The position numbers and the translations under genes were made by a program. A stretch of DNA of 64,000 bases, taken from Pseudomonas fluorescens. Lineage in GTDB: Bacteria; Pseudomonadota; Gammaproteobacteria; Pseudomonadales; Pseudomonadaceae. The number at the start of each line of letters is the position of its first letter. The stretch's first letter is position 1. The DNA lies in NCBI RefSeq assembly GCF_900215245.1, contig NZ_LT907842.1, positions 3,410,001 to 3,474,000 on the forward strand, in the 5' to 3' direction. Under the pieces are notes generated by a model. The model had not been told where the DNA came from, did not search any database, and was given only the letters and a program-made list of their open reading frames with translations. Below are positions 1 through 64,000 of the stretch, one piece after another.

Positions 1-1
1 G

Positions 2-1027
2 TTCGTCGGCGTAGCCGGCAACCACATTCGCAGCCTGAACTCCCACGGCATCGTGGCGATTCGCGACCGCGAAGTCAGCGCGGCCGACCTTGAGCGCGTA
101 CTCGACGCCGCCCAGGCCGTGGCGATTCCGGCCGACCAGCGTGTGCTGCACACACTGCCGCAGGACTACGTGATCGACAACCAGGAAGGCGTTCGTGAGC
201 CTCTGGGCATGTCGGGCGTGCGCCTGGAAGCCAAGGTTCACGTGGTGACCTGTGCCGTCAATGCCGCACAGAACATTGAAAAATGCGTGCGCCGCTGCGG
301 CCTGGAAATCGACGACATCATTCTCGAGCAACTGGCTTCGGCCTACTCGGTACTGACCGACGACGAAAAAGAACTGGGCGTGTGCCTGGTGGACATCGGC
401 GGCGGCACCACCGACATCGCGATTTTCACCGAGGGTGCGATCCGTCACACCGCCGTGATCCCGATTGCCGGTGACCAGGTCACCAACGACATCGCGATGG
501 CGTTGCGCACGCCGACCCAGTACGCCGAAGAAATCAAGATCCGTTACGCCTGCGCCCTGGCCAAGCTGGCCGGTGCCGGTGAAACCATCAAGGTGCCAAG
601 CGTTGGCGACCGTCCACCGCGCGAGCTGTCGCGTCAGGCCCTGGCCGAAGTGGTCGAGCCACGTTACGACGAGCTGTTCACCCTGATCCAGGCTGAACTG
701 CGCCGCAGCGGCTACGAAGATTTGATCCCGGCCGGCATCGTGCTGACCGGTGGCACCTCGAAGATGGAAGGCGCGGTCGAACTGGCCGAGGAAATCTTCC
801 ACATGCCTGTGCGCCTGGGCGTGCCCCATGGCGTCAAAGGCCTGGGCGACGTGGTGCGCAACCCGATTTATTCCACCGGTGTGGGCTTGCTGTTGTACGG
901 GCTGCAAAAGCAGACCGACGGCATTTCCCTGTCGGGCCCGAGCATCCGTGACAGCTACCGCAGCGACGACGAGGCCAAAGCGCCGTTGTTCGAGCGGTTG
1001 CAGGCTTGGGTAAAAGGCAATTTCTAA
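2..1027 (+). CDS. ftsA: Cell division protein FtsA, 5' end outside window
   Basis: Actin-like ATPase that tethers FtsZ to the inner membrane. The reading frame is open from base 2, giving 341 residues; about 80 N-terminal residues lie outside the window, judging from a usual length near 420. An actin-type phosphate-binding motif (VDIGGGTTDIAIF) and a second glycine-rich motif (GIVLTGGTSKMEGAVELAE) are visible. The C-terminus, FERLQAWVKGNF, is the expected amphipathic membrane-targeting helix. It lies 87 bp upstream of ftsZ on the same strand, the normal order of the division cluster. Confidence 0.97.
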   Translation, partial: FVGVAGNHIRSLNSHGIVAIRDREVSAADLERVLDAAQAVAIPADQRVLHTLPQDYVIDNQEGVREPLGMSGVRLEAKVHVVTCAVNAAQNIEKCVRRCGLEIDDIILEQLASAYSVLTDDEKELGVCLVDIGGGTTDIAIFTEGAIRHTAVIPIAGDQVTNDIAMALRTPTQYAEEIKIRYACALAKLAGAGETIKVPSVGDRPPRELSRQALAEVVEPRYDELFTLIQAELRRSGYEDLIPAGIVLTGGTSKMEGAVELAEEIFHMPVRLGVPHGVKGLGDVVRNPIYSTGVGLLLYGLQKQTDGISLSGPSIRDSYRSDDEAKAPLFERLQAWVKGNF

Positions 1028-1114
1028 AGATTTACCGCGACACCGTCACACCGTTGTAGAAGCACGCAATAAGCAGTAGGCGAAAAAACTAGAGAAAACG
1101 AAAGGAGAGGGAAC

Positions 1115-2320
1115 ATGTTCGAACTCGTAGACAACATCCCCGCTAGCCCGGTTATCAAAGTAATCGGTGTCGGCGGTGGCGGCGGCAACGCTGTCAACCA
1201 TATGGTCAAGAGCAACATTGAAGGCGTTGAATTCATCTGCGCCAACACTGATGCCCAGGCGCTGAAAAGCATCGGCGCGCGGACCATCCTGCAATTGGGC
1301 ACAGCCGTGACCAAAGGCCTTGGCGCTGGCGCCAACCCGGAAGTCGGCCGTCAAGCCGCCCTGGAAGACCGCGAGCGTATTGCTGAAGTGCTGCAAGGCA
1401 CCAACATGGTGTTCATCACCACCGGCATGGGCGGCGGTACCGGTACCGGTGCAGCGCCAATCATTGCCGAAGTGGCCAAGGAAATGGGCATCCTGACGGT
1501 CGCTGTGGTGACCCGTCCGTTCCCGTTCGAAGGTCGCAAGCGCATGCAGATCGCCGACGAAGGCATCCGTCTGCTCTCTGAAAGCGTCGACTCGTTGATC
1601 ACCATTCCCAACGAGAAGCTGCTGACCATCCTGGGCAAGGACGCAAGCCTGCTGTCCGCATTTGCCAAGGCTGACGATGTGCTGGCCGGTGCCGTTCGCG
1701 GTATCTCCGACATCATCAAGCGTCCAGGCATGATCAACGTCGACTTTGCCGACGTACGTACGGTCATGAGCGAAATGGGCATGGCGATGATGGGCACTGG
1801 CTGCGCCAGCGGTCCGAACCGTGCACGTGAAGCCACTGAAGCGGCCATCCGCAACCCGTTGCTGGAAGACGTGAACCTGCAAGGCGCACGCGGCATCCTG
1901 GTGAACATCACCGCCGGTCCTGACCTGTCCCTGGGTGAGTACTCCGACGTGGGTAGCATCATCGAAGCCTTCGCTTCCGAGCACGCGATGGTCAAAGTCG
2001 GTACCGTTATCGATCCGGACATGCGTGATGAACTGCATGTAACCGTGGTTGCTACCGGCCTGGGCGCAAAAATCGAGAAGCCTGTTAAGGTCATCGACAA
2101 TACCGTTCACACCGGCCACAACAGTCACGCCAGCCAAGCGGCTGCCGCTCCAGCGCCTGCGCGCCAGGAACTGCCGTCGGTGAACTACCGTGATCTGGAC
2201 CGTCCGACCGTGATGCGCAACCAGGCTCAGGCCGGTGCTGCGGCGTCCCGTAGCCTGAATCCGCAGGATGATCTGGATTACCTGGACATCCCGGCATTCT
2301 TGCGTCGTCAGGCCGATTAA
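1115..2320 (+). CDS. ftsZ: Cell division GTPase FtsZ
   Basis: Tubulin homologue that polymerises into the cytokinetic ring. 401 residues, normal for Pseudomonas. The start is fixed by a strong AAAGGAGAGG ribosome site just upstream of ATG. The N-terminal GTPase carries the tubulin signature GGGTGTGAAPI (about residues 108-118) and the synergy-loop region NVDFADVRTVM. After a variable linker of about 60 residues comes the conserved C-terminal peptide DYLDIPAFLRRQAD, which binds FtsA and ZipA. Nothing unusual. Confidence 0.98.
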   Translation: MFELVDNIPASPVIKVIGVGGGGGNAVNHMVKSNIEGVEFICANTDAQALKSIGARTILQLGTAVTKGLGAGANPEVGRQAALEDRERIAEVLQGTNMVFITTGMGGGTGTGAAPIIAEVAKEMGILTVAVVTRPFPFEGRKRMQIADEGIRLLSESVDSLITIPNEKLLTILGKDASLLSAFAKADDVLAGAVRGISDIIKRPGMINVDFADVRTVMSEMGMAMMGTGCASGPNRAREATEAAIRNPLLEDVNLQGARGILVNITAGPDLSLGEYSDVGSIIEAFASEHAMVKVGTVIDPDMRDELHVTVVATGLGAKIEKPVKVIDNTVHTGHNSHASQAAAAPAPARQELPSVNYRDLDRPTVMRNQAQAGAAASRSLNPQDDLDYLDIPAFLRRQAD

Positions 2321-2396
2321 TGGAATGTATCAGGGCTATGAAGGTGATTGGTGTTCAGCAAAGGTCTGGTCTGCTATTATCGCCAGCCTTTGTTGA

Positions 2397-3344
<948 letters not shown>

Positions 3345-3370
3345 GTAACAACTCTCTTCTTTAGTTTTGA

Positions 3371-3397
3371 AAGGCTGCCTTCGGGTGGCCTTTTTTT
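3371..3397 (+). terminator. Rho-independent terminator after lpxC
   Basis: An 8-bp stem (AGGCTGCC with GGTGGCCT, two G-U pairs) closes a TTCG tetraloop and is followed by seven T. It starts 27 bp after the lpxC stop and ends the ftsA-ftsZ-lpxC transcript. Confidence 0.85.
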
Positions 3398-3428
3398 ATG
3401 CCGGTCTTTTTTGAGGCCGCCGTTCCAA

Positions 3429-3492
3429 TGCAGGCGCTGGCTTGCCTGCGATAGCATCACCGCGGTGTCTACGTCATACCGAGGCGCCTGCC
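3429..3492. repeat. Degenerate REP pair
   Basis: The segment GGCGCTGGCTTGCCTGCGAT followed by ACCGAGGCGCCTGCC resembles the left and right parts of the REP pair at 18560-18646 (same GGCTTGCCTGCGATAGCATC core) but lacks the terminal GTGGGA arms. It lies between convergent lpxC and the first diguanylate cyclase. Confidence 0.5.
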
Positions 3493-3540
3493 TGACAGCC
3501 GCACTGAAGCTCGACAGCTTCCACATCGATAGGCTGCGAC

Positions 3541-5040
3541 TCACGAATCTCGAAGCGTTGCAGCATCCACAATGCGATTGCGCCCCCTGTGCTTGGCTTC
3601 ATACAGCGCCTGATCCGCACTCAGTAACACTGCCTCCAATGAAGTGCGGCTGCGTTTATCCCAGGTACTCATGCCGATACTCACGGTAACCGGCCGCTCG
3701 GCGCCGGCCACCCGTGGCAAGTGCTCGACACTGCTGCGGATATGCTCGGCAATCACCCATGCGCCCTTGGCGTCGGTGTGCGGCAGCACCACCGCAAACT
3801 CCTCCCCGCCAAATCGTGCCGCCAGATCAGCCGGACGGCGGATGTTGTTGTCGATGACGTGAGCCACCGTACGCAATGCCTCGTCGCCACCGTGGTGTCC
3901 ATGGCGGTCGTTGAAGGCCTTGAAGTGATCAACGTCGATCATCAACAGCGTCAGCGGCTCGGCCGAGCGTTGCGCACGGTCCCATTCCAGGCGCAGGCGC
4001 TCGTCCAGGGTGCGGCGATTGGCCAGGCCGGTCAGCGCGTCAGTGGCTGCCAGTTCTGACAGCACCTGTTCGGCGCTATGGCGACGGCGCAGTTCTTTGC
4101 CGAGCATCCAGGTCAACCACAGTAGACCCATGCACAGCACGCCCGTGGCGACGGCGACCAGCAGGGCTGCTCGCCGCCATTGGGCGAAAACTTCGTCGCT
4201 GGACAGGGCCACCGCCACGATCAGCGGCAAGTTGCCGACGCTGGAGAAAGTGTAAAGCCGCTCCTGCTGGTCAACGCTGGAAATGCCGCGAAAGTTGCCC
4301 TCACGCTCCTTGAGCATCCGCGCCACGTTGGGACGCCGGCTGAAGTCCTGATTGATCAGGTCCTGAACCAGCAGCGGGTGCTGTGCCAGCACAATGCCTT
4401 CGTGGTTGATCAGGTTGATGGTGCTGTTACTGCCGATATTCAGGCTGCTGAACAACTGATTGAAGTACGACAGGCGCATGGAGGCCACCGCGACGCCCTG
4501 GAAGCGCCCGTCCGGCCCGGATAGGCGGCGGCTGAATGCAATACGCCACTTATCGTCACACACGCAGCGCGCCATGAACGGGCGGCTGATATACAGCCCG
4601 AGGTCCGGATTTTTCCGTTGAGCCTTGAAGTAGTCACGATCAGCAAAGTTTTCCTTCTTTGGCGCGAGTAACGAAGCGTCGGCAATGACCTCGCCATTGG
4701 CGTCCAGCAGCAGAATATCGCCCTTGTAGGGCGCGGCAGTGGCGCGGTCGAACAATATGAGGTGGCGAATACTGGCGGAAACGTCTTGCAGGTCACTGCG
4801 TTCGGTCGCGGCGATCAGCCCCTTGAGGGCCATGTCGTAGAGCTCGATGTTGCGCTGCACATCGGCGTCGATCAGTTGGGTGATGTTGTTCGCGGTGCGT
4901 TTGGCGGTCTGCAGGGCCGTGGCGTGTTCGTGAATCAACAGCGCTGCAACCATCCCGACGATCAGCAGGGCCGTGAGCGCGCTGCCCAGGATCAACAAGC
5001 GTTCCGGGCGACGTGTGGGGCGGGACGGGCGTGGGCTCAT
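3541..5040 (-). CDS. Membrane diguanylate cyclase with periplasmic Cache-like sensor
   Basis: Predicted to make c-di-GMP from two GTP. 499 residues: cytoplasmic N-terminus, membrane helix at about 15-36, periplasmic sensor (about 37-285, double-Cache style, with the ADRDYFKAQRK-type segment), second helix at about 288-310, then a GGDEF domain. The active-site loop is GGEEF near residue 411, and an RxxD inhibitory site (RPAD) sits five residues before it, so product inhibition is expected. The upstream ribosome site is weak. The gene is a close paralogue of the next one, in the same orientation 63 bp away. The signal sensed cannot be read from sequence. Confidence 0.92.
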   Translation of the reverse strand: MSPRPSRPTRRPERLLILGSALTALLIVGMVAALLIHEHATALQTAKRTANNITQLIDADVQRNIELYDMALKGLIAATERSDLQDVSASIRHLILFDRATAAPYKGDILLLDANGEVIADASLLAPKKENFADRDYFKAQRKNPDLGLYISRPFMARCVCDDKWRIAFSRRLSGPDGRFQGVAVASMRLSYFNQLFSSLNIGSNSTINLINHEGIVLAQHPLLVQDLINQDFSRRPNVARMLKEREGNFRGISSVDQQERLYTFSSVGNLPLIVAVALSSDEVFAQWRRAALLVAVATGVLCMGLLWLTWMLGKELRRRHSAEQVLSELAATDALTGLANRRTLDERLRLEWDRAQRSAEPLTLLMIDVDHFKAFNDRHGHHGGDEALRTVAHVIDNNIRRPADLAARFGGEEFAVVLPHTDAKGAWVIAEHIRSSVEHLPRVAGAERPVTVSIGMSTWDKRSRTSLEAVLLSADQALYEAKHRGRNRIVDAATLRDS

Positions 5041-5103
5041 CGGGCTTACTTCTGCTTCGAGGATGCCAATAGCGTAGTCCTTGTATGGCCTTGCAGGGCC
5101 GGT

Positions 5104-6603
5104 TCAGCGCGCAGCAGCCTCCACAATCCGGTTTCGGCCAGTGTGCTTGGCCTCATACAAGGCCTGATCCGCCCGCAGCAGCAACGCTTCCAAAGGCAAG
5201 CGGGTGTGCTTGTCCCAGGTGCTCATGCCGATACTCACGGTAATCGGCTGCTCGGCGCCGGCCACCCGTGGCAAGTGTTCGACACTGCTGCGGATATGTT
5301 CGGCGATCACCCAGGCGCCCTTGGCATCTGTGTTGGGCAGCACCACTGCAAATTCTTCCCCGCCATACCGTGCGGCCAAGTCGGCGGGGCGCCGGATGTT
5401 ACTGCCGATGACTTGGGCGACCGTGCGCAATGCCTCGTCGCCACCGCGGTGGCCATGGCGATCGTTGAAGGCTTTGAAGTGGTCAACGTCGATCATCAGC
5501 AGGGTCAGCGGCTCGGTCGAGCGCTGCGCACGGTCCCATTCCTGCCGCAGGCGCTGGTCCAGGATGCGTCGGTTGGCCAGCCCGGTCAGGGCATCGGTGG
5601 CGGCCAGTTCAGACAGTTCCTGTTCGGCCCGATAGCGGCGGCGCAGTTCGTGGCGCAGCAGCCAGGTCAGCCATAGCAGGCCAATACACAGCACGCCGGT
5701 GGCGCCACCGGTCAGCAGTGCGGCGCGCTTCCAGGGTGCGAACACGTCCTCGCTGGACAGCGCCACCACCACAATCAGCGGCAAGTCGCCGACATTGGTA
5801 AAGGTGTACAACCGCTCAGTACCGCTGAGGGTCGAGATCGCCCGGAAGCTGCCTTCGCCTTCGCGCAATATGCGTTTGAAATTGGGCCGATCGCTCAGGT
5901 CCTTATCAATCATGTCGCGCTCCAGCAACGGCTGCTGGGCGAGGAGAATGCCCTGATTGTTCAGCAGGTTGACCGAGCTGCCGTTGCCGTTGCCGATGGT
6001 CAGGCGGTTGAACAACTGATCGAAATACGCCAGGCGCATCGTCGCCACGGCCACGCCAATGAATTCGCCGTCCGGGCCGGTCACCCTGCGACTGAACGCG
6101 ATGCGCCACACCTGATCACAGGCGCAGCGGATCTTGAACGGGCGGCTGATAAACAGCCCCGCCTGCGCGTTTTGTTTATGGATCTGGAAATAGTCACGGT
6201 TGGCGAAATTGCGCGGCGTCGGCCGGAGGGTCGAGGAGTCGGCGATCACCTTGCCATTGGCATCCAGCAACAGCACTTCACCTTTGAAGGGCGCCGCAGT
6301 GGATTGATCAAACTGCACGGTGTGGCGAATGTCCGGGGACGTCTGCGACAGATCCTTGCGCTCGGTAGCCGTGATCAGGCCCTGTAGCGCCAGATCATAG
6401 AGTTCGACGTTACGCAGCACATCGGCGTTGATCAGTTGCGTAATGTTGGTGGTGGCGCGCTGGGCCGCCAGTACGGTGCTGGCGTGTTCGCGGGTCAGCA
6501 ACGCGGCGACGATAACCACGATCAGGGTGACGGTGAGGCTACTGCCCAGAATCAGCAAAAGCTCTGGGCGTGCAGGCAGGGCAGGAGTGCGGGGTTGACT
6601 CAT
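5104..6603 (-). CDS. Membrane diguanylate cyclase, tandem paralogue
   Basis: Same 499-residue length and architecture as the downstream neighbour: helix, periplasmic Cache-like sensor, helix, GGDEF domain. The catalytic loop reads GGEEF with an RPAD inhibitory site five residues earlier, so the enzyme should be active. The GGDEF halves of the two proteins are nearly identical over long stretches, while the sensor halves differ more (for example an added GNGNGSS stretch here in place of GSNST). This pattern fits a tandem duplication followed by divergence of the sensory part. Transcribed before its paralogue, probably as one unit. Confidence 0.92.
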   Translation of the reverse strand: MSQPRTPALPARPELLLILGSSLTVTLIVVIVAALLTREHASTVLAAQRATTNITQLINADVLRNVELYDLALQGLITATERKDLSQTSPDIRHTVQFDQSTAAPFKGEVLLLDANGKVIADSSTLRPTPRNFANRDYFQIHKQNAQAGLFISRPFKIRCACDQVWRIAFSRRVTGPDGEFIGVAVATMRLAYFDQLFNRLTIGNGNGSSVNLLNNQGILLAQQPLLERDMIDKDLSDRPNFKRILREGEGSFRAISTLSGTERLYTFTNVGDLPLIVVVALSSEDVFAPWKRAALLTGGATGVLCIGLLWLTWLLRHELRRRYRAEQELSELAATDALTGLANRRILDQRLRQEWDRAQRSTEPLTLLMIDVDHFKAFNDRHGHRGGDEALRTVAQVIGSNIRRPADLAARYGGEEFAVVLPNTDAKGAWVIAEHIRSSVEHLPRVAGAEQPITVSIGMSTWDKHTRLPLEALLLRADQALYEAKHTGRNRIVEAAAR

Positions 6604-6689
6604 CGCGCAGGCTTCAGCAGGGAAGATACTGGCAGTTTAGTTCTACGCGATGAAAATTAAATCATGGGTTAAAAAGAAAGATCAGTGCC

Positions 6690-8012
6690 TTAGAACACGT
6701 TGATCGGGTAGTCCACGATCACCCGGTATTCATCCACATCCCGGTCCACTGCCGAGTAGCCGTTGCCGCCGCGATTGGTCGCCCACTGCAGGCGCACGGA
6801 CAAATCCTTGGCTTTGCCGCCTTGCACCACGTACTTCAGGTCGATATCCCGCTCCCAGTGTTTTGCGTCCTTGCCGTCGGCGCTGTACCAGGCGCTGTAG
6901 CCACGGCTGTTCGGGTCGACTTTGGTGAGATCGGTCTTACCGCTGATATAGGACACGGCGGACGTCAGCCCGGGCATGCCGAGGCCGGCGAAGTCGTAGG
7001 CATACTTGAGTTTCCACGAGCGCTCGTTGGGGCCGTTGAAGTCCGAGTATTGCTGGGAGTTGTCCAGATAAATGCTGTCGCCCTGGCCGATGTAATCGAA
7101 CGGCGTGTTGCCGTTGACCCGCTGATAGGCAGCGGTGACGCTGTGGTTGCCCACGCCGACGGTGAAATGCAGGCTGTAGGTGTTGTTGTCGAGAGTGCCC
7201 AGCAGCGACTGGCCGGTGTCCTGTGTGTGGTAGTAGTGCAGGCCGGGGTTGAGGCTGACCAGATCATTCAGCGCGTAGGTGTAGTCCAGGTCGTAGTAAT
7301 ACTGATGCCATACATCCTTGAGTTCAGAGGCATACAGGTTGCTGGTCAGGCCCGCAACACCGCTGAACGACACGCCGGCCCAGTTCAGGTGCTGACTGTC
7401 GGCGTGGTCCGGCAGCGTGCCGTAGCTGGTGCCGATGCGACGGTGGCCGCTCTGGTTGTAGAGCTTGGTGAAACTGGCCTGGCCGCCTTCGACCATCCAG
7501 CCGTCGAAGCTGTGATTGGTCAGGCTGACGCCACGGAAGTCCTGCGGCAACATGCGGGTCATGCCGCCGGCGATGACCGGGTTGTTGAGGAACAGGTCAC
7601 CGGCCTTCAGTTCGGTGTCGAACGCGCGCATTTTCAAGGTGGCGCCTGCGGTGGAGAACGAACCTGGGGCTTTGCCGTTGCCGGAGCCTACGGGCAGGAT
7701 GCTGGAGCCATCCGTGCCGCCACCGCCGTCAAGCTTGAGCCCCAGCATGGCATTGAGGTCCAGGCCAAAGCCGACGGTGCCCTGGGTGAAGCCGGACTCG
7801 AAGGTGCCGATAAAACCCTGGCCCCATTCCTTGCTGTCATCGGTGTGAATGTCGCGACGGTCGCGGTTCATGTAGTAGTTGCGGGTATTGATGTTGAGGC
7901 TTGAGCCTTCAACGAAGCCGTCAGCTTGAGGCGTGTCTGCCGCGTGGGCAAGGGGGATGATCGTTGCTGCAATCGCGAGGAATAACGGGGTGAACGTCAG
8001 CGAGTTCTTCAC
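6690..8012 (-). CDS. OprD-family outer membrane porin
   Basis: Substrate-specific porin for small organic acids, amino acids or similar solutes. 440 residues starting at GTG (bases 8012-8010), chosen because AAAGGAG lies at proper spacing upstream and the protein then begins [16 protein letters not shown], a good signal peptide ending in AHA. The mature protein starts with the OprD-family pattern [20 protein letters not shown] and ends in a beta-barrel C-terminus with terminal Phe (YPINVF). The substrate cannot be assigned. It may be transcribed alone; the terminator about 70 bp upstream separates it from the kinase operon. Confidence 0.9.
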
Positions 8013-8081
8013 CGGTAAAGCTCCTTTGGTCAATCGAAAACGGCCAATGTCGTGGGGGTATGCCTGGCCTTTTTTTACGGC

Positions 8082-8110
8082 AAAAAAAAGCCGCTGAAGT
8101 CAGCGGCTTT
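8082..8110 (-). terminator. Rho-independent terminator, minus strand
   Basis: A perfect 10-bp stem (AAAGCCGCTG with CAGCGGCTTT, loop AAGT). Read on the minus strand it is followed by eight T. It ends transcripts arriving from the pump/two-component operon and insulates the porin gene. Confidence 0.85.
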
Positions 8111-8304
8111 AAACAGATTCCCAGTGTAGAGCCCTGGAAATAAGTCGAGGGAAATTCGGGTGAGCGGGAAGCTGTGTTTGCCGTCGCGCTCATCGGTGCG
8201 TCAAAGTAACGCAGGCGAGCGGTGCGATACAGAGTGTAACAAGATAATGACTGTTGCCCAAACCGCAACAGTCAATGTCTGGGTCGATGCGCCGAGATCT
8301 AAAT

Positions 8305-8393
8305 GTGGGAGCGGGCTTGCTCGCGAAAGCAGTGGGTCAGCCAGCACATGTGGCGACTGACACTGCGCATTCGCGAGCAAGCCCGCTCCCACA
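8305..8393. repeat. REPIN (inverted REP pair)
   Basis: Left arm GTGGGAGCGGGCTTGCTCGC and right arm GCGAGCAAGCCCGCTCCCAC are perfect inverse complements separated by about 50 variable bases. It lies in the 403-bp gap between the sensor kinase and the porin; the rest of that gap holds the terminator and no gene. Confidence 0.92.
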
Positions 8394-8415
8394 CTGACTG
8401 AGGTGTTCTAAAGAT

Positions 8416-9780
8416 TTAGACGGGCAACGTAATGCCAAACGTATTGCCGCCACCGTCACTGCGCACAAACACATCACCGCCATGCATCAACGCAATTGCC
8501 TTGACGATGGCCAGCCCCAAGCCGTGATTTGCCCCGCTGTTGCTGCGCGACGCGTCCACCCGATAGAAGCGTTCGAACAGCCTTGGCAAATGTTCGCTGG
8601 CAATTTCATCGCCAGGGTTGGTCACCCCGATGGCCACCTGATGCGCCTGCACGTCGATGTTCACCTCGATGATCTGCCCTGGCGCGGTGTGCTGTACCGC
8701 ATTACTCAGCAGGTTGATCAGCGCGCGGCGCAGGTGGGCTTTTTCGATCTGCACCACGGCATCGCCGCGCACCTGAACCTTGACTTGGGCGTCTTCGAGG
8801 ATGAAGTCCAGATAATCGAGGGTGGTGGCGACTTCATCGGCCAGTGAGCTTTCAATCAGCTTGGTGGCCTTGCTGCCCTGGTCGGCGCTGGCGAGAAACA
8901 GCATGTCATTGATGATCGAGCGCAGGCGCTCCAGCTCTTCGAGGTTCGATTGCAACACCTCGAAGTAATGCTCGGCAGAACGGCCGCGCGTCAGCGCCAC
9001 CTGGGTCTGGCCGATCAGGTTGGTCAGCGGCGAGCGCAGTTCGTGGGCCACGTCGGCGTTGAATGACTCCAGGCGCGAGTAGGCCTGTTCAACCCTATCC
9101 AGCGTTGAGTTGAACGAGTTGACGAACTGGCTCAGCTCCGGCGGCAACGGCGACAGGTGCAGGCGCCCGGAGAGTTTGGGCGGTGCGAGTTTTTGCGCTT
9201 CATCCGAGAGTTTGCCCAGCGGCTTGAGGCCGATACGCGAGACCCAGAACCCCAGCAGCGCGGCCAGGGCCACGCCGACAAACGACAGGCCGATCAAGGC
9301 CATCAACAGATGGTGCTGGGTGATGCGAAAGTTCTCGGTGTCGATGGCGATCATAAAGCGCAGCGGCGGGCGTTGTTCTTTGGCCGAGAACTGGGTCAGC
9401 AATACTTTGAACGGGTATTCATGCTCAGGCAGGCGCAGGTCGCGCTTGCCGGTCGGCCCTTGGGCGAACGCGCGGATCTGTGCGTCGGGGTGGCCGTACT
9501 CGTAGTTCGGGTCGCTGCTCACTACCCAGAAGCGGATGCGCTTGTCTTCCTCGCCGAGCAATTTCAGTTTGGCGGTGATTTTTGCCCAGTGGTCCGGCGT
9601 GCCGAAGCGGTTCACCGACGATTCCAGCACGCTATAGCGCGCCTCCAGTTCGGCCTCTGGCAACAACCCCAGGCCGCGGTCCACTTGCTGGTACAGCGCA
9701 CCGCCGATCAACACGAAGATCAGCAGCGCCACCAGCGTGAACATGCCGCTCAGGCGCAGGGCAATGGAGTTAGCCGACAC
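8416..9780 (-). CDS. Sensor histidine kinase, heavy-metal-sensor type
   Basis: Membrane kinase paired with the preceding response regulator. 454 residues from a GTG whose bases overlap the end of the regulator gene (translational coupling); longer upstream frames run inside the regulator and are not used. Helix at about 12-30, a periplasmic loop of about 125 residues, second helix near 158-180, HAMP-like linker, H-box DVAHELRSPLTN with the phospho-acceptor His near 246, N-box LINLLSNAVQHT and G-box HGLGLAIVKA. The layout matches the CusS/CopS family, but no obvious metal-binding His/Cys cluster is seen in the loop, so the signal is unknown. Confidence 0.9.
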   Translation of the reverse strand: MSANSIALRLSGMFTLVALLIFVLIGGALYQQVDRGLGLLPEAELEARYSVLESSVNRFGTPDHWAKITAKLKLLGEEDKRIRFWVVSSDPNYEYGHPDAQIRAFAQGPTGKRDLRLPEHEYPFKVLLTQFSAKEQRPPLRFMIAIDTENFRITQHHLLMALIGLSFVGVALAALLGFWVSRIGLKPLGKLSDEAQKLAPPKLSGRLHLSPLPPELSQFVNSFNSTLDRVEQAYSRLESFNADVAHELRSPLTNLIGQTQVALTRGRSAEHYFEVLQSNLEELERLRSIINDMLFLASADQGSKATKLIESSLADEVATTLDYLDFILEDAQVKVQVRGDAVVQIEKAHLRRALINLLSNAVQHTAPGQIIEVNIDVQAHQVAIGVTNPGDEIASEHLPRLFERFYRVDASRSNSGANHGLGLAIVKAIALMHGGDVFVRSDGGGNTFGITLPV

Positions 9781-10447
9781 TGCGGTTCTCCAGCACGTAG
9801 CCCATGCCGCGAATGGTGTGCAGCAGCTTGTGTTCGAACGGCCCGTCGAGCTTGGCACGCAGGCGCTTGATTGCCACTTCGACGACGTTGGCGTCGCTGT
9901 CGAAATTGATGTCCCAGACCATCTCCGCAATGGCGGTCTTGGACAGGATCTCACCCTGGCGTCGCGCCAATACGCTGAGCAGCGAGAACTCCTTGGCGGT
10001 CAGGTCCAGGCGCAAGCCGTTGCGACTGGCCTTGCGGCTGATCAAATCGATCCACAGGTCGGCGACGGTGACCTGCACCGGCTCATGGCCGCCGCTGCGA
10101 CGGGTCAGGGCTTGTAGACGCGCCACCAGTTCGAGAAACGAAAACGGTTTGCCCAGGTAGTCATCGGCACCTTCGCGCAGGCCACGAATGCGGTCTTCGA
10201 CGCGCTCGCGGGCGGTGAGCATGATCACCGGCGTCTGCTTGCGCGCCCGCAGTGCACGCAATACGCCAAAGCCGTCGAGGCCGGGCAGCATCACGTCGAG
10301 CACGATCACCGCGTAATCGTTCTCCAGCGCCAGGTGCAAACCCTCGACGCCTTCGCGCGCCACATCGACGGTGTAGCCTTGTTCTGTCAGGCCGCGGTGC
10401 AGGTAGTCCGCGGTTTTTTCTTCATCTTCAATAATCAGGACGCGCAT
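9770..10447 (-). CDS. OmpR-family response regulator, CusR/CopR-like
   Basis: DNA-binding regulator of the local operon. 225 residues starting MRVLIIEDEEKTADYLHRGL. The receiver domain has the acidic pair at 8-9 and phospho-acceptor Asp51 (VIVLDVMLPGLDG), the switch Thr in IMLTAR and the Lys in GKPFSFLEL. A C-terminal winged helix covers about 125-220 (AKEFSLLSVLARRQGE; NVVEVAIKRLRAKLD; IRGMGYVLE). It starts 31 bp after the pump gene and overlaps the kinase gene by 11 bp. The palindrome at 14818-14835 is a candidate operator. Confidence 0.92.
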   Translation of the reverse strand: MRVLIIEDEEKTADYLHRGLTEQGYTVDVAREGVEGLHLALENDYAVIVLDVMLPGLDGFGVLRALRARKQTPVIMLTARERVEDRIRGLREGADDYLGKPFSFLELVARLQALTRRSGGHEPVQVTVADLWIDLISRKASRNGLRLDLTAKEFSLLSVLARRQGEILSKTAIAEMVWDINFDSDANVVEVAIKRLRAKLDGPFEHKLLHTIRGMGYVLENRSVG

Positions 10448-10478
10448 GAGCCTTTTGCTCCAGGACGGGGCCTCAGCC

Positions 10479-13400
10479 TCAGTGTGTGGTCGCCAGCGCA
10501 GGGGCTGGTTTGGGCCGGTGGAAAAACCGTTCAAGGTACAAGTATATGACCGGTGTGGTGAACAGAGTCAGTGCCTGGCTCACCAGCAAGCCGCCGACCA
10601 CTGCGATACCCAGCGGTTGACGCAGTTCCGCACCGGGCCCGGAACCCAGCATCAACGGCACTGCGCCGAGCAAGGCGGCGAGGGTGGTCATGATGATCGG
10701 TCGGAACCGAGTGACGCACGCTTCGTAAATCGCCTCCTCAGGCGCCAGCCCGCGTACGCGCTGGGCCTCCAGGGCAAAGTCGATCATCAGGATGCCGTTT
10801 TTCTTCACAATGCCGATCAGCAACACCAGGCCGATCAAGGCCATGATCGAAAAGTCCTGGCCCAGCAGCCACAGCATGATCAGCGCCCCCAGGCCCGCCG
10901 AGGGCAAGGTGGAGATGATCGTCAACGGGTGCACAAAGCTCTCATACAGCACGCCGAGGATAATGTAGACCGCCACCAGCGCGGCGAGGATCAGCCACGG
11001 CTGGCTGGCCAACGAACTCTGGAACGCCTGGGCCGCGCCCTGGAACGTGCCGATCAGGGTGGCCGGCATGCCGATTTCATTCTTGGCCTGGTTGAGCATA
11101 ATCACCGCATCGCCCAACGCCACGCCAGGCGCGAGGTTGAAGGACAGGTTGGCGGCGGGGAACATGCCGTCATGGCTGATGGACAACGGCCCCACGGTCG
11201 GTGGGTCGACCTTGGCCAGCGCCGACAGCGGCACCATCTCGTTGGTCAGCGGCGAGCGCAGGTAGAAGTAGTTCAGGCTTTCGGCCTTGCCGCGTTGCTG
11301 GCTGTCCAGTTCCAACACCACCTGATACTGGTTGATCTCGGTCTGGAACTCGTTGATCTGCCGCTGGCCGAATGCGTCATACAACGCCTGGTCGACATCG
11401 GTAGCGGTCAGGCCAAAGCGCGCAGCGGCCTGGCGGTCGATGCTGATGTGGGTGATGCTGCCGCCCAGTTGCAGGTCGTTGGACAGGTCGCGGAAGGCCG
11501 GGTTGGCGCGCAGTTTTTCGGTCAGGCGTTGGGTCCAGGTGTTCAGCGTCGGGCCGTCGTTGCTCTTGAGCACATACTGGTACTGGGCGCGGCTGGGGCC
11601 GGAGCTGAGGTTGATGTCCTGGCCGGCGCGCAGGTACAGCACGATACCCGGCACCTTCGCCAGTTTCGGGCGGATGCGGTCGATGAACTGGCTGGCGGAC
11701 ACGTCGCGATCACCACGGTCTTTCAAGGCGATCCAGAAGCGGCCGTTGGCGATGGTCTGGTTGCTGCCGGTGACGCCCACCGAGTGGGAAAAGGCTTCCA
11801 CCGCCGGGTCAGCCTTGATGATTTCGGCCAGGGCTTTGTGCTTGGCGACCATGTCCGGGTACGACACGTCGGCCGCCGCCTCGCTGGTGCCTAGTACAAA
11901 ACCGGTGTCCTGCACCGGGAAGAACCCCTTGGGGATAAACACGTAGCCGACCACGGCCAAGGCCAGGGTCACAATGAAAATGGCCGCCATCGTGCGTTGA
12001 TGGGCCAATGCACGGCGCAGGTTACGTGCGTAGCCGGCGAGCAGGCGTTCACTGAAACCGGGTTTGTCGTGGGCGTGATGCGTCGGCGCGCGCATGAACA
12101 ACGCGGCCAGGGTAGGCGCCAGTGTCAGCGAGACCACCACCGAAATCAGAATGGTCGAGGTGGCTGTCAGCGCAAACTCCTTGAACAGCCGCCCGACCAC
12201 GCCGCCCATGAACAGCAGCGGAATAAAGGCCGCCACCAGCGAGAAGCTGATGGACACCACGGTAAAGCCAATCTCGCCAGCCCCCTTGATCGCGGCTTCG
12301 CGCTTGTCGAGTCCAGCTTCCAGGTGGCGGTGAATGTTCTCCACCACCACGATGGCATCGTCCACCACAAAGCCCACGGCGATTACGATCGCCACCAGGG
12401 TCAGGTTGTTCAGGCTGAAGCCCATCAGGTACATCAAGGCGAAACTGGCGATCAGCGATACACCCAACACGCTGGACACAATCATCGTCGCGGATAGCTG
12501 GCGCAGGAACAGCGCCATCACCGCCACCACCAGCAAGATGGCGATCAGCAAGGTGACTTCCACTTCATGCAGGGAGGCGCGGATGGTCTTGGTGCGGTCG
12601 GTCAGCACGCTGACCTGCACCGACGCCGGCAACATGCCTTCCAGGCGCGGCAGCTCGGCTTGAATGCGGTCGACGGTCTCGACAATGTTGGCGCCGGGCT
12701 GGCGCGATATGACCAGGTTGACCCCCGGTGTATCGCCGGACCAGGCCTGCACATAGGCGTTTTCCGAACCGTTGATGACTTTGGCGACATCACGCAGTTG
12801 AACCGGCGCGCCATTTTTGTAGGAAACGATTAACTGGCCGTATTCCTCCGGGTGAAACAATTGGTCGTTGGTCGACAGGGTCGACACACTGTTCTCGCCG
12901 TAAATCGCACCTTTGGCCAGGTTCAAACTGGATTGTTGAATGGCCAGGCGCACGTCGGCGAGGGTCAGGCCGATCGCCGCAAGTTTGTCCGGCGAGGCTT
13001 GTACGCGAATCGCCGGGCGCTGTTGGCCGGTGATGTTGATCTGGCCGACGCCGTCGATCTGGCTGATCTGACGGGCCAACAGGGTTTCGACATAGTCGCT
13101 CAGCTCGGTGCTGGGCATGTTGGCGGAGCTGACGCTGAGGATCAGCACCGGGCTGTCCGCCGGGTTGACCTTCTTCCAGGTCGGCAGGCTCGGCATATCG
13201 CTGGGCAGTTTGCCGGACGCGGTGTTGATCGCCGCCTGCACTTCCTGGGCGGCAGTGTCGATGCTCTTGTTCAGAGTGAATTGCAGGGTCAAGAGGCTTG
13301 AGCCCAAGGCGCTGCTGGAGGTCATTTGGGTCATGCCGGGGATGGCGCTGAATTGCACCTCCAGCGGCGTTGCAACCGACGACGCCATGGTGTCGGGGCT

Positions 13401-13574
13401 GGCGCCGGGCAGGGTCGCGGTGACCTGGATGGTCGGAAATTCCGCTTCCGGCAATGGGGCGACGGCCAGCCGGGGGAAGGCAATCACCCCCAACAGCACT
13501 AAGGCAAAGGTCAACAGCAGGGTGGCAACCGGGTGGTCAACGCACCAGGCGGACGGCGAACGGCTGCCACTCAT
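10479..13574 (-). CDS. RND-family efflux pump, inner membrane subunit (MdtB/MdtC-like)
   Basis: Proton-driven drug/metabolite exporter. 1031 residues, the normal size of the hydrophobe/amphiphile exporter class. Twelve membrane helices in the usual 1+5+1+5 pattern with two large periplasmic loops. Helix 4 carries the proton-relay pair in GFVVDDAIVVVENIHRH. The sequence style (PEAEFPTIQVTATLPGASPD; FMGGVVGRLFKEFA) is closest to the MdtB/MdtC/MuxBC group, but only one RND gene is present, whereas those pumps normally use two. Its start overlaps the adaptor stop by 4 bp (ATGA). Confidence 0.92.
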   Translation of the reverse strand: MSGSRSPSAWCVDHPVATLLLTFALVLLGVIAFPRLAVAPLPEAEFPTIQVTATLPGASPDTMASSVATPLEVQFSAIPGMTQMTSSSALGSSLLTLQFTLNKSIDTAAQEVQAAINTASGKLPSDMPSLPTWKKVNPADSPVLILSVSSANMPSTELSDYVETLLARQISQIDGVGQINITGQQRPAIRVQASPDKLAAIGLTLADVRLAIQQSSLNLAKGAIYGENSVSTLSTNDQLFHPEEYGQLIVSYKNGAPVQLRDVAKVINGSENAYVQAWSGDTPGVNLVISRQPGANIVETVDRIQAELPRLEGMLPASVQVSVLTDRTKTIRASLHEVEVTLLIAILLVVAVMALFLRQLSATMIVSSVLGVSLIASFALMYLMGFSLNNLTLVAIVIAVGFVVDDAIVVVENIHRHLEAGLDKREAAIKGAGEIGFTVVSISFSLVAAFIPLLFMGGVVGRLFKEFALTATSTILISVVVSLTLAPTLAALFMRAPTHHAHDKPGFSERLLAGYARNLRRALAHQRTMAAIFIVTLALAVVGYVFIPKGFFPVQDTGFVLGTSEAAADVSYPDMVAKHKALAEIIKADPAVEAFSHSVGVTGSNQTIANGRFWIALKDRGDRDVSASQFIDRIRPKLAKVPGIVLYLRAGQDINLSSGPSRAQYQYVLKSNDGPTLNTWTQRLTEKLRANPAFRDLSNDLQLGGSITHISIDRQAAARFGLTATDVDQALYDAFGQRQINEFQTEINQYQVVLELDSQQRGKAESLNYFYLRSPLTNEMVPLSALAKVDPPTVGPLSISHDGMFPAANLSFNLAPGVALGDAVIMLNQAKNEIGMPATLIGTFQGAAQAFQSSLASQPWLILAALVAVYIILGVLYESFVHPLTIISTLPSAGLGALIMLWLLGQDFSIMALIGLVLLIGIVKKNGILMIDFALEAQRVRGLAPEEAIYEACVTRFRPIIMTTLAALLGAVPLMLGSGPGAELRQPLGIAVVGGLLVSQALTLFTTPVIYLYLERFFHRPKPAPALATTH

Positions 13575-14737
13575 GGCTGCACCTTGGCGTCGACGGTATG
13601 GATGACTTGAGGCGGCTCTTTGAGCACCTCCACCTGGGCGCCGGGCTTGAGCCGCGACTGGCCGTCGCTGACTAGCACATCGCCGGCCTGCACGCCCTTG
13701 ATGATGTTCACATCGCTGTCCTGATAGGTGATCTGCACCGGCACAATCTCCACCCTGTCACCGTTGACGCGGTACACAAAGTGCGAGTCCAGGCCGCGTT
13801 GCACTACGGTCGGTGGCACCACCAGGGCGTTTTTGTCGAGGGCGGTCTGGATCTTGATGGTCACCAGTTGCCCAGGCCACAGGCGCTGCGAGGCGTTCTG
13901 GAATTCAGCCTTGGCGCGCAAGGTGCCGGTGGTGGAGCTGATCTGGTTGTCGATCAGGCTCAAGTGGCCTTCGCCGAGCAGGTCGCCGGTCTGGCCGTCA
14001 GTGTCGGCCCCCAGGTAGGCGTCGACGCTGGCTTGGGTCGGCGCTGCGATCAAGCCTTGCAGGGTCGGCAGCATTTGTTGCGGCAAGGAAAACTCGACGG
14101 CAATCGGGTCGATTTGCGTCACGGAGAACAGGCCCTGGGCGTCACTCATGCGCAGGAAATTGCCTTCGTCCACCGTGCGGATACCGACGCGACCAGTCAC
14201 CGGCGAGCGAATTTGGGTGTAGGAAAGTTGTACTTGGGCTGAATCAATCGCCGCCTGATTGCCTTGCGCCGTGGCCTTGAGCTGGTTGACCAGGGCCTGT
14301 TGCTGGTCATAAGTCTGCTTCGAGACGCCGTCGTCGATGCTCAGTTCTTTGTAGCGTTTGAGGTTGAACAGCGCCACTTGCAGCTGCGCCTGGCTTTCCC
14401 CCAATTGCGCCTTGGCCTGGTCGAGGCTGGCGCGGATCGAGCGGTCATCGATGGTCGCCAGCAAGTCACCGGCCTTGACTAACTGGCCCTCTTTAACCAG
14501 CAGCTTGGTGAGGATGCCGTCGATTTGCGGGCGAATCACCACGCTGTGCAACGACAGCACCGAGCCGATACCGCTGACGAACCGAGGGATGTCCTGTTGC
14601 GTGACACTCACCACCCGCACCGGAATGGCGGTCGCCGCCGCCAGTTTGCTCTTGGCCGGTCGGTTGACTACCCAGGCGGTAATTGCCACGACTACGAGGG
14701 CACCCACGATCAGGGCGGTTTTTCGTTGAATGTGCAT
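13571..14737 (-). CDS. RND efflux periplasmic adaptor (MdtA-like)
   Basis: Membrane fusion protein linking the RND pump to an outer-membrane channel. 388 residues from ATG at 14737 (MHIQRKTALIVGALVVVAIT), with an N-terminal membrane anchor. Typical adaptor order: lipoyl halves (VVIRPQIDGILTKLLVKEGQ and QIRSPVTGRVGIRTVDEGN) flanking a coiled hairpin (about 100-165, rich in Gln, Ala, Leu), then beta-barrel and membrane-proximal parts. First gene of a four-gene operon. No outer-membrane factor is encoded here, so a channel from elsewhere must be shared. Confidence 0.9.
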   Translation of the reverse strand: MHIQRKTALIVGALVVVAITAWVVNRPAKSKLAAATAIPVRVVSVTQQDIPRFVSGIGSVLSLHSVVIRPQIDGILTKLLVKEGQLVKAGDLLATIDDRSIRASLDQAKAQLGESQAQLQVALFNLKRYKELSIDDGVSKQTYDQQQALVNQLKATAQGNQAAIDSAQVQLSYTQIRSPVTGRVGIRTVDEGNFLRMSDAQGLFSVTQIDPIAVEFSLPQQMLPTLQGLIAAPTQASVDAYLGADTDGQTGDLLGEGHLSLIDNQISSTTGTLRAKAEFQNASQRLWPGQLVTIKIQTALDKNALVVPPTVVQRGLDSHFVYRVNGDRVEIVPVQITYQDSDVNIIKGVQAGDVLVSDGQSRLKPGAQVEVLKEPPQVIHTVDAKVQP

Positions 14738-14817
14738 GGGGTGGGGCGCCGAGGCAAAGGGTTGGGAGAATGAAGGTGATTTATAGCCTGCCGACCCGGT
14801 CAGCACGGTGACTGCTA

Positions 14818-14835
14818 ACTGACAGGGCTGTCAGT
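14818..14835. promoter_or_regulatory. Palindromic candidate operator of the pump operon
   Basis: ACTGACAG-GG-CTGTCAGT is a perfect 8-bp inverted repeat with a 2-bp spacer, 80 bp upstream of the adaptor start. It contains TGACA and TGTCA half-sites spaced as in CusR-type boxes, so the co-encoded regulator is the natural candidate. The site also lies upstream of the divergent small gene at 14952. Confidence 0.5.
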
Positions 14836-14951
14836 AAACTCTGACCATTCGTACCAGCGGTGGTTAAAGATGCCAGGCGCGCAGGTATACTGCGCGCCAG
14901 CGTGGCCCGCAAGTTGGCCCTGCCTCATTTTTTGCACGCCCCGGAGCTTTC

Positions 14952-15185
14952 ATGACTTCCCCGACACAACCCCCTGTTGAAGCGGCCGACCTCGTCGATC
15001 CGGCCAGCGCTGAAAGCGTTGAAAAAGCCGAGATCCCGGCGTTCAAGTTTCCGTTCAAGCCGGGTGAACTGGCCGGGGCCAAGAATGCCGCCCAGCCTTG
15101 GTATAAAAATGGCGCTAAAAACGGCCACACCAAATCGCCAGGCATGGCCCCGCCGGGTACTCGTCGCTCGATGGGTAAACGCTGA
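14952..15185 (+). CDS. Small conserved hypothetical protein, 77 residues
   Basis: Function unknown. Start supported by CGGAG ribosome site 7 bases before ATG. The protein has an acidic, Pro/Ala-rich N-terminal half (about 1-30) and a basic C-terminal half rich in Lys, Gly and Pro ending RRSMGKR; no membrane helix or signal peptide. It is probably disordered. A good -10 (TATACT, 14886-14891) lies 60 bp upstream, with only a weak -35. I recall similar proteins in other pseudomonads, which supports a real gene, but no function is known to me. Confidence 0.7.
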   Translation: MTSPTQPPVEAADLVDPASAESVEKAEIPAFKFPFKPGELAGAKNAAQPWYKNGAKNGHTKSPGMAPPGTRRSMGKR

Positions 15186-15277
15186 GACTAAGTCAGCGAA
15201 CGCTGTAGCGGTGTTTGCCTACAGGTTCTGCTTATATTTCTGATTGTAGGTCCGCGACCGTTTCTTGAAAGTTTGCA

Positions 15278-15329
15278 CAGCCTCCGCACCGCCCCCCTTA
15301 GTTGAACGGGGCGGGGTGCAGAGAGGCTG
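15278..15329 (+). other. Long mRNA hairpin before a binding-protein gene
   Basis: CAGCCTC at 15278-15284 pairs with GAGGCTG at 15323-15329, and inside it GCACC/GCCCC pairs with GGGGC/GGTGC around a two-G bulge, leaving a 9-13 base loop. It ends 25 bp before the GTG start of the next gene. No T tract follows, so it is not an ordinary terminator; it may be a 5' UTR control element. Confidence 0.45.
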
Positions 15330-15354
15330 GTCTTTCAGGAAAAGGACGTTTCTC

Positions 15355-16125
15355 GTGGCACTGATACAGCGCTTTGCACTGCTTGCCCTGTTGTTCTCGA
15401 TTGATGCGGTTGCGGTGGTTGAACCGCCTCGGCGCGAAATCCGCTTCGCTGTCGCCGCGCAATTCCCGCCCTTCCAAAGCCGCAACCCGCAAGGCCAGTT
15501 GGTCGGCCTGAATATCGACCTGGGTAATGCCCTGTGCCAGCAGTTGAATGTGCGCTGCACCTGGGTCGACCAGGTGATTGTCGAAAACGTCCCGGCGCTT
15601 GATGCCCGGCAATTCGATGCGATCATGGGGATGGCCCCCACGTCTGAACGGCGGCGTTGGGTGGGCTTCACCGACAATCTTTATCCTTTCACTACACGTC
15701 TGGTCGCCCGCCGATCCTCGGGCCTGATGCCGACCATCAGTTCGCTCAAGGGCAAGCGAGTGGGGGTATTGCTGGGCAGCAACCGCGAAGCCTTTACCCT
15801 GTCGCAGTGGGCGCCCGAGGGCGTGATCATCGAGAGTTTCTGGCTCAATGACGAGTTGGTCCGCAGCCTGGTGGCCGGTGATATCGATGCAACCTTGCAG
15901 GGCACCGTGGAAATCCGGGGCGCGCTGCTCGACACTGACGCCGGCCAGGATTTCAACTTCATGGGCCCTGAGATTTCGGCCGAACTGTTGGGCAATGGCG
16001 TGGCAATCGCGGTGCGCAAGCCTGATACGGCGTTACGCAGTCAACTCAACCGTGCCCTTGAAGAGCTGATGCAAAATGGCGAATACCAACGGATCCTCGC
16101 GCCCTACCACTTGGAAACACCGTGA
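15355..16125 (+). CDS. Family 3 periplasmic solute-binding protein, orphan
   Basis: 256 residues starting at GTG (15355), preceded by AAAAGGA; the longer upstream frame would begin inside the hairpin region. Signal peptide of about 18-20 residues, then a bilobal amino-acid-type binding domain: REIRFAVAAQFPPFQSRNPQ, the GLNIDLGNALCQQL segment, and FDAIMGMAPTSERRRWVGFT. No permease or ATPase gene lies nearby, so it may act as an uptake receptor for a distant transporter or as a sensor ligand. Substrate not assignable; basic amino acids are typical of the family. Confidence 0.8.
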   Translation: MALIQRFALLALLFSIDAVAVVEPPRREIRFAVAAQFPPFQSRNPQGQLVGLNIDLGNALCQQLNVRCTWVDQVIVENVPALDARQFDAIMGMAPTSERRRWVGFTDNLYPFTTRLVARRSSGLMPTISSLKGKRVGVLLGSNREAFTLSQWAPEGVIIESFWLNDELVRSLVAGDIDATLQGTVEIRGALLDTDAGQDFNFMGPEISAELLGNGVAIAVRKPDTALRSQLNRALEELMQNGEYQRILAPYHLETP

Positions 16126-16218
16126 CGGTTCATTCACTGCGCGTGCTGGCGCAAACGCCACGCGCCATGGGCGCCGGGCAGGTTCATGGCCAGCCTCTGA
16201 CGCCTTGCCACCCGGGGC

Positions 16219-16962
16219 TCAAGCCGCGCGCAAGGAAATAAACGCGTAGTTGGCCGGCACCTCGGTAGCAATCTGTGCGCCGGCATCCAGCAACTGCTCG
16301 GCGATGTCCAGGCCGGACGCATGAAACACCCACTCACTGGCCACCGACGGCTGGTCAAGCGCCAGCTCGATGGCCTGGGCAAAGGCGTGCATATCCGGCA
16401 GGTACGCGGTAAACCCGTCGCCTTTTAGCGCGGTGGTGCGAATGCCCAGCAGCGCACACACCGCCTCCTTGGTGAGTACATCGTCACGGTCGGCCTGGCG
16501 GGAGCGGCGGATCAGTTCCGCCAGTTCCTGGTCCACCAACTCACCGCCCACGATCAGCGCCGGGCCCTGTTCCCAGGATTCCGGCGGGCAGTCCTTGGCG
16601 GCGGGGTTCAGCGGGATGTGCGGGTTGATTTCCATCGGGTAGATACGGCACACCAACGGGCGGCGCGCATAAATGCCGCAACGGTTGTCTTCGTCAAGAT
16701 TCCGGCAGCGCCCGGCGTTGTAGGCGGCAAACGTGATGGCCACAAACGCCTCGGTATTGCCGCTGGGCACCACCACCGAACGGCGCTCGGCGTGTTCGCG
16801 TTGTTGCACGGGCAAGCCCAGGCCATTGCCGAGAAAACCCTCCACCAGAACAATCACGTTACCGCCGTCAGCCGCCCAACTGCGGGCCTCTTCAAGGGTC
16901 AGGGGCACATGATGGTCGGTGCAGCATTTGCCGCAACCTACACAGGAAAAATGAGTGTTCAT
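16219..16962 (-). CDS. YkgJ-family cysteine-cluster protein
   Basis: 247 residues from MNTHFSCVGCGKCC. The N-terminal CxxCxxCC cluster and the later CRNLDEDNRCGIYARRPLVCRIYP segment (about 84-107) are the conserved cysteines of the YkgJ/UPF0153 family, thought to bind zinc or an iron-sulfur cluster. The C-terminal half, about 110-247, is less conserved. The biochemical role of the family is not established to my knowledge. It converges on the orphan binding-protein gene; the 93 bp between them show no terminator. Confidence 0.8.
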   Translation of the reverse strand: MNTHFSCVGCGKCCTDHHVPLTLEEARSWAADGGNVIVLVEGFLGNGLGLPVQQREHAERRSVVVPSGNTEAFVAITFAAYNAGRCRNLDEDNRCGIYARRPLVCRIYPMEINPHIPLNPAAKDCPPESWEQGPALIVGGELVDQELAELIRRSRQADRDDVLTKEAVCALLGIRTTALKGDGFTAYLPDMHAFAQAIELALDQPSVASEWVFHASGLDIAEQLLDAGAQIATEVPANYAFISLRAA

Positions 16963-17070
16963 GGAGGATCTGTCACCAGGCAAGGTCAGAGGGCACTCTT
17001 GAACAGTGACGGGATTTTGCCTCTATTCACGGTTCTGGCTCTCTGGAAGCAAGTTATGCGCCAGTGCCTG

Positions 17071-17553
17071 TCAGTCTTCGGGGACCAGGTCGCGCAGCAC
17101 AAAGACCATGCCTGCACTTTCATACAGTTGCCGGGCGCGCAGGTTGCTCTCGCGTACTTTGAGGTCTACGTAAGGCTCGCCGCGCTGCTTGAACACATGA
17201 AAGGTGTGCAGCAACAACGCGCGACCCAGCCCCTGGCCTTGGGCGCAGGGGTGTATCGAGAGGTTCTTGATAAACGCGCTGGTCCAGCATTGAGCCACGC
17301 CGAGAATACCGTCGCGGTTACTGGCCACCAGGCACAGCGTCGGGTCGAATTCGGCATCGGTGACGAACCGCTGCTGCCATTGCGCCAGGCTCGCGACACG
17401 GCCACCGCCTTGATCCTGAGTCATGCGCAACACCGCATGAATCGCCGGGGCCAGCTCGTCGCGGTAATGATCCAGCCGGGTATCTGCTGGCCACTGCGGC
17501 GCCGGCAGGCTGGCGGTGAGGTCGCGGCGCAGCAGTTGGAAGTATTCCGCCAC
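17071..17553 (-). CDS. GNAT-family N-acetyltransferase
   Basis: 160 residues, start GTG at 17553 only 3 bp after the cheV stop, with AAAGGG in the end of cheV as ribosome site. The acetyl-CoA-binding motif A is clear (SIHPCAQGQGLGRALLLHTF), followed by the NLRARQLYESAGMVF motif B. The acceptor is unknown. Its position directly behind cheV implies co-transcription, and the acetylation target might be a chemotaxis protein, which is only a guess. Confidence 0.82.
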   Translation of the reverse strand: MAEYFQLLRRDLTASLPAPQWPADTRLDHYRDELAPAIHAVLRMTQDQGGGRVASLAQWQQRFVTDAEFDPTLCLVASNRDGILGVAQCWTSAFIKNLSIHPCAQGQGLGRALLLHTFHVFKQRGEPYVDLKVRESNLRARQLYESAGMVFVLRDLVPED

Positions 17554-17556
17554 CGG

Positions 17557-18459
17557 TTACAGGCCCTTTTGCGCCACAGCCTTGGCAGCGACCACCAGGC
17601 ACTTGGTCAGTTCGGGCGACGAAAACTTGGTCAGCACCGCATCGGCGCCGGCCAGGCGGGCTTTTTCGCTGTTCATCGCGCTGTCCAGTGAGGTGTGCAG
17701 CAACACGTACAACTCTTGGAAATCCGGGGTTTCGCGCAGGGTGCGGGTGAGGGCGTAGCCATCCATTTCGGACATTTCGATGTCCGACACCACCACGTTG
17801 ATCTGCTCGACCGTGCCTTGCAGCTCCAGCAGTACATCGATGGCTTCCTTGGCGCTGCGTGCGGTATGGCATGTCAGGCCGAGGTTGCGCAGGGTGTGCA
17901 CCGATTGCTGCAGGGCGACCTGGCTGTCGTCCACCACCAGAATCCGCGCGTTGCCGAGCACTTCGGCCTCTTCCATGGTCAAGTCGGTCGGTGCCACTTC
18001 AATCGGCGCCGGGGCGATGCCGTGGATGACCTTTTCGATATCCAACACCTGCACCAGCCCGCCTTCAACCTGGGTTACCCCAGTGATAAACGAGCGATTC
18101 CCGCCGGAACCATAGGGCGGCGGCCGGATGTCGGTGGTCAGGCAGTGCACGATCTTGCTCACCGCCTGCACGTGCAGGCCCTGCTTGGAGCGGCTCACGT
18201 CGGTCACAATCAGGCAGCCGCCGTTCGGGTCTTGCAGGGGCATTTCGCCGAGGGCGCGGCTCAGGTCGATCACTGAGAGTGAGGCGCCGCGCAGTGTGGC
18301 GATGCCTTTGACGTGGGGGTGGGACTCCGGCAGCTTGGTCAGCGGCGGGCACGGGATGATTTCACTGACTTTAAGCAGGTTAATCGCCATCAACTTGCCG
18401 CTGCGCAAGGTAAAGAGCAGAAGCGAAAGTGAATCTGCGCGGGCTTTGGTGGTGGACAT
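17557..18459 (-). CDS. cheV: Chemotaxis coupling protein CheV
   Basis: Hybrid adaptor joining receptors to CheA. 300 residues: N-terminal CheW-like domain (about 10-150; SEIIPCPPLTKLPESHPHVK, IATLRGASLSVIDLSRAL) and a C-terminal receiver domain (about 170-298) with the phospho-acceptor Asp in VVVSDIEMSEMDGYAL and the ILVVDDSQVALQQ acidic pocket. The start is supported by GAAGG upstream. Not near other che genes, as often seen for cheV in pseudomonads. Confidence 0.93.
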   Translation of the reverse strand: MSTTKARADSLSLLLFTLRSGKLMAINLLKVSEIIPCPPLTKLPESHPHVKGIATLRGASLSVIDLSRALGEMPLQDPNGGCLIVTDVSRSKQGLHVQAVSKIVHCLTTDIRPPPYGSGGNRSFITGVTQVEGGLVQVLDIEKVIHGIAPAPIEVAPTDLTMEEAEVLGNARILVVDDSQVALQQSVHTLRNLGLTCHTARSAKEAIDVLLELQGTVEQINVVVSDIEMSEMDGYALTRTLRETPDFQELYVLLHTSLDSAMNSEKARLAGADAVLTKFSSPELTKCLVVAAKAVAQKGL

Positions 18460-18559
18460 AAAAACCTTCTGTGGATCAGGGATGACGATCTATAGAGGGT
18501 TATCGACTTGGGCGCGCCAGGCTTTAACCGTATTTGTCAGGTGAAGCGTGTTGGCGTGT

Positions 18560-18646
18560 GTGGGCGCGGGCTGGCCTGCGATAGCATCAACCTCGGTGTG
18601 ACTGAGACACCGAGGCGCCTGCATCGCCGGCAAGCCCGGCTCCCAC
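18560..18646. repeat. REPIN, variant type
   Basis: Left arm GTGGGCGCGGGCTGGCCTGC and right arm GCCGGCAAGCCCGGCTCCCAC with the inner sequence CACCGAGGCGCC. It belongs to a second REP subtype (GGCNTGCCTGCGAT core) also seen, decayed, at 3429-3492. It lies between cheV and the reductase gene. Confidence 0.8.
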
Positions 18647-18675
18647 AGGGGGGCCGCTGCCACGCGGCTCAGGTG

Positions 18676-19650
18676 TCAGCCCTTCCACACCTGCGGGTTC
18701 ACCAGATCCTGCGGACGCTGCCCCAGCAGGGCGCTGCGCAGGTTATCCAGAGCGCGGTTGGCCATCGCCTCACGGGTTTCATGGGTGGCCGAGCCGATGT
18801 GCGGCAGGGTCACGGCATTGCTCAGCTGGAACAGCGGCGATTCAGCCAGCGGCTCCTGTTCATACACATCCAGCCCGGCGCCACGGATTTGCTGGGTTTG
18901 CAGGGCTTCAATCAGCGCCGGCTCATCCACCACCGGCCCACGGGAGATATTGATCAGGATCGCGCTGCGCTTCATCAGCCCCAACTCGCGGGTGCTGATC
19001 AGGTGGCGGGTCTTTTCGCTCAATGGCACCACCAGGCAGACGAAGTCCGACTCGGCCAGCAGCTGGTCCAGGCTGCGAAATTGCGCGCCCAGTTCCTGTT
19101 CCAGCTCGGTCTTGCGGCTGTTACCGCTGTACAGAATCGGCATATTGAAACCCAGGCGACCACGCCGGGCGACAGCCGCGCCGATATTGCCCATGCCGAC
19201 GATGCCGAGGGTCTTGCCATGCACGTCGCAGCCGAACAACGGCGCGCCGACGCTGGCTTTCCACTGGCCGGCCTTGGTCCAGGCGTCCAGTTCGGCCACA
19301 CGGCGTGCGCTGCTCATCAGCAAAGCGAAGGCCAGGTCGGCGGTGCTTTCGGTGAGTACGTCGGGGGTGTTGGTGAGCATGATCCCGCGCTCGTTGAAGT
19401 ACGCCACGTCGTAGTTGTCGTAGCCCACCGAGACGCTGGAGACCACTTCGAGTTTGCTCGCGCCTTCCAGCTGTGCACGGCCCAGCTTGCGGCCCACGCC
19501 GATCAGGCCATGGGCGTGGGGCAGGGCTTCGTTGAATTGAGCATTGATGTCACCCAGCTTGGGGTTTGGCGCGATGACCTCGAAGTCCTGTTGCAGGCGT
19601 TCGATCATTTCCGGGGTGACACGGCTGAAGGCGAGGACAGTCTTTTTCAT
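18676..19650 (-). CDS. ghrB: D-2-hydroxyacid dehydrogenase, GhrB-like glyoxylate/hydroxypyruvate reductase
   Basis: NAD(P)H-dependent cytosolic reductase of glyoxylate, hydroxypyruvate or 2-ketogluconate. About 324 residues from MKKTVLAFSR; an ATG 15 bases earlier is possible, and neither has a good ribosome site. Rossmann motif GIVGMGNIGAAVARRG at about 147-162, catalytic Arg in NISRGPVVDE, Glu in DVYEQEPL and His in LPHIGSATHETREAM. The VNPQVWKG C-terminus also resembles E. coli GhrB. It stands alone. Substrate preference cannot be fixed from sequence. Confidence 0.85.
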   Translation of the reverse strand: MKKTVLAFSRVTPEMIERLQQDFEVIAPNPKLGDINAQFNEALPHAHGLIGVGRKLGRAQLEGASKLEVVSSVSVGYDNYDVAYFNERGIMLTNTPDVLTESTADLAFALLMSSARRVAELDAWTKAGQWKASVGAPLFGCDVHGKTLGIVGMGNIGAAVARRGRLGFNMPILYSGNSRKTELEQELGAQFRSLDQLLAESDFVCLVVPLSEKTRHLISTRELGLMKRSAILINISRGPVVDEPALIEALQTQQIRGAGLDVYEQEPLAESPLFQLSNAVTLPHIGSATHETREAMANRALDNLRSALLGQRPQDLVNPQVWKG

Positions 19651-19743
19651 TGCAGGCGGGCTCATCGACTACGGAAGAATACCAAGCACGCTAACATTCC
19701 TGTCGACGATTGTCAGGACGACCGTTTAACAGTGGGCGCTGGC

Positions 19744-19990
19744 TTTACCCCACCACTCGTTGCCTCGCTTAGGCTCGGCATGCCCTCTGTGCGGCTTGAA
19801 TCCGTGGTTAACGGGCCGGTCAGATCAAACGCAAGCGCACGGCGGCACACGCACTGTCTGATGTACCTGGATCCAAATGTGGGAGCGGGCTTGCTCGCGA
19901 ATGCGATGGGTCAGCCCGCTTATCTGTAACTGATACGCCGCCTTCGCGAGCAAGCCCGCGCCCACCATTTTACCGAGTTCAACTGCCAGC
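19744..19990. repeat. Partial copy of the composite palindromic repeat
   Basis: Bases from 19744 (CCCCACCACTCGTTGCCTCG) match the left arm of the element at 49043-49645 (its bases from about 49143), including GGCTCGGCATGCCC, GTGGTTAACGGG and GTCAGATCAA. Then comes a REPIN in the same place and the shared tail TACCGAGTTCA. The outer 61-bp terminal repeats are absent. This accounts for most of the 471-bp gap between the reductase and the LysR gene; no gene is seen in the rest. Confidence 0.75.
19879..19965. repeat. REPIN
   Basis: Left arm GTGGGAGCGGGCTTGCTCGC, right arm GCGAGCAAGCCCGCGCCCAC (one change from the standard arm). It forms the core of the surrounding composite repeat. Confidence 0.9.
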
Positions 19991-20121
19991 ACCGCTTTGC
20001 TCTGCTTTCTGTGGGCGCTGGAGACACCTCGGGATATCGGGCATAACCGTTGATGCCCTCTCAGCGGTTCGGCGGTCCGACAAGCCAGCTCGCGCATTTG
20101 AGTTATATCAAAGGCCGGAAA

Positions 20122-21090
20122 TCAGTTCGCCAGCCGTGCGCCGCTGAGGCTGCCGCTCAGTTCATACGCCACCAACTCCGCCTGATGCGCCGCCAGAATC
20201 TCCGGCAACGAGCCGCGCAGGTATTCCACCCACGTCTTGATCTTCGCATCCAGGTATTGGCGTGACGGGTAGATGGCGTACAGGTTCAGCTCTTGCGAGC
20301 GATAGGTGGGCATTACGCGCACCAGTGTGCCGTTGCGCAGGCCTTCGATGGCCGCATACACCGGCAGCAGGCCAACGCCCATGCCGCTGGTGATCGCGGT
20401 TTTCATCGCATCGGCCGAGTTGACCAGAAACGGCGAGGTGTTGATCGCCACGCTTTCCTGGCCTTCGGGGCCATTGAAGGTCCATTTATCCAGCTGGATA
20501 ACCGGGCTCACCAGGCGCAGGCAGGCGTGGTTGAGCAAATCCTGTGGCCGTTGCGCGCAGCCTTTGGCCTTGACGTAATCCGGCGAGGCGCACGCGATGC
20601 TGTAGGTGATGCCCAGGCGCTGGGACACGAAGCCCGAATCCGGCAGTTCACTGGCCAGCACGATGGACACGTCGTAGCCCTCGTCGAGCAGGTCCGGCAC
20701 ACGGTTGGCCAGGGTCAGGTCGAAGGTCACGTCGGGGTGAGTGCGGCGGTAGCGGGCAATCGCGTCAATCACGAAATGCTGGCCGATGCCGGTCATGGTG
20801 TGCACTTTCAACTGCCCGGCCGGGCGCGCGTGGGCGTCGCTGGCTTCGGCCTCGGCCTCCTCGACATAGGCGAGGATCTGTTCGCAGCGCAGCAAATAAC
20901 GTTTGCCGGCTTCGGTCAGTGCAATGCGTCGGGTGGTGCGGTTGAGCAAGCGGGTTTGCAGATGGGCCTCAAGGTTGGAGACCGCGCGCGAGACGTTGGC
21001 GGTGGTGGTGTCCAGTTGCACGGCGGCGGCGGTGAAGCTGCCGGCTTCGGCCACGCAACTGAACGCGCGCATGTTTTGCAAAGTGTCCAT
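20122..21090 (-). CDS. LysR-family transcriptional regulator
   Basis: 322 residues. N-terminal winged helix-turn-helix (about 1-60: MRAFSCVAEAGSFTAAAVQL, ANVSRAVSNLEAHLQTRLLN, TEAGKRYL) and a C-terminal ligand-binding domain (about 90-300). It lies divergent to the export operon beginning at 21273, with 182 bp between them, and so is the likely regulator of that operon, as AaeR is for aaeXAB. The inducer is unknown; aromatic acids are plausible by analogy. Confidence 0.9.
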   Translation of the reverse strand: MDTLQNMRAFSCVAEAGSFTAAAVQLDTTTANVSRAVSNLEAHLQTRLLNRTTRRIALTEAGKRYLLRCEQILAYVEEAEAEASDAHARPAGQLKVHTMTGIGQHFVIDAIARYRRTHPDVTFDLTLANRVPDLLDEGYDVSIVLASELPDSGFVSQRLGITYSIACASPDYVKAKGCAQRPQDLLNHACLRLVSPVIQLDKWTFNGPEGQESVAINTSPFLVNSADAMKTAITSGMGVGLLPVYAAIEGLRNGTLVRVMPTYRSQELNLYAIYPSRQYLDAKIKTWVEYLRGSLPEILAAHQAELVAYELSGSLSGARLAN

Positions 21091-21200
21091 GGAGTGTTCT
21101 CAAGGGAGATAACAAATTGTGACAGAAAGTTACGCCGTCCAGTGATCCCTACCAACGGATTATCGCCTGAACGGTAACAAAGATTCACAGGAATGCCAGC

Positions 21201-21229
21201 TTATCGTCCTCCATCGCGCCGCCTAGAAT
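21201..21229 (+). promoter_or_regulatory. Possible sigma-70 promoter of the export operon
   Basis: TTATCG (21201-21206) and TAGAAT (21224-21229) are spaced by 17 bp, 44 bp before the GTG start. The -35 is weak (3 of 6), consistent with a LysR-activated promoter, so this is tentative. Confidence 0.3.
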
Positions 21230-21272
21230 TGCGCCACCTTCCCCGCAACACCACCTCAGGAATACGCTTGCC

Positions 21273-22784
21273 GTGCCGCGTCGCATCAACAGAGAGCTGA
21301 AGGCTCTCAGTGTTTTGGCCTTATCGTTAGCAATCAGCGGCTGCATCGGAACCGGAGGAATCGCCCCCCAAGGCCAGGCCCTCAACGCCAATAACCTGGT
21401 CACTGACGAAGCGATCCAGAGCGCCGCCCGGGACGCCCACTGGCCCACCACACGCTGGTGGCAAGCCTACGGTGACCCGCAATTGAATCGCTGGGTGGAA
21501 CTTGCCACGCAAAACAGCCCAAGCATGGCCATGGCCGCCGCGCGGGTGCGTGAGGCGCGGGCCATGGCCGGGATTGCAGCGTCGGCCGAGTCGTTGCAGA
21601 TCAACAGTGACACTGCCCTCAAGCGCCACAATTGGCCGAAGGATCAGTTCTACGGTCCGGGCGAATTGAGCGGCGCCAACACCTGGGACAATAGTTCGTC
21701 ACTGGGCCTCAGTTACGCCCTCGACCTGTGGGGCCGCGAAAGTAACAGCACCGAGCGTGCCGTCGACCTCGCCCATATGAGCGTTGCCGAGGCGCGTCAG
21801 GCCCAGCTTGAATTGCAAAACAACGTGGTACGCGCCTATATCCAGCTGTCGTTGCACTACGCCAACCGCGATATCGTCGCCGCCACGTTGGCCCAGCAAC
21901 AACAGATTCTCGACCTGGCCAACAAACGCCTGAATGCGGGAATCGGTACTCACTTTGATGTCAGCCAGGCGGAAACGCCGCTGCCGGAAACCCATCGGCA
22001 ACTCGACGCCTTGGACGAAGCCATCGCCCTGAGCCGCAACCAACTGGCGGCGCTGGCGGGCAAAGGCCCGGGTGACGGCGCGCAACTGCAACGGCCGAGT
22101 CTGGCCCTCGCCGCGCCGCTGAAATTGCCATCGAGCGTGCCCGCGCAATTGCTCGGCCAGCGCCCTGACGTGGTCGCCAGCCGTTGGCAAGTCGCCGCCC
22201 AGGCCCGCGGCATCGATGTGGCCCATGCTGGTTTCTACCCCAACGTCGACCTGGTCGGCAGCCTGGGTTTCGTCGCTACCGGCGGCACTCTGCTGGGCTT
22301 TCTCAGCGGCCAGAAATTCAACTACAACGTCGGCCCGGCGATGACCTTGCCGATCTTCGACGGCGGCCGTTTGCGCGCGCAACTGGGCGAGGCCAGCGCC
22401 GGTTATGACATCGCTGTGGCCAAGTACAACCAGACCCTGGTCAATGCGCTCAAGGGCATCAGCGACCAGTTGATCCGCCGCGAATCCATGGACAAGCAGT
22501 CGGCCTTCGCCGCGCAGTCGGTGGCCTCGGCACAGAAAACCTACGACATCGCGATGATCGCCTATCAGCGCGGCCTCACCGACTACCTCAATGTGCTGAA
22601 CGCCCAGACCCTGCTGTTCCGCCAGCAACAGGTTGAGCAACAGGTGCAGGCCGCGCGTCTGAGCGCGCATGCCGAGCTGGTGACCGCCCTGGGTGGCGGG
22701 CTCGGCGCGGGTAACGATGTGCCGCAAGCGGCCAAGACCCTTCCCGGTAAAACCCCGGCGGCGCTTGCCGTGTTTGATCACTGA
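21273..22784 (+). CDS. Outer membrane factor lipoprotein, NodT/OprM-type
   Basis: TolC-like exit duct for the export system encoded downstream. 503 residues from a GTG start. Short lipoprotein signal with lipobox ISGC (Cys near 23). Two OEP repeats form the hairpin pairs: TQNSPSMAMAAARVREARAM near 80-100 and VAKYNQTLVNALKG near 385-400. The segment QLLGQRPDVVASRWQVAAQA is diagnostic of the family. It precedes the FUSC gene by 10 bp. Confidence 0.92.
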   Translation: MPRRINRELKALSVLALSLAISGCIGTGGIAPQGQALNANNLVTDEAIQSAARDAHWPTTRWWQAYGDPQLNRWVELATQNSPSMAMAAARVREARAMAGIAASAESLQINSDTALKRHNWPKDQFYGPGELSGANTWDNSSSLGLSYALDLWGRESNSTERAVDLAHMSVAEARQAQLELQNNVVRAYIQLSLHYANRDIVAATLAQQQQILDLANKRLNAGIGTHFDVSQAETPLPETHRQLDALDEAIALSRNQLAALAGKGPGDGAQLQRPSLALAAPLKLPSSVPAQLLGQRPDVVASRWQVAAQARGIDVAHAGFYPNVDLVGSLGFVATGGTLLGFLSGQKFNYNVGPAMTLPIFDGGRLRAQLGEASAGYDIAVAKYNQTLVNALKGISDQLIRRESMDKQSAFAAQSVASAQKTYDIAMIAYQRGLTDYLNVLNAQTLLFRQQQVEQQVQAARLSAHAELVTALGGGLGAGNDVPQAAKTLPGKTPAALAVFDH

Positions 22785-22794
22785 GTAGGCATTC

Positions 22795-24972
22795 ATGACG
22801 TTCTTGTCTGCACCGCTGCGCGGGTTGTACGCCCTTGAGTGGCGCCGTGGTTTTTTCGACTGGGCACGCAGTGATGGCGTGACCTGGGTTTATATCTTCA
22901 AGGTGCTGATCGCTGCATTCCTCACGCTGTGGTTAGCCATGCGCCTGGAACTGCCGCAACCGCGTACCGCGATGATCACCGTGTTTATCGTGATGCAACC
23001 GCAGAGCGGCCAGGTGTTCGCCAAGAGCTTTTACCGCTTCCTCGGCACCCTGGCGGGTTCGGCGGTGATGGTTTTCTTGATTGCCCTGTTTGCGCAGAAC
23101 ACCGAATTGTTCCTCGGCGCGCTGGCGATCTGGGTCGGCATTTGCACCGCTGGCGCAACGCGTAACCGCAACTTCCGCGCCTATGGTTTTGTGCTGGCCG
23201 GCTACACGGCGGCGATGGTGGGCTTGCCCGCCCTGGCGCACCCGGACGGCGCGTTTATGGCGGCGGTGTGGCGGGTGCTGGAAATCTCCCTGGGGATTCT
23301 CTGTTCCACGCTGGTCAGCGCCGCGATCCTGCCGCAGACCAGCAGCGCGGCGATGCGCAACGCCCTGTATCAGCGCTTCGGCGTGTTCGCGCTGTTCGTC
23401 ACCGACGGCCTGCGAGGGCGCAGCCAGCGCGAAGGTTTCGAGGCCAGCAACGTGCGTTTTATCGCCGAAGCCGTGGGCCTGGAAGGGTTGCGCAGCGTCA
23501 CCGTGTTTGAAGACCCGCATATGCGTCGGCGCAACGGTCGGCTCAGTCGCCTCAACAGCGAATTCATGAGCATTACTACGCGTTTCAACGCCCTGCACCA
23601 GCTATTGGAACGCCTGCGCACGGTTGACGCCGATCATGTGGTGGCGGCCATCAAGCCCGGCCTGCAGGACCTCGCCGAAGTGCTCGACAGCTTCTCCGGG
23701 CGCGCCCTCACCAGCCCGGACGCCGCGCGCCTGGTCAACCAACTGAGCGCCTACAAGGACGGTCTGCCCGCCAAGGTGCGCAGCCTGCGTGCCACCTTCC
23801 AGGAAGGCAACCCGAGCGAAGCCGAGCAACTGGATTTTCATACGGCCTACGAGCTGCTGTACCGCTTCGTCGACGACCTGCATAACTACGCGCAGACCCA
23901 CGCCTCCCTGGCTGATCACAGCCATGCACGCGAGCAGTGGGATGAAACCTTTATCCCCAAAACCAACTGGCTGGCCTGCGCCGCCTCGGGGATTCGTGCG
24001 TCGTTCATCCTGATCGTGCTCGGCAGCTATTGGGTGGCCACCGCCTGGCCGAGTGGCGCGACCATGACCCTGATCGCCGCCGCCACCGTCGGCCTGTCCG
24101 CCGCCACGCCCAACCCCAAACGCATGGCATTCCAGATGGCCTGCGGCACCTTGATCGGCGCGTTGGTGGGCTTCGTCGAAATGTTCTTCGTGTTCCCCTG
24201 GATCGACGGCTTCCCGCTGCTGTGCGTAATGCTTGCGCCAGTGATCATCTTCGGCGCCTTCCTCGCGTCACGCCCAAAATACGCGGGCGTCGGCGTTGGC
24301 CTGCTGATTTTCTTCAGCACCGGCTCGGTGCCGGACAACCTCACGGTCTACAACCCCTACACCTTTATCAACGACTACATCGCCATGGTCATCGGCATGC
24401 TGGTGTGCGCGGCGGCGGGGGCGATCATTCTGCCGCCCAACAGCCGTTGGCTGTGGCGCCGCCTCGAACAGGACCTGCGCGAACAGGTGGTGTATGCGAT
24501 CAGTGGCAAGCTCAAGGGCCTGGCGTCGAGTTTCGAAAGCCGTACCCGCGACCTGCTGCACCAGGCTTACGGCTTGGCCGTCGGCCAGCCGCGCGTGCAG
24601 CGCGACCTGCTGCGCTGGATGTTCGTGGTGCTGGAAGTCGGCCACGCGATCATTGAGCTGCGCAAGGAACAGGCGATTTTGCCGGTGCACCCGGCCTATG
24701 CCGAATCCCAGCCATGGCGCCAGGCAATCCGCGTGATGGGCCGCTCGCTGGTGCGGCTGTTCCTGCAGCCCAGTGCGAGCAACCTGGAGCGCGGCCTGAT
24801 TGCCGTCGACCATGCGATCAGCCGCGTGCAGGCCACCGACGAACCCTTCGCCCCGCACTTCGACACCTCGGCCCTGCGTCGGGTGAAAAGCTACCTGCAC
24901 TTTATTCGCACTTCGTTGCTCGACCCGCAATCGCCGCTGGCTGCTCTCAAAGGATCTCCACATGCCGCGTGA
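22795..24972 (+). CDS. FUSC-family inner membrane transporter (AaeB-like)
   Basis: 725 residues. Two blocks of about six helices (about 25-190 and 395-545), each followed by a soluble domain, the layout of AaeB/YccS-type aromatic acid exporters. The family motif is seen in LELPQPRTAMITVFIVMQPQSG. It overlaps the DUF1656 gene by 11 bp and follows the outer membrane factor gene by 10 bp, so all four genes are one operon. Proposed role: export of hydroxylated aromatic acids or similar weak acids; the substrate is inferred from family only. Confidence 0.9.
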   Translation: MTFLSAPLRGLYALEWRRGFFDWARSDGVTWVYIFKVLIAAFLTLWLAMRLELPQPRTAMITVFIVMQPQSGQVFAKSFYRFLGTLAGSAVMVFLIALFAQNTELFLGALAIWVGICTAGATRNRNFRAYGFVLAGYTAAMVGLPALAHPDGAFMAAVWRVLEISLGILCSTLVSAAILPQTSSAAMRNALYQRFGVFALFVTDGLRGRSQREGFEASNVRFIAEAVGLEGLRSVTVFEDPHMRRRNGRLSRLNSEFMSITTRFNALHQLLERLRTVDADHVVAAIKPGLQDLAEVLDSFSGRALTSPDAARLVNQLSAYKDGLPAKVRSLRATFQEGNPSEAEQLDFHTAYELLYRFVDDLHNYAQTHASLADHSHAREQWDETFIPKTNWLACAASGIRASFILIVLGSYWVATAWPSGATMTLIAAATVGLSAATPNPKRMAFQMACGTLIGALVGFVEMFFVFPWIDGFPLLCVMLAPVIIFGAFLASRPKYAGVGVGLLIFFSTGSVPDNLTVYNPYTFINDYIAMVIGMLVCAAAGAIILPPNSRWLWRRLEQDLREQVVYAISGKLKGLASSFESRTRDLLHQAYGLAVGQPRVQRDLLRWMFVVLEVGHAIIELRKEQAILPVHPAYAESQPWRQAIRVMGRSLVRLFLQPSASNLERGLIAVDHAISRVQATDEPFAPHFDTSALRRVKSYLHFIRTSLLDPQSPLAALKGSPHAA

Positions 24973-25162
24973 AATAGCCTTTCACGGCCTCTACATGCCG
25001 ACCATGACCCTGATGTTCTTGATCGCGGCCGCGCTTGCCTGGGCCCTGGATCGCTTCCTGGCCGGGTTCGACCTGTACCGTTTTTTCTGGCACCCGGCGC
25101 TGCTGCGCCTGAGCCTGTTTGTTTGCCTGTTCGGCGCGCTGGCGCTGACCGTCTACCGTTGA
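24962..25162 (+). CDS. DUF1656 small membrane protein (AaeX-like)
   Basis: 66 residues, two predicted membrane helices (about 8-28 and 42-62). Begins MPREIAFHGLYMPTM, with the family's conserved polar start before helix 1. It overlaps the end of the FUSC gene, so the pair is translationally coupled. AaeX homologues always sit with the FUSC pump and adaptor; their function is unknown. Confidence 0.9.
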   Translation: MPREIAFHGLYMPTMTLMFLIAAALAWALDRFLAGFDLYRFFWHPALLRLSLFVCLFGALALTVYR

Positions 25163-25172
25163 GAATGCCCCG

Positions 25173-26033
25173 ATGAAAAAGTTTTTCAGCCTGCTCGCGA
25201 CCTTGCTGGTATTGGCTTTGGCGATCTGGATTGGCCGCACATTGTGGGTGCACTACATGGAGACGCCGTGGACCCGCGACGGCCGCGTGCGCGCCGATAT
25301 CATCAACGTCGCCGCCGACGTTACCGGGGAAGTGGTCGACGTGCCGGTGCGGGACAACCAGTTGGTGAAAAAGGGCGACCTGCTGATGCAGATCGACCCC
25401 GAGCACTACCGCATCGCCGTCAAGCAAGCCCAATCCCTGGTAGCGTCCCGTAAAGCCACCTGGGAAATGCGCAAGGTCAACGCCCACCGCCGCGCCGACC
25501 TCGACGCGTTGGTGATCTCCCGGGAAAACCGCGATGACGCCAGCAACATAGCTGACTCGGCACTGGCGGATTACCAACACGCGCTGGCGCAGCTGGAAGC
25601 CGCAGAACTTAACTTGAAGCGAACGCAAGTCGTGGCGGCGGTGGACGGCTACGTCACCAACCTCAACGTGCACCGTGGCGACTACGCGCGCATTGGCGAA
25701 GCGAAGATGGCCGTGGTCGATATGAACTCGTTCTGGGTGTATGGCTTCTTTGAAGAAACCAAGCTGCCCCACGTTAAAGTCGGTGACGAGGCGGATATGC
25801 AACTGATGAGCGGCGAGACGCTCAAGGGCCACGTGGAAAGCATCTCGCGCGGTATCTACGACCGCGACAACCCGCAGAGCCGTGAGCTGGTGGCGGATGT
25901 GAACCCGACCTTCAACTGGGTGCGCCTGGCCCAGCGGGTGCCGGTACGGATTCACATTGATGAAGTGCCGGACGGCGTGTTGCTGGCGGCGGGCATCACC
26001 TGCACCGTTATCGTCAACCCAACACACAACTGA
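25173..26033 (+). CDS. HlyD-family periplasmic adaptor (AaeA-like)
   Basis: 286 residues with an N-terminal membrane anchor (about 4-24). The segment TPWTRDGRVRADIINVAADV is the AaeA/EmrA signature, followed by the first lipoyl half (VPVRDNQLVKKGDLLMQIDP), a short coiled hairpin (about 85-150) and the second half (VVAAVDGYVTNLNVHRGDYA). It completes a tripartite pump with the three genes upstream. A REPIN follows 20 bp after the stop. Confidence 0.93.
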   Translation: MKKFFSLLATLLVLALAIWIGRTLWVHYMETPWTRDGRVRADIINVAADVTGEVVDVPVRDNQLVKKGDLLMQIDPEHYRIAVKQAQSLVASRKATWEMRKVNAHRRADLDALVISRENRDDASNIADSALADYQHALAQLEAAELNLKRTQVVAAVDGYVTNLNVHRGDYARIGEAKMAVVDMNSFWVYGFFEETKLPHVKVGDEADMQLMSGETLKGHVESISRGIYDRDNPQSRELVADVNPTFNWVRLAQRVPVRIHIDEVPDGVLLAAGITCTVIVNPTHN

Positions 26034-26052
26034 ACGGTGGGAGCTGGCTTGT

Positions 26053-26140
26053 GTGGGAGCGGGCGTGCTCGCGAATGCGGTGTGTCAGTTAACGCAAGTA
26101 TTGACTGATCCACCGCATTCGCGAGCAAGCCCGCTCCCAC
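26053..26140. repeat. REPIN
   Basis: Arms GTGGGAGCGGGCGTGCTCGC and GCGAGCAAGCCCGCTCCCAC, nearly perfect inverse complements. It fills the gap between two convergent genes, where it could also slow 3' decay. Confidence 0.92.
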
Positions 26141-26151
26141 AGTTGATCGTG

Positions 26152-26553
26152 TTATGCCTTGATCAAGGTTTCATGCAAGTGGCGCCACAGCAGCGCGCCA
26201 CTGGCCTGTTTTTCGAACACCACGGTGGCGCGGCGATCGGTCTGGGTGCCGCTGTCGTCAACCTGATGTTCGCGATAAGTCACCGTGGCACCACGCGCAT
26301 GCCGGTCAATCCCGACCATTTCACTCAAGGTGATTTTCAACCCCGGGCGCATGCCGCCCAGGCGTGTGAACAACGCATTCAGTCCGGCTGCATTCACCCG
26401 CGCGCCCGTGGCGGGGGCAACCATGCTGAATTCAGGTGAAAAGCGCGCGAGCAAACGCTGCAACGTGCCTTCTGGCGCAACCCCGGCAAACCACTGTTCG
26501 ATCTCGACGTGGGTCTGGGTCACTTCCTCAAAAAAATCGCTGTAATCAATCAT
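26152..26553 (-). CDS. NTF2-like (SnoaL-type) small protein
   Basis: 133 residues from MIDYSDFFEEVTQ. The pattern of an N-terminal helix pair (VEIEQWFAG, LQRLLARFSPEFSMVAP) followed by a curved sheet (TVTYREHQVDD, ATVVFEKQASGALLWRHLHE) fits the NTF2-like fold, here of the DUF4440 kind. No catalytic residues can be assigned. The start overlaps the stop of the MFS gene by 4 bp, so the two are coupled. Confidence 0.72.
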   Translation of the reverse strand: MIDYSDFFEEVTQTHVEIEQWFAGVAPEGTLQRLLARFSPEFSMVAPATGARVNAAGLNALFTRLGGMRPGLKITLSEMVGIDRHARGATVTYREHQVDDSGTQTDRRATVVFEKQASGALLWRHLHETLIKA

Positions 26554-27740
26554 GGCTGTGGCTCGCTGGCAGGGTGAAGCAGTGTGCGGACTCTGGATGT
26601 ATCCAGGCGCAACACGGCAAAAAGGGGCAGCAGTGTCAGGGCTGCGGCTATCGTGAAGGTTATGACGAAGGAATCCAAGGCCGACAACAACGCACTGAGG
26701 GCGGCAGCGCCGAGGCAGAAGCTGACTTGTCGGTTGATGTTCCACAGCGCACTGGCGTGGCCCATGCGCTCGGCGGGTATGTCGAGAAACGCCAAGGTCT
26801 GCGCCGTGCTGCTGCACAGGCTGCCGCCCAGGCCCATCAACGCGTAGGCCAGAATAATTACGGCCGGTTCGGGTTTTGTCAGCAGCAGGATGCCGATGCA
26901 TTGCAGGGCCATGCCCGCCAGCAGCAAGGGTTTTGGGCCGTAGCGGTTGAAGCGTTTTTTGCTCAGGAAAATCGCCAGTGCCGACGCCAGCGCCCACGGC
27001 AACATCAGCGCGCCGGTGTGTGTCGCGTCGTAGCCCAGGCCTCGCAGGTAGAGAATAGCGATCAGGCTGGTGCCGATAAATATGCCGGGGATGAACAGAT
27101 AGACCAACATCGCCACGCGCAGCATCGGGCTGCGGATCTGTTTGAAAATACTGCCTACATCCAGGGCCGGGCGCACTGTTACAGGTGCATCAGGTTTTAT
27201 CCACAGCAGTGCCAGCAGCAACGTGAGCAACGCCAGCGGCAGGTTGGCGTAGAAGATCCAGCGCCATGACACACTGTCGACGATCAGCCCGCCCAAAGCC
27301 GGCGACAATGCTGGAACCAGCAGCGCCACCGACATCACACTGGCTGTCAATTGGCTGCGTTCTGCCGCTGGATAGTGCCGGTAAGCCATGGCCTGGCCCA
27401 CGGGGATCAGCAAGCCACCGCCCAAACCTTGCAGCGCCCGCCAGCCAATCAGCGTTTCGATGGAACCCGCCTGGCCAACCATCACCGAAGCGCCCGCGAA
27501 CAACAGCAGGCTCGCCGCGATCAGCGTTCGTTCGCCCATGATCGCCGCCAGCCACACACTCAACGGAATGATCACGGTCAGCCCGAGTACGTAGGCGTTG
27601 CTGATCCACGCCAATTGCGTGACCGAGGCGTGCAGTTCGCGGGCGATGTCCGGGTAGGCGACGGTGGCGACAAACATGTTCACCAGGTCCAGGGCGAAGC
27701 CCAATAAAAAGATCCAGGCGACTTTCGAGCGGTAGGTCAT
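26550..27740 (-). CDS. MFS transporter, drug-resistance type
   Basis: 396 residues with about 12 membrane helices. The motif-A-like loop between helices 2 and 3 reads WLAAIMGERTLI, and motif C near helix 5 reads VALLVPALSPALGGLIVDSV, which marks an antiporter. It is the first gene of a two-gene unit and diverges from a LysR gene, with a 23-bp palindrome between them. Likely an exporter controlled by that regulator; substrate unknown. Confidence 0.88.
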   Translation of the reverse strand: MTYRSKVAWIFLLGFALDLVNMFVATVAYPDIARELHASVTQLAWISNAYVLGLTVIIPLSVWLAAIMGERTLIAASLLLFAGASVMVGQAGSIETLIGWRALQGLGGGLLIPVGQAMAYRHYPAAERSQLTASVMSVALLVPALSPALGGLIVDSVSWRWIFYANLPLALLTLLLALLWIKPDAPVTVRPALDVGSIFKQIRSPMLRVAMLVYLFIPGIFIGTSLIAILYLRGLGYDATHTGALMLPWALASALAIFLSKKRFNRYGPKPLLLAGMALQCIGILLLTKPEPAVIILAYALMGLGGSLCSSTAQTLAFLDIPAERMGHASALWNINRQVSFCLGAAALSALLSALDSFVITFTIAAALTLLPLFAVLRLDTSRVRTLLHPASEPQP

Positions 27741-27814
27741 AAACGCGATCCTGCGAGTGAAGCGGGCAGGGTAGGTCGCAAGCAGCGTTTGGGATACGGT
27801 GATTTGACTGTTAG

Positions 27815-27837
27815 TTTGTCAAAAATATTTTGACAAA
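27815..27837. promoter_or_regulatory. Palindromic operator between MFS and LysR genes
   Basis: TTTGTCAAAA-ATA-TTTTGACAAA is a perfect 10-bp inverted repeat with a 3-base centre, in the 111-bp divergent gap and only 14 bp before the LysR start. It fits a LysR-type T-N11-A site and could serve both autorepression and control of the exporter. Confidence 0.6.
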
Positions 27838-27851
27838 GGAGGGCTCGGCCG

Positions 27852-28709
27852 ATGGTCAGCCTGGACCGTTTCGACACCTTCAAGGCCGTGGTCGAGGCCG
27901 GCTCGCTGACCGCCGCGGCGGACCTGCTGGGCCAGACCCGCGCCGTGGTCAGCTTCAACCTCAAGCGCCTTGAGGCAGAACTGGGCGTTACCTTGCTGAC
28001 TCGCAACACGCGCCAGTTGGCGCTGACAGATGCCGGTGAGCGCTTTTACCTGCGTTGCACACGCATGTTGGAAGAGGCCCGGCTGGCAGTGGAAGAAGCC
28101 CGCTCCGAACATGCCCAGCTCAAAGGCACCTTACGCATCACCACCACGGTGGAATACGCGCTGGCAGTCGTTGCTCCTGCGGTGGAGGCTTTTCGGCGCC
28201 TGCACCCGGACTTGAACATTCACTTATCCACATCCTCCACCCATGCCGATTTGATCTCCGAACGCTTTGACGTGGCGATTCGGTTGGGGCGACTGCTCGA
28301 CTCCAATCACCGGGCGGTGCAGCTGTCGACCTTTGAGGTGTTTGCTGTCGCCGCGCCTGAGTTTGCCCTGGTGCAAACCCTGGATGCGTTGGAGCGCGTG
28401 CCCAAGTTAGGCCATGGCCGTTTGACGGAGCTGAGCCTGACCGACCCGGCCGGCGGCGAGCATCAATACCGTTCCGGCCCTGCTGCACTGGTGGCCGACA
28501 GTGCAGCCGTCCTCCAGGCGTTCGCCGTGCGTGGTCACGGCGTCGCAGTGCTGCCGCAATGGCTGGTGCAGGGTGATCTGGAGGCGGGGCGGTTGGTGCG
28601 CTTACTGGCGGACCATCGCTTCGCGCCGCAAGGGATTTACGCCATGTACCCGGATACACGGCATTTGCCGCTGAAGGTGCGCGCGTTTATTGATTTTATG
28701 AAGGGCTAG
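27852..28709 (+). CDS. LysR-family transcriptional regulator
   Basis: 285 residues. Winged helix-turn-helix at 1-60 (FKAVVEAGSLTAAADLLGQT, AVVSFNLKRLEAELGVTLLT) and a CrgA/PP-type effector domain (about 92-283) ending at YPDTRHLPLKVRAFIDFMKG. Divergent from the MFS exporter gene, its likely target. Its 3' end overlaps the 3' end of the convergent dehydrogenase gene by 4 bp. The start is preceded by AAAGGAG. Confidence 0.9.
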   Translation: MVSLDRFDTFKAVVEAGSLTAAADLLGQTRAVVSFNLKRLEAELGVTLLTRNTRQLALTDAGERFYLRCTRMLEEARLAVEEARSEHAQLKGTLRITTTVEYALAVVAPAVEAFRRLHPDLNIHLSTSSTHADLISERFDVAIRLGRLLDSNHRAVQLSTFEVFAVAAPEFALVQTLDALERVPKLGHGRLTELSLTDPAGGEHQYRSGPAALVADSAAVLQAFAVRGHGVAVLPQWLVQGDLEAGRLVRLLADHRFAPQGIYAMYPDTRHLPLKVRAFIDFMKG

Positions 28710-29518
28710 AGTGAGCCAGAGAGTCCGAACCGCTTCTTCAGGACTTTCTCCAGCAACCCTTTTGGCAACAGCGCCGCCATCAACGGCAGCGCTCGGCTGC
28801 CATTGCCCGCACGTAACATTCGTGGCGGTTTTGGGTGTTGCACAGCCTTGAGCACTTGCGCTGCAAATTGCTTGGCCGAAGTCGGGTTGTTCTGCGAAGC
28901 CTGGGTGCGCGCACGAATGCCGTCGCGCAAGGGCCACCAGGGCGATTGTTCGTTGATCAGCAGTTCGGCCTGGGCGCCGGCGTTTTTCGCGAAACTTGTG
29001 TCGATGGCTCCCGGCTGCACTTCCAGCACCCGAATAGCAAAGGGTGCCAGTTCCATGCGCAAGGCATCGCTCAAGGCATGCACCGCGGCTTTCGATGCGC
29101 AGTACGCACCGGCAAACGGCGTGACCAGTACACCCGAAACGCTGCCGATATTCACCACCAAACCTTTACTGCGCCGCAGCGCGGGGAACAGCGCCTGGGT
29201 AACGCCGACGATGGAAAACACATTGGTCTCGAATTGGCGCTGCATGGCTTCGGTGCCGCCGTCGAGCAGCGGCCCCATGGCGCCGTAGCCGGCATTGTTG
29301 ATCAACACGTCCAGTTCGCCGAGCTGTTCGGCCAGGCGCTGCAGCGCCGCACTGTCGTTGACGTCCAGTTGCACCGTGTTGAAGCCGGCTGCCGCAAGGG
29401 CGGCGACATCTGACTCGCGGCGGGCACTGGCCCAGACGTCGAAGCCGGCAGATTTAAACGCGTCAGCCAGGGCGCGGCCGATGCCGCTGGAGCAACCGGT
29501 GATGAGTACATTGGGCAT
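28706..29518 (-). CDS. Short-chain dehydrogenase/reductase
   Basis: 270 residues of the classical SDR family. Cofactor motif TGCSSGIGRAL at 7-17, the structural NNAGYGAMG near 74-82, and the active site Ser in NIGSVSG with Tyr and Lys in AYCASKAAVHALSDAL. The arrangement after the catalytic Tyr, with a long C-terminal tail (about 190-270), resembles retinol/steroid-type SDRs. NAD(P)H choice and substrate are unknown. A small membrane protein gene follows on the same strand. Confidence 0.9.
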   Translation of the reverse strand: MPNVLITGCSSGIGRALADAFKSAGFDVWASARRESDVAALAAAGFNTVQLDVNDSAALQRLAEQLGELDVLINNAGYGAMGPLLDGGTEAMQRQFETNVFSIVGVTQALFPALRRSKGLVVNIGSVSGVLVTPFAGAYCASKAAVHALSDALRMELAPFAIRVLEVQPGAIDTSFAKNAGAQAELLINEQSPWWPLRDGIRARTQASQNNPTSAKQFAAQVLKAVQHPKPPRMLRAGNGSRALPLMAALLPKGLLEKVLKKRFGLSGSL

Positions 29519-29532
29519 GGATCAGTCCTTTG

Positions 29533-29997
29533 TCAGTCCGAGAAGCTGCCTTGCAGGTGCTCGGCGCGAAATTCCAGGGTTTGCGGGCGGTAGCCGGGGC
29601 GCAGGGGCGGGGTGGGCAGGCAATCTTCCCAGGTAGCGCCGGCCTGCAGTTCGCCGGGGCCGCGATAACGTGGGGCCGCATAGACGTTGTCGGCCAGGTT
29701 CACGGTGTCGCCCGGCGCATACGCGGCGAGCCGCCAGCGCAGCTCGGTCAGAGGCACGTCGTTGCCGTTGATCAGCACCAGTTTCAAGGGGCGGTCGGCC
29801 GGGCATTCCTGCGGTGCATAGCTGATGCGCAATTCCAGGCGCGACAGTTGCGAAGCTTCGCGGTTGTCCAGCCACACAACCCAAATGGCCACGAAGCCCA
29901 GGCCGACGGCGGCGGCCAGCGATACCGGCAAGGCTTTGGCGGGGTAGCGCAGCAGCAGGATCAGCCAGGTGATGATCAGGAGAACGCCGAAGAACAT
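29533..29997 (-). CDS. Conserved membrane-anchored protein, unknown function
   Basis: 154 residues. ATG at 29997 is chosen because GAGGT lies seven bases upstream. Two N-terminal helices (about 2-17 and 24-45) with a short loop, then a periplasmic domain of about 105 residues with two Cys (YAPQECPADRP and WEDCLPTPP), possibly a disulfide. The domain looks beta-rich (LKLVLINGNDVPLTELRWRL). I cannot name the family with confidence. It lies upstream of the SDR gene on the same strand, 14 bp away, so it is co-transcribed. Confidence 0.75.
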   Translation of the reverse strand: MFFGVLLIITWLILLLRYPAKALPVSLAAAVGLGFVAIWVVWLDNREASQLSRLELRISYAPQECPADRPLKLVLINGNDVPLTELRWRLAAYAPGDTVNLADNVYAAPRYRGPGELQAGATWEDCLPTPPLRPGYRPQTLEFRAEHLQGSFSD

Positions 29998-30085
29998 GGA
30001 GACCACCTCGAATAGGGAACGAGCATCCTAACTTAAGCGTAGGTGGGATTGGGTAGCGTGAGAGGTGTGTTGGCCCGGCGGACGC

Positions 30086-30170
30086 CTTCGCGAGCAAGCC
30101 CGCTCCCACATTTGGAGCGGGTACACCCTTGGAATACGGTCCAAATAATGTGGGAGGGGGCTTGCTCCCG
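30086..30170. repeat. Pair of REPs in outward orientation
   Basis: A right-type arm (TTCGCGAGCAAGCCCGCTCC, from 30086) is followed about 40 bp later by a left-type arm of another variant (GTGGGAGGGGGCTTGCTCCC, from 30150). This is the reverse of the normal REPIN order, and the two arms belong to different variants, so they are two separate halves rather than one unit. Confidence 0.75.
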
Positions 30171-30179
30171 ATGACTTGC

Positions 30180-30455
30180 TTACTGAGCAGAAGAGTCCGC
30201 CTGCAAGCCTTCGATGGAAGCCTCAACCAATGCCAAACCGGTTTCAGCCAATTGCAGGCTGGCCCAATTCAGGTAGCTCTGGTGTTCGGTGCATAAGTCT
30301 TGAGCCGCCAGGGTGAGCACGCGCGCGGTGCCCAAAACATAACTGGCATGTTCCAGTGCATGTTCGATGGGAATGCCGGGTTGTACGCAAAAAAGGGGGG
30401 CTTCACTGCGGTCGCTGGGGCCGAAGGTGGTGGGGCGCGTGGTTTGTTTGGACAT
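30180..30455 (-). CDS. DUF3077-like small protein
   Basis: 91 residues. After a disordered Thr/Ser/Pro-rich start comes APLFCVQPGIPIEHALEHAS, then helices (VLGTARVLTLAAQDLCTEHQ; LNWASLQLAETGLALVEASI). This fits DUF3077-type proteins, which are common and multicopy in Pseudomonas and have no known function. GGAG lies upstream of the start. It stands alone between repeats. Confidence 0.72.
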   Translation of the reverse strand: MSKQTTRPTTFGPSDRSEAPLFCVQPGIPIEHALEHASYVLGTARVLTLAAQDLCTEHQSYLNWASLQLAETGLALVEASIEGLQADSSAQ

Positions 30456-30585
30456 GGTGGATCTCCTAATGAAAATGGGATCCTATGAATTTGCGAGGCC
30501 GTCAAACCTCATCACGAATGAGTCGTGACAGGCGCGAGGATAGGCAGGATGGGGGCAAGGGTCAATGCTGGCGGGGTGCTTTGTC

Positions 30586-30708
30586 GATCGTTCCCACGCT
30601 CTGCGTGGGAATGCATCCCGTGACGCTCTGTGTCACCCATGCACCGGGTGTGAATCGGGACGCGGAGCGGCCCAGGCGGCGTTCCCACGCGGAGCGTGGG
30701 AACGATCA
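30586..30708. repeat. Inverted repeat element of about 123 bp
   Basis: GATCGTTCCCACG at 30586-30598 is matched by CGTGGGAACGATC at the other end. Inside the left end there is a small hairpin (TTCCCACG-CTCTG-CGTGGGAA) and a mirrored one inside the right end (TTCCCACG-CGGAG-CGTGGGAA). It is a REP-like intergenic repeat of a family different from the GTGGGAGC type. It occupies much of the 320-bp gene-free gap before algA's 3' end; nothing else but the next hairpin is seen there. Confidence 0.75.
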
Positions 30709-30710
30709 GC

Positions 30711-30757
30711 CCCCACCCAGCCCACTGCGGATAGGGGACGCAATGGGCTGGGTGAGG
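30711..30757 (-). other. Strong hairpin just downstream of algA
   Basis: CACCCAGCCCA and TGGGCTGGGTG form an 11-bp stem extended by GCG/CGC pairs, around a loop of about nine bases. It begins about 20 bp after the algA stop (minus strand). No T tract follows, so it may protect the alginate mRNA 3' end rather than terminate. Confidence 0.45.
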
Positions 30758-30775
30758 GCTTCTTGTACGACCGTG

Positions 30776-32227
30776 TTACTGCGCGATAGTTTTCACCGAC
30801 ACGCCACGTTCAATCGGCGTGGAGCGCCCGTAGATATCTTCAAACCGCTCGATATCGTCTTCGCCCAAATAGCTGCCCGATTGCACTTCGATGATCTCCA
30901 ACGGGATCTTGCCCGGGTTGCGCAGGCGGTGCACCGAGGCGATGGGGATGTAGGTGGACTGGTTTTCGCAGAGCAGGAACACGTTTTCGTCACAGGTGAC
31001 TTCGGCCGTGCCGCTGACCACGATCCAGTGTTCGGCGCGGTGGTGGTGCATCTGCAGCGACAGGCACGCGCCCGGCTTGACCGAGATGTGCTTGACCTGG
31101 AAACGCCCGCCCATGTCCACCGAGTCGTAGGAGCCCCACGGGCGATAGACTTCGCAGTGGTTCTGGGTTTCGCTGCGACCCTGGTCGTTGAGGGTCGAGA
31201 CCATCTGCTTGACGCCCTGGACCTTGTCCTTGTGGGCAATCATCATCGCGTCCTTGGTTTCCACCACGACGATATTGTCCAGGCCGATCACCGACACCAG
31301 TTTGCCGTTGCCGTGGATCATGCAGTTGCGGCTGTCCTGGATGACCACGTCGCCTTTGCTGACGTTGCCGTTGACGTCTTTGTCATTGACCGCCCACAGC
31401 GAGGCCCAGCAGCCCACGTCGCTCCAGCCGGCACTCAGCGGCACCACGCAGGCGCGCTGGGTTTTTTCCATCACGGCGTAGTCGATGGAGTTGTCCGGGC
31501 AGCAGGCGAAAGTGGCTTCATCGAAAGTCACGGTGTCGGCATCCTGCTCGCTGCGTTCCAGGGTCAGCACGCAGGTGTCGTAGATGTCCGGGTCGTGTTT
31601 TTTCAGCTCCTCAAGGAAGCGGCTGGCGCGGAACAGGAACATGCCGCTGTTCCAGAAGTAACCACCGCTTTTGACGAACTCCACAGCACGTTTTTCATCG
31701 GGTTTTTCCACGAACTGTTGCACGCGGCTCACGCCTTCGGGCAGCAGTGAATCGTTGGTGGACTTGATGTAGCCATAACCGGTTTCCGGACGGGTTGCCG
31801 GCACGCCGAACAGCACCATCTCGCCACGCTCGGCAGCCACGGTAGCCAGGGCCAGCGCACGTTGCAGGGCTTTCTGGTCGTCGATTACGTGGTCGGCCGG
31901 CAGCACCAGCATCAGTTCGTCGCGGCCTTCGTTGACCAGCATCATCGCGGTCAGGGCCACGGCCGGTGCGGTGTTGCGCCCGAACGGTTCCATCAGGATG
32001 CGCTGGCATTCGAGCTTACGTGTGCTCAGTTGCTCGTTGACGATAAAGCGGTGGTCCTTGTTGCAGACCACGATCGGGGCGTCCATGCCTTCGAACACCA
32101 GGCGCTCCAGGGTTTGCTGGAACAGCGTGTGCTCGCCGGTCAGGGCCAGGAATTGCTTGGGAAACTGCTTACGGGAAAGCGGCCAAAGACGTGAGCCGCT
32201 ACCACCGGAAAGGATTACTGGGATCAT
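30776..32227 (-). CDS. algA: Mannose-1-phosphate guanylyltransferase / mannose-6-phosphate isomerase AlgA
   Basis: Bifunctional cytosolic enzyme making mannose-6-phosphate and GDP-mannose, the precursor of alginate. 483 residues from MIPVILSGGSGSRLWPLSRK, containing the nucleotidyltransferase signature GGSGSRLWPLSRKQFPKQF. The C-terminal cupin isomerase has metal ligands in MHHHRAEHWIVVSGTAEV and YIPIASVHRLRNPGK. Last gene of the alginate operon. A REPIN in the 149-bp gap separates it from algF. Confidence 0.97.
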   Translation of the reverse strand: MIPVILSGGSGSRLWPLSRKQFPKQFLALTGEHTLFQQTLERLVFEGMDAPIVVCNKDHRFIVNEQLSTRKLECQRILMEPFGRNTAPAVALTAMMLVNEGRDELMLVLPADHVIDDQKALQRALALATVAAERGEMVLFGVPATRPETGYGYIKSTNDSLLPEGVSRVQQFVEKPDEKRAVEFVKSGGYFWNSGMFLFRASRFLEELKKHDPDIYDTCVLTLERSEQDADTVTFDEATFACCPDNSIDYAVMEKTQRACVVPLSAGWSDVGCWASLWAVNDKDVNGNVSKGDVVIQDSRNCMIHGNGKLVSVIGLDNIVVVETKDAMMIAHKDKVQGVKQMVSTLNDQGRSETQNHCEVYRPWGSYDSVDMGGRFQVKHISVKPGACLSLQMHHHRAEHWIVVSGTAEVTCDENVFLLCENQSTYIPIASVHRLRNPGKIPLEIIEVQSGSYLGEDDIERFEDIYGRSTPIERGVSVKTIAQ

Positions 32228-32262
32228 GGGTGTTTCTCCTTGAATCGATTGGGTCAGAGCCT

Positions 32263-32349
32263 GTGGGAGGGGGCTTGCTCCCGAAAGCGGTGTTTCAGTC
32301 AGCACATCTGTTGCTGAACCAGCGCATTCGCGAGCAAGCCCGCTCCCAC
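32263..32349. repeat. REPIN between algF and algA
   Basis: Left arm GTGGGAGGGGGCTTGCTCCC and right arm GCGAGCAAGCCCGCTCCCAC, mixing two arm variants. It lies inside the transcribed alginate operon. Confidence 0.88.
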
Positions 32350-32376
32350 AGGGGGAGCGTCAAATTGAAAAACTAA

Positions 32377-33033
32377 TCAGCGGGTCGACACCGGGCGTTT
32401 TACCCAGACTGGCGAAATGCTCGAACCCGAGCCGGTCACGTACAGCACGGCCGCTTCACCACGTTCCAACGCCACCGGCTTCACATCGCCGACTTTCTTG
32501 TCACCGTCATACAACGCCAGGCTGACTTTCACCGGGTTGATCTCACGCTCGCCACGGCCCTTGGCGGCCACCGACTTGACCACGTCGGTTTTGCCGTCGG
32601 CGGTCTTCAGGGTCAGCGCCTTGTCGCTGAGGTTCTGCACGCGCACCAGGGATTTCTGCTTGTTCTTGAACGGCGGTTCTTCGATCAATTGCGGCTGGCC
32701 GCTGCCGCTGTTAACCAGGGTGTAGTAGTGGTCAGCGGCAAGTTTGACCGGCACGGTCTGGCTGCCGACCTTGGCGCTGTAGTCGCCGCCCGGCATGAAG
32801 CTGAAGTCGCTGCTGGCCAGCGGTGCAACGTCGCTCAGGTTGGTGGCGCCGACGGTGGCGCTGACTTCCTGGTTGCTGGCGTTGTAGACCCGCACGAAGC
32901 TGGAGCCTTTCGGCGCGGTTGGGCCGTAGAGGGCGGCGTCGCCCCCGGCGAAGGCGGACATCGATACGAAGCTCAAGCCGGCAGCAATGGCCAGGGTCTT
33001 GGCGAGACGACGCGGAGTAGTAGTGAAAGTCAT
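32377..33033 (-). CDS. algF: Alginate O-acetylation protein AlgF
   Basis: Periplasmic protein needed for acetylation of mannuronate. 218 residues with a signal peptide of about 28 residues (LAKTLAIAAGLSFVSMSAFA) and the mature start GGDAALYGP. Two beta-rich halves follow (ASNQEVSATVGATNLSDVAP; QNLSDKALTLKTADGKTDVV). Ribosome site GAGAGG. It lies 16 bp after algJ. Confidence 0.95.
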   Translation of the reverse strand: MTFTTTPRRLAKTLAIAAGLSFVSMSAFAGGDAALYGPTAPKGSSFVRVYNASNQEVSATVGATNLSDVAPLASSDFSFMPGGDYSAKVGSQTVPVKLAADHYYTLVNSGSGQPQLIEEPPFKNKQKSLVRVQNLSDKALTLKTADGKTDVVKSVAAKGRGEREINPVKVSLALYDGDKKVGDVKPVALERGEAAVLYVTGSGSSISPVWVKRPVSTR

Positions 33034-33049
33034 GTGAGTTACCTCTCTT

Positions 33050-34234
33050 TCAGTTTTGCGCCCGGTCGGGCGTCTCGGATTTTTGGTGTTTAACTGGGGT
33101 GTTCAGTGCCATGTTTTGTTGGCGCGAACCGGCTTGTTTAAGCTGCGCAACCCACTGCGGGTCGGCGTCACCGATTTCGTTGTTGACGGGCAGATAACGT
33201 TCAGGAAACTCCCAGATCAGCACCTGTGGCGGGCTGTTCTTGAAGTCGTCGCTTTTCAAGTAGCTGAGCATCGGCAGGATCGGTCCGTGGCCGTCTTCCG
33301 AGTAGTTGATGACGTCGCTGTGCAAGGCTTGCTTGAGCGCACCGACGAAGTTCCAGTTGGGGTTGGCGCTGTAGCTGGTGCCGACCAGTGCCACTGGGGT
33401 TTCGCTGTCGCTGAACAGGGCGTCGTCGCCTGTGTTTTCAGCCAGGTGCGTGACGCGTTTTTGCAGCGGCTCTTTGGGCGGCATCAGGTTTTCGAACAGC
33501 GGGTCCAGCGGCAGGAACAGGCGCAAGTCACCTTTGTGCGGTTCGGTCTTTTCAGCTTCGGTGACAAAACGCTGCGGTTCGCCGCTGAGCGGGGTCTTTT
33601 CGCTGATCACCTTGGCCAGTTGTTTGGCGGCGATTTCGGCGCCGTCCGGGGTCCAGTGGGTGTCGGTGCGCAGGAACACTTGCTTGCCGCCCAGCTTGGC
33701 CTGTTGCAGCGGGCCGAGCAGGTCCGGGGCGATGATCGTGTCGGCAGCCACACGGGCGTGGAAGTCCTGGTACAGGTTGGCGTGGATGCTTGCCGGTTTC
33801 ACGTCACCCAGGTGTTCCGGGTACAGACGCACCTTGGCCGGCACAATCGCCATGACCAATTGAATGCCTTGGGCCTTGAGCTTCTGGCGTACGCCTTCGA
33901 CCAGCGCGTAGTTGCCTTGCAGGTTCTGGTCTTCATTGACGGTGGGGTTGAACTCCTCGTCGCTGTACAACCAGTGATCGCGGCCCAGCACCACGCCAGG
34001 GCGGCCTTCGTTGAACAGCTTGTAGTCCAGCGCAGCCCACAGGTTGGTGCCGATACGCTTGATCGGGAACTGGTCGTCGTAATGCGTTTCGACGGCCTTG
34101 GTCCAGCGACCATTGAGCACCGTCGCGTCGGCATTGGTGCTGAAGCCGAAGAAACTGCGCATCGACCAGGCGCCCAGGGCCAGCAGCACCAGCAGGAACA
34201 GCGCGATATAGAGGACGCGGAATGAACGGGTCAT
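33050..34234 (-). CDS. algJ: Alginate O-acetyltransferase AlgJ
   Basis: SGNH-hydrolase-like periplasmic protein anchored by an N-terminal helix (about 8-28). 394 residues. The catalytic Asp and His lie in LRTDTHWTPDGAEIAAKQLA and the Ser in LVGTSYSANPNWNFVG, matching AlgX, its homologue. It takes acetyl passed by AlgI. Upstream GGGAG supports the start, 11 bp after algI. Confidence 0.95.
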   Translation of the reverse strand: MTRSFRVLYIALFLLVLLALGAWSMRSFFGFSTNADATVLNGRWTKAVETHYDDQFPIKRIGTNLWAALDYKLFNEGRPGVVLGRDHWLYSDEEFNPTVNEDQNLQGNYALVEGVRQKLKAQGIQLVMAIVPAKVRLYPEHLGDVKPASIHANLYQDFHARVAADTIIAPDLLGPLQQAKLGGKQVFLRTDTHWTPDGAEIAAKQLAKVISEKTPLSGEPQRFVTEAEKTEPHKGDLRLFLPLDPLFENLMPPKEPLQKRVTHLAENTGDDALFSDSETPVALVGTSYSANPNWNFVGALKQALHSDVINYSEDGHGPILPMLSYLKSDDFKNSPPQVLIWEFPERYLPVNNEIGDADPQWVAQLKQAGSRQQNMALNTPVKHQKSETPDRAQN

Positions 34235-34245
34235 GGTCGGCTCCC

Positions 34246-35778
34246 TCAGAATTGGAAGTAAAGGAACGGCGAGAAACTCTGCGCCGACAATTTCAGGATC
34301 GACGCCACGAACAGCAGCAGCACTGCGGCGCGCATGGCGTAGCGTGGCCAGTCAGCGGTCCAGTAGGCCGGTTGCACGGCGGCATCCTGGCCGACGGTAA
34401 AACCTGGCTGGTGGATGCTGCCCGGGTTGTCGCCCGGCACGGCCTTGATCAGGCTCGGGTCGGCGGGCTTGGCTTTCTCCGCAGGGCGGTGGGTGTAGAA
34501 ATCGCGCAGACCGAAGAACGCCAGCGTTGCGTAGGCCACCACCAGGGTTGCCACTTGCAGGCCGGTGAGGTTGGCGCGGTTGAGTTCCGACAGCGACCAC
34601 TCGCCAAAGCTGAACATCGCACCGTACATACGGCCGGCGACGTGCAGGTTCTCCGAGCGGAAGATGACCCAGCCCATCACCACCAGCAGGAAGGTGAAGG
34701 CCCAGCGCACCACGTTGAAACTGCGCGGCGCGGTGTTGAGGCCGATGGCTTTTTCAATCGCCAGCCACATGCCATGCCAGGCGCCCCACACGATGTAGGT
34801 GATGTTCGCGCCGTGCCACAGGCCACCGAGCAGCATGGTCAGGAACAGGTTGCGGTAGGTGGTCAGCGTGCCTTTCCGGTTGCCGCCCAGGGTGATGTAC
34901 AGGTAATCGCGCAGCCAGGTGGACAGGCTGATGTGCCAGCGGCGCCAGAACTCGGTGATCGATTGGCTGATGTACGGCTGTTTGAAGTTTTCCATGAAGC
35001 GAAAACCCATCATCAAGCCCAGGCCGATGGCCATGTCGCTGTAGCCGGAGAAGTCGAAGTACAGCTGCGCGGTGTAGGCCAGCGCGCCGAGCCAGGCATC
35101 GCCGGTGGTCGGGTTTTGCAGGGCGAAGCAATGGTCGGCCACCACCGCCAGGGTGTCGGCGATGAAGACTTTCTTGATGAAGCCCTGCATGAAGCGTGTG
35201 CAGCCCTCGGAAAACTTGTCGAGGGTGTGGGTGCGGTTGTTGAACTGGTCGGCCAGGTCGCGAAAGCGCAGCACCGGGCCGGCAATCAAGTGCGGGAAGA
35301 TCGCCACGAACGCCGCAAAGTCGATGAGGTTGCGGGTGGCCGGGGTGTCACCACGGTACACGTCGATGATGTAGCTGATGGACTCGAAGATGTAGAACGA
35401 GATCCCGATCGGCAACAGCACGTGGGTGAGGATGAACGGCTCCAGGCCCGCCGACTTCATCATCACGTTGATGCTGTCGACACCGAAGTTGGCGTATTTG
35501 AAGTAGCCGAGAATGCACAGGTCGACCGCCACGCCCAACAGCAGCCAGCGTTGAGCCGGCTTGGTGCGCACGCCGGCCGCACCGACCTTGAGGCCGATCC
35601 AGTAATTCCACAGCGTGACGGCGGCGAACAGCGCCAGGAAGTCCACTCGCCACCAGGCGTAGAACACGTAGCTGGCAATCAGCAGCAGCAGGTTGCGATA
35701 GCGTTGCCCGCTCAAATAGTACAAGCCGAGGAAGATCGGCAAGAACAGAAACAGGAACACATTGGACGAGAAAACCAT
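34246..35778 (-). CDS. algI: Alginate O-acetyltransferase AlgI (MBOAT)
   Basis: Membrane-bound O-acyltransferase moving acetyl from the cytosol to the periplasm. 510 residues from MVFSSNVFLFLFLPIFLGLY; upstream GGAGAG fits this ATG rather than the one 24 bases earlier. About 11-12 helices. The family's two His motifs are present in LGGLWHGANITYIVWGAWHG. A 228-bp gap containing a REPIN separates it from algL. Confidence 0.96.
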   Translation of the reverse strand: MVFSSNVFLFLFLPIFLGLYYLSGQRYRNLLLLIASYVFYAWWRVDFLALFAAVTLWNYWIGLKVGAAGVRTKPAQRWLLLGVAVDLCILGYFKYANFGVDSINVMMKSAGLEPFILTHVLLPIGISFYIFESISYIIDVYRGDTPATRNLIDFAAFVAIFPHLIAGPVLRFRDLADQFNNRTHTLDKFSEGCTRFMQGFIKKVFIADTLAVVADHCFALQNPTTGDAWLGALAYTAQLYFDFSGYSDMAIGLGLMMGFRFMENFKQPYISQSITEFWRRWHISLSTWLRDYLYITLGGNRKGTLTTYRNLFLTMLLGGLWHGANITYIVWGAWHGMWLAIEKAIGLNTAPRSFNVVRWAFTFLLVVMGWVIFRSENLHVAGRMYGAMFSFGEWSLSELNRANLTGLQVATLVVAYATLAFFGLRDFYTHRPAEKAKPADPSLIKAVPGDNPGSIHQPGFTVGQDAAVQPAYWTADWPRYAMRAAVLLLFVASILKLSAQSFSPFLYFQF

Positions 35779-35890
35779 CCCGATCTCTCCATGTTTAACC
35801 AACAGTCAAGGGCCAACGGCCCCCCCAAACCCCCCCGCGATTTCACGGGCGGGCGGTACTACATTCCTACTGACGAAACCGGCTCAAACT

Positions 35891-35977
35891 GTGGGAGCGG
35901 GCTTGCTCGCGAAAGCGGTGGTTCTGTAACGGATGTGTTGACTGACACTCCGCCTTCGCGAGCAAGCCCGCTCCCAC
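35891..35977. repeat. REPIN between algL and algI
   Basis: Perfect arms GTGGGAGCGGGCTTGCTCGC and GCGAGCAAGCCCGCTCCCAC around a variable centre, within the alginate operon. The remaining bases of the gap hold no gene. Confidence 0.92.
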
Positions 35978-36006
35978 ACGGGGACCCAGTTTCGTCAGCT
36001 GTTTTT

Positions 36007-37116
36007 TCAGGAACCTTTGTTGCCTTTTTCATGCGTCGGGTCGAAGACCTTGGTCAGGTCACCGCCCAGTCGGAAGGTCTTGAACGGCTGCATCCCGTGC
36101 TTGCGCTCGAGCACATCCGGGGCGCAGGTGTAGAGGGTGCAGAAGGGTTCAAGCCAGGCAAATTTCATGTCCTCCTTGAGGTCCTTCATGTCCTGCTCTT
36201 TGCCGTTCTTCTGCTCGAAGATCTGCGGGTCTTTGACCCCGGCGAGCACCTTGTCACCCAGGCGTTTGAGGGCGCCGTTGTTTTCCTGGCGCAGGTCCAC
36301 ACCGTTGACCAAGGCAAAACTGGCGATCATCGCCAGCGGCGGCAGCGCGTAGTTGTGGTACGACAAGGCACGTTGCTGGCGCTTCAATTCATTCGGCAAA
36401 AAGCCCTGGGCATCGACCTGATTGGCGCCGACCTTGTATTCCTTCACCGCCCAATCAAACAGGTCACGGCGGTTCACGGCGACAGACGTCGCCATGACCG
36501 ACCAGGCCGCCCAGTAGGAGTGGTTGTTGGTTTTTTCCAGCGGCAGGTTGTCCCAATCGCTCACTACCTGATCCGCCATTTTGCTGAACCAGGCCTCGAT
36601 CAATTGCGACTCCTGCTGGTGGTTGGCCAGCGGGTGCGAGTCGGAAAACTTCAGGCGCACATAGGCCGACGCCATGCTGCCCAGCGCCCATTTGCGCATG
36701 GACTTGCCGGTGTGGTTGAAGTCCTTGGACATCAACGCATCCGCCTTGGCCCAGCTCGTGAGCCAGTTCAAGGTGCATTCCAACTGCTGCGGGCGACCGT
36801 CGCGCATGAACTGCATCACGCGCTTGCTGGTGTCTTTTTCCAGCTTGGTGATGTCGGCGGTGCTGTCGCGAAAGGCTTTTTCGGATTGCACATTCAGCGT
36901 GGAACGGGCTTTGTCCGAACCTTCGTACTTGCTGCGAAATTGCAGCGAGCCGGTGTACGGCGCCGGCATGGCGTCGCAGTCATTCTTGAAATCGCCGGTC
37001 TTGAAGGCTTCCACCGGGGCGAAATAGCCCTGGGGTGGACGCAGTGGCGCGGCGGCATTCACGGCGCCGGCGAACATCGCCAGGCCCAGTAAGGTTGGGA
37101 TCAGTAACTTCTGCAT
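36007..37116 (-). CDS. algL: Alginate lyase AlgL
   Basis: Periplasmic polysaccharide lyase (family 5) that clears stray alginate and sets chain length. 369 residues from [24 protein letters not shown] seven bases upstream fixes this ATG. Signal peptide of about 22 residues. The active-site motif is [13 protein letters not shown] (near 200), with catalytic His and Tyr positions present, and [17 protein letters not shown] helps shape the substrate groove. Confidence 0.96.
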
Positions 37117-37124
37117 AGGTAACC

Positions 37125-38573
37125 TCATTGCCCGGTTGAGGCGGTCTGTTGACCACCGGCGGGGAATACGTTGCGTGTGCAAATTTTCGCTTCGACTTTC
37201 TGCGCGGCAGCACCCTCTTCTGGGCCCTGCACTTCCACGGCCAGCAAGTTTTGCGAGGCCCAGTCTTCATCGGTGCGCAGTTCAAAGGCGAAACGCCCGT
37301 CTGTATCGGATGTTTCGGGTTTGTCGATCTTGATGTCCTCGTGGCGCCCGTTCATGTACCAGAGGGTGGCTTGCAGGGTTTTCACCGACGGGTCGGCGAA
37401 GCGGATGTCGACCTGATGGCTGCTGTTGCGCAGGTCTTTGTTCGAACGGTTGACCATTAATTCGTTCTTGCCGGGTTTCAACGTGGTGCTCGCGCTCATC
37501 TGCGCGGTCTTGCCTTCGCAGCCGTTGTCGAGCAGCGCCATCATCTGGCGGTAGATGGTCTCCTGGTCGAGGCGATAGAGCGGCGAGAATTCCCAGATGA
37601 GAATTTTCGGCGGGGTTTTCTGGAATTCATCGCTGCCCAGGTACTGGATCATCGACCCTTCCAGGCCACCGCCGGGGAAGGCGACGTTGAGGATGTCGGC
37701 ACCGATTTCCTGTTCAAGGAAGCCGGCGAAGTTGTAGTTCTTGCCGCTGTGGCTGGTGCCCACCAGGGTGATCTGCGGGTTGCCGGCATCGCTGAACAGG
37801 TCGCCGTCGCCGGCTTCGCCTTTGGGCTCGGTGGTGAATTGGTCCATGTACTGGATCGCGTAGCTGGTGCCGCAGAGCTGCCCGGCCATGTTGTGCAACG
37901 TGCCGGTCTTGCCCATGCGCCCGGAGCGCTTGGTTTCGAATTCGCGCTTGGGAATATCGGCAAACTCCGGCATGGCATGCACTTTGGCGCCGACGATTTT
38001 TGCCGTGCGCTGAGCGCCGTACGGGGTCCAGTGCTGGTCGCCGCGGAAGTAGAAATCGTGGGCCGGCAACTCATCCGGCAGTTGCTCGTTGGTGAGCGGC
38101 GACAAGTCCGGCACCACATAACCCATCTTGGCGAAACGGCCGAGCATGGTTTTGTAGTTGCCCAACGCCTTGTCAAAATCGAACTTGGCTTTCTCTTCCG
38201 GGTTGAGCTTGTTGCGGTTCACCAGGCCACGGGTCGGCTGGTAGACCACCACCAGTTCCACGCCTTTGGCCTTGAACGCATCGTGCAGTTGTTGCATGCG
38301 CTTGTAGCCGGCGGGGCTGGTGTCGAATTCGGTACGCAAATCTTCCTGGGTACGGAACAGCCAGTCGCCCTGGGCTTGCACCAGGGTGGTGAAGTTCTGC
38401 TGGTAGCGCGTGGTGTAGTTCTTCGCGTCATGGGCGGCCGGGCACAGGCTGCAGCACGGCTCGGCGGTAAACGTAGGCGCTTTCACTTCATCGGCGCGCA
38501 CGCCCTGGCTGGCCGCCAGCAGGCCGAGGGTCAGACCCGAGAGGCTCAGCAGTTTGATTATGTGTGGGTGCAT
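37125..38573 (-). CDS. algX: Alginate acetyltransferase AlgX
   Basis: Periplasmic terminal acetyltransferase. About 482 residues from [20 protein letters not shown]; an ATG nine bases earlier is possible. Signal peptide of about 27 residues, then an SGNH-like domain with Asp/His in [16 protein letters not shown] and Ser in [13 protein letters not shown], then a C-terminal carbohydrate-binding module (from about 345). It is 11 bp after algG and 8 bp before algL. Confidence 0.95.
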
Positions 38574-38584
38574 AAGGGTCATCC

Positions 38585-40159
38585 TCAGTCCTGCATTTGG
38601 GTCTGGCGTTCGACAGGGTCGATCAGCACGGCTTTCTGCTGGCGCACCAGCAGGTCGAGAATTTCTTCCTGCCGGTCACCCAGCACGCCGTTGAAGCTGA
38701 TGCCGCTGGATTTGGTCGGCGCCAGCATCGCTACGCGGTACAGCTCGACGCTCAACGGCGAGTCGATGGACAGCGGCCCGCTGCCGTTACCCGCCAGTTC
38801 ACCGCCGACCACAATCAGCGAGACCTTGGCGTCGAACGGGTCGAGGGCGATGTCGCGGTCGGTGTCGGTCAAATCCTTGATGTGGCCGTACACGCCGGTC
38901 AGGCCGTTGGCCATGGCGCTGTTCTCGTACAGGCGAATGTTCACGCTGTTACGGATGCGGATACCGTGGCGACGATTGGCAATCACCTTGTTGCCCCACA
39001 GCAGGTTGTCGCCGCTCTCATAGAGGGTGATGCCGTCGGTGTGGTTGCGGTAGATCTCGTTGTCGGCGATCAGGTTGTTCACGCTGTTCCGGTCGATCAC
39101 CAGGCCTGAAAGCTTGTTGTCATAGCTGCGGTTGTTGAAGATGAAGCTGTCGTTCACTTCCCGGGAAATGATGATGCCGTGCTTCTTCTTGGTGCCGTAG
39201 ACGGTGTTGTCCGCAATGATCAGGCCGTGGGAACGGTCGTGCGGGTCAATGCCGTAGACGATGTTGTCTTTGTAGGTGTTGCCCTTGATCACAAAGCCGG
39301 TGGTCTCGTAGCAGTAGAAGCCGTACCACATGTCCGAGAATTCGGAATCGATGATCCAGCCGGTCGGCTCAGCGCGCTTGAGGACCTTGGCCATGTTCGG
39401 CGTGTACTGGGAAATACTCACCCCGTACGACTTACTGTTGGCGTAGCCGAAACTGGCCATCTTGCTGTTGGCGATATAGGTCTGGGTGCCGCCCCAGGCC
39501 AGCAGGAACGGGCGGAATTCCTTGGGCGACTGAAAAGTCGCCGGGCCGTTGGCCTTTTCGTTCCAGCCGGTAATCCGGGTATCACGCACAAACAGCTGGC
39601 CGTCGTTGATCAGGAACGAACCGGCCTGCTGGGACAGGCGCAGCTCCTGGGTCTTCTTGTCGATTTCGAGGATGCCCTTGCGCCCGACCACGATCGGCAG
39701 CTTGGCCAGGAACACACCCGGCGACGTTTCGCTGAGGTACTGCTTGGGCACTTTGCCGAGCAGGTCCTTGAGGTTCATGTAGCCGTCGTCGACAAAGATC
39801 GCCTGGGGAATGCCGTGCTGGCGCACCACCCATTCGGCCATCTTGTTGTCGCCGCCGATAAAGTCCTTGAGGGCGTCTTCCTGCATCATGCGGCGGACGC
39901 TGACTTTGCCGGGCTTGGTGCGCACGACCTTCTTTTCCATCGCCGCGGCGGTGTAGCCCGACAGGTCCGGCAGGGCCGGCTTGGGCATTTCCAGCGGCGC
40001 GGTTGGCGGGCTGGAGATGGTGTAGGTCTTGGCCTGTTGCAGCTCTTTGGCGATGGTCGGCGCCTTCACCGCCGCACCGTCGGCAAAGGCCGAAGTGCTG
40101 GCCAGCAGCATGGCTGCGACCAGCAGGCTGACCGAGCCTTTGAGGGCTTGAGGGTTCAT
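38585..40159 (-). CDS. algG: Mannuronan C-5-epimerase AlgG
   Basis: Periplasmic right-handed beta-helix enzyme converting D-mannuronate to L-guluronate in the polymer. 524 residues, with a signal peptide of about 26 residues. The catalytic DPHDR motif is in YGIDPHDRSHGLIIADN, and repeated parallel-helix rungs (NDSFIFNNRSYDNKLSGLVI; VNNLIADNEIYRNHTDGI) are visible. GGGAG lies nine bases before the chosen ATG. Confidence 0.96.
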   Translation of the reverse strand: MNPQALKGSVSLLVAAMLLASTSAFADGAAVKAPTIAKELQQAKTYTISSPPTAPLEMPKPALPDLSGYTAAAMEKKVVRTKPGKVSVRRMMQEDALKDFIGGDNKMAEWVVRQHGIPQAIFVDDGYMNLKDLLGKVPKQYLSETSPGVFLAKLPIVVGRKGILEIDKKTQELRLSQQAGSFLINDGQLFVRDTRITGWNEKANGPATFQSPKEFRPFLLAWGGTQTYIANSKMASFGYANSKSYGVSISQYTPNMAKVLKRAEPTGWIIDSEFSDMWYGFYCYETTGFVIKGNTYKDNIVYGIDPHDRSHGLIIADNTVYGTKKKHGIIISREVNDSFIFNNRSYDNKLSGLVIDRNSVNNLIADNEIYRNHTDGITLYESGDNLLWGNKVIANRRHGIRIRNSVNIRLYENSAMANGLTGVYGHIKDLTDTDRDIALDPFDAKVSLIVVGGELAGNGSGPLSIDSPLSVELYRVAMLAPTKSSGISFNGVLGDRQEEILDLLVRQQKAVLIDPVERQTQMQD

Positions 40160-40173
40160 CGCGCAGGCTCCCA

Positions 40174-41661
40174 TCAGAATTTCCAGATCACGTCGACAAA
40201 GGCGCGGTGCATGTACGTGTCGACGCCGCTGCCATAGGCGTCGCCCGGTTTGAACACGCCTGCACGCAAGCGCACCAGGGCCGATGGTTCGTTGATCGAC
40301 TGGCTCAGCGCGGCCGGTAGCAGGCCTTTCTTGAAGTATTTGGTGACCACGACGTCCATCTCCTGGCCGAGGTCCTTCTTGCCGTCTTCAAGCGGCAACG
40401 AGGTGCTGGAGAGGATTGCGCCGGTCACGTCATCGGTGTTGTTCTGCACCGCATCGATGCCGTTACTGCCCACCGGCTTGTTGCCGTCGACGCGCCAGAA
40501 CTTGTGGTACACCAGGCTGGCGTCATAGTCCTCGCGCAGCTGCCAGGAACCGAACAGGCTCATGGACTGCATGTTGTTCATCTCGCCGCGAAACGCCTCG
40601 CCGAAGCGGTGCACGCGCGATTGCGTGCCGGTCCAGTTCGAGCGGTTACTTTGCAGGCCGTTCTGCTCGTAGTTGGCACTGGCGCGCGAGTAAGCCGCGC
40701 CGACTTGCCACTGCGGGTCGAGGCGCAGGCGGATACCCAGGTCGGTGGCCCAGCCACTCACGTCGTCGCTGCGCTTGGCTTGTGCCGGGCGGGTGCCGTC
40801 GGCGTTCAAGGCGTTGACCGTGTCGCGGTTGCCTTTCATGCCGGTGACGCTGGCCCAGTAGTTGACGGTGTTGGTGTTGCGCCAGTTATAGGCGTCGCTG
40901 TTGGCTTCGATGCCGAGCCAGGTCAGGTCGCCGTTTTCGCGCTTGTCCAACGGGTCGGTGGCCACGCCCGGTTCGGCGTAGTCGAGCTTGCCGTCGTCAT
41001 GGGTGTGATGGCCACGCAGGCCGATCCACTGCCCCGGCGTCCACTGGTAGGCGGCGTCGGCGTAGAAGTGCTTGCGGTCCTTGTCGTCAGGCGACAGTTC
41101 CTTCAAGTCGGTGCGGTATTCGCTGAAGCGTTCGGCGGCGCCGATATTGGCTTTGAGCAAGGTGGTGTCGAAGGTCCAGTTCAGCGCTTCGATATTGGTA
41201 TCGCGCCATTGGCCATCGTCATTGTTCAGGCGCTGGCGCCCGACCTTGAGGAGCTCGCCAGGGTAGGGCGTGAAGCCGCTGTAGCCGACCCAGAACTCGC
41301 GCAGGGCCAAATAGTTTTTCTTGGTCTTGCGGTCGTCGTTGCTCGATTGGGCGGCGCTGTCATCGGAGGACTGTTGCAGGGTGTCGGTCTCGATGATGTC
41401 ACTCGACGTCACGGCCTGGCCCATGGCATAGGCGCTCCACGCGCCGCTTTCGCCATAGACCCATGGGCGCAGGTCGAGGCCGATGCCGTTGACGTCGCCG
41501 CCGGGCTTGGTGCCCAGGTCGCGGTCGTCTTCGGACTGGCCGGTGATTTTCACTTCGAGGCCGAAGTTCTTGGCTTCGGTCAGTGCGGCCAGGGTCGGGC
41601 ATGACCACAGCAGGGCACAGGTCAGGCCGATGCCGGCCTTGACGAATGGGTTGAGCTTCAT
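40174..41661 (-). CDS. algE: Alginate outer membrane porin AlgE
   Basis: Outer membrane 18-strand beta-barrel through which alginate leaves. 495 residues, with a signal peptide of about 25 residues ending at TLAA. Strands such as [20 protein letters not shown], many Trp/Tyr pairs, and the terminal DVIWKF with C-terminal Phe are typical. Its start overlaps the algK stop by 4 bp, as expected for partners of one complex. Confidence 0.95.
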
Positions 41662-43175
41662 AGGGATTCCTCGCCGTCTTCTTCTTGCAGGGCGTGCAGT
41701 TGCAGCGTGCTCTGGGCCAGGGTGCCGCGCGTGGTCAGCTCCTGCTGCACCAGGCGTTGGCCTTCGGCGCGTTGCTCGGGCGTCAGCGGGGCTTCGAGCT
41801 GCGTGGCCAAGTCATTGGCCTCTGGCGTGTCCTGGGCTTTAGCCAACTGGCTGAAGACATAGGCGTTCAATGGGTCGGGCTTGGTGCCCTTGCCTTGGGA
41901 AAACAATTGGGCGATGGCGAAGTCGGCGCTGTTCTGGCCGTTGCGCGCAGCGGTCAGCAAGTGGTCGAGGGCTTTTTGCGAGTAGACCTTGCCCAGGTAG
42001 CCACGGCGGTAGATCTGGCCGAGGTAGTAATCGGCGGCGACTTCCTTGCCGACGGCTTTTTCGAAGTGCGCTTCGGCGGCTTTCGCATCTGCTGGCACCC
42101 ACTTGCCTTCGTAGTAGAGCTTGCCCAGCAACAGCTCGGCACGCGGCTGGTCGGCGGCGCGGCCGTTATCCAGGTACTGCATCATCTGGTCGACATCGCC
42201 GAGTTCGGGGAAGTCGTAGAGCAGTTGCGCCAGGCTGACCCAGGAGGCGGGGTAGCCGGGGGCGATTTTTTCCAGCAGGGCCTGGGCGGTTTTTTCGTCC
42301 GGCTTGCCGAGCGTCGCGTCGCCCAACACACGGGCCACGCTGTCGACGCGCTGGGCCGTGACCGTGCCACGGCTGTAGCCGGCTTCCAGCTGCTTGAGCA
42401 GCTCGGCCTGTTTTTCCGGCGCGGCTTGTTTCTGGTAGACCGTGGCCAACTCGACGTAGCAGATGTCGGTGGTGTTCAGGGCGGCCTTGCAGATGCGTTC
42501 CACATCATCCAGATGCTGGTCGTAGGTGTCCTGGGTGCGATACAGCAGCACCTGGGCCAGGCCCGCTTCCGGGTAACCCGCCGCCTGCCATTTGCTGATC
42601 TGTTGCTGGGCGTTCACGTTAGGAAAGCTGTGCGGGTATTGCAGGTACAGCATCGCCAGCGGAATCAGGGTATTGCCTTCGCCATTGGCAAAGGCTTTTT
42701 TCAGCAGGCCCTCGGCTTCGTGCTGCTCGGCCTCGGTGGCGCCCGGCTTGGCCACCAGCAGGCGACCCAGGCGGGCCTGGGCGCGCGGCGAGGTATCGGC
42801 GGCCGCGCGGTAGGTGGCCTCGGCCTGGCGGATCTGCTCGGGGTCGCGGGTGGTCACCTGGATATCCGCCAGGCCGACTTGAGCCTCGCTGTAACCCAGG
42901 TCTGCCAGCTGCTGATAGTTCTGCTGGGCGGTGACCGTGTCGCCACGTTTGAGGGCTTCGTTGGCCAGGCGCTGGTCGGGCAGGCCGGCGCAACCGGCGA
43001 GGCTGACCGCCAGTGCCAATGTGCAGAATGCAGAGGCGAAGTGCGACCCGCTCTGTGTGGGAGCTGGCTTGCCTGCGACGCGGGCAACTCGGTCTTTCAG
43101 GTGCACCGAGTCGATCCCATCGCGGGCAAGCCCGACTCCCACAGTGCTCTGTGTTGTGCTTGAAATAGGGTTCAC
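41658..43175 (-). CDS. algK: Alginate secretion lipoprotein AlgK
   Basis: TPR/Sel1-type outer-membrane lipoprotein that directs AlgE. 505 residues from GTG at 43175, because GGAGG is eight bases upstream of this codon but only two before the ATG at 43181. The lipobox LAGC ends at Cys62, and a REPIN (43057-43142) codes for about residues 12-40, so the signal peptide has an unusually long polar n-region before the [13 protein letters not shown] stretch. After that the protein follows AlgK normally ([20 protein letters not shown] onward). Confidence 0.9.
43057..43142. repeat. REPIN inside the algK coding sequence
   Basis: Arms GTGGGAGCTGGCTTGCCTGC and GCGGGCAAGCCCGACTCCCAC are inverse-complementary at REP ends. 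Unlike all other copies here it lies within an open gene, near the 5' end of algK. The algK frame reads through without a stop. Confidence 0.85.
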
Positions 43176-43190
43176 AGGCATGTCCTCCGC

Positions 43191-44357
43191 TTACAGACCG
43201 TGAGCCATGGCTTTATCGATCAGCCAGTTCAGCGAAGGGCCACGGTCGCTGGTGACTTCCACTGGGCGGCCGGCGTAGGTGCTGTCCAGCGGTGCATCCG
43301 GCTTGATCTGTACGCGGATGTCGGAAGACAGGTCGTCGCTGTTCAGGCTGGCGCTGCTGACGATGGTGCCCGTGCGGACCTGTTCTTCGTCGGCGACCTG
43401 GAAGCTCACCGGCGTGCCTGGGCGCACGTCGGCGAACTGGCGATAGGTGAAGCGCGCTTCTACGTTGGCCAGGCTGCCGCGTGGCACCAGTCGGAAGATC
43501 ACGTCGCCCTTGTTGGCGTACTGACCGTCGGCGACCAGTTGCTGGGCGACGACGCAATCGCACGGGGAGGTCAGGGTGCCGGTCATTTGCTTGCCGAACA
43601 GTTCTTCGACCTTGGCCGGTTGCAACTGCTCTTCGTCCAGATGGCCCTTGAGCACATCGAGCATGCTGGTGCTGAACGTCGCCAGTGGCGCGCCTTTGGC
43701 CGCGACCGCGTCACCTTTGAGCAGGCTTTGTACGGTGCCGTCACGCGGCATGGTCACGTTCATGCCGGGCACGCTGACCAGGCCAGCCTGGGCGTGGCTG
43801 ACGAAGTACATGCCGTAGACCGACTTGAACACAAAACCGAACGCGGCGAGGCCGACAATGAAGATCCCGGCGCTGAACACCACGGCGCGCAGACGACCGA
43901 ACGCGGTCATGCCGCTGCCGCCGTCCTTGACCTTGCGCGCCTTGGTGAAGTTGTCGCGTTGCAGGGTGGCCAGTACGTCGCCCATGGTCACAATGTCGCC
44001 GGACAAGTGCGACGTGATCAGGTGGCGCAGGGTGGAAATATCCTGGGCGTCGAGGTTCTGGAACTGGCAACCGGTGCGGCCGCTCTGGCGGTCGTAGGAG
44101 CGAATCTGCAGCTCTACATCCATCGCCAAACCGAGGTTATCGATCACGAACTGCAGGCGGCCCTTGTGCACTTCACCGACGGTCAGTGGCTGGGTGGCGG
44201 TGAACGCCAGGCCACCGGCGGACAGGTCGATTACCCGTGCTTCGGTCTGGGTACGGTCGGTGTTGAAGAAGCGCAGCTTGGCCGGGATTTTCACCCGGGC
44301 ATGTTGGCGCTGGGCTTCGGATTCGTGGACAACATTGGCGTTTACTGGGCTGTTCAT
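43191..44357 (-). CDS. alg44: Alginate co-polymerase Alg44
   Basis: Inner-membrane partner of Alg8 that senses c-di-GMP. 388 residues. The N-terminal PilZ domain (about 14-120) has the Arg-containing motif RQHARVKIPAKLRF and the DLSAGGLAF motif, both c-di-GMP-binding. A helix lies near 155-178, followed by a periplasmic HlyD-like domain (about 190-388). AGGAAATCG supports the start. No fault seen in the c-di-GMP motif. Confidence 0.96.
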   Translation of the reverse strand: MNSPVNANVVHESEAQRQHARVKIPAKLRFFNTDRTQTEARVIDLSAGGLAFTATQPLTVGEVHKGRLQFVIDNLGLAMDVELQIRSYDRQSGRTGCQFQNLDAQDISTLRHLITSHLSGDIVTMGDVLATLQRDNFTKARKVKDGGSGMTAFGRLRAVVFSAGIFIVGLAAFGFVFKSVYGMYFVSHAQAGLVSVPGMNVTMPRDGTVQSLLKGDAVAAKGAPLATFSTSMLDVLKGHLDEEQLQPAKVEELFGKQMTGTLTSPCDCVVAQQLVADGQYANKGDVIFRLVPRGSLANVEARFTYRQFADVRPGTPVSFQVADEEQVRTGTIVSSASLNSDDLSSDIRVQIKPDAPLDSTYAGRPVEVTSDRGPSLNWLIDKAMAHGL

Positions 44358-44393
44358 ATGTTCGATTTCCTAGTTAATTCAGGCTTGGCTGGG

Positions 44394-45875
44394 TCAGACC
44401 ATCATCAGCAACACGGCGACGAAAATGCTGCCGGCGGAGAAGGTCATGGTCCGAGACGACCAGGTGTTGAACCAACGTTGAAAGCTGGCCAAATCGCGGG
44501 TCAGTTTGGTGTCCTGGCGGGTCCAGGACTGTTGATCAAGGCGGAAGAACACGTAGATCTTCACCAGCGCGCCCATGATCTGGTTGTAATAGAGAATCAC
44601 CGGGTACGCCGGGCCGATGGTGTGGCCGGAGCACGACAGCAACAGGGTCAGGATCAGGCGCGTGATGCCGATCCACAGCAGGTACGCAAGGATGAACGCG
44701 CCGCCGTACTTGAAGGTGGCGATGATGGCCACGGTCAGGCCGAGCAGGGAGGTCCACATCGACACGCGCTGGTCGAACAGCACCACGCTGGTGAACAGGC
44801 CCAGGCGGCGTACGCCGAGGCCGAGGGCGCGGGAGTTCTGGCGCAGGTTGTTGCCGTACCAGCGGAACATCAGCTTGCGGCTGGCCTTGATAAAGCTCTT
44901 TTCCGGCGGGTGCTCCACGGTGTTGATCGCGGCGTCCGGCACGTAGAAGGTGTCGTAACCGAGGCGCATCAGGCTGAACCAGCTGGACTTGTCATCGCCG
45001 GTCAAAAACTTGAAGCGGCCCAGGCGCCAGTGTTGCAGCGAGTCGCTTTCCACATCGGCGATAAAGCCCGGGTCGGTGACCACGCTGGCACGGAACACCG
45101 ACATGCGCCCGGTCATGGTCAGCACGCGCTTGGACAGGGCCATGGAGCACATGTTGATGTGGCGCTGGGCGAAGCGCAGTTTGTGCCACTCGCTCATGAT
45201 GTAGCCGCCGCGCACTTCGCAGAACTCGTTGGTGGTCAGGCCGCCGACGTTGCCGAACAGTTGGAACCACGGCACGGTCTTGCGCACCACGCCTTCGGCG
45301 AGCACGGTGTCGCCATCGATCACGGCGACCACTGCGCGGTCATCCGGCAGGTGGCGGGAGATGGCGCGGAAACCAAAGGCCAGGCCGTCACGCTTGCCGG
45401 TGCCGGCGATGCGCACGAAGTCGAGCTTTACGTGGTCCGGCGGGTTCATGCGTTCCCACAGGCTTTTCACCAGCAGTTCATCGGACATTTCCACCAGCGA
45501 GCAGACCACGGTGGTGGGGAAGCCGCATTCGATGGCCTCGCGAATGACCGAGCTGTAGACCTGGGCGGTGGTCAGCGCATCGATACGGAAGCTGGTGACC
45601 ATGAGGAACACATGGGACGGGTCTGCCGCCTTGCCCAGCTTGCGCACCTTGCGCCGCAGGTGGGGGTAGACCACGTACAGGAACAGCATGCCGCGAAAGA
45701 AATGCGTAGCACCCATCGAGTAGCGCCAGATACCGACGGCGCCAATCAGGAAAATAAAATTCTTCGACTCTGAGTCGAACGTACTCGCCGGCAACAGCAG
45801 GGCGAGTCCCATCAGCAGGCTGAGAAAGAACAGCCAGCCGGCCGATTGCAGCAGTACATGTTTTAACTTGGACAT
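44394..45875 (-). CDS. alg8: Alginate polymerase glycosyltransferase Alg8
   Basis: Family 2 glycosyltransferase polymerising mannuronate from GDP-mannuronate. About 493 residues from [20 protein letters not shown]; a start nine bases earlier is possible. Helices at both ends, with a cytosolic GT domain between. Donor-binding Asp in [11 protein letters not shown], acid/base Asp in [11 protein letters not shown] and an R-W motif in [10 protein letters not shown]. It starts 83 bp after algD and has no strong ribosome site. Confidence 0.95.
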
Positions 45876-45958
45876 AAGCGTCATCCGGAAGGGAAGGAGG
45901 CTTCAGGCTGCAAGCGCTGGGGATGAAGACACCTGCAGCCCGAAACTTGCCGTCGCTG

Positions 45959-47275
45959 TTACCAGCAAATACCTTCGGTGCGGCCACTTACGCTGGTGGC
46001 CTTGGACATGAAGCCCACCAGGTCGACCACTTGCTTGCCGTGCGGCGCGTTATGCGCCAGGGCACGGAATTTCTCGTCACGGTTGCCGAGGATGATCACG
46101 TCGGAGTTGTTGATCACCTCATCGAAGTCCGAGTTGAGCAGGGACGACACGTGCGGGATCTTGCCTTCGATGTAGTCCTTGTTCGCGCCGTGCACACGGG
46201 CGTATTCGACGTTGCTGTCGTAGATGCTCAGGTCGAAGCCTTTGCCGATCAGCATTTCCGCGAGCTCGACCAGTGGGCTTTCGCGCAGGTCGTCAGTGCC
46301 GGCCTTGAAACTCAGGCCCAGCAGGGCGACTTTGCGTTTGTCATGGCCGGCGACGATGTCGAAGGCGTTCTGTACCTGGGACTCGTTGCTGCGCATCAGC
46401 GAGTTCAGCAGCGGCGCTTCCACGTCCAGGGAACCGGCGCGGTAGGTCAGGGCACGTACGTCTTTGGGCAGGCACGAGCCGCCAAACGCGAAGCCTGGGC
46501 GCATGTAGTACTGGGACAGGTTGAGGGTCTTGTCCTGGCACACCACTTCCATCACTTCACGGCCATCGACGCCGACGGCCTTGGCGATGTTGCCGATCTC
46601 GTTGGCGAAGGTGACTTTGGTGGCGTGCCACACGTTGCAGGTGTACTTGATCATTTCGGCGACGGCGATGTCCTTGCGGATGATCGGCGCGTCGAGTTCT
46701 TCGTACAGCGACTGCAGGACATCGCCGGAGGCTTTGTCGAACTCACCGATGACGGTCATTGGCGGCAGGTCGTAGTCGGCGATGGCGGTGGATTCGCGCA
46801 GGAATTCCGGGTTGACCGCGACACCGAAGTCGACGCCGGCTTTTTTGCCGGAGCAGTCTTCGAGGATCGGGATCACCACGTTGGCCACCGTGCCTGGCAA
46901 TACGGTGCTGCGCACCACGATGGTGTGGCGGGTGGTCTTGTCACGCAGGACAAACCCGATCTCGCGGCATACCGATTCGATGTAGTTGAGTTCCAGGTCG
47001 CCATTTTTCTTGCTCGGCGTGCCGACACAGATCATCGACAGGTCGGTATCGCGAATGGCGTCGGCGAAGTTGGTCGTGCCGCGCAGTCGACCGTTTGCGA
47101 TGCCTTGGCTCAACAGTTCGCCCAGACCCGGTTCAACGATGGGCGATTTGCCGGCATTGATCAGGTCGATCTTATCCTTGGAGATGTCTACACCGACCAC
47201 TTCATGGCCACGGGCAGACAGGCAACCGGCGCAAACTGCGCCAACGTAACCCAAACCAAATATGCTAATGCGCAT
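45959..47275 (-). CDS. algD: GDP-mannose 6-dehydrogenase AlgD
   Basis: NAD-dependent, four-electron oxidation of GDP-mannose to GDP-mannuronate, the committing step of alginate synthesis. 438 residues from MRISIFGLGYVGAVCAGCLS, which holds the Rossmann GxGxxG; GAGG upstream fixes the start. The catalytic Cys lies in FAFGGSCLPKDVRAL (near 268). It is the first gene of the operon. The long upstream leader carries the AlgU promoter. Confidence 0.98.
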   Translation of the reverse strand: MRISIFGLGYVGAVCAGCLSARGHEVVGVDISKDKIDLINAGKSPIVEPGLGELLSQGIANGRLRGTTNFADAIRDTDLSMICVGTPSKKNGDLELNYIESVCREIGFVLRDKTTRHTIVVRSTVLPGTVANVVIPILEDCSGKKAGVDFGVAVNPEFLRESTAIADYDLPPMTVIGEFDKASGDVLQSLYEELDAPIIRKDIAVAEMIKYTCNVWHATKVTFANEIGNIAKAVGVDGREVMEVVCQDKTLNLSQYYMRPGFAFGGSCLPKDVRALTYRAGSLDVEAPLLNSLMRSNESQVQNAFDIVAGHDKRKVALLGLSFKAGTDDLRESPLVELAEMLIGKGFDLSIYDSNVEYARVHGANKDYIEGKIPHVSSLLNSDFDEVINNSDVIILGNRDEKFRALAHNAPHGKQVVDLVGFMSKATSVSGRTEGICW

Positions 47276-47745
47276 CGCATTTACCTCAATATTAATCATG
47301 CCAATTAGATGGCCGGAGTTCATGTTTTCAAGCGTCACTGATGCCACGAAAGTTGGGCGAATAGACGCCGACTTATCGTGTACAGGCATGTTAAATAACG
47401 AGTGACTAATCATTGCACTCAAGTTGTGCGAAACGTGGCCTTGTTATTGGAGCCTGCCCTGAAATGCAGCCGGCCTTCTTGGGAGAAGCGCCTGGCGCCA
47501 GTGCCGCAGGGCTTTGATAGAGGCATTAAGCCTTTACTTATCAACGCCTTGGGTTGTCTCACTGACCCATTAGGGGAGGCTGAGCCTTGGCCTTATAGTG
47601 CGTGGCAATTCATCCTTGCCGCCGTTATTAATTAATCGGTTGGTAATATGACCCCTGAGTCAAAGTTGAATATGACAACTTTGCTACTTCCGTTGGTCGC
47701 CATGTAAGTCATCTCTTACAGCTACAGAGAATTTCGTTGCCGGTG
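47276..47745 (-). other. Long algD leader, no gene
   Basis: About 470 bp between the AlgU promoter and algD form a long untranslated leader, similar in kind to that of P. aeruginosa algD. It is AT-richer than neighbouring genes, and no open frame with a ribosome site is convincing on either strand. One AlgR-like box lies inside. From 47774 to 48036 further AT-rich bases hold no gene; short repeats such as CACTAGTG are visible, and regulator sites may lie here. Confidence 0.6.
47690..47698 (+). promoter_or_regulatory. AlgR-box-like site in the algD leader
   Basis: CCGTTGGTC differs by one base from the AlgR consensus CCGTTCGTC. It lies about 42-50 bases after the predicted start point, in the untranslated leader. 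A 9-base match is not rare, so this is a candidate only. Confidence 0.35.
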
Positions 47746-47773
47746 GTATGAGCGGTGCATCAGGATGAAGTTC
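47746..47773 (-). promoter_or_regulatory. AlgU (sigma-22) promoter of algD
   Basis: On the minus strand, the -35 GAACTT (47773-47768), a 16-base spacer and the -10 TCATA (from 47751) match the AlgU consensus GAACTT-N16/17-TCnnA exactly. It lies about 475 bp upstream of algD. Envelope-stress control of alginate is inferred from this match and from known Pseudomonas regulation. Confidence 0.8.
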
Positions 47774-48036
47774 CTGGCCGCTCATCCTGTTTCCAGAAAT
47801 TTCTTGAAATATTAGAAAAGATGGCACTGGTACTATATTGATAGCACTTGCTATTTGGGCGAGTGGTTATGGGGAGTTGAAGAGAGAGGATAGTTTTGTG
47901 CCACTAGTGTTTTAAAAAAGTGGTGCCACTACGAAAAAAAATGACGAATGTCGAGTGAAAGATTTGTTAGGAATTTACTTGCTGATTTTTTGGCGCCAAA
48001 TAAATGACGATATTGGGTTTGGAATGCGAACAAAAT

Positions 48037-48123
48037 GTGGGAGCGGGCTTGCTCGCGAATGCGGTGTATCAGTCAGAATATCTGTTACTGACAGACCGCA
48101 TTCGCGAGCAAGCCCCCTCCCAC
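48037..48123. repeat. REPIN
   Basis: Left arm GTGGGAGCGGGCTTGCTCGC; right arm GCGAGCAAGCCCCCTCCCAC, one or two changes from perfect. It lies between the yaaA 3' end and the algD regulatory region. Confidence 0.9.
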
Positions 48124-48160
48124 ATTGGATCTTTAGCGTTGGTGAGGACGTATCAGGGCG

Positions 48161-48940
48161 CTATTCCGGTGCGTGATCGCGCAAAAACACCAAATTGTCC
48201 GGCTTGGACTGCTCGGCATTGAAGCGATAACCCTGCACATCAAATTGCTTGAGCTTGGCCGGGTCGTTGATGCGCTCTTCGATCACAAAGCGGCTCATCA
48301 TGCCCCGCGCTTTTTTGGCGTAGAAGCTGATGATCTTGTACTGGCCGTTCTTCAGGTCCTTGAATTCGGTGTTGATGATCCGCGCGTTCAGGGCCGTGCG
48401 CTTGACCGCCGAGAAGTATTCGTTGGAGGCCAGGTTGAGCAGCACGTCATCGCCTTGGTCGGCCAGCGCTTCATTCAACCACTCGCTGATGCGCGTGCCC
48501 CAGAACGCGTAGAGGTCCTTGCCACGGGCGTTGGCCAGTTTGGTGCCCATCTCCAGGCGGTACGGCATCATCAGGTCCAGCGGACGCAGCAGGCCGTAGA
48601 GGCCCGAGAGCATGCGCAGGTGGTCCTGGGCGTAGCTGAAGTCGGCATCGCTGAACGTTTCGGCGTTCAGGCCGGTGTAGACATCGCCTTTGAACGCCAG
48701 CAGGGCCTGCTTGGCATTGGCCGGCGTGAAGGCCGGCGTCCAGCTGCCGAAGCGGGCGGCGTTGAGGCCACCGATTTTATCGGAGACGTGCATCAACTCG
48801 CTGATTTGCGCCGGGCTCAGTTCACGCAATTGTTCGATCAGCTCTTGGGAGTGGTCGAGGTATTGCGGCTGGGTGAAGCGCGGGGTGACCGGCTGTGACT
48901 CGAAGTCGAGGGTTTTGGCGGGGGAAATCACCATCAGCAT
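48161..48940 (-). CDS. yaaA: Peroxide stress protein YaaA
   Basis: DUF328 family; in E. coli it lowers free iron under peroxide stress. 259 residues from [24 protein letters not shown] eight bases upstream fixes the ATG. Family motifs seen: [60 protein letters not shown]. Divergent from the gene at 49710; the large palindrome lies in the shared upstream gap. Confidence 0.93.
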
Positions 48941-49042
48941 GAAGTTGGCTCCTGAATTCGTGGCGTGTCGCGTGGGCGGGATTCTAGGGGGTTGGGGGGT
49001 TAGACTCCACCTATGATGGTGATAGGGCGCTGCTTTGTCGTG

Positions 49043-49645
49043 GGTGTACATATCCGTTGCTGCGGTAACGGCGGCTTAGGGTTCCGCCCTTACCGCGGGT
49101 CACTTTTTTACAAACGCCTAAAAAAGTAACCAAAAAACGCTTTGCCCCACCACTCGATGCCTCGCCCAGGCTCGGCATGCCCGCACTCCGGCCATCGTGG
49201 TTAACGGGGCCTGTCAGATCAAGATCAACAGCAAATCAAAAGCAGAGCACGGCGGCCTGGTAGCCGACCTGAGTGGTAGAAGCAAAAGCAGGGCAAAAGC
49301 ACAGCAGGGGCAGATCAGAAGCAGAACTGCTTTTCTGTGGGAGCGGCGGGTGACGATTCGACTTGCCCGCGAATGCGCTGGGTCAGTCACCCGATGCATC
49401 AACTGACACGCTGCTATCGGGAGCAAGCCCCTTCCCACATTTAACCGAGTTCAGCTTCCAGGATCAGGTCGGCTGTCAGGCATCCTCGGCGTTGCTTTTG
49501 ATCTACACCACTCAGGTCGGCAACCGGGGCGCCGTGCACTGCTTTTGATCTTAGGCGGCCCGCTCCGTACAGGCTCTATCAAACGTGACCCGCTGTAAGC
49601 CCGCAACCCTGAGTGGCTGTTACCCAAACAACGGATATACACACC
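49043..49645. repeat. Nested palindromic composite element with REPIN core
   Basis: Outer arms 49043-49103 and 49585-49645 are 61 bp each and inverse-complementary at 48 of 61 positions. Inner arms 49235-49277 and 49507-49549 are 43 bp each and match at 39 of 43. A REPIN (49337-49439) is in the centre. No transposase or other gene is present. It spans most of the 769-bp divergent gap between yaaA and the deacetylase-like gene, ending 64 bp before the latter's start. The remaining bases hold no gene. Confidence 0.85.
49337..49439. repeat. REPIN at the centre of the composite element
   Basis: Left arm begins GTGGGAGCGG and then carries an extra GGGTGACGATTCGA before ACTTGCCCGCGAATGCG; right arm GGGAGCAAGCCCCTTCCCAC. 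The arms are longer and less alike than in other copies. Confidence 0.7.
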
Positions 49646-49709
49646 AACCCAGTAGCTCCCCCAGGTGATCGGCTATAGTGCCCGACAACTCTGGAAAGGG
49701 AGACCCTGT

Positions 49710-50834
49710 GTGCGAATTGCGTTTTTACTGTCGGCTTGTTTGCTGTGCTTGGGCGCCCAGGCGGCGCCGGTGGACGTGGCAAGCCTGGACCGTGGTGTCT
49801 GGCCGGAGAAGCTAAGCAGCCCCGCGCTGTTCGACGTCGCCTCACGCGCCGAAATCCTGATGTTCGCCCATAGCTTGATCGCCAGCGAAGCCCAGGACGA
49901 AGCCGTGCTCAAGCAGCGCCTGGGCCTGAAGATCATCAACCTGGCTTCCATTGACGACCTGCGCCGGCAACTCTGGCAGCGCCTGTTGGAGAACTACACG
50001 TTTGCCCAGCAAAGCTGCGAAGAAGATGCCTCGTTCTGCTACCTGGTGGAAAGCATGGACGACCTGCGCGAACAGGCCGGCAAGTTCCAGGTCAGTGATG
50101 ACTCCTTCTATATAGGCTGGGCCAACCCCAGCCACAGTTTCCATGAGCGCTACCTGGACGAACTGCTGCGCAAAGCCGCGTTGTTCCCGCAGATCAGCAG
50201 TGAGATCGCGCGTTTTGGCGACCACGAACGCAATGGCGACGAATTCAACGACCGCATGTTCCTGCTGACCTTCGACGGCGGCCCGGCACCCGTCAGCGGC
50301 AATACTGACTGGCTCACTGACTACCTGCGCAAGCAGAAGCTCAACGCCACCTTCTTCGTCCTCGGCAGCAGTCTGCAAACCCGCGTTGAGCGCAGTTCGG
50401 CGGCTGACGTACAAGCGTTGTACCAGGGCCAGTGCGTGGGCACCCAGGGCTGGCAGTATCGCTCCCACAGTCATTGGGTCGAGTGGCAAGGCTCGATCAC
50501 GCGCAGTGCATCGCTGGCGCAGAACCTGATGCCGGAAAACTACGTGCCGCTGTTTCGCCCGCCGTACGGCCAGCGTCGCGCCGACAGCCAGGGCTTCTTC
50601 CAGTCCCAGGGTTTGCAGGTGGCGCTGTGGGATATCGACTCGCAGGATGAGCCGGGCAAACTCAAGGCTGATGAGGCGGCGCAACGGCTGCTGACGTTGA
50701 TGTTGCTATGGCGCAAAGGGGTGATTGTGTTTCACGACACCCAGGACAAGGCGCGGGTCGCATTACCGATGTTGCTACAGGCGACGGCGCAAAGTGGGCT
50801 GGGTTGGCAGGACTGTCGGGAGGCGTTTCGCTGA
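49710..50834 (+). CDS. Polysaccharide deacetylase (NodB)-like protein with altered metal motif
   Basis: Exported or periplasmic. 374 residues from GTG at 49710, supported by AAAGGGAG. Signal peptide of about 18 residues (MRIAFLLSACLLCLGAQA), an N-terminal helical region (about 20-180), and a NodB-like C-terminal domain. Motif 1 is TFDGG (187-191) where an active enzyme has TFDD. Motif 2 is SHSH (252-255) without the His expected at the end of H-S/T-x-x-H. RPPYG (about 283) and HDT (about 342) are kept. Activity is therefore doubtful. Confidence 0.75.
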   Translation: MRIAFLLSACLLCLGAQAAPVDVASLDRGVWPEKLSSPALFDVASRAEILMFAHSLIASEAQDEAVLKQRLGLKIINLASIDDLRRQLWQRLLENYTFAQQSCEEDASFCYLVESMDDLREQAGKFQVSDDSFYIGWANPSHSFHERYLDELLRKAALFPQISSEIARFGDHERNGDEFNDRMFLLTFDGGPAPVSGNTDWLTDYLRKQKLNATFFVLGSSLQTRVERSSAADVQALYQGQCVGTQGWQYRSHSHWVEWQGSITRSASLAQNLMPENYVPLFRPPYGQRRADSQGFFQSQGLQVALWDIDSQDEPGKLKADEAAQRLLTLMLLWRKGVIVFHDTQDKARVALPMLLQATAQSGLGWQDCREAFR

Positions 50835-51182
50835 AAAAGCTGAAGTGCCCGGCCCTGTTGGGGATGAGGCATTTTTGGGGCGATTTTGTGCGACATTTCG
50901 AAGCAGGCTGACTTCCGACTTTAACGGGGTCCATGGCACTCGGCTAGTGCTATTCGTCATCCTGAAAAATAAACTTCAGAAAAGTGTCAAAGTGCTTTTT
51001 TCTGTCATCGTTTTTGCGGTATTACGAAGTCAGATCGCCGAAACCTGCAACACAGGTGGCGTCTTCCAAGACTCCTCATGTGGGCACTGCGCTTGACGTC
51101 ACTCAGGTGCAGTCGGTGGTCGAATCGAGGCGCAGCACTGTTGTGGTATTGCGTCGACTGGCTCCCACAAAGGTGACCGAGT
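50835..51182. other. Gene-free gap of 348 bp
   Basis: No gene with a ribosome site is seen. A run of T (near 50990-51015) and a short fragment resembling a REP tail (CTGGCTCCCAC near 51160) are present, and an unrecognised promoter for the PhoH gene presumably lies here. No clear terminator. Confidence 0.5.
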
Positions 51183-52577
51183 ATGGATGATCATGGACGT
51201 AACCCTTCTTCCGACCAGCCAATCCTTTATGTGCTTGATACCAACGTACTGATTCACGATCCAAACGCACTGCTTAACTTCGAAGAACACCACGTCGCTA
51301 TCCCGATGATCGTGCTTGAGGAGCTCGACAAACTCAAAAGCGGGCACCACAGCGTTGCCGCCGAGTGCCGCCAGGCCATCCGCCTGATCGACAAGACCCT
51401 GGGTGAAGCCTCACCCGAGGACGTTGAAGTCGGCGTGCCGATCCAGCGCGGAAAAAGCGGGCCCAAGGGCTTGCTGTCGATTTTGATGAACAAGCGCAGC
51501 GAGCCCAACAGCCTGCTGCCGGAGAATCTGAACGACAACAAAATCATCAACCAATTGATCGACCTGCACGCGCGTGACAAGGACCTGCGCCTGGTGCTGG
51601 TGACCAAAGACATCAATATGCGCCTCAAGGCACGAGCGTGTGGGATCGCTGCCGAGGACTACAGTACCGACCAACTGGTCGACGACGTGTCGATGCTGTC
51701 GCGTGGTTATCACACCATGACCGGCTCGTTCTGGGACCGCGTCAGCAAAGTCGAAACCCGTCAGGACCATGGCCGCACCTGGCACCAGGTACAGCTGACC
51801 GACAACCTGCCGGCCGTGCATATCAATGAGTTCATCATCGACGAACAGGGGTTTGTGGGCTGGATCAAAGAGATTCAGGTCGACAAGCTGCTGATCCTCG
51901 ACCTGCATCAGGAACCCCTGTTGCACCAGGAAGCCTGGGGCCTGAAACCGCGTGACATCTACCAGAGCCTGGCGCTGTATGCGCTGCTCGACCCGGATAT
52001 CCACCTGGTCAACCTGACCGGGGCCGCAGGCTCGGGCAAAACCATCCTCGCCCTGGCGGCCGCCATCGAGCAGACCATGGTGACCAAGCGCTATCGCCGC
52101 ATCATTGCCACCCGCAGCGTGCAGGGGCTGGACCAGGAAATCGGTTTCCTGCCCGGCACCGAAGCGGAAAAAATGGAGCCGTGGCTGGGGGCGATCACCG
52201 ACAACCTCGAAGCCTTGCACATGGATGACGAAAACACCCATGGCAGCGTCGATTACATCCTCAGCAAAGTGCCGTTGCAGTTCAAATCCCTCAACTACAT
52301 CCGAGGTCGCAGCTTCCAGCAAAGCCTGATTTTGATCGATGAATGCCAGAACCTGACACCGCACCAGATGAAAACCATCATCACCCGTGCCGGTGCCGGT
52401 TCCAAAGTGGTGTGCCTGGGCAACCTGGCGCAGATCGACACCCCTTACCTGTCCGCGACCAGCTCCGGGCTGACCTACCTGACGGAACGCTTCAAAGACT
52501 TCCCGAACGGCGTGCACATTGCGCTGCAAGGGGTGCCTCGCTCGATTCTGGCTGAATACGCCGAGTCCCATCTGTAA
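51183..52577 (+). CDS. PhoH-like ATPase with N-terminal PIN domain
   Basis: 464 residues. The PIN domain (about 12-135) starts LYVLDTNVLIHDPNALLNFE and has further acidic residues (VLEELDKLK; LVTKDINMRLKA), suggesting RNase activity. The PhoH domain (about 240-460) has Walker A GAAGSGKTILAL (near 280) and Walker B LILIDECQNL. The protein resembles the YlaK/PhoH2 group, proposed to be RNA helicase/RNase proteins. Start supported by AAAGGTGA. A strong terminator follows. Confidence 0.92.
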   Translation: MDDHGRNPSSDQPILYVLDTNVLIHDPNALLNFEEHHVAIPMIVLEELDKLKSGHHSVAAECRQAIRLIDKTLGEASPEDVEVGVPIQRGKSGPKGLLSILMNKRSEPNSLLPENLNDNKIINQLIDLHARDKDLRLVLVTKDINMRLKARACGIAAEDYSTDQLVDDVSMLSRGYHTMTGSFWDRVSKVETRQDHGRTWHQVQLTDNLPAVHINEFIIDEQGFVGWIKEIQVDKLLILDLHQEPLLHQEAWGLKPRDIYQSLALYALLDPDIHLVNLTGAAGSGKTILALAAAIEQTMVTKRYRRIIATRSVQGLDQEIGFLPGTEAEKMEPWLGAITDNLEALHMDDENTHGSVDYILSKVPLQFKSLNYIRGRSFQQSLILIDECQNLTPHQMKTIITRAGAGSKVVCLGNLAQIDTPYLSATSSGLTYLTERFKDFPNGVHIALQGVPRSILAEYAESHL

Positions 52578-52618
52578 ACACACCCATGGCGTAGTTGGTG
52601 GCTAAATGCCACGAACCA

Positions 52619-52649
52619 CCCCGGATTTCTCACGAAATCCGGGGTTTTT
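52619..52649 (+). terminator. Rho-independent terminator after phoH-like gene
   Basis: A perfect 11-bp stem (CCCCGGATTTC with GAAATCCGGGG, loop TCAC) followed by five T. Confidence 0.92.
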
Positions 52650-52710
52650 GTTGTGGGCGACATTTGTCTTCGTTAATGCGCCCAGGGTGCTTGTAGTCTT
52701 TGTAATTATT

Positions 52711-52739
52711 TTGTTACATTTTTTCCGCCGCAAAATAAT
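52711..52739 (+). promoter_or_regulatory. Candidate sigma-70 promoter for the autotransporter
   Basis: TTGTTA (52711-52716), 17 bases, then AATAAT (52734-52739, five of six to consensus). It lies in an AT-rich patch 150 bp before the start. With the terminator, this explains the 313-bp gap between the genes; no gene is seen in it. Confidence 0.45.
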
Positions 52740-52890
52740 AAGAACGCTGTGTGACTCCAGTCGAAACGTAACCTCATTGATTCGACGACGTTTTGAGAAC
52801 CCCCAGCGGGTTTTCCGCGTGACCCTGCCTATTACAAAAAGCCCGATACATCGCTCATTGACGACGCACATATCCAAAGGGAAAGGAATA

Positions 52891-55800
52891 ATGGACGTAG
52901 CAGGTAATGGCTTCACTTTGTTTCATCGCAAGCGCAGCACCGGTTCCAAATCAATCCCCCTCACGCCCATCGCAGTGGGGCTTGCCCTCTGGCTGGGCCA
53001 GGGCTCGATGGCCTGGGCGGATGACAGCAACCCTTACACGGCGCAGGTGCTGGAGTCGGCCTTCAGGAAAGCCGTTGCATCGTTCGGCCCCAACACGGAG
53101 GTCTACAAGAACCTGCGGTTTGCTTATGCAGACATTGTCGACCTCGCGGCCAAAGACTTTGCCGCCCAGTCGGGCAAGTTCGATTCGCCCCTCAAGCAAT
53201 ATTACGAACTGCAGCCGGAAAACCTGACCATCGGCGCCATGCTTGGCGATACCAAGCGCCCGCTGGACTATGCCTCGCGACTGGATTACTACCGCAGCCG
53301 ACTGTTCAGCAACAGTGGCCGCTACACCACCAATATTCTCGATTTTTCCAAGGCCATCCTCGCGAACCTGCCGGCTGCCAAGCCCTATACCTACGTTGAG
53401 CCGGGCGTCAGCAGTCACCTCAATGGGCAATTGAATGCAGGCCAGTCCTGGGCGGACGCCACCCGTGACTGGAGCGCCAACGCCCAAACCTGGAAGACCC
53501 CGGAAGCCCAGGTCAACTCTGGCCTGGACCGCACCAACGCGTATTACGCCTATGCCTTGGGCATGACCGGCAAGGGCGTGAATGTGGGGGTGCTCGACTC
53601 GGGCATCCTTACCCGGCACTTTGAGTTCCAGGGCAAAAATGCCCAGGGCCAGGACCGGGTGCAGGCGGTGACGTCCAGCGGCGAGTATTACGCGACCCAC
53701 CCGCGCTACCTTCACGACACCCCGGACGGCGAGTTTCAAAAGGGCGAGCACTTCAGTATTTCCGGTGAGTACGACCCGGTCATCAATGACGGACACGGCA
53801 CGGAAATGTCCGGCGTACTGGGCGCCAGCCGCAATGGCACCGGCATGCACGGCATTGCCTTTGATGCGAATATTTTTGTCGCCAATACCGGCGGCACCGA
53901 CGACAACCGCTTCCAGGGCTCCAACGACCTCGACTACAACGCATTCATGGCCAGCTACAACGCCTTGGCGGCGAAGAACGTGTCGATCGTCAACCAGAGC
54001 TGGGGGCAAAACTCGCGCAACGACGTGGAGAACCACTTCGGTAATGTCGGTGACAGTGCGGCCGACAACTTGCGCGACATGACCGCCGCTTATCGCCCGT
54101 TCTGGGACAAGGCCCACGCCGGGCAGAAAACCTGGATGGATGCCATGGCGGACGCCGCACGGCAAAACACCTTTATCCAGATCATCTCGGCGGGCAACGA
54201 CAGCCACGGCGCCAACCCGGACACCAACGCCAACCTGCCGTTTTTCAAGCCGGATATCGAAGCAAAATTCCTCTCGATCACCGGTTACGACGAAACCAGC
54301 GCCCAGGTGTACAACCGCTGCGGCACTTCGAAGTGGTGGTGTGTGATGGGGGTTTCGGGCATTCCGTCCACCGGGCCGGAAGGCGAAATCATCCCCAATG
54401 CCAACGGCACGTCTGCCGCTGCACCGAGCGTTTCCGGGGCGTTGGCCCTGGTGATTCAGCGCTTCCCTTACATGACCGCCAGCCAGGCGCGGGATGTGTT
54501 GCTGACCACCTCCAGCCTGCAAGCGCCGGATGGGCCGGACACGCCTGTCGGTAACCTGACGGGTGGCCGCACCTACGACAACCTGCAACCGGTGCACGAT
54601 GCCGCGCCAGGCACGCCGCAAGTGCCGGGTGTGGTCAGCGGCTGGGGCTTGCCCAACCTGCAAAAAGCCATGCAGGGGCCGGGGCAGTTCCTCGGTTCGG
54701 TGGCGGTGGCATTGCCCACCGGTACTCGCGATATCTGGGCTAACCCGATTTCCGATGAGGCGATTCGCGCCCGTCGTGTCGAAGACGCCACCGAGCAGGC
54801 GACCTGGGCTGCCACCAAGCAGCAAAAAGGCTGGCTGAACGGGCTGCCCGCCAATGCCTCGGCGGATGACCAGTTTGACTACGAAATCGGCCACGCCCGG
54901 GAACAGGCGACGCTGGCACGCGGTAAGGATTTGCTCACCGGCACGACCTATGTCGGCAGCCTGGCCAAGTCCGGGGACGGCGAATTGGTGCTGGAAGGCC
55001 AAAACACCTATTCGGGCAGCACGTGGGTACGTGGCGGCAAGCTGTCGGTCGACGGCTCGTTGACCTCGGCCGTGACGGTGGACGGCAGCGCCGTGGGGAC
55101 GGTGAACGCGGATAACGCTGTGCTGACCACCCAGGGCGGCACACTGGCCGGTAACGGCAGCGTGGGCGCCTTGAGCGTGAACGCTGGCGGCCGCGTGGCG
55201 CCGGGTCACTCGATCGGTACGCTGCACACCGGTAACGTCACCTTCAACCCGGGTTCGGTGTATGCCGTGGAGGTCGGCCCGAACGGGCAGAGCGACCAGA
55301 TCCAGAGCAGCGGCGTCGCCACGCTCAACGGCGGTGTTGTCACCGTGTCGCTGGAAAACAGCCCCAACCTGCTGTCCGCCACCGAAGCCCGTAGCCTGCT
55401 GGGCCAGCAGTTCAACATCCTCAGCGCCAGCCAGGGCATCAACGGTCAGTTTGCGGCGATTACCCCCAACTACCTGTTTATCGGCACTCAACTGAACTAC
55501 CAGCCGAACCAACTGAGCCTGGCGGTGGCGCGTAACCAGACGAGTTTTGCCAGCGTCGCGCAAACCCGCAACGAACGCGCCGTGGCAAGCGTGTCCGATG
55601 CATTGGGCAGCGGCAGCCCGGTGTATGAAAGCCTCCTGGCCTCGGACTCTGCCGCCCAGGCGCAGGCTGCGTTCAAGCAACTCTCGGGGCAATTGCACGC
55701 GGATGTGGCGGCGGCGCAAATGGCCGACAGCCGTTACCTTCGCGAAGCGGTCAACGGTCGCCTGCAACAGGCCCAGGCGCTGGATTCCAGCGCGCAAATC

Positions 55801-56622
55801 CAGGCCAGCGATAACGGTGGCTGGGTGCAATTGCTGGGCGGGCGCAATAACGCCAGCGGTGACAACAATGCCAGCGGCTACTCCTCGTCCACCAGCGGTG
55901 TGCTGCTGGGGCTGGACACGGACGTCGGCGACGGCTGGCGTGTCGGCGCGGCGACCGGCTACACCCAGAGCCATCTCAATGGTGAATCGGCGTCGGCGGA
56001 CAGCGACAACTATCACCTGTCGGTCTACGGCGGTAAACGCTTCGACGCCATCGCCCTGCGCTTGGGTGGCGCCACCACCTGGCATCGCCTGGACACCTCG
56101 CGGCGTGTGGCTTACGCGAACCAGTCGGACTATGACAAAGCCGACTACAACGCCCGCACGGATCAAGTGTTTGCCGAGATCGGTTACACCCAGTGGAACC
56201 TGTTCGAACCCTTCGCCAACCTGACGTACCTGAATTACCAGAGCGATTCGTTCAAGGAGAAGGGCGGCGCTGCCGCCTTGCACGCCAGCAAGCAAAGCCA
56301 GGACGCCACGCTGTCGACCCTCGGCCTGCGCGCGCATACCCAGTTGGCGGTCAGCTCGACGTCGGCAGTGACATTGCGCGGCGAGCTCGGTTGGGAGCAT
56401 CAGTTCGGCGATACCGATCGCGATGCCTCGCTGAAGTTTAGCGGCAGTGACAGCGCCTTCGCCGTCAACAGTGTGCCCGTGGCCCGTGATGGCGCGGTGA
56501 TCAAGGCCAGTGCGGAAATGGCCTTGACCAAAGACACGCTGGTGTCCTTGAACTACAGCGGTTTGCTGTCCAACCGCGGTAACAACAACGGGATCAATGC
56601 CGGGTTTACATTCCGCTTCTAA
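52891..56622 (+). CDS. S8 subtilisin-like serine protease autotransporter
   Basis: 1243 residues from MDVAGNGFTLFHRKRSTGSK, with AAAGGAA just upstream; an upstream in-frame ATG (52606) lies in the terminator region and is rejected. Long signal peptide (cleavage near AWA-DD, residue 43). Subtilase catalytic triad: Asp236 (VGVLDSG), His302 (DGHGTEMSG), Ser508 (ANGTSAAAPSVSGAL). A passenger-associated repeat follows near 692-725 (GELVLEGQNTYSGSTWVRGG), then a linker and a C-terminal beta-barrel (about 970-1243) ending in FTFRF. The type V route through the outer membrane follows from this order. Substrate unknown. Confidence 0.95.
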   Translation: MDVAGNGFTLFHRKRSTGSKSIPLTPIAVGLALWLGQGSMAWADDSNPYTAQVLESAFRKAVASFGPNTEVYKNLRFAYADIVDLAAKDFAAQSGKFDSPLKQYYELQPENLTIGAMLGDTKRPLDYASRLDYYRSRLFSNSGRYTTNILDFSKAILANLPAAKPYTYVEPGVSSHLNGQLNAGQSWADATRDWSANAQTWKTPEAQVNSGLDRTNAYYAYALGMTGKGVNVGVLDSGILTRHFEFQGKNAQGQDRVQAVTSSGEYYATHPRYLHDTPDGEFQKGEHFSISGEYDPVINDGHGTEMSGVLGASRNGTGMHGIAFDANIFVANTGGTDDNRFQGSNDLDYNAFMASYNALAAKNVSIVNQSWGQNSRNDVENHFGNVGDSAADNLRDMTAAYRPFWDKAHAGQKTWMDAMADAARQNTFIQIISAGNDSHGANPDTNANLPFFKPDIEAKFLSITGYDETSAQVYNRCGTSKWWCVMGVSGIPSTGPEGEIIPNANGTSAAAPSVSGALALVIQRFPYMTASQARDVLLTTSSLQAPDGPDTPVGNLTGGRTYDNLQPVHDAAPGTPQVPGVVSGWGLPNLQKAMQGPGQFLGSVAVALPTGTRDIWANPISDEAIRARRVEDATEQATWAATKQQKGWLNGLPANASADDQFDYEIGHAREQATLARGKDLLTGTTYVGSLAKSGDGELVLEGQNTYSGSTWVRGGKLSVDGSLTSAVTVDGSAVGTVNADNAVLTTQGGTLAGNGSVGALSVNAGGRVAPGHSIGTLHTGNVTFNPGSVYAVEVGPNGQSDQIQSSGVATLNGGVVTVSLENSPNLLSATEARSLLGQQFNILSASQGINGQFAAITPNYLFIGTQLNYQPNQLSLAVARNQTSFASVAQTRNERAVASVSDALGSGSPVYESLLASDSAAQAQAAFKQLSGQLHADVAAAQMADSRYLREAVNGRLQQAQALDSSAQIQASDNGGWVQLLGGRNNASGDNNASGYSSSTSGVLLGLDTDVGDGWRVGAATGYTQSHLNGESASADSDNYHLSVYGGKRFDAIALRLGGATTWHRLDTSRRVAYANQSDYDKADYNARTDQVFAEIGYTQWNLFEPFANLTYLNYQSDSFKEKGGAAALHASKQSQDATLSTLGLRAHTQLAVSSTSAVTLRGELGWEHQFGDTDRDASLKFSGSDSAFAVNSVPVARDGAVIKASAEMALTKDTLVSLNYSGLLSNRGNNNGINAGFTFRF

Positions 56623-56643
56623 TCCTGCGTTGTTGGTTATGAG

Positions 56644-56676
56644 GGGGCGCACTGAGCAATCAGTGCGCCCCTTTTT
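56644..56676 (+). terminator. Rho-independent terminator after the autotransporter
   Basis: A perfect 12-bp stem (GGGGCGCACTGA with TCAGTGCGCCCC, loop GCAA) followed by five T. Confidence 0.94.
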
Positions 56677-56748
56677 GATGGGATAAACAGCCCTGCGCAA
56701 AATTGACTCACAGGTTTACAATTGCCGCTCCTGATCAGGAGTATCCCT

Positions 56749-57222
56749 GTGCTGACTCATCTCGATTCCCAAGGTCGCGCCCATATGGTCGACGTCACCG
56801 ACAAAGCCGTGACGTTCCGCGAGGCCGTGGCCGAAGCGCGGGTGCGCATGCTGCCCGACACCCTGAAAATGATTGTCGACGGCGCCCACCCCAAGGGCGA
56901 CGTATTTGCCGTGGCCCGTATTGCCGGGATCCAGGCGGCTAAAAAAACCAGTGATCTGATCCCGCTGTGCCACCCGCTGATGCTCACGGGCGTCAAGGTC
57001 GAGTTGAGCGCTGATGGCATCGACGCCGTGCATATCCTGGCGCGTTGCAAACTCAGCGGCCAGACCGGTGTGGAGATGGAAGCGCTGACGGCCGCCAGCG
57101 TCGCTGCACTGACGATTTACGACATGTGCAAGGCCGTGGACCGTGGCATGACCATCGAAAGTATTCGCCTGCTGGAAAAGCTTGGCGGCAAAAGCGGGCA
57201 TTTCAAGGCGGACCAGGCATGA
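56749..57222 (+). CDS. moaC: Cyclic pyranopterin monophosphate synthase MoaC
   Basis: Acts with MoaA in the first step of molybdopterin synthesis. 157 residues from GTG at 56749; CAGGAG lies seven bases before it. Family motifs [20 protein letters not shown] and [20 protein letters not shown] with the conserved Lys and Asp of MCKAVDRGM. The stop overlaps the moaD start (ATGA). moaA is not in this window. Confidence 0.96.
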
Positions 57223-57461
57223 GCATCAACGTATTGTTTTTTGCGCGTTACGCCGAGGCGACAGGCTTTGATTCGCTGGAGATGGAAGGCGAGTTCGCTA
57301 GCGTCGATGCCGTGCGACAGGCGTTGGCGGCAGACCCTGAGTTTGCGGTGCTCAACGAGAGCAACCTGATGTGTGCGCGAAACGAGGAGCTGTGCAGCCT
57401 CGATGAGCCGGTGCAGGCCGGTGATGAAGTGGCGTTTTTCCCGCCCGTGACGGGAGGCTGA
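57219..57461 (+). CDS. moaD: Molybdopterin synthase small subunit MoaD
   Basis: 80 residues; ubiquitin-like sulfur carrier. Ends FFPPVTGG, the C-terminal Gly-Gly that is thiocarboxylated. Start [16 protein letters not shown], overlapping the moaC stop by 4 bp. moaE follows after 2 bp. Confidence 0.95.
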
Positions 57462-57463
57462 GC

Positions 57464-57913
57464 ATGGCCATTCGCGTACAGGCCGAGGCATTTGACCCCG
57501 GCGCAGAGGTTAACGCCATGCACGCCGCCAATGTCGGCGTGGGCGCGGTGGTGAGTTTTGTCGGCTATGTGCGCGACTTCAATGATGGCCGCGATGTGTC
57601 GGGCATGTTCCTTGAGCACTATCCTGGCATGACCGAAAAAGCCCTGGCCAAGATCGCGGTGGAAGCCGAACAACGTTGGCCGTTGCTCAAGCTGGAAGTG
57701 CTGCACCGCATCGGCGCGCTGGAACCGGGCGAGCCCATCGTGTTTGTGGCGGCAGCCAGTGCACACCGCCAGGCCGCGTTTGATGCCTGTGCGTTTGTGA
57801 TGGACTACCTGAAGACCCGCGCGCCGTTCTGGAAGAAAGAACACACACCAGAAGGGCCACGCTGGGTGGAAGGGCGGGGCAGCGATCACGCGGCGGCGGA
57901 TCGCTGGAAATAA
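57464..57913 (+). CDS. moaE: Molybdopterin synthase catalytic subunit MoaE
   Basis: 149 residues. Converts precursor Z to molybdopterin using MoaD sulfur. Conserved MoaE features: VGAVVSFVGYVRDFNDG, LEHYPGMTEKALAKI and the active-site Lys region YLKTRAPFWKKEHTPEG. GGGAGG ribosome site overlaps the end of moaD. Confidence 0.96.
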   Translation: MAIRVQAEAFDPGAEVNAMHAANVGVGAVVSFVGYVRDFNDGRDVSGMFLEHYPGMTEKALAKIAVEAEQRWPLLKLEVLHRIGALEPGEPIVFVAAASAHRQAAFDACAFVMDYLKTRAPFWKKEHTPEGPRWVEGRGSDHAAADRWK

Positions 57914-57945
57914 ACCGCCGACTAACTGTGTGTGGAGATCCAGAT

Positions 57946-58032
57946 GTGGCAGCGGGCTTGCTCGCGAAGGCGGTGTCTCAGTCAGTACACCTTTACCTGA
58001 CAGACCGCATTCGCGAGCAAGCCCGCGCCCAC
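57946..58032. repeat. REPIN
   Basis: Left arm GTGGCAGCGGGCTTGCTCGC (one change) and right arm GCGAGCAAGCCCGCGCCCAC. It lies between the convergent moaE and helicase genes. Confidence 0.88.
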
Positions 58033-58052
58033 CTGTTTAAGCGCATTCCAGC

Positions 58053-59522
58053 TTACGGGCGTTTGCGTTCCACAGCCCGCAGCAAATGCGTCGGCGGCGT
58101 CTCGCAACTGATCTTGCGACCCAGCAACGTTTCGATCGACGGCAACTGATACGAGTCATCTTCACCGGCAAAGCTGATCGATACACCCGCAGCGCCTGCA
58201 CGGCCGGTACGGCCAATGCGGTGCACGTAATCGTCCGGGACTTCCGGCAGGGTGAAGTTGATCACATGGCTGATGCCATCAATGTGAATTCCGCGCCCGG
58301 CCACGTCGGTGGCCACCAGCACACGAATCTTGCCTTCGCGAAAGCCTTCCAGGGTCTTGATGCGCTTGTGTTGCGGCACATCGCCGGACAGTTGCGCGGC
58401 GTTGACGCCGTCGCGCACCAGGCGTTCCTCGATGCGGCGCACTTCGTCCTTGCGGTTGGCGAACACCATCACGCGCTCCCAACCGTTGTCGTTGACCAGG
58501 TTGTAGAGCAGCTTGTACTTGTCGGCGCCGGCGACGGCGTAGATGTGCTGTTCGACGTTTTCGCTGGCAACGTTCAGCGCTTCGATCTCGACGATGGACG
58601 GGTCGGTGGTCCACTGCTTGGCGAGGTTCATCACGTCTTCGGTGAAGGTCGCGGAGAACAGCAGGGTCTGGCGCTCGTTTTTCGGCGGGGTCTGGCGAAT
58701 GATCTGGCGTACTTGCGGGATAAAACCCATGTCGAGCATGCGGTCGGCTTCGTCCAGCACCATCACTTCGACCATGTCCAAATGCACGTCGCCGCGCTGG
58801 TTGAAGTCGAGCAGGCGGCCCGGGGTGGCGACGAGGATGTCGCAATGACGGGCTTCGAGGTGCTTGAGTTGCTTGTCGAAGTCCATGCCACCGACGAACG
58901 TCATGACGTTCAGGCCGGTGTACTTGGTCAGGTCGGCGGCGTCCTTGGCGATCTGCACCACCAGCTCCCGGGTGGGGGCGATGATCAGTGCGCGCGGCTC
59001 ACCCATGTAGCGTTCTTTGGGCGGCGGCGTTTGCAGCAGTTGGGTGATGATCGAAATCAGGAACGCGGCGGTCTTGCCGGTGCCGGTCTGCGCACGGCCG
59101 ATGGCGTCTTTGCCGGCAAGGGTGAAACCCAGCACCTGCGCCTGGATCGGCGTGCAGTACGGGAAACCCAGGTCCTGGATGGCGTGCATCAGCTCCGGGG
59201 CCAGTTTGAAATCGTGGAAGCGGGTTTTGCCTTCCTGGGGCTCGACGACGAAGTCTTCGAGTTTCCACGGGATCACGGGCGGTTTGGGTGCGCGCTCGCG
59301 GCGTGGTGCTTTCGGCGCTGGCGCTGGCGCTGGTGCGGCAGCAGCAGGCAGTGCCTGTTCAGGTGGCGTCACCGGCGGTGTCTTCGGCGAGGCGACAGGT
59401 GCGGTCCGGCCTGGCTGTTGACCGTCATTGCGGCTGTCGGAGGAGGGGACAGGAGCACTGGGAACAGGCGCGAACGGCTCAGCCTCGCTTTTGCCGAACA
59501 TCTTCTTAAGTGCTTTGAGCAC
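58053..59522 (-). CDS. rhlB: DEAD-box RNA helicase, RhlB-type
   Basis: 489 residues: an N-terminal Ala/Pro-rich, likely disordered extension (about 1-85), then a DEAD-box core. Q motif near CTPIQAQ, Walker [36 protein letters not shown] in [12 protein letters not shown], and [13 protein letters not shown]. It resembles the pseudomonad RhlB, with a role in RNA unwinding, possibly in the degradosome; the exact RhlB identity is less sure than the helicase call. Confidence 0.86.
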
Positions 59523-59624
59523 GGTGATCTCATTAATTGGTTAAGGAATGTACGCCGGCCAGTGTAATGCAAGAAACGGGCGCGGCGTAGTGCGTCTGTC
59601 ATACGGCTACATAAACGCTGGGTT

Positions 59625-60410
<786 letters not shown>

Positions 60411-60416
60411 TCACTC

Positions 60417-60432
60417 TGGTACGCGCCTTGCT
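60417..60432 (+). promoter_or_regulatory. Sigma-54 promoter match before aapJ
   Basis: TGGTACGCGCCTTGCT fits TGGCAC-N5-TTGC with one change and has GG and GC exactly 10 bases apart. It lies 194 bp upstream of aapJ. The 345-bp gap between esterase and aapJ holds this site and no gene. Confidence 0.55.
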
Positions 60433-60626
60433 ATGTGTAGGTCGATGTCAGGACTATCCCAGGACGGTAACACTATCAGTGACTGCCGCTTGTGGGATAG
60501 CAACTGGAATTACCGCGACAACTTCATGCCGCTTGACCCCAAAAAAAGCCAACACGGGTCGATATCGCCTCATAAGGGTGCGCTGAGGTTGGAGCTCCGA
60601 CACAACAAGAGCAACTGGAGGTTTGA

Positions 60627-61658
60627 ATGAAGGTATTGAAATCCACCCTGGCCATCGTAACCGCGGCCGCTGTACTGGGTGTCAGTGGTTTCGCCCAAGC
60701 CGGCGCCACCCTGGACGCCGTGCAGAAGAAAGGCTTTGTGCAATGTGGCGTGAGTGACGGCCTGCCGGGTTTCTCGGTACCGGATGCCAGCGGCAAGATC
60801 CTCGGGATCGATGCTGACGTTTGCCGTGCTGTGGCCGCCGCTGTTTTCGGTGACGCAACCAAGGTCAAATTCAGCCAGTTGAACGCCAAGGAGCGTTTCA
60901 CCGCGCTTCAGTCCGGCGAAGTCGACATCCTGTCGCGTAACACCACCATGACCAGCTCCCGCGATGCGGGCATGGGTCTGAAATTCCCGGGCTTCATCAC
61001 TTATTACGACGGCATCGGCTTCCTGGTTAACAACAAGCTGGGCGTCAAAAGTGCCAAGGAACTCGACGGTGCAACCATCTGCATCCAGGCCGGTACCACC
61101 ACCGAGCTGAACGTTTCCGACTACTTCCGTGGCAACAACCTCAAGTACACCCCGATCACCTTCGACACCTCCGATGAAAGCGCCAAGTCGCTGGAATCCG
61201 GTCGTTGCGACGTGCTGACCTCCGACAAGTCCCAACTGTTCGCCCAGCGCAGCAAGCTGGCCTCGCCGAAGGACTACGTGGTTCTGCCGGAAACCATTTC
61301 CAAGGAACCGCTGGGCCCGGTCGTGCGTAACGGCGATGACGAGTGGCTGGCCATCGTGCGCTGGGTGGGCTACGCCATGCTCAACGCTGAAGAAGCCGGT
61401 ATCACCTCCAAAAACGTTGAAGCTGAAGCCAAGTCCACCAAGAACCCGGACGTTGCTCGTCTGCTCGGTGCTGACGGCGAATACGGCAAAGACCTGAAAG
61501 TGAAGAAAGACTGGGTCGTACAGATCGTCAAGCAAGTCGGTAACTACGGTGAAGTGTTCGAGCGCAACCTGGGCAAGAGCACCCCGCTGGAAATCGACCG
61601 TGGCCTGAACGCGCTGTGGAACAACGGCGGCATTCAATACGCACCCCCTGTGCGCTGA
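60627..61658 (+). CDS. aapJ: General L-amino acid ABC transporter, binding protein AapJ
   Basis: Periplasmic family 3 binding protein. 343 residues with a signal peptide of about 25 residues (MKVLKSTLAIVTAAAVLGVS). Family 3 segments are SGKILGIDADVCRAVAAAVF and SGEVDILSRNTTMTSS, followed by the long C-terminal segment with GFLVNNKLGVKSAKELDGAT. Ribosome site CTGGAGG. First gene of aapJQM; substrate range predicted broad. Confidence 0.93.
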   Translation: MKVLKSTLAIVTAAAVLGVSGFAQAGATLDAVQKKGFVQCGVSDGLPGFSVPDASGKILGIDADVCRAVAAAVFGDATKVKFSQLNAKERFTALQSGEVDILSRNTTMTSSRDAGMGLKFPGFITYYDGIGFLVNNKLGVKSAKELDGATICIQAGTTTELNVSDYFRGNNLKYTPITFDTSDESAKSLESGRCDVLTSDKSQLFAQRSKLASPKDYVVLPETISKEPLGPVVRNGDDEWLAIVRWVGYAMLNAEEAGITSKNVEAEAKSTKNPDVARLLGADGEYGKDLKVKKDWVVQIVKQVGNYGEVFERNLGKSTPLEIDRGLNALWNNGGIQYAPPVR

Positions 61659-61730
61659 TAGCTGATGGTTCTGTCACCCGGTGGGCCAACTGCCGGGTGA
61701 TGTTCTGTTCCATTCTTTCCGGGGCACTTC

Positions 61731-62912
61731 ATGCAAAATCAAATCGGCGCACCAAAGCAGAAGCTCAGCTTCAGCGATCCCAAAGTGCGTGCGTGGCTCT
61801 TCCAGATCATCACGATTGTGGCGGTGGTCTCGCTGGGCTGGTACCTCTTCAACAATACCCAGACCAACCTTCAACACCGGGGCATTACCTCGGGTTTCGA
61901 CTTTCTTGAGCGCAGTGCCGGCTTCGGCATCGCGCAGCATTTGATCGATTACACCGAATCGGACAGCTATGCCCGCGTCTTTGTCATCGGCTTGCTCAAC
62001 ACCTTGCTGGTGACCGTGATTGGTGTGGTCCTGGCGACGCTGCTCGGTTTCATCATCGGCGTGGCGCGCCTGTCGCCGAACTGGATGATCAACAAGCTGG
62101 CCACCGTGTATGTGGAAGTGTTCCGCAACATCCCGCCGCTGCTGCAGATCCTGTTCTGGTACTTCGCGGTGTTCCTGACCATGCCGGGGCCGCGCAACAG
62201 CCATAACTTCGGCGACACCTTCTTTGTCAGCAGCCGTGGCCTGAACATGCCGGCGGCGATTGCCGCCGATGGGTTCTGGCCGTTTGTGGTCAGTGTTGTC
62301 GTGGCAATCGTGGCAATCGTGCTGATGGCCCGCTGGGCCAACAAGCGCTTTGAAGCGACCGGCGTACCCTTCCATAAATTCTGGGCGGGCCTGGCGCTGT
62401 TCATCGTGATCCCGGCGTTGTGTGCCTTGATCTTCGGCGCGCCATTGCACTGGGAAATGCCCAAGTTGCAGGGCTTCAACTTCGTTGGCGGCTGGGTATT
62501 GATCCCCGAACTGCTCGCGTTGACCCTGGCGCTTACCGTCTACACGGCCGCGTTTATTGCCGAGATCGTGCGTTCGGGCATCAAGTCCGTCAGCCACGGC
62601 CAGACCGAAGCCGCGCGCTCCCTGGGCCTGCGCCCCGGGCCGACGCTGCGCAAGGTCATCATCCCGCAAGCCCTGCGGGTGATCATTCCGCCGCTGACCA
62701 GCCAATACCTGAACCTGGCGAAGAACTCGTCACTGGCTGCCGGTATCGGTTACCCGGAAATGGTTTCGCTGTTTGCCGGCACGGTGCTCAACCAGACCGG
62801 CCAGGCCATCGAAGTTATTGCCATCACCATGAGCGTGTACCTGGCGATCAGCATCAGCATTTCCTTGCTGATGAACTGGTACAACAAGCGCATTGCGCTG
62901 ATCGAGCGGTGA
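61731..62912 (+). CDS. aapQ: General L-amino acid ABC transporter, permease AapQ
   Basis: Inner membrane permease. 393 residues, about 8 helices, longer than typical polar amino acid permeases as known for AapQ. The EAA loop is in SVSHGQTEAARSLGLRPGPT. Start MQNQIGAPKQKLSFSDPKVR, 72 bp after aapJ. It ends 10 bp before aapM. Confidence 0.93.
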   Translation: MQNQIGAPKQKLSFSDPKVRAWLFQIITIVAVVSLGWYLFNNTQTNLQHRGITSGFDFLERSAGFGIAQHLIDYTESDSYARVFVIGLLNTLLVTVIGVVLATLLGFIIGVARLSPNWMINKLATVYVEVFRNIPPLLQILFWYFAVFLTMPGPRNSHNFGDTFFVSSRGLNMPAAIAADGFWPFVVSVVVAIVAIVLMARWANKRFEATGVPFHKFWAGLALFIVIPALCALIFGAPLHWEMPKLQGFNFVGGWVLIPELLALTLALTVYTAAFIAEIVRSGIKSVSHGQTEAARSLGLRPGPTLRKVIIPQALRVIIPPLTSQYLNLAKNSSLAAGIGYPEMVSLFAGTVLNQTGQAIEVIAITMSVYLAISISISLLMNWYNKRIALIER

Positions 62913-62922
62913 GGAAACGCAC

Positions 62923-64000
62923 ATGAGTTCGCATACTTTCAAACCTGATATGCCGCCGCCGAACAAAGTCTTCGGACCGATGGCCTGGATGCGCGCCAAC
63001 CTGTTTTCCAGTTGGCTCAACACCCTGCTGACGCTGTTGGCGTTTTACCTGATCTACCTGGTGGTGCCGCCGATCCTGCATTGGGCCATCCTCGATGCCA
63101 ACTGGGTCGGCACCACGCGCGCCGATTGCACTAAAGAGGGCGCCTGCTGGGTGTTTATCCAACAGCGCTTCGGGCAGTTCATGTACGGCTACTACCCCGG
63201 CGACCTGCGCTGGCGCGTGGACCTGACCGTGTGGCTGGCAATCATTGGCGTGGCGCCGTTGTTCATCTCGCGCTTTGCGCGCAAGGCGGTCTACGGGCTG
63301 AGCTTTCTGGTGCTGTACCCGATCATTGCCTACTTCCTGTTGCACGGCGGGATCTTCGGCCTGACCAACGTGGCGACCAGCCAATGGGGCGGCCTGATGC
63401 TGACCCTGGTGATTGCCACGGTCGGCATCGCCGGCGCCTTGCCGCTGGGCATTATGCTGGCGCTGGGGCGACGTTCGAACATGCCGGCGATTCGTGTGGT
63501 CTGCGTGACCTTCATCGAATTCTGGCGCGGCGTACCGTTGATCACGGTGCTGTTCATGTCTTCGGTGATGCTGCCGTTGTTCCTGCCTGAAGGCATGGGC
63601 ATCGACAAGTTGTTGCGGGCGCTGATCGGCGTGATCCTGTTCCAGTCGGCCTACGTGGCAGAAGTGGTGCGCGGTGGCTTGCAGGCGATACCCAAAGGTC
63701 AGTACGAAGCGGCCGCGGCGATGGGCCTGGGTTACTGGCGCAGCATGGGCCTGGTGATTCTGCCGCAAGCCCTGAAACTGGTGATTCCGGGCATCGTCAA
63801 CACGTTCATTGCGTTGTTCAAAGACACCAGCCTTGTGATCATCATCGGCCTGTTCGACCTGCTCAACAGCGTCAAGCAAGCCGCCGCCGACCCTAAATGG
63901 TTGGGCATGGCCACTGAAGGCTATGTGTTTGCCGCCCTGGTGTTCTGGATTTTCTGTTTTGGTATGTCGCGCTATTCCATTCATTTGGAACACAAGCTCG
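62923..64000 (+). CDS. aapM: General L-amino acid ABC transporter, permease AapM, 3' end outside window
   Basis: Second permease of the Aap transporter. 359 complete codons are seen and no stop; the family's usual length near 365 puts the stop just past the window. Start ATG at 62923 (MSSHTFKPDMPPPNKVFGPM), 10 bp after aapQ, preceded by GAGGAAACG. About 8 helices. The EAA loop is IPKGQYEAAAAMGLGYWRSM. The ATPase gene aapP is expected next. Confidence 0.92.
   Translation, partial: MSSHTFKPDMPPPNKVFGPMAWMRANLFSSWLNTLLTLLAFYLIYLVVPPILHWAILDANWVGTTRADCTKEGACWVFIQQRFGQFMYGYYPGDLRWRVDLTVWLAIIGVAPLFISRFARKAVYGLSFLVLYPIIAYFLLHGGIFGLTNVATSQWGGLMLTLVIATVGIAGALPLGIMLALGRRSNMPAIRVVCVTFIEFWRGVPLITVLFMSSVMLPLFLPEGMGIDKLLRALIGVILFQSAYVAEVVRGGLQAIPKGQYEAAAAMGLGYWRSMGLVILPQALKLVIPGIVNTFIALFKDTSLVIIIGLFDLLNSVKQAAADPKWLGMATEGYVFAALVFWIFCFGMSRYSIHLEHKL

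What the first reader, a model, noticed from the sequence alone, without database searches (positions are those of the whole stretch)
49043..49645. 603-bp nested palindrome with a REPIN at its centre, in a divergent promoter gap
Seen: 61-bp outer arms (48 of 61 matched by hand), 43-bp inner arms (39 of 43 matched) and a REPIN in the middle. The inner arms match better than the outer ones, suggesting selection or recent conversion. It carries no protein gene and lies upstream of both yaaA and the deacetylase-like gene. Inference: a non-autonomous mobile element or a structured RNA/DNA regulator that a REPIN invaded or helped to form.
Basis: partly seen in the sequence, partly recalled or inferred. 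Interest (0 to 1): 0.7.

Follow-up and report, generated by a model that had tools for sequence, protein, structure and literature searches.

The report
Decayed copy of a Pseudomonas palindrome
The 603-base palindrome is a worn, shortened copy of a hairpin-rich repeat found at many places in many Pseudomonas genomes; it was inserted between these two genes, usually surrounds a short mobile repeat (REPIN), and in intact copies its arms hold a known RNA motif of unknown function.

Summary
In detail: outer arms 48/61, inner 39/43, best inverted score 37 against at most 17 in 300 shuffles. It is not a local oddity. At least 17 loci in this genome carry the arm, as do 227 of 298 sampled Pseudomonas genomes, own included, but none of 273 other genomes of the class. 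The window copy is an insertion: G210 holds an 861-bp version at the same place, many relatives have an empty gap, and occupation of this gap needs at least four changes on a 49-genome tree. Core ends are sharp (GNGTACATATCC), without target duplication, with G/T-rich tails that empty sites lack. A REP lies inside 30 of 35 copies from other genomes, so the REPIN is family architecture. Arms carry Rfam TwoAYGGAY in 16 of 17 loci here; the window copy lost it. Some copies also sit inside a separate MITE with CATAGGTATCTAC ends, 10-bp duplications and REP targets. Mobility is supported; recent arm conversion is not; a regulatory role here is untested. What moves the core is unknown. New variant of a known kind.

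The parts
48161..48940 (-). yaaA, left neighbour, reading away from the element
   Evidence: PF03883, E 4e-93
49031..49042 (.). left junction tail (G/T-rich on the plus strand), part of the insert
   Evidence: present in G000 and G210, absent from empty sites; other tails in G192 and G199
49043..49192 (+). left arm, outer part, with core end GNGTACATATCC (G at 49044)
   Evidence: 84-97% identical to left arms at 16 other loci of this genome; end defined over 199 ends
49187..49192 (.). junction (approximate) of the 92-bp deletion that removed the TwoAYGGAY hairpin
   Evidence: alignment with the G210 copy; TwoAYGGAY present in 16 of 17 loci, absent here
49235..49277 (+). left inner arm
   Evidence: 39 of 43 against 49507-49549
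49336..49440 (.). central REPIN-like stretch, apparently a fusion of two REPINs across a deletion of roughly 160 bp (limits approximate)
   Evidence: alignment with G210
49507..49549 (-). right inner arm
49585..49645 (-). right outer arm with core end (reads inward on the minus strand); much of the middle of the right arm is missing, in G210 too
   Evidence: 48 of 61 against 49043-49103
49646..49665 (.). right junction tail (G/T-rich on the minus strand), part of the insert
49710..50834 (+). polysaccharide-deacetylase gene, right neighbour, reading away from the element (start codon GTG inferred)
   Evidence: PF01522, E 1e-11

Best explanation
The stretch is a degenerate copy of a genus-wide, multicopy, non-autonomous mobile palindrome of Pseudomonas. 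The intact unit is: core end GNGTACATATCC, an arm of about 260 nt made of hairpins and including the TwoAYGGAY motif, usually one or more REPINs, then an inverted arm with the same end. Shown: the family, its sharp ends, insertion at this site before G000 and G210 separated, repeated occupation of this gap, tails that belong to the insert, no target duplication, and later internal deletions in the window copy. Inferred: the core moves by an unidentified recombinase (or by capture at breaks) that recognises the hairpin ends, inserts without duplicating the target and leaves G/T-rich junctions; in some genomes it is also carried as cargo of a CATAGG-ended MITE that lands in REPs. The window copy is probably inert.
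For: Multicopy in the own genome: 163 BLASTN matches, 17 of 20 fetched stretches with core arms. Arm in 227 of 298 Pseudomonas genomes. Empty sites in relatives and an 861-bp orthologue in G210. At least four changes of occupancy on a tree of 49. Conservation starts abruptly at GNGTACATATCC over 199 ends. 46 inverted pairs, no duplication in 704 settings, best z 2.2. Flanks G/T 0.69 against 0.50, and tails absent from empty sites. REP inside 30 of 35 pairs. Directional arms: left-left 0.937, left-right 0.819.
Against: No enzyme or autonomous partner was found: all 85 inverted pairs seen are at most 2.5 kb apart. No movement was observed. Shared old sites (L016 site) show that many copies are inherited, not new. 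Four changes on the tree could include losses. G/T-rich tails could have arisen after insertion.
Confidence: 0.7

Rival explanations
1. All copies, this one included, were delivered by the CATAGGTATCTAC-ended MITE (a transposase giving 10-bp duplications in REP sites); copies without those ends have lost them.
For: CATAGG ends bound core-containing elements in this and other genomes; 30 of 39 end pairs have a duplication matching at 8 or more of 10 positions, 20 exact, against 18% of mispaired controls. In G310 the core in this same gap has a right end resembling the CATAGG repeat beside a REP-like sequence.
Against: The CATAGG end (exact) occurs in 41 of 298 genomes, the arm in 227 of 298. 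In G199 the left tail between chromosome and core end at this gap is only a few bases long. Over 199 ends conservation stops at GNGTACATATCC.
Confidence: 0.12
2. The unit is an outsized REPIN or BIME mosaic, moved by the REP-associated tyrosine transposase (RAYT) acting on its REPs.
For: REPs lie inside 30 of 35 pairs, and 19 of 199 core ends have a REP within 60 nt outside; RAYTs do not make target duplications (recalled), which fits.
Against: The conserved boundary is GNGTACATATCC, not a REP. Five of 35 pairs have no REP by the motif used. G134 has arms but no Y1_Tnp match, although PF01797 may miss a RAYT.
Confidence: 0.12
3. The element is kept here as a structured RNA or DNA regulator (terminator, decoy or insulator) of yaaA and the deacetylase gene.
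For: Very stable fold; arm stems covary across the genus; it lies upstream of both genes.
Against: The gap is empty in many relatives. This copy lost the TwoAYGGAY hairpin and one REPIN. No promoter-like site; the one terminator-like site is at chance level. Copies are mostly next to convergent or tandem genes: 54 convergent, 44 tandem, 15 divergent of 113 classified.
Confidence: 0.04
4. The palindrome arose in place by inverted duplication or template switching, without any mobile family.
For: Stem changes are mostly double (164 cells against 36 one-sided), which template switching can also produce (general idea from the abstract of PMC8794818 in the listing).
Against: Homologous copies at many other loci and in other species.
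Confidence: 0.02

Closest known systems
TwoAYGGAY RNA (Rfam RF01731)
   Same: The large hairpin of the arms scores above gathering in 16 of 17 loci here and 19 of 20 elsewhere; two loops with GGA. Listed by Weinberg 2010 from human gut, gamma-Proteobacteria and Clostridiales (PMC2864571, passages); proposed to bind CsrA (PMC4333381, passages).
   Different: Here it is one piece of a longer inserted palindrome, present in both arms and reading outward; the window copy has lost it. Transcription and CsrA/RsmA binding are untested.
REPINs and REP sequences of Pseudomonas (Bertels and Rainey 2011)
   Same: REPINs lie in the centre, in some copies as tandem arrays, and REPs serve as targets of the CATAGG MITE. 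PMC3116915 was seen in passages only.
   Different: The arms, the core ends and the size are not those of a REPIN; boundaries are not REPs.
P. fluorescens intergenic repeat families R178 (101 bp, 11-bp internal inverted repeat) and R200 (320 bp), Silby 2009
   Same: Sizes, the internal inverted repeat and low copy number would fit pieces of this arm (PMC2718517, table passage and section 10).
   Different: Their consensus sequences are in a supplement that could not be read, so identity is a lead only. The parts I saw do not describe the full palindrome with a REPIN.
MITEs and foldback elements (general classes, recalled)
   Same: Long inverted arms, no coding capacity, multicopy; the CATAGG-ended layer has 10-bp target duplications.
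   Different: The core gives no target duplication, has G/T-rich junction tails and no known transposase.

Membership tests
TwoAYGGAY RNA (RF01731) | Score at or above the gathering score (43 bits): window copy | tested here: not met
   No match in 48500-50200 at E up to 1 nor in L009
TwoAYGGAY RNA (RF01731) | Score at or above the gathering score: intact relatives of the window copy | tested here: met
   16 of 17 core loci of this genome; 19 of 20 loci from other genomes, which were chosen for their arms
TwoAYGGAY RNA (RF01731) | Transcribed as RNA | not testable with these tools
   No expression data
Mobile (inserted) repeat | Multiple dispersed copies | tested here: met
Mobile (inserted) repeat | Empty orthologous site in relatives | tested here: met
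   Ten short gaps of 125-138 bp that could be read directly: G004; G219, G132, G184, G112, G178, G103, G135, G043, G134
MITE of a DDE transposase | Target-site duplication at the core ends | tested here: not met
   46 pairs, 704 settings, best z 2.2
MITE of a DDE transposase | Target-site duplication at CATAGGTATCTACRCA ends (other copies, not the window copy) | tested here: met
   30 of 39 pairs match at 8 or more of 10 positions, 20 exact; mispaired control 18%
MITE of a DDE transposase | Autonomous partner with the same ends | tested here: inconclusive
   None at the 30 PF01609 loci inspected; 85 core pairs, none over 2.5 kb; other transposase families not searched
REPIN | Two inverted REPs as the boundaries of the unit | tested here: not met
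   Boundary is GNGTACATATCC; REP within 60 nt outside at 19 of 199 ends
Silby R178 / R200 | Match to the published consensus | not testable with these tools

The most novel reading that the evidence does not exclude
A genus-wide mobile palindrome with its own insertion chemistry: defined hairpin ends, no target duplication, and untemplated or slippage-made G/T-rich (sometimes telomere-like) tails at both junctions. By spreading it disperses paired TwoAYGGAY hairpins with GGA loops, that is, RsmA/CsrA decoys, through Pseudomonas genomes.
Probability: 0.15. Interest if true: 0.85.

Novelty: new variant of a known kind. Interest (0 to 1): 0.5.

Why it matters
It gives a genomic home to an orphan Rfam family: all 21 TwoAYGGAY hits listed for this genome (of 23 found) lie in these palindromes, which bears on how that family should be read, although in more distant Pseudomonas many copies lack the full palindrome by the tests used. 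It also sets a testable puzzle (sharp ends, no target duplication, G/T-rich tails, repeated use of one gap) about how long palindromes enter and persist in bacterial chromosomes. The window copy itself is ordinary: a decayed member.

Tried and rejected
The first script on the yaaA gap crashed on a locus without hits and was rerun. An IS4-type (PF01609) partner for the CATAGG ends was guessed from recalled IS186/IS231 ends; at the 30 loci inspected no end with 3 or fewer mismatches was found. Two long CATAGG intervals (L236, L245) showed only ORFs that look like ordinary genes by eye (not run against a family library), and closer mates show that neither interval is one element. Target duplication of the core: none in 704 settings. 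Arm-to-arm conversion: not supported; locus L018 has 44-nt inverted flanks at 95% identity, which most relatives read at that site lack, though L337 has a similar stretch on its left side. G/T-rich flanks as a general property of gene 3' ends: rejected (mean 0.50 for 144 convergent and 185 tandem flanks). Plasmids and phages: 4 and 5 records with matches, best coverage 43% and 19%, so spread on them is not evident. Y1_Tnp presence did not track the arm. Papers: both end motifs gave nothing relevant by title (CATAGG end 0 papers; core end 24 papers, 20 listed, none about Pseudomonas repeats, only the 10-base form matched in those listed); repeat, foldback, MITE and RsmA terms listed no paper that I recognised as describing this unit; 7 papers hold the word TwoAYGGAY, 5 listed, passages of three read.

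Dropped or limited: 222 core ends became 199 after removing duplicates, and only ends followed by a GGTTCCGC-like stretch were kept. 30 of 143 elements lay at locus edges and were not classified (simple ORF caller). In one search only 40 of 215 candidates were scored, only two per genome, at most 54 per genome, so copy numbers are lower bounds. The REP count covers the whole stretch between the two ends. One of 28 arms chosen for diversity (a longer variant of L086) was left out of the alignment. In one search the G189 gap (L291), which holds an arm fragment without its end and a duplicated flank, was labelled 'none'. Deacetylase aligned in 18 of 28 other genomes and in 21 of 24.

Full report
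What is there. The element lies between yaaA (minus strand) and a polysaccharide-deacetylase gene (plus strand), without a supported ORF or a sigma-70-like promoter. The only Rfam match in 48500-50200, gntR-DTE at 26.4 bits against a gathering score of 63.6, lies in yaaA.

It is one of many. BLASTN of the 603 bases against the own genome gives 163 matches (40 of 215 candidates scored). Of twenty stretches fetched, 17 hold core arms (L009-L025), two hold fragments (L026, L027) and one holds only a REPIN array (L028). Over the first 150 nt left arms share 93.7% identity between loci and right arms 86.4%; left and right arms of one element share 81.9%, no more than between loci (81.4%). The two-armed copies of this genome measure 0.6 to 1.7 kb and have one or more REPINs between the arms, in some with a 273-bp period (L021, L022, L025). 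The arm is present in 227 of 298 Pseudomonas genomes, own included (E up to 1e-10), and in none of 273 other genomes drawn from the class (E up to 1e-6). Of 35 inverted pairs from other genomes, 30 hold a REP between their two ends and the median size is 759 bp.

The window copy is an insertion that decayed. None of the 18 aligned gaps of other genomes holds the core. Among 24 further genomes, G210 (yaaA fragment 96% identical) has an 861-bp core at the same place with nearly identical tails. Ten relatives have a short gap of 125-138 bp in which the sequence runs straight from the yaaA side to the deacetylase side (G004; nine). G192 and G199 carry the core at the same place with different tails, and G310 carries it with a right end resembling the CATAGG repeat beside a REP-like sequence. 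On a yaaA tree of 49 genomes the five occupied gaps need at least four changes, in bootstrap trees too. The gap is therefore used repeatedly, unless losses are common.

Ends and tails. Over 199 distinct ends conservation begins abruptly at GNGTACATATCC. Forty-six inverted pairs show no target duplication at any of 704 combinations of length and offset (best z 2.2). The 40 nt outside, on the strand that enters the element, are G/T-rich (mean 0.69 against 0.50; 90 of 199 above 0.7 against 1.2% of random windows), falling from 0.73 in the first 20 nt to 0.59 at 60-80 nt. Some tails are simple repeats, such as (GGGTT)n and (TGG)n at L088. At the yaaA gap the tails are absent from empty sites, so they came with or after the insert. 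At the L016 site the flanks in G000, G210, G103, G017 and G260 differ from one another but stay G/T-rich, while G219, G004 and G043 have no element. Neighbouring genes are convergent in 54, tandem in 44 and divergent in 15 of 113 classified elements, against 72, 185 and 127 of 384 gaps without the element, so the divergent gap of the window is the least common setting.

A second mobile layer. Some copies in this genome lie inside longer elements ending in CATAGGTATCTACRCA. That end occurs exactly in 41 of 298 genomes and bounds elements of 59 to 1,450 bp with varied content, with or without the core. Of 39 end pairs, 30 show a 10-bp duplication matching at 8 or more positions, 20 of them exactly; mispaired flanks reach 8 in 18%, because most targets are REPs. 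This is ordinary MITE behaviour. The transposase was not found.

The arm is structured and partly known. On 27 divergent arms the 69 pairs of the predicted structure are 97.4% paired, 25 pairs have double changes, and the covariation score is 0.253 against 0.02-0.04 when partners are slid; the number of further pair types does not exceed the shuffles (180 of 500). Changes are mostly double (164 cells) and less often one-sided (36). DNA hairpins, template-switch correction of quasipalindromes or RNA could all do this; I cannot separate them. The large hairpin is Rfam TwoAYGGAY: 16 of 17 core loci here and 19 of 20 loci elsewhere score above gathering, on the strand that reads outward from the centre. 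All 21 hits listed for this genome lie in these loci (two of 23 are not listed). GGA is kept in both loops (24 of 24 rows with letters, 27 of 27). Gardner and Eldai (author names recalled) proposed that TwoAYGGAY binds CsrA (PMC4333381, passages). That every Pseudomonas has RsmA-type proteins is recalled, not tested.

TwoAYGGAY is not always part of the full palindrome. In 38 relatives it matches in 16 genomes, two of them outside the genus, and in none of 14 control genomes. Of 16 stretches fetched from more distant genomes (L361-L376), four, all from G015, have the homologous end GGGCATATCCGTT, five have an inverted repeat of 40 nt or more (two of these are also among the four), and nine show neither; the four from G017 and G010 (L377-L380) have both core ends.

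Verdict. The finding is a decayed member of a widespread family that combines known parts (REPIN, TwoAYGGAY, MITE-like spread, perhaps Silby's R178 and R200) in an arrangement that I did not recognise in the papers searched; those searches cover open-licence papers only. The unexplained points are what inserts the core and why its junctions are G/T-rich.

Noticed in passing
window 19742-19989 (L027:1743-1990): A second, fragmentary relative in the same window: 83% identity to element positions 97-180, followed by a REPIN match.
   Followed up: no
L028:1281-2414 (own genome 5751780-5752913): A tandem array of seven REPIN matches at about 172-bp spacing, without palindrome arms.
   Followed up: no
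L012:2428-2521, L024:2427-2514, L026:2137-2223, L380:81-166: C4 antisense RNA matches (RF01695) close to several palindrome copies or fragments; chance or shared intergenic preference not tested.
   Followed up: no
L088:870-1069 and 1869-2083; L096:1661-1862 and 3796-4011: Two cobalamin riboswitches in opposite orientation in each locus; in L088 they lie on the two sides of the palindrome (1130-1784).
   Followed up: no
L329 and L331, just inside the arm: The arm is interrupted by what looks by eye like insertion sequences (families recalled, not tested).
   Followed up: no
L291 (G189), yaaA gap: The gap holds an arm fragment without its end and a direct duplication of the flanking region, possibly a trace of instability.
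   Followed up: no
yaaA gap in G017, G181, G080, G156, G065: The same gap holds REPIN-like palindromes instead of the large element, by eye in most, so it is a common landing place for intergenic repeats.
   Followed up: partly
contigs of L108, L115, L119, L124, L128, L131, L151 and others: Several draft contigs end within a few hundred bases of an arm, as expected for a repeat that breaks assemblies.
   Followed up: no
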